From: Candidatus Poribacteria bacterium
GTDB lineage: Bacteria > Abyssobacteria > SURF-5
Reading direction: 5' to 3'
Assembly (NCBI GenBank): GCA_016215705.1
Contig: JACRIR010000113.1
Location: 1-9,886, forward strand
DNA length: 9,886 bases
The position numbers were made by a program, and so were the translations under genes. Below are positions 1 to 9,886 of this stretch, piece after piece. Position 1 is the stretch's first letter. Each line of letters starts with the position of its first letter. The notes under the pieces are model-generated. The model did not search any database. It was given only the letters and a program-made list of their open reading frames with translations, and was not told the origin of the DNA.

Positions 1-325
1 ACCAAATCCACCGGTAACACCATCTCCGAGGCCGACTGAAAAACCTGAACTTCGAGATTCACGGACAAAGCCATCCCCGAAAACCGCTGAAAGACCCTCC
101 GCGCCGCATCTTGCGGAGACCGCGTTGCCGGCGCTCTCATTAGCCGACATTGAACAGGCAGTTGACATAGCGCTAGCGCGACGCCTGGAGCCAATACACA
201 GAGAACTTGAAGAATCGCGGCGCAGGGAGAAGTTTTCCGAAATTGCAGGAGGAATCGGCTATATTGTCGGCTTAATGGGCCTTACAGCGTATTTCCATAG
301 CAGAAGGAGCAAGAAACAGGGATAG
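1..325 (+). CDS. NikL/CbiL-like accessory subunit of a nickel/cobalt ECF transporter (C-terminal part)
   Basis: The reading frame is open to the left edge with no stop, so the gene starts outside the window; 107 residues are visible. The TTG at 125 is probably an internal codon. The visible part has a proline- and charge-rich linker (first ~40 residues), a charged helix rich in Glu and Arg, and one hydrophobic segment near the C-terminus (GGIGYIVGLMGLTAYF) followed by a basic tail (HSRRSKKQG). A final glycine-rich membrane helix with basic tail just before cbiQ matches my recollection of NikL/CbiL proteins, the periplasmic-domain-plus-anchor accessory subunits of NikKMLQO-type nickel importers. 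The stop is 6 nt before cbiQ, so the two are almost certainly co-transcribed. The function call rests on this position and the short C-terminal motif; the diagnostic N-terminal part is not visible. A CbiN/PDGLE-type protein is the alternative. Confidence 0.6.
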   Translation, partial: PNPPVTPSPRPTEKPELRDSRTKPSPKTAERPSAPHLAETALPALSLADIEQAVDIALARRLEPIHRELEESRRREKFSEIAGGIGYIVGLMGLTAYFHSRRSKKQG

Positions 326-331
326 GCATAT

Positions 332-1087
332 ATGTTCGACGAAATCTTTGCGGACGGAGATTCTTTCATTCATCGGCTGGACCCGAGGATCAAACTGGTC
401 GTCGCACTGGTTTTCTCTACCGTGACAGCAATCGAGAACCGGTTTTCGGCGCTTGGCATGGCGGTTGTTCTTGCGTTGTCCTTAGCGGCGCTCGCTCGGC
501 TTCCGGCACGCGCTCTTGCGTACAGGATAGTGGCCGTAAATGGTTTCTTGCTGTTCCTGTGGGTAATGCTGCCGCTCACATATGGCGGCGCCGACGTGGT
601 TCGTGTTGGCCCGCTCAGTCTCTCGCGCGAGGGCATATCGTATGCTCTGCTTGTGACGCTCAAGTCGAACGCGATCATTCTCGTGTGCGTCGCCCTTCTA
701 TCAACAACGTACCTCAGCGTGCTTGGCCGTACGCTCGGCTGGCTGCATGTTCCTGACAAGATAACCCACCTGCTCCTTTTTATGCTTCGCTATCTCGGAA
801 TGATCAACCGCGACTATCTCAGGCTCTGGACATCGATGAAAGTGCGCTGCTTTCGACCGGGAACGAACGTTCATACTTATAGGTCTTACGCGAATATGGT
901 AGGCATGTTGCTCATAACAAGTTACGAGAGCGCGGAAGCGATCTACGCCGCGATGGTGTGCCGCGGTTTCAAAGGAAGATTTCACACAACTGAAGAGTTT
1001 TCATTCAGCGCCCGGGACTTCTTCTTCGGGGCCGTCATGGCGGCGCTGCTGGCGCTCATGGGAATCCTGCAGTGGAACCAGCCATAG
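332..1087 (+). CDS. cbiQ: CbiQ/EcfT: transmembrane coupling subunit of a cobalt/nickel ECF transporter
   Basis: A 251-residue inner-membrane protein, usual length for CbiQ. ECF importers use it to couple the ATPase to the metal-binding S component (CbiM/NikM). The N-terminus carries the family signature HRLDPRIKLV (residues 14-23), followed by hydrophobic segments at about 22-33, 40-55, 64-83 and 103-125. The cytoplasmic coupling helices are at about 145-217 and contain two EcfT-type Ala-Arg-Gly-like motifs: KVRCFRPG (about 170-177) and VCRGFKGRF (about 209-217). The first has Val-Arg-Cys in place of the usual Ala-Arg-Gly. A last membrane helix lies at 230-246. The ATG at 332 follows the upstream stop by 6 nt, with only a weak purine stretch as ribosome site. 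No CbiO ATPase follows on this strand before the convergent gene, so that subunit must be upstream or elsewhere. Metal specificity (Ni versus Co) cannot be read from this subunit; the NikL-like neighbour hints at nickel. Confidence 0.92.
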   Translation: MFDEIFADGDSFIHRLDPRIKLVVALVFSTVTAIENRFSALGMAVVLALSLAALARLPARALAYRIVAVNGFLLFLWVMLPLTYGGADVVRVGPLSLSREGISYALLVTLKSNAIILVCVALLSTTYLSVLGRTLGWLHVPDKITHLLLFMLRYLGMINRDYLRLWTSMKVRCFRPGTNVHTYRSYANMVGMLLITSYESAEAIYAAMVCRGFKGRFHTTEEFSFSARDFFFGAVMAALLALMGILQWNQP

Positions 1088-1140
1088 AGCTATTACCGTA
1101 AGATACCCGGCATCCGCCCCGCAATTATGGCCTTGTTCGT

Positions 1141-1164
1141 AGGGGCACGGCACGCCGTGCCCCT
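1141..1164. repeat. GC-rich perfect palindrome (REP-like) in the convergent gap
   Basis: The arms AGGGGCACGGC and GCCGTGCCCCT pair perfectly around a central AC (a 10-bp stem with a realistic 4-nt loop). The element lies between convergent cbiQ and the polysaccharide-export gene, 54 nt past the cbiQ stop. There is no T-run on either side, so it is a poor classical intrinsic terminator, though the stem is strong. Sequences of this GTAGGGGCACGGC...GCCGTGCCCC type occur as scattered intergenic palindromes in many environmental genomes. The rest of the 179-bp gap (1088-1266) shows nothing recognisable. Confidence 0.7.
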
Positions 1165-1266
1165 GCAAAACCATTTGACATCTCGAAGAGATTGCTGGAA
1201 GTCTCAATGAGGGAAATCTATGCAGTAGCAAGCGACTCTGTGGGGATGGACGCCGGCTTTTCCACG

Positions 1267-2064
1267 TCACGGGGCCCCTATGATGATTGCGCCCACGCCG
1301 GTATTACCCCTTTCACCGTGCAGCGCATCTTCCACAATAGGATAAAGCGCGATGCCCCGTTCGAGTTCGACGACCGGACTCAGTATCTGGTCCACGTAGG
1401 TGGCAAACTTGGCAATGTCGCTGATAGGATAAGAGGGCACATAGACAATATCGCCGCGCTGGAGGTATGGGTTCAAGGACAGGTCTGCCGCCTTGAGCGC
1501 GCGCGTCATATTGAGCCGGGTCATTTTGGGAGCGCTGAGTTCACCCCGAATCAGAATCACATTGCCCTTGTACGCATGAGGCCCAAATCCGCCTGCCAGG
1601 GCGATGGCCTCGATGGCGGTCATGTTGTTATCCTCTATGACGAACACGCCCGGACGGGTTACTTCACCAAGGACGAAGACCTTCTGGCTTCTCGATGAGG
1701 TCACTTCTATGCTCACTTGTGGATTGACAAAGTATTCGGCGTACTTTTCCTCTATCGCCAGCCTCAATTCCCTGAGCGACCTGTTCATTGCGTCCACTTC
1801 TCCGACCAGAGGCAAATAGATGACGCCTGACGGTCCCACGGTAAGGGTGCGGGTCAACTCATCATTGCGATAGACAAGCACCGTTATCTTGTCGCCCGTT
1901 CCGAGTCTAAAATCGGAGAGCGACGCCGGTTTGACGGTAAACTCCGTCGGGGCTACCTCGACATTTTGAGCAGGCTTACTTCCGCTCGCCGCACTCGCGC
2001 AACCAACTGCAAGAGCAAGAATTATCAGAATTGAAAGGCCCTTGAGACTCCTAATACCTATCAA
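1267..2064 (-). CDS. Polysaccharide export lipoprotein (Poly_export + SLBB, short Wza-type)
   Basis: 265 residues. The N-terminus has a basic start, a hydrophobic stretch (residues 10-20) and a lipobox-like AVGC with Cys22, predicting a lipoprotein exported to the periplasm or outer membrane. A Poly_export domain follows at about 52-122 (FRLGTGDKITVLVYRNDEL opens it), then one SLBB domain at about 127-175 (KVFVLGEVTRPGVF; LAGGFGPHAY) and the usual closing GDIVYVP at 204-210. Family members form the outer-membrane channel of capsule or exopolysaccharide secretion. This one is short, with one clear SLBB, like the EPS-export proteins found with exosortase or Wzc-type loci. The start is TTG at 2064: an in-frame TAA lies 21 nt upstream and no ATG sits between; GGAAGG about 11 nt upstream is the best ribosome site. 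No Wzc, Wzx or glycosyltransferase partner is visible, so the polysaccharide it serves is unknown. Confidence 0.88.
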   Translation of the reverse strand: MIGIRSLKGLSILIILALAVGCASAASGSKPAQNVEVAPTEFTVKPASLSDFRLGTGDKITVLVYRNDELTRTLTVGPSGVIYLPLVGEVDAMNRSLRELRLAIEEKYAEYFVNPQVSIEVTSSRSQKVFVLGEVTRPGVFVIEDNNMTAIEAIALAGGFGPHAYKGNVILIRGELSAPKMTRLNMTRALKAADLSLNPYLQRGDIVYVPSYPISDIAKFATYVDQILSPVVELERGIALYPIVEDALHGERGNTGVGAIIIGAP

Positions 2065-2135
2065 TTTGCCGTCCGCCTTCCCTTATCACCCCGCAGATTC
2101 CATGCACGATATCTTAATGAGATTTCCGAGGCTAA

Positions 2136-2164
2136 AGTATATCAGCTTGCAGAAAGGGAGTCAA
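2136..2164 (-). promoter_or_regulatory. Sigma70-type promoter for the polysaccharide export gene, inside a dyad
   Basis: On the minus strand the -35 box TTGACT (2159-2164) and the -10 box TATACT (2136-2141) are separated by exactly 17 nt, one mismatch each from consensus. The site begins 13 nt past the histidine kinase stop codon and points at the export gene; the expected start of transcription (about 2129) leaves a leader of roughly 65 nt. A perfect 7-bp inverted repeat, GGCTAAA (2130-2136) and TTTAGCC (2170-2176), brackets the promoter and could be a regulator site. The promoter suggests the export gene can be expressed independently of the kinase gene. Confidence 0.6.
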
Positions 2165-2177
2165 ATGCTTTTAGCCT

Positions 2178-3668
2178 TCAAGGGATTGCGACAGGCGTGG
2201 GATGGGGCAGGCGATCCCGGACAAACGTGATTCGAAAGATGGAGCCTTTGCCGGGTGTCGATTCGATGGCAATCGTTCCTCCGTGCTCCTGCACAATCCT
2301 GCGTGTGATAAGGAGGCCGATGCCAGTTCCGCCCGCGCCCTTTGTCGTAAAGAAATTGGTGAAGACACGCTGCTTGGTTTCATAGTCCATGCCACAGCCG
2401 GTGTCTTCGACCTCGAAGACCAGGCTCCCATTTTCATCGCGGCAGCGCACAAGCACATGGCAATCCGGTTTGTCACTCATCTTGCAGGCATCGATCGCGT
2501 TGGAGACCATGTTTGTCAAACACTCGTGTATGCCGGCGCAATCTAATGGCGCGGGCCGGACATCTTCGCCGGGCTCACCGATAAGCTCGATTCCATGCTG
2601 CCGGGCGGTTTCTTGAAACAGCGCGACTACTTCAAGCACAAGTCGCCCGGGGTCTGTGATTTCTACTTTCGCGACGCCGCCTTTCGAAAAGTTGATAAGA
2701 TTCTTTGTGAGAGTGGAAATCTTTTCGATGTTGCGATTGAGCATTTTCCATCCTTCGTCGGTTCGCGCTTGCTCGCCCTTCTTCAGGCCGGAATTGAAGA
2801 CATACATGGCGCCTTCGAGACCCGTCAGAATGTTCTTGATTCCGTGGGCGAGGCCTGCGACGGTTTGGCCCACCGCCGCGAATCGTTCCGCCTCGATTTT
2901 TTCGCGTTCGAGCCGCCGCGTTTCCGTGAGGTCGAGGGCCATTTCAATCACATGAGTGATATGACCGTTCCCGGTCAGAAGCGGGGAAGCGTTGACGTTA
3001 TAGTAAGTTGTCTCACCACGTTTGTTTGTTCCGACATGACTGGAACTATGGCCCTGACCATCTGCGAACGTCTGCTCGGCCGGACAGTCCTCGCACTTTT
3101 CCCATCGGTGCTTGAGAACTTTATAGCAGTGTCTTCCGAGATAATCTCCAAAAACCTCGCGAACCCGTTCGTTTGCGCACACTATCCGCAGGTCGTTGTT
3201 GATCACCATCACGAAGCACGGAACACGATCGAAGAGCGTTTGGTATTCCTTCTGCAAGCGTTTGGTCTCCGTGACGTCTATGGAAAGTTCCGCCACGTGT
3301 GAAATGCCGCCATCGGGGCCGGTAATCGGAATGACATGGACCAGGTAATGTGTCTTTCGGCCCTTGTGGTCGATGCCAACTTCGTCGTTGACGCGCGGCT
3401 TGCCGTCCGCAAATGTCTGGGCCGCCATACAGTCGCGGCAACTCTCGCTCAGGCCTTTGTAAGCCTCATGGCATTTCCTGCCTTTTCCTCTGCCGAAGAC
3501 CTCGCGGAATTTCTGGTTCTCCGCAACGATTGTGAAGTCGCGATTGATTATTGCTATGCAGCACGGCACATGCTCAAAGAGTTGGTGACTCAACCACTGT
3601 TCCCATTCCCTTTGGGCCACGATTCCCCTTCTTGACGCCGGCCGGTTTCCCATAGTCATGCCATTCAT
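2178..3668 (-). CDS. Soluble sensor histidine kinase with two cysteine-bearing PAS domains
   Basis: 496 residues, no membrane helix or signal peptide, so a cytoplasmic sensor. Order: PAS1 (about 28-135), PAS2 (about 143-252), HisKA-type dimerisation helix with phospho-acceptor His275 in AGLAHGIKNI, then the HATPase_c domain: N-box NMVSNAIDA (386-394), EDTGCGM (421-427), F-box VFTNFFTTK and GGTGIGL (446-452). All catalytic boxes look intact. The H-box is HGIKN rather than the commoner HEIRNP. The two PAS domains look like a tandem duplication: each has VPC (Cys36, Cys151) and then C-x10-C-x2-C with identical spacing (Cys66/77/80 and Cys181/192/195), followed by the same QTFADG. Such cysteines could bind a metal or a redox cofactor; that is inference. 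No response regulator is adjacent. The ATG at 3668 has a weak ribosome site; the GTG at 3620, behind AAGGGG, is an alternative start. Confidence 0.9.
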   Translation of the reverse strand: MNGMTMGNRPASRRGIVAQREWEQWLSHQLFEHVPCCIAIINRDFTIVAENQKFREVFGRGKGRKCHEAYKGLSESCRDCMAAQTFADGKPRVNDEVGIDHKGRKTHYLVHVIPITGPDGGISHVAELSIDVTETKRLQKEYQTLFDRVPCFVMVINNDLRIVCANERVREVFGDYLGRHCYKVLKHRWEKCEDCPAEQTFADGQGHSSSHVGTNKRGETTYYNVNASPLLTGNGHITHVIEMALDLTETRRLEREKIEAERFAAVGQTVAGLAHGIKNILTGLEGAMYVFNSGLKKGEQARTDEGWKMLNRNIEKISTLTKNLINFSKGGVAKVEITDPGRLVLEVVALFQETARQHGIELIGEPGEDVRPAPLDCAGIHECLTNMVSNAIDACKMSDKPDCHVLVRCRDENGSLVFEVEDTGCGMDYETKQRVFTNFFTTKGAGGTGIGLLITRRIVQEHGGTIAIESTPGKGSIFRITFVRDRLPHPTPVAIP

Positions 3669-3674
3669 CCTATT

Positions 3675-3717
3675 GGAAAATCGGGGACACGATGCCTCAT
3701 CGTGTCCCCGATTTTCC
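3675..3717. terminator. Perfect 20-bp palindrome, bidirectional-terminator-like
   Basis: Arms 3675-3694 and 3698-3717 are perfect reverse complements around the 3-nt loop CCT. The core stem is GC-rich (GGGGACACGATG with its complement), with GAAAAT-like A-rich outer pairs on one side and ATTTTC on the other, as in bidirectional intrinsic terminators. On the minus strand it lies 133 nt past the stop of the respiratory operon and only 6 nt before the kinase ATG, so it could end the operon transcript, act as a leader hairpin for the kinase, or both. The GGGGACACGAT core also resembles dispersed palindromes seen in environmental genomes, so a mobile REP-like origin is possible. Confidence 0.6.
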
Positions 3718-3744
3718 CACTCGATTCTCGACGTATTGCGTTTT

Positions 3745-3776
3745 CACAGAGATTCTTCGCTTCGCTCAGAATGACG
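3745..3776. repeat. Probable dispersed intergenic repeat (CAGAGATTCTTCGCTTCGCT type)
   Basis: The stretch CAGAGATTCTTCGCTTCGCT followed by CAGAATGACG has ATTCT and AGAAT arms around a short CG-rich centre. It resembles a short intergenic repeat I recall from many anaerobe genomes. Only one copy is in this window, so the repeat status is recollection, not shown here. With the 3675-3717 palindrome it accounts for much of the 182-bp gap between the kinase and the cytochrome gene; no gene is seen in that gap. Confidence 0.35.
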
Positions 3777-3850
3777 TTCCTGTCCGGCCTTCTGTCAAGA
3801 GAACCTAATGTTCGCCTTCCCGATCGCAGCATCACTTCGGTATCTCGGCG

Positions 3851-5404
3851 CTAATGGGCTACCGAATTGACCTGTCCATTCAGAGACTGCGCTGTTTCGA
3901 GGCGCAGCCCTGCCGGGAAGACAGTCTCTTTTTCTTCATGGCATTTCGTGCAGCCGACGGGTCCGACTCCCATATTCCTGTGGCATCCCAAACACATGCG
4001 ATGATAGGCGCTGATTAGTCTTGGTTTTGCCAGCCGCGTGAAATTGAGTGTTGATCCATGGCACGTGTTGCAGGCGGGCATCTCCTTCTTCGGTCCGTAG
4101 TGATGACACGTGTCGCAGCTTTCTATCATCTTTGTGTGTTGCTGATGGGGGAATTTCACCGGCAAATATTTCTTTGAGAGGCTTGCGATCACCGATGTCT
4201 CGGGCCCCTTTTCGAGGGAAATTGCAACCTGCAACGCGGCCAATTGTGGCGTCGCGGGCTGTCCCTTATGGCATTCTTTGCAAGTAACGGGAGCTTTTGC
4301 TTGCGCCTTTCCCGCTTGTTTGTTCTTTTGTTTGTGACAACCGACACACGTATGCTCGGAGTCAGGTTCGTGGTAGGTCCTGTCTGCGTTAAGGACGTCG
4401 GCGCGCGCCGGAACATCGCCGTTCTTGTGGCATTGCCGGCAGGCGTCGCCGGTCTTGGCAAAATGCGTGTCTATGCCGACAAGAGTGCGCACGTGGAAGT
4501 GATGGCAGGCCTTGCTGCACGTGCTGTCCTTGTCGTGTTTCTCGTGGTTGAAGGGAACCGGGGGAAGTATGGCGCCGGGGGAGCTAATCAGGAGGTCCTT
4601 GGGTTTCTTCTCGAACGTGCGCGCAACAAGCGTCGTTGTTTCGACCGGCTTCACGTTGGCTTCCGGCTTATGACATTCCCGGCAAGAATACGGCTCCATC
4701 TTCGTTTCTCCCCCAAGGAACAATTTCTCATGACATCCGATGCAACTTTTGTGGCCCGCTTTGCGGAGCGATTCCGAATTTCCCTCGTCCGTATCCTTAT
4801 GGCATTTTCCGCAAGCGGTTTCCTGGCCTCGTATGTAAACGAGCTTACACTGATGTTCGTCGTACGCATGATGGCACTTGTCGCAGCCCTTCTCCATTTC
4901 GCTGATGTGATGGAAATGGTCAAAAACCGCCTTATACCATTGGACGGGCTGGTGTCTCAATCGGTCATTGTGACACTCTCCGCAACTGAGCGAGCGACTC
5001 CGGACTCCTTCAGGAGCAGCGCCGCCGTGACACTTCATGCACGCCGCGTGGTATGAGTCCGTGAGGGATTTCCGGTTGAGTCGCCCCTCAAACCGGGCAA
5101 ACTCGTAGGTCACCCTTCCCTTTGCGTCCGCGTTGTGACAGACCAAACACCCTTCCTTTTTGAGGGCCTTCGTGTGTCGGCCGTGGTCGAAAAACACTGC
5201 AGCGCGGTCGAGTTCCTCGAATAGTTGCGGACGCGGCATCACGAGCAGCGTCTCGATCTTGTTTTTCTCGGCAGCCTGCACTGCCGCAGGCGCCTTAGAC
5301 GACAAACCCGTTCCCTCGGCGGAACGGCTACACCCTGTATTGGTTGAGGCGAGAAATAAGAGCGCCGCTGCCGCAAACAATTCGTTAGTCCAATGTCGAA
5401 GCAT
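3851..5404 (-). CDS. 15-heme periplasmic cytochrome c, HmcA-like, of the Hmc/Tmc redox complex
   Basis: About 517 residues (520 if the ATG at 5413 is used). The start at 5404 is preferred because AAAGGA lies 8 nt before it, whereas at 5413 that sequence runs into the start codon. In the numbering from 5413, an N-terminal hydrophobic export signal ends near Cys28 (NTGC, a weak lipobox), so it may be lipid-anchored. Fourteen CXXCH motifs start at Cys89, 125, 144, 177, 201, 224, 244, 325, 356, 378, 433, 448, 474 and 488. A fifteenth site is CX3CH (CSKACH at 299). FxHxxH-type motifs open four modules (FDHGRH 75, FDHFHH 164, FNHEKH 288, FPHQQH 421), giving 3+4+4+4 hemes: one c7-like and three c3-like units. 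HmcA has 16 hemes with a similar modular build. The role is electron exchange between periplasmic c3 cytochromes or hydrogenases and the membrane subunits. It is the last gene of the operon, just after the CCG protein gene. Confidence 0.88.
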   Translation of the reverse strand: MLRHWTNELFAAAALLFLASTNTGCSRSAEGTGLSSKAPAAVQAAEKNKIETLLVMPRPQLFEELDRAAVFFDHGRHTKALKKEGCLVCHNADAKGRVTYEFARFEGRLNRKSLTDSYHAACMKCHGGAAPEGVRSRSLSCGECHNDRLRHQPVQWYKAVFDHFHHISEMEKGCDKCHHAYDEHQCKLVYIRGQETACGKCHKDTDEGNSESLRKAGHKSCIGCHEKLFLGGETKMEPYSCRECHKPEANVKPVETTTLVARTFEKKPKDLLISSPGAILPPVPFNHEKHDKDSTCSKACHHFHVRTLVGIDTHFAKTGDACRQCHKNGDVPARADVLNADRTYHEPDSEHTCVGCHKQKNKQAGKAQAKAPVTCKECHKGQPATPQLAALQVAISLEKGPETSVIASLSKKYLPVKFPHQQHTKMIESCDTCHHYGPKKEMPACNTCHGSTLNFTRLAKPRLISAYHRMCLGCHRNMGVGPVGCTKCHEEKETVFPAGLRLETAQSLNGQVNSVAH

Positions 5405-5416
5405 CGTATTCATCCT

Positions 5417-6793
5417 TTACGCTTTCAAATGTTGAGGGATTTCCATTGCGTCCACAAGTATTTCGCAGATGAATTTGGTGTGCATACCCAGCTTGTAGTA
5501 CTTGATAATGTCCTCGATGCCGCTGTGGCAATTGTGGCAAGGAGTGACAATCACTTTCGCTCCCGTCGCCGCCAATTGGTCCGCTTTTACCTTGATGCTC
5601 AGCATTCTGGACTTCTTCCACGGAGGCCCGCAGTTGATCACGCCTCCGCCCGCCATGCAGCAATAATTATGTTCGAATCTGGGGCTGACGTCGCGGAAAT
5701 CCTCGCAGAGCGCGTTCATGATGTATCGGAGTTTCTGGCCGAGTCCCAAACCCCTCACAATATTGCATGGGTCCTGGACAGTAATGGGTTCTTTGAATTT
5801 ATTGACAATCTTGATTCTGCCGCTCGTTATGAGGTCGTAATAGAAATCCACCGCGTGGACCATGGGAATGGGAGGATTCTTCCACGTGAGCCATTTAGGG
5901 CCGTCATAGACTGCGCCTCGAAAAGCGTGTCCGCACTCGCCCATCACGATCCTTTTCACTTTCAGCCGAAGCGCGGTCTCGTAATGTTGGCGTTCGACCC
6001 GGCCCATCGTTTCGAAGTCACCCGAATACATGGCCATATTGCTGTTATCCCATCCGTCGGTCGCGGGCATTGTCCAATCGAGACCGGCAATGGTCATGAT
6101 CTGCGCCATATAGTTGATGAGCTGCGCGAGAATCTTGGGTTCGGGCGCGATTACCGAGTACATGATATCGGCGCCCTCTTTTTCGAGAGGGATGCGGGCC
6201 TTTGCTATCACGCCCTGCGCGTCTTCTTCCTGCCATTGAAGAGTGTCAATCCACTCGTCTCGCTGCACCCACATCTGATTCGATGTGGCGGCATGGCTGT
6301 TTGTCGTGTCTTGAAGGTACGCGGGCACGACGCCGAGAAGATTGCAGACTCTGCGAACGACAAGAATCAGATAGGCTATGTCAATTCCGAACGGGCAGTA
6401 CATGCTGCACCGGCGACAAGCGCCGCATTCGGTGAACGCTATTCTCGCCGCATTCTTGATGAACTCGGCGTCAACTTTTCCCTTTCGTTTGACCATCTCC
6501 CAAAGGGTGTTCTTCACTTTGGCGACGGGCGAGAACTCCGGGTCCTTGTCGCGGGAAAGATACGTGTGACATGCGTTGGAGCACAGGCCGCAATGCACGC
6601 ACGTGTCCAGATACACGCGCAGCCGACCCGCGGTCTCCTTTTCCATGACCCTTTTTATGGTGCTCTCGATTCTCTCGGGGGTCAATCTCTTGATAGTGTC
6701 ATCCAATCCGCGATCAGGGGACATTTGCTCGGGACCAAGTTTTCTCGGCATCCGTTCCGACTTTCCGCTCAAAACCGTCTGTATGAAACCCAT
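5417..6793 (-). CDS. tmcB: TmcB/HmcF: cytoplasmic [4Fe-4S] CCG-domain (HdrD-like) subunit
   Basis: 458 residues, no membrane helix, so the cytoplasmic electron-transfer module. Two [4Fe-4S] ferredoxin sites come first: C65-x2-C68-x2-C71-x3-C75 and C123-x2-C126-x2-C129-x3-C133. Two CCG-type regions follow. The C-terminal one is complete (Cys343, Cys378-Cys379 in CCMAGGG, Cys419-x2-Cys422 in TPCHNCHSG), the pattern that holds the special cluster in HdrB/HdrD. The first retains only GECGHAF (Cys287) and is degenerate. This architecture and length fit HmcF and TmcB, which pass electrons between the membrane cytochrome b-like subunit and a cytoplasmic partner whose identity is still debated. The TmcB name is chosen because tmcC- and tmcD-type genes sit directly upstream. 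The ATG at 6793 follows GGAGG with 9-nt spacing. Three nucleotides separate its stop from the first ATG of the cytochrome gene. GlcF and succinate dehydrogenase-type proteins were considered and fit the context less well. Confidence 0.88.
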   Translation of the reverse strand: MGFIQTVLSGKSERMPRKLGPEQMSPDRGLDDTIKRLTPERIESTIKRVMEKETAGRLRVYLDTCVHCGLCSNACHTYLSRDKDPEFSPVAKVKNTLWEMVKRKGKVDAEFIKNAARIAFTECGACRRCSMYCPFGIDIAYLILVVRRVCNLLGVVPAYLQDTTNSHAATSNQMWVQRDEWIDTLQWQEEDAQGVIAKARIPLEKEGADIMYSVIAPEPKILAQLINYMAQIMTIAGLDWTMPATDGWDNSNMAMYSGDFETMGRVERQHYETALRLKVKRIVMGECGHAFRGAVYDGPKWLTWKNPPIPMVHAVDFYYDLITSGRIKIVNKFKEPITVQDPCNIVRGLGLGQKLRYIMNALCEDFRDVSPRFEHNYCCMAGGGVINCGPPWKKSRMLSIKVKADQLAATGAKVIVTPCHNCHSGIEDIIKYYKLGMHTKFICEILVDAMEIPQHLKA

Positions 6794-6833
6794 ATTTCAC
6801 AGCCTCCACCTAATACAAACCCGTTTCCTCGGG

Positions 6834-7481
6834 TTACCAATCCTTTGCATGTCTTACTGCTCCACACTCAGAGCCCATATACGCCCTCGTGAAAACGAAA
6901 AATAGCATGTGGCTGAGCCGCGTGAACGGAATGGCAACCAGCATAATGGCGCCGGCCCATATATGCAGCGTCACCACAGTTCTATAGGAAAGCCATTGAT
7001 GATACGCCAGGAATCCGGTCAAAAAAGGGGTCGCGACAAGCGCGACAAGGACATAATCCGACCATGACGTCACGTATTTCACCTCAGGCGCTCTAACCCT
7101 CCGCGCGACAAAGAAGGCGCATGCAAGAATGACCACCACGGTCATAACGTCCGCCAGAACGGGCGGAAGGGTCCAGAAACTGAAGCCCCAAGCTCGCCGC
7201 AGGAGGACATTATGCGCCATCAAAAAGATGGGTGAGAGCAGTAGGCAGAGGTGGAATGCAAAAGTAACGATCGTGAAGACGGGACGCATTCTCATGTTTG
7301 TGCTCCCGAACGGGACGATCCAATGCGCTATGGAAAGCAGCCCATGCTTGAGGCTCATATAGGGATATACGACCTTGTCCTTCTTCGCCATCGAAAACAT
7401 CCGGAAAAGGCGCCAGCCACACCCTCCAAAGAAGAGAATGAAGGCGACCCATACCAGCGGGCCGGTTGCAAACTCATACAT
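6834..7481 (-). CDS. tmcC: TmcC/HmcE: cytochrome b-like membrane anchor subunit
   Basis: 215 residues from the start at 7481 (217 from the ATG at 7487). AAGGAG lies 8 nt before 7481 but only 2 nt before 7487, so 7481 is preferred. In the numbering from 7487 there are five hydrophobic helices at about 9-28, 70-92, 110-127, 144-163 and 171-199. Helix-associated histidines (His79, His92, His163, His175, His193) are candidate heme b ligands, as in NarI-like subunits. The segments MSLKHG, IVPFGS, HLCLLLSPIFLMAHN and FLTGFLAYHQW match my recollection of TmcC closely and HmcE more loosely. The protein links periplasmic cytochrome to the cytoplasmic CCG protein across the membrane. Its gene lies 40 nt upstream of tmcB; that gap contains a small dyad (AACCCG/CGGGTT) beside the tmcC stop and the tmcB ribosome site. 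Confidence 0.85.
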   Translation of the reverse strand: MYEFATGPLVWVAFILFFGGCGWRLFRMFSMAKKDKVVYPYMSLKHGLLSIAHWIVPFGSTNMRMRPVFTIVTFAFHLCLLLSPIFLMAHNVLLRRAWGFSFWTLPPVLADVMTVVVILACAFFVARRVRAPEVKYVTSWSDYVLVALVATPFLTGFLAYHQWLSYRTVVTLHIWAGAIMLVAIPFTRLSHMLFFVFTRAYMGSECGAVRHAKDW

Positions 7482-7506
7482 TGTCATATCTCCTTGGATT
7501 CACAAA

Positions 7507-8808
7507 TCAGAGAATCTCATATGCCGGAACAATACGGCGATAGTATTTGCCATCCTCGACGGCTTTGACGAGAAGACTGGAACCGTCCGGACTGAACAAC
7601 GGATTCCACAACGCTTCAAAACCCCGACTCCAGACCTTGCCGTCAATGGCGATCGAATACCGGCCGTTCCTCTCGATTTTGGCGGCGACCCTGGAACTGT
7701 CCGGGCTGAATACCGGGTCCCAAACCATGTCAAACTCTTCAGTCCAGGGGACACCATCCACAGCAATCGTCCAGCGGTTTCTATCTTTCACAACCGCGGC
7801 TATGCGCTGGCTGTCAGGAGAGAAGACGGGTTCCAGAACCGCATCGTCGTATGTTTTCTCCCATGCGGAGTCATCCACTGCTATAGTCCACTTACCGAAT
7901 GCGGGCGCGACCACAGCGGCGATTCTCTTTCCATTTGGGCTTATCTTTTGATGCCAGAGTTGCGCATACCGGCCGCTCCAGGCCGGGCTTCCGTCCCGGG
8001 CCAGTGTCCAGCTTCCTTCCGTCCTCACGGGCGCTATCACGGCGCCGTTGTCCGGCAGGAACGAAGGCTCCCACACACAGCCGAATTTCTCATTCCAAAG
8101 CAGATTATCCCTGGCGATTGTGTACTCGCAGATGTCCAGCCGGACCTCGACGGCGACGTGTCTGTCGTCCGGACTGATCGTGGGACAATACACATTTACA
8201 AAATTCCTGTCCCACGTCTTATCGTTTACGGCAACGGTCCACGTGCCTTCCATAAAGCCGAATATATCGGCCTCCTTGAGCGGGACCGATTGGACGATCG
8301 CGGCAACCTTGTCCCCGGCGGCGCTGACGGCCAAGTCTCGGATGGAGATGAATTCATGGGACCACAAATCGCCGTCCACAACAATCCTGTACTTCATGTC
8401 ACGTTTGGCTTGAGCCGCAATGACTTTTCCGTCCTTGCTGAACATGGTGTTCCATGCGTACTCGAACTTTTCCTCCCACGGCCGGCCTTCCACGGCAACC
8501 GTCCACTCGTCATCATCGCGCACGAGGACGGTGAGTCGGCCGTCGGGGCTGAATCTTGGATACCAGAGCACTTCGAACGTCTGGTCCCATACGGTCCCAT
8601 TGACGCACATTGTGAATCGGCCGTCGTCGATCTTCACCGGCGCCGCGAATCGCTCGCCGTCCGGACTCACCACGGGCTCATGAACGACAGGAAACCGCTC
8701 TTTGATTTCTCCGACGTCCGCCAATAATTTCTCGCTTGTTCCCCAGTCGATCTCCGGCGGTCCGTCTTCGACTGCAACCTTTGAATCAGCGACCTTGATA
8801 TCTTGCAT
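7507..8808 (-). CDS. tmcD: TmcD-like tryptophan-rich repeat protein of the electron-transfer complex
   Basis: 433 residues from the start at 8808, or 439 from the ATG at 8826. The 8808 ATG has AGGATGG 8 nt upstream; the 8826 ATG is preceded only by a pyrimidine tract. No signal peptide or membrane helix, so probably cytoplasmic. From about residue 48 (8826 numbering) the protein is nearly all repeat: about nine full units of 37-49 residues plus a closing half unit. Each has a WTIAVDGxxW-like strand, then FExxWxPxFSPDGxxxAA. I count 21 Trp in 439 residues. Periodic SPD/G turns and paired strands predict a WD40/TolB-like beta-propeller. TmcD of the Desulfovibrio Tmc complex is known as a tryptophan-rich protein of unknown role, and the position next to tmcC and tmcB supports this call. 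No cofactor motif is visible; a docking or scaffold role is a guess. Its stop is 19 nt before the first ATG of tmcC. Confidence 0.78.
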   Translation of the reverse strand: MQDIKVADSKVAVEDGPPEIDWGTSEKLLADVGEIKERFPVVHEPVVSPDGERFAAPVKIDDGRFTMCVNGTVWDQTFEVLWYPRFSPDGRLTVLVRDDDEWTVAVEGRPWEEKFEYAWNTMFSKDGKVIAAQAKRDMKYRIVVDGDLWSHEFISIRDLAVSAAGDKVAAIVQSVPLKEADIFGFMEGTWTVAVNDKTWDRNFVNVYCPTISPDDRHVAVEVRLDICEYTIARDNLLWNEKFGCVWEPSFLPDNGAVIAPVRTEGSWTLARDGSPAWSGRYAQLWHQKISPNGKRIAAVVAPAFGKWTIAVDDSAWEKTYDDAVLEPVFSPDSQRIAAVVKDRNRWTIAVDGVPWTEEFDMVWDPVFSPDSSRVAAKIERNGRYSIAIDGKVWSRGFEALWNPLFSPDGSSLLVKAVEDGKYYRRIVPAYEIL

Positions 8809-8826
8809 TGGATCATCCATCCTCAT

Positions 8827-8861
8827 AAAAAAGTGAAAAGTAAAAAGTTGAAAGTTAAAAA
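8827..8861 (-). promoter_or_regulatory. Pyrimidine-rich leader directly upstream of tmcD
   Basis: Read on the transcribed strand this is an almost pure T/C/A tract of repeated AACTTTCAACTTTTTACTTT-like words ending beside the first possible tmcD start. It lies in the 106-bp gap after the hmcD-like gene, by far the largest spacer inside the operon. GTTGTGAAAG (about 8880-8889) can pair imperfectly with CTTTCAAC in the tract, with a 2-nt bulge. Similar low-complexity tracts occur as dispersed intergenic sequence in anaerobes. A role in translation or internal termination is possible but not shown. Confidence 0.3.
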
Positions 8862-8932
8862 CCGAACTGACACTTTTCTTTCACAACTGACCACGCTCCG
8901 TCGTGATGATGTGCTCCTGAGAAACCGGCCGC

Positions 8933-8971
8933 TTATTGGGGGACACCTTGCGGCAAGGTGTTCCCGAATAA
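8933..8971. repeat. 39-nt inverted repeat covering the hmcD-like stop codon
   Basis: Arms 8933-8950 (TTATTGGGGGACACCTTG) and 8954-8971 pair around the loop CGG. Sixteen of 18 positions are Watson-Crick, one is a G:T-type wobble and one a mismatch. On the transcribed strand the TAA stop is the very end of the hairpin. No T-run follows, so it is not a classical terminator; mRNA stabilisation, partial termination or a REP-like insertion are the options. It shares the GGGGACAC word with the palindrome at 3675-3717. Confidence 0.65.
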
Positions 8972-9214
8972 TGGGGCGTTTGCTCCGACCGAGGCCGGCG
9001 ACGGTTCCGCGGCGCCCGTCTGCGCCGCCTCTACATGAGACTCCACGGCATGTGACTGTCCTTGACCTTTCCGCATCACTTTATACGCGTCGACGAGCGA
9101 CTTGACGACAACATAACAAAGACCGGTAAGAATGATAAACACTACGGTATAGAAAAGCCCGAAGAAGATCATGTGGCCTGCATCCCAGCGGAATTCGAAT
9201 GCTGTCGGAAACAC
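8933..9214 (-). CDS. Small one-helix membrane protein, HmcD-like
   Basis: 93 residues with one strong membrane helix (about 15-38, MIFFGLFYTVVFIILTGLCY) followed by a basic stretch (KSLVDAYKVMRKG) and a low-complexity Ala/Ser/Pro/Glu tail. The start is GTG at 9214 behind a near-perfect AGGAGG with 7-nt spacing, 16 nt after the NrfD-type stop, so co-translation with that gene is clear. In the Hmc operon a small single-helix protein, HmcD, occupies this place after HmcC. The match is by size class, helix and position, not by a conserved motif. The tail is longer than I expect for HmcD, and its last ~13 residues (LFGNTLPQGVPQ) are encoded by a palindrome that also supplies the stop codon, suggesting a late insertion that rewrote the C-terminus. 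Confidence 0.65.
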   Translation of the reverse strand: MFPTAFEFRWDAGHMIFFGLFYTVVFIILTGLCYVVVKSLVDAYKVMRKGQGQSHAVESHVEAAQTGAAEPSPASVGANAPLFGNTLPQGVPQ

Positions 9215-9230
9215 GATTTTTCCTCCTTAT

Positions 9231-9886
9231 CTACGCCTGATTCCGGGTGTTCAATTCATGTTCAAGAGGGAAAAGACGCAAATAGCGATACGCCAGCGAG
9301 AACACGATCACGCCATAGGCGATCACTGAACCGGTGATTGCCCATTCCTGCCACGTCGGCGTATAGACCATGAATCTCTCGAACGGCAGCACGGGTACGG
9401 ACAGTGTCTGCACGGTCATGACGAACCTGTCTATCACTACGCCGACACATACGAACAGGCAACCGACGACCAGCAAGAAATCGTTCTCGCGCGCTTTCGG
9501 GATCAGCAAAAGAACCGCAGGCAGCAGCCCGAACGCGAAGAGTTCGAGGAACAACAGTTCCATGCCGTAGGCGCCCTGGTAGAAGTCCGCGAACTTGAAT
9601 CCCGCTTTCGGCGCTGTGACGTTTGCCCAATAGACGGTATCGGCCGCTTTGCATAACAGGTAGGCCGCCAACAGTATGCTCGATAGCTTCGCGAGACTCG
9701 AAAGCGTGGACCTGCGGACCAGTCTCCGTTTGGTGATCTTCTGCATGGTCCATACGACCAGCACGATAAGTGAGGGGCCGGCCGTTATCGCGGACAAGAT
9801 GAACAGGAAAAATGTCCACGGCCATATGGCGATGCCCGTCCTGTACGAAAACGGACGCGCGTGCAATGCGCCGAACATTCCGCCGA
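9231..9886 (-). CDS. nrfD: NrfD/HmcC-like quinone-interacting membrane subunit (5' part beyond the window)
   Basis: The frame runs open into the right edge; about 217 codons are visible and the ATG at 9878 is probably internal, since NrfD/HmcC proteins are usually 300-400 residues. What remains is the C-terminal half: the segment RTGIAIWPWTFFLFILSAIT at the start, then hydrophobic helices around FILSAITAGPSLIVLVVWTM, LSSILLAAYLLCKAADTVYW, GMELLFLELFAFGLLPAVLL, DFLLVVGCLFVCVGVVIDRF and AITGSVIAYGVIVFSLAYRY. The helix set and the VCVGVVIDRFVM segment are typical of NrfD/PsrC/HmcC proteins, which have no heme and exchange electrons with menaquinone through an adjacent ferredoxin subunit. In Hmc that partner, HmcB, is encoded immediately upstream of hmcC, so it is expected just outside the window. 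Other NrfD-type complexes (Qrc, Dsr) are less likely given the Tmc/Hmc genes downstream. Confidence 0.85.
   Translation of the reverse strand, partial: GGMFGALHARPFSYRTGIAIWPWTFFLFILSAITAGPSLIVLVVWTMQKITKRRLVRRSTLSSLAKLSSILLAAYLLCKAADTVYWANVTAPKAGFKFADFYQGAYGMELLFLELFAFGLLPAVLLLIPKARENDFLLVVGCLFVCVGVVIDRFVMTVQTLSVPVLPFERFMVYTPTWQEWAITGSVIAYGVIVFSLAYRYLRLFPLEHELNTRNQA

Follow-up and report, generated by a model that had tools for sequence, protein, structure and literature searches.

Gene content and conservation of the locus

The window, by which we mean the whole stretch of DNA that was analysed (9,886 nucleotides), is an entire contig whose end falls within qrcD, and it carries six consecutive minus-strand genes at 9884-3851, as the initial annotation had placed them (Table 1). 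We found that a second contig of the same genome (C13) overlaps the window contig (C22) by exactly 141 bp and contributes qrcA, qrcB, qrcC and the remainder of qrcD (locus L018, 10564-15431), giving the joined order qrcABCD-orfX-tmcD-tmcC-tmcB-cyt15. The join is confirmed by the phylum's two other sampled genomes (G001 and G002), in which the identical nine-gene order lies within single contigs, and the retention of this order across three genera is better than chance. An assembly or binning artefact at the Qrc-Tmc junction has a negligible probability: the window contig does stop inside qrcD, the join depends on that overlap and a second qrcD exists in the same genome, but the junction lies inside single contigs in two genomes of other genera, and the tmc-linked QrcD proteins from all three genomes cluster together, separately from the second copies (support 86).

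Table 1. Features of the window, listed in the direction of transcription.
Feature	Coordinates	Strand	Description
qrcD C-terminal half	9231..9884	-	profile positions 196-408; remainder on C13
orfX	8933..9214	-	small protein, one likely membrane helix; family directly 3' of qrcD
tmcD	7507..8826	-	cytoplasmic beta-propeller-like subunit; NF045725; PD40 repeats (PF07676)
tmcC	6834..7487	-	NarI-like membrane cytochrome b subunit; NF045723
tmcB	5417..6793	-	DsrK/HdrD-like iron-sulfur protein; two 4Fe-4S motifs and one CCG domain; NF045724
cyt15	3851..5413	-	HmcA-derived 15-haem cytochrome c, occupying the tmcA/hmcA position
PAS-PAS histidine kinase	2178..3668	-	directly 3' of the operon, same strand

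The genes are closely spaced and are probably co-transcribed, with a gap of 16 bp between qrcD and orfX and gaps of 3-40 bp between successive genes from tmcD to cyt15. The orfX-tmcD gap is 106 bp in the window and 47 and 12 bp in the two relatives. Within 3500-9886, no sigma-70-like promoter was found on the coding strand and terminator-like sites occurred at chance level; an unrecognised start site could lie within the 106-bp gap before tmcD. Ahead of qrcA, each of the three genomes has a sigma-54-type -24/-12 site, which is exact in two, and the corresponding site at the second qrc copy is poor or absent. A PAS-PAS histidine kinase also adjoins cyt15 downstream in G001; it is a possible regulator, and we left it out of the complex count.

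Identity of the Qrc, Tmc and cytochrome subunits

The gene at the contig end had initially been read as an NrfD/HmcC-like subunit. In a profile search, the window half of this protein scored 269 bits against QrcD and 35 bits against HmcC (E 7e-80 vs 1e-8), and the joined protein reached 582 bits for QrcD (cut-off 570) and 97 for the HmcC model. QrcA (197 bits, cut-off 180) and QrcB (448 bits, cut-off 440) likewise exceeded their thresholds, with QrcC at 386 bits just below its cut-off of 400, and the four genes stand in Qrc order (qrcA, qrcB, qrcC, qrcD). The QrcD profile scores and the qrcABC neighbours rule out an HmcC identity; the incomplete gene at the contig end is qrcD. Using the quinone-site and proton-path residues described for QrcD (PMC13059093), we found that D70, Y110, D120, S138 and Y150 (D. 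vulgaris numbering), which lie in the C13 half, are kept in all tmc-linked copies, with R358 and E413 not placeable.

The small protein orfX (93 aa) had been called HmcD-like. Its N-terminus, MFPTAFEFRWDAGHMIFFG, matches small proteins that directly follow qrcD elsewhere, and it differs from the proteins encoded between HmcC and HmcE at two hmc loci (L088 and L090). Judged by motif rather than by an HmcD profile, orfX is not recognisably HmcD and belongs instead to the family directly following qrcD, and the HmcD assignment was rejected on both counts.

Compared to Qrc of the Desulfobacterota, the cluster shares the four subunits, their gene order and the QrcD quinone-site and proton-path residues, as well as the small protein after qrcD, which is common to many Desulfobacterota. 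On the other hand, the window's copy differs in adjoining tmcDCB-cyt15 and in being duplicated in this phylum, and its QrcA has five CxxCH motifs, where six haems are listed for D. vulgaris QrcA (PMC8076601). The second qrcABCD copy lies elsewhere in the genome, and the QrcD tree places the duplication before the three genomes split. Given this second copy, the tmc-linked one may be either specialised or redundant.

The proposed identities of TmcD, TmcC and TmcB held up against the NCBIfam models listed in Table 1. TmcD scored 550 bits (cut-off 440), with no signal peptide seen by eye, and TmcC 313 bits (cut-off 240). At 715 bits, TmcB falls just below its cut-off of 735, but this was its best score among all models and is far above the 387 bits for HmcF. 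In 43/43 homologues, four TmcC histidines are invariant, as are the TmcB cysteines that make up its two 4Fe-4S motifs and its CCG motif. No solved structure matched TmcB by sequence, TmcD matched only two WD-40 repeat entries, weakly, and a search for TmcD in viral contigs gave no match.

The Tmc part had also been described as reversed, but our locus survey rules out a mirrored order, since tmcD-C-B-(A) is the usual transcription order at surveyed loci carrying those genes. Like the Tmc loci of Desulfovibrionales and Desulfobacterales, the window has tmcD, tmcC and tmcB homologues in that order with a cytochrome gene after them, and the cluster-binding cysteines and conserved histidines are kept. 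It differs from them in having qrcABCD-orfX directly upstream and in its cytochrome, which is a tetrahaem TmcA in those orders and a 15-haem HmcA-type protein here; the tetrahaem acidic TmcA was not found in the window.

The predicted 15-heme cytochrome was borne out by a count of exactly 15 CxxCH/CxxxCH motifs in cyt15, which also has a lipoprotein-type signal, as judged by eye. It scored 230 bits against the HmcA model, below the cut-off of 400, matched the TmcA model only as internal repeats (123 bits, cut-off 114) and matched PDB entries 2e84, 1gws and 1h29. We found that cyt15 keeps 15/16 HmcA haem columns and that one column is missing in all three genomes. Its branch in the HmcA tree is long (1.93) and its placement there is unsettled; the haem pattern and gene position suggest that cyt15 derives from the HmcA of a tmcDCB-hmcABC hybrid operon. 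The initial annotation had suggested looking for an HmcB-type ferredoxin beyond the contig end, where we found qrcABC rather than hmcAB, so that qrcC and not hmcB precedes qrcD; hmcB was likewise not detected directly after cyt15 in the window's genome or in the next 4 kb in G001. In comparison with Hmc (HmcABCDEF), the cluster shares an HmcA-derived cytochrome and a plan of cytochrome, NrfD-type, NarI-type and HdrD-type subunits, but HmcB, HmcC and HmcD are missing, TmcC and TmcB replace HmcE and HmcF, and the cytochrome has 15 haems instead of the 16 of HmcA.

Relationship to tmcDCB-hmcABC hybrid operons

The initial annotation viewed the locus as a hybrid of Hmc and Tmc whose NrfD-type subunit was HmcC-like and whose tmc genes ran in mirrored order. 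Its expectation that Hmc and Tmc genes can share an operon holds for other organisms: we found genuine tmcDCB-hmcABC operons in at least five phyla, with carriers including Desulfomonile as well as Thermoanaerobaculales (Acidobacteriota), Myxococcales (Myxococcota), Phycisphaerae (Planctomycetota) and Nitrospiraceae (Nitrospirota) MAGs. Such hybrids, together with the HmcA-like cytochrome, are what favours that reading of the window, but here the NrfD gene is qrcD, qrcABC and not hmcAB precede it, the small protein is of the qrcD-linked type and D-C-B is the usual order. With QrcD assigned and the C13 join in place, an Hmc-Tmc hybrid in the window is refuted, and we consider it highly improbable.

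In the TmcDCB tree, the window locus and the loci of its two relatives form one clade (100/99), which is nested with hybrids from Myxococcota, Acidobacteriota and Planctomycetota (100/99); the tie to the Myxococcota and Acidobacteriota hybrids alone is moderate (91/87). A union of the window's TmcDCB with the canonical TmcA-bearing clade was rejected (p-AU 1.5e-5), and the deepest branches of a TmcB tree rooted with HmcF lacked resolution. Trees that put every subunit within a single known clade of common gene order would have argued against a composite complex, and ours do so only by half: the three Tmc proteins fall inside the tmcDCB-hmcABC hybrid clade and the D-C-B-cytochrome order is common. 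The window shares with several of the hybrids this TmcDCB clade and with the hybrids in general a multihaem HmcA-type cytochrome after tmcB; it differs in having neither hmcB nor hmcC beside the cytochrome, Qrc in cis and a haem count one short of the usual HmcA.

As raw counts uncorrected for shared ancestry, Qrc was absent in 20/20 hybrid genomes and present in 16/17 TmcA-type genomes. These counts suggest a modular logic: the partner of a TmcDCB core is either HmcABC, encoded in the same operon, or Qrc, encoded at another site in the genome, and a core with neither partner is rare. We found no description of tmcDCB-hmcABC or qrc-tmc operons in the literature searched, which covered few subscription papers and is weak evidence of novelty.

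Proposed electron flow and its implications

We propose that a complete Qrc menaquinone reductase and a Tmc transmembrane conduit are probably coupled in this cluster through an HmcA-derived 15-haem periplasmic cytochrome, the Tmc part being hybrid-derived and the Qrc duplicated. To arrive at this arrangement, hmcB and hmcC would have disappeared from an ancestral tmcDCB-hmcABC operon, and their role as quinone unit would have passed to a qrcABCD-orfX copy that was duplicated within the lineage and inserted upstream. Cyt15 would receive low-potential electrons in the periplasm, supplied by hydrogenase, formate dehydrogenase or c3-type cytochromes, and may feed both Qrc and Tmc. Through the first exit, electrons would pass via QrcA/QrcC to menaquinone at QrcD, where reduction with cytoplasmic protons would generate proton-motive force; through the second, they would cross the haems b of TmcC and reach TmcB, whose CCG iron-sulfur site would reduce a cytoplasmic disulfide, most likely DsrC. 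The idea that the complex links three pools (periplasmic cytochrome, menaquinone and a cytoplasmic carrier) therefore fits its parts, namely the Tmc core, the HmcA-family cytochrome and the NrfD-family subunit, with the correction that the quinone unit is Qrc and not Hmc.

DsrC is present in the genome, as are DsrMKJOP and AprAB-QmoABC. DsrA was not found in any of the three genomes, which places DsrC-dependent sulfite reduction in doubt.

There is about an even chance that Qrc and Tmc are separate complexes sharing a periplasmic cytochrome pool and that a single operon only keeps both exits in step. Separate complexes with a shared pool have been proposed for Desulfovibrio alaskensis, in which Qrc and Tmc are each important for growth on hydrogen and TpI-c3 is thought to be their common donor (PMC4215793), and the surveyed TmcA-type genomes carry qrc and tmc at separate places. 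However, the HmcA-type cytochrome of the hybrids shares an operon with its own quinone unit, and the in-cis swap of this unit for Qrc suggests a closer tie. A reverse or confurcating flow appears unlikely; in it, periplasmic and extracellular cytochromes would be supplied by menaquinol, with Qrc powered by proton-motive force, by cytoplasmic thiols acting through TmcB, or by both. QrcABCD is able to act in reverse (PMC6303296), an electron flow towards the periplasm has been suggested for Hmc (PMC5109826) and one cytochrome c3 model gave 28 matches in the genome, some of them within open frames of >1200 aa, but the AprAB-QmoABC and DsrMKJOP set points to electron use in sulfur reduction and Qrc retains the residues required to reduce quinone.

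Returning to the coupling of Qrc to Tmc through cyt15, we regard a stronger version as quite doubtful, namely a single physical Qrc-Tmc supercomplex whose 15-haem hub splits periplasmic electrons between menaquinone and DsrC, with the Apr-Qmo-DsrMKJOP-DsrC set operating without DsrAB and DsrC serving a different (Asr-like) sulfite reductase.

Qrc and Tmc are normally separate membrane machines, the first supplying electrons to the quinone pool and the second conducting them into the cell. In sulfate respiration, the division of periplasmic electrons between the menaquinone and cytoplasmic routes is not settled, and one proposal takes Tmc to be a simplified Hmc. A little-sampled phylum with sulfate-respiration genes now shows a third arrangement, with Qrc in TmcDCB's own operon. 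A 2021 survey restricted Qrc to Deltaproteobacteria (PMC8076601), and our findings extend its range beyond them if the window's phylum is counted apart. With this arrangement in hand, the relationship between Hmc and Tmc and any need of Tmc for a quinone partner become testable.

Gene assignments and the join to a second contig

The six genes lie consecutively in transcription order on the minus strand of the window, which is the whole of contig C22 (9,886 bp) in a genome of 5.47 Mb. We found that the initial naming of TmcD, TmcC and TmcB holds, with NCBIfam scores of 550 and 313 bits for TmcD and TmcC, each above its cut-off, and of 715 bits for TmcB, for which the cut-off is 735 and the HmcF model gives 387. 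The 15-haem cytochrome (cyt15), confirmed as the last of the row, scored 230 bits with the HmcA model (cut-off 400) and also contains TmcA-like repeats; its nearest solved structures are 16-haem HmcA proteins. The NrfD-family subunit, initially read as HmcC-like, is instead QrcD, since the half within the window scored 269 bits with that model versus 35 with HmcC.

A second contig of this genome, C13, stops within a QrcD gene, of which it holds the N-terminal part, preceded by qrcA, qrcB and qrcC, and its last 141 bases are identical to the end of C22. QrcA, QrcB and the joined QrcD score above their cut-offs, and QrcC slightly under. The nine-gene order qrcA-B-C-D-orfX-tmcD-C-B-cyt15 recurs on a single contig in each of the two other sampled genomes of the phylum, from different genera of the same family, and the arrangement is known from three MAGs of that family.

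The 93-aa protein encoded after qrcD (orfX) had been proposed as HmcD-like. Its N-terminal pattern, M-x-P-x2-F-E-[WF]-x-W-D-x2-H-x2-F, is common to ~50-58 aa proteins encoded immediately behind qrcD in many Desulfobacterota, and also to the protein after a second qrcD in all three phylum genomes, while the HmcD-position proteins of two hmc loci look unlike it. HmcD was dropped on these grounds, and orfX is, by its sequence, best regarded as a small protein linked to Qrc. In all three genomes the gene after the second qrcABCD-orfX copy encodes an 8-haem cytochrome, a different cytochrome pairing for Qrc. A distant Qrc/alternative-complex-III-like cluster on contig C68 of the window's genome comprises a five-haem protein, QrcB-like (34%) and QrcC-like (52%) proteins and a DsrP-like NrfD protein.

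Intergenic gaps are small (orfX-tmcD 106, 47 and 12 bp in the three genomes), a scan of the coding strand over 3500-9886 gave no sigma-70-like promoter, and the number of terminator-like sites did not exceed chance level. A sigma-54-type site (TGGCAY-N5-TTGC) and a divergent second site lie upstream of qrcA in all three genomes; no good site occurs within the window, and none of equal quality in the stretches checked for the second qrc copy. Read by eye, PAS-AAA-Fis-type regulator genes lie nearby on C13, and look-alikes of the ORP (orange protein) group lie upstream of qrcA. Between cyt15 and a histidine kinase gene lies a perfect inverted repeat (20 bp, 3-base loop) that could be a terminator or a repeat element.

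Features of the window and of related loci
Feature	Location	Strand	Assignment or content
NrfD-family protein, C-terminal half	9884-9231	-	NCBIfam QrcD
93-aa protein (orfX)	9214-8933	-	Qrc-linked small protein by N-terminal pattern
TmcD	8826-7507	-	NCBIfam, over cut-off
TmcC	7487-6834	-	NCBIfam, over cut-off
TmcB	6793-5417	-	NCBIfam, slightly below cut-off
15-haem cytochrome (cyt15)	5413-3851	-	NCBIfam HmcA-like
Inverted repeat	about 3675-3717		
ORP-like stretch (C13)	L018 2448-6124		two MinD-type ATPases with ferredoxin inserts, small NifX-like proteins, two PAS-AAA-Fis regulators
8-haem cytochrome stretch after second qrc copy	L019 11392-12999; L173 6782-8131; L174 13982-15403		
Cluster on C50	L035 2882-7951		DsrK/HmcF-like, TmcC/HmcE-like, HmcB-like, HmcC-like
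Cluster on C68	L037 5258-10270		Qrc/alternative-complex-III-like

Tmc gene order, hybrid operons and descent

The tmc genes were initially thought to be mirrored. At the surveyed Tmc loci (those of Desulfobacterota and named ones of other phyla), the genes run tmcD, tmcC, tmcB in one direction, with tmcA or hmcA next in the row if the locus has one, so the D-C-B-cytochrome order of the window is the usual one; the letters A-D are no guide to transcription order. A published observation that hmc follows tmcA in Desulfococcus multivorans (PMC5109826) fits this order, and at locus L090 tmcDCBA precedes hmc genes.

Hmc and Tmc parts do share one operon, as proposed for the window, but in other organisms; the quinone unit of the window is Qrc. 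The layout tmcD-tmcC-tmcB-hmcA(15-17 haems)-hmcB-hmcC was found in Desulfomonile, Thermoanaerobaculales (Acidobacteriota), Myxococcales, Phycisphaerae and Nitrospiraceae, with some of these contigs stopping within hmcB, and in many further Desulfobacterota genomes, spanning at least five phyla (loci L023-L028, L030, L098-L101, L105-L107, L109-L115, L186 and L189). Qrc was found in 0/20 genomes with this hybrid layout versus 16/17 with a TmcA-type operon (Fisher p 1.3e-9, genomes counted regardless of ancestry), and where qrc and a TmcA-type operon occur together they lie on separate contigs or far apart. Our literature search, thin on subscription papers, returned no published description of the hybrid layout, and an earlier description of it or of the Qrc-Tmc layout is possible. 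Contig C50 of the window's genome encodes another complex, the row of genes listed in the table, in which no gene exceeds its family cut-off and the HmcC-like entry is an ORF with 6 CxxCH motifs.

In a TmcB+C+D tree (43 loci, 1,084 columns), the three Qrc-linked loci form one clade (support 100/99), nested in a clade (100/99) otherwise made up of Planctomycetota, Myxococcota and Acidobacteriota hybrid loci. A tree constrained to unite them with canonical Tmc was rejected (p-AU 1.5e-5); an HmcF-rooted tree did not settle whether hybrid or canonical Tmc is the older. Cyt15 retains all HmcA haem columns except one, the identical column being absent in all three genomes, and it sits on a long branch of uncertain placement among HmcA proteins. 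For QrcD, both copies from the three genomes fall into a single clade, in which the copy split is older than the genome split. Judging from these sequences, the simplest history would start from a tmcDCB-hmcABC operon, from which hmcBC disappeared and to which a duplicated qrc unit was added upstream.

Sulfur-metabolism genes and possible function

AprA and DsrC are encoded in all three genomes (loci L036, L134 and L175-L178), and the window's genome additionally has AprB-QmoABC, DsrMKJOP and DsrN. DsrA was found in none of the three at E 1e-30. The NIR_SIR matches read were AsrC-like proteins (331-350 aa; a single one was scanned and fell below the AsrC cut-off), a further Asr-like protein of ~206-231 aa and, in one of the other two genomes (G002), an assimilatory-type protein. 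These organisms may be sulfur respirers that rely on another kind of sulfite reductase, or the missing DsrA may reflect MAG incompleteness.

The cysteines of the two 4Fe-4S motifs and the CCG motif of TmcB are kept in 43/43 homologues, as are the four histidines of TmcC in all homologues compared. QrcD retains D70, Y110, D120, S138 and Y150, for which roles in quinone binding and proton uptake have been proposed or shown, with mutant data (PMC13059093), and a DsrC with two C-terminal cysteines is encoded near DsrMKJOP. The parts fit the suggested link of three electron pools, with a proposed menaquinone exit at QrcD and a proposed cytoplasmic exit at TmcB, but the quinone unit is not Hmc. We infer both the direction of electron flow and that Qrc and Tmc may form one physical complex. 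Since Qrc is known to transfer electrons from cytochrome c3 to menaquinone electrogenically (PMC6303296), and Tmc to pass them from this cytochrome into the sulfite branch, with DsrC as the probable acceptor (PMC4215793), the Qrc-Tmc cluster is, by analogy, likely a two-exit hub.
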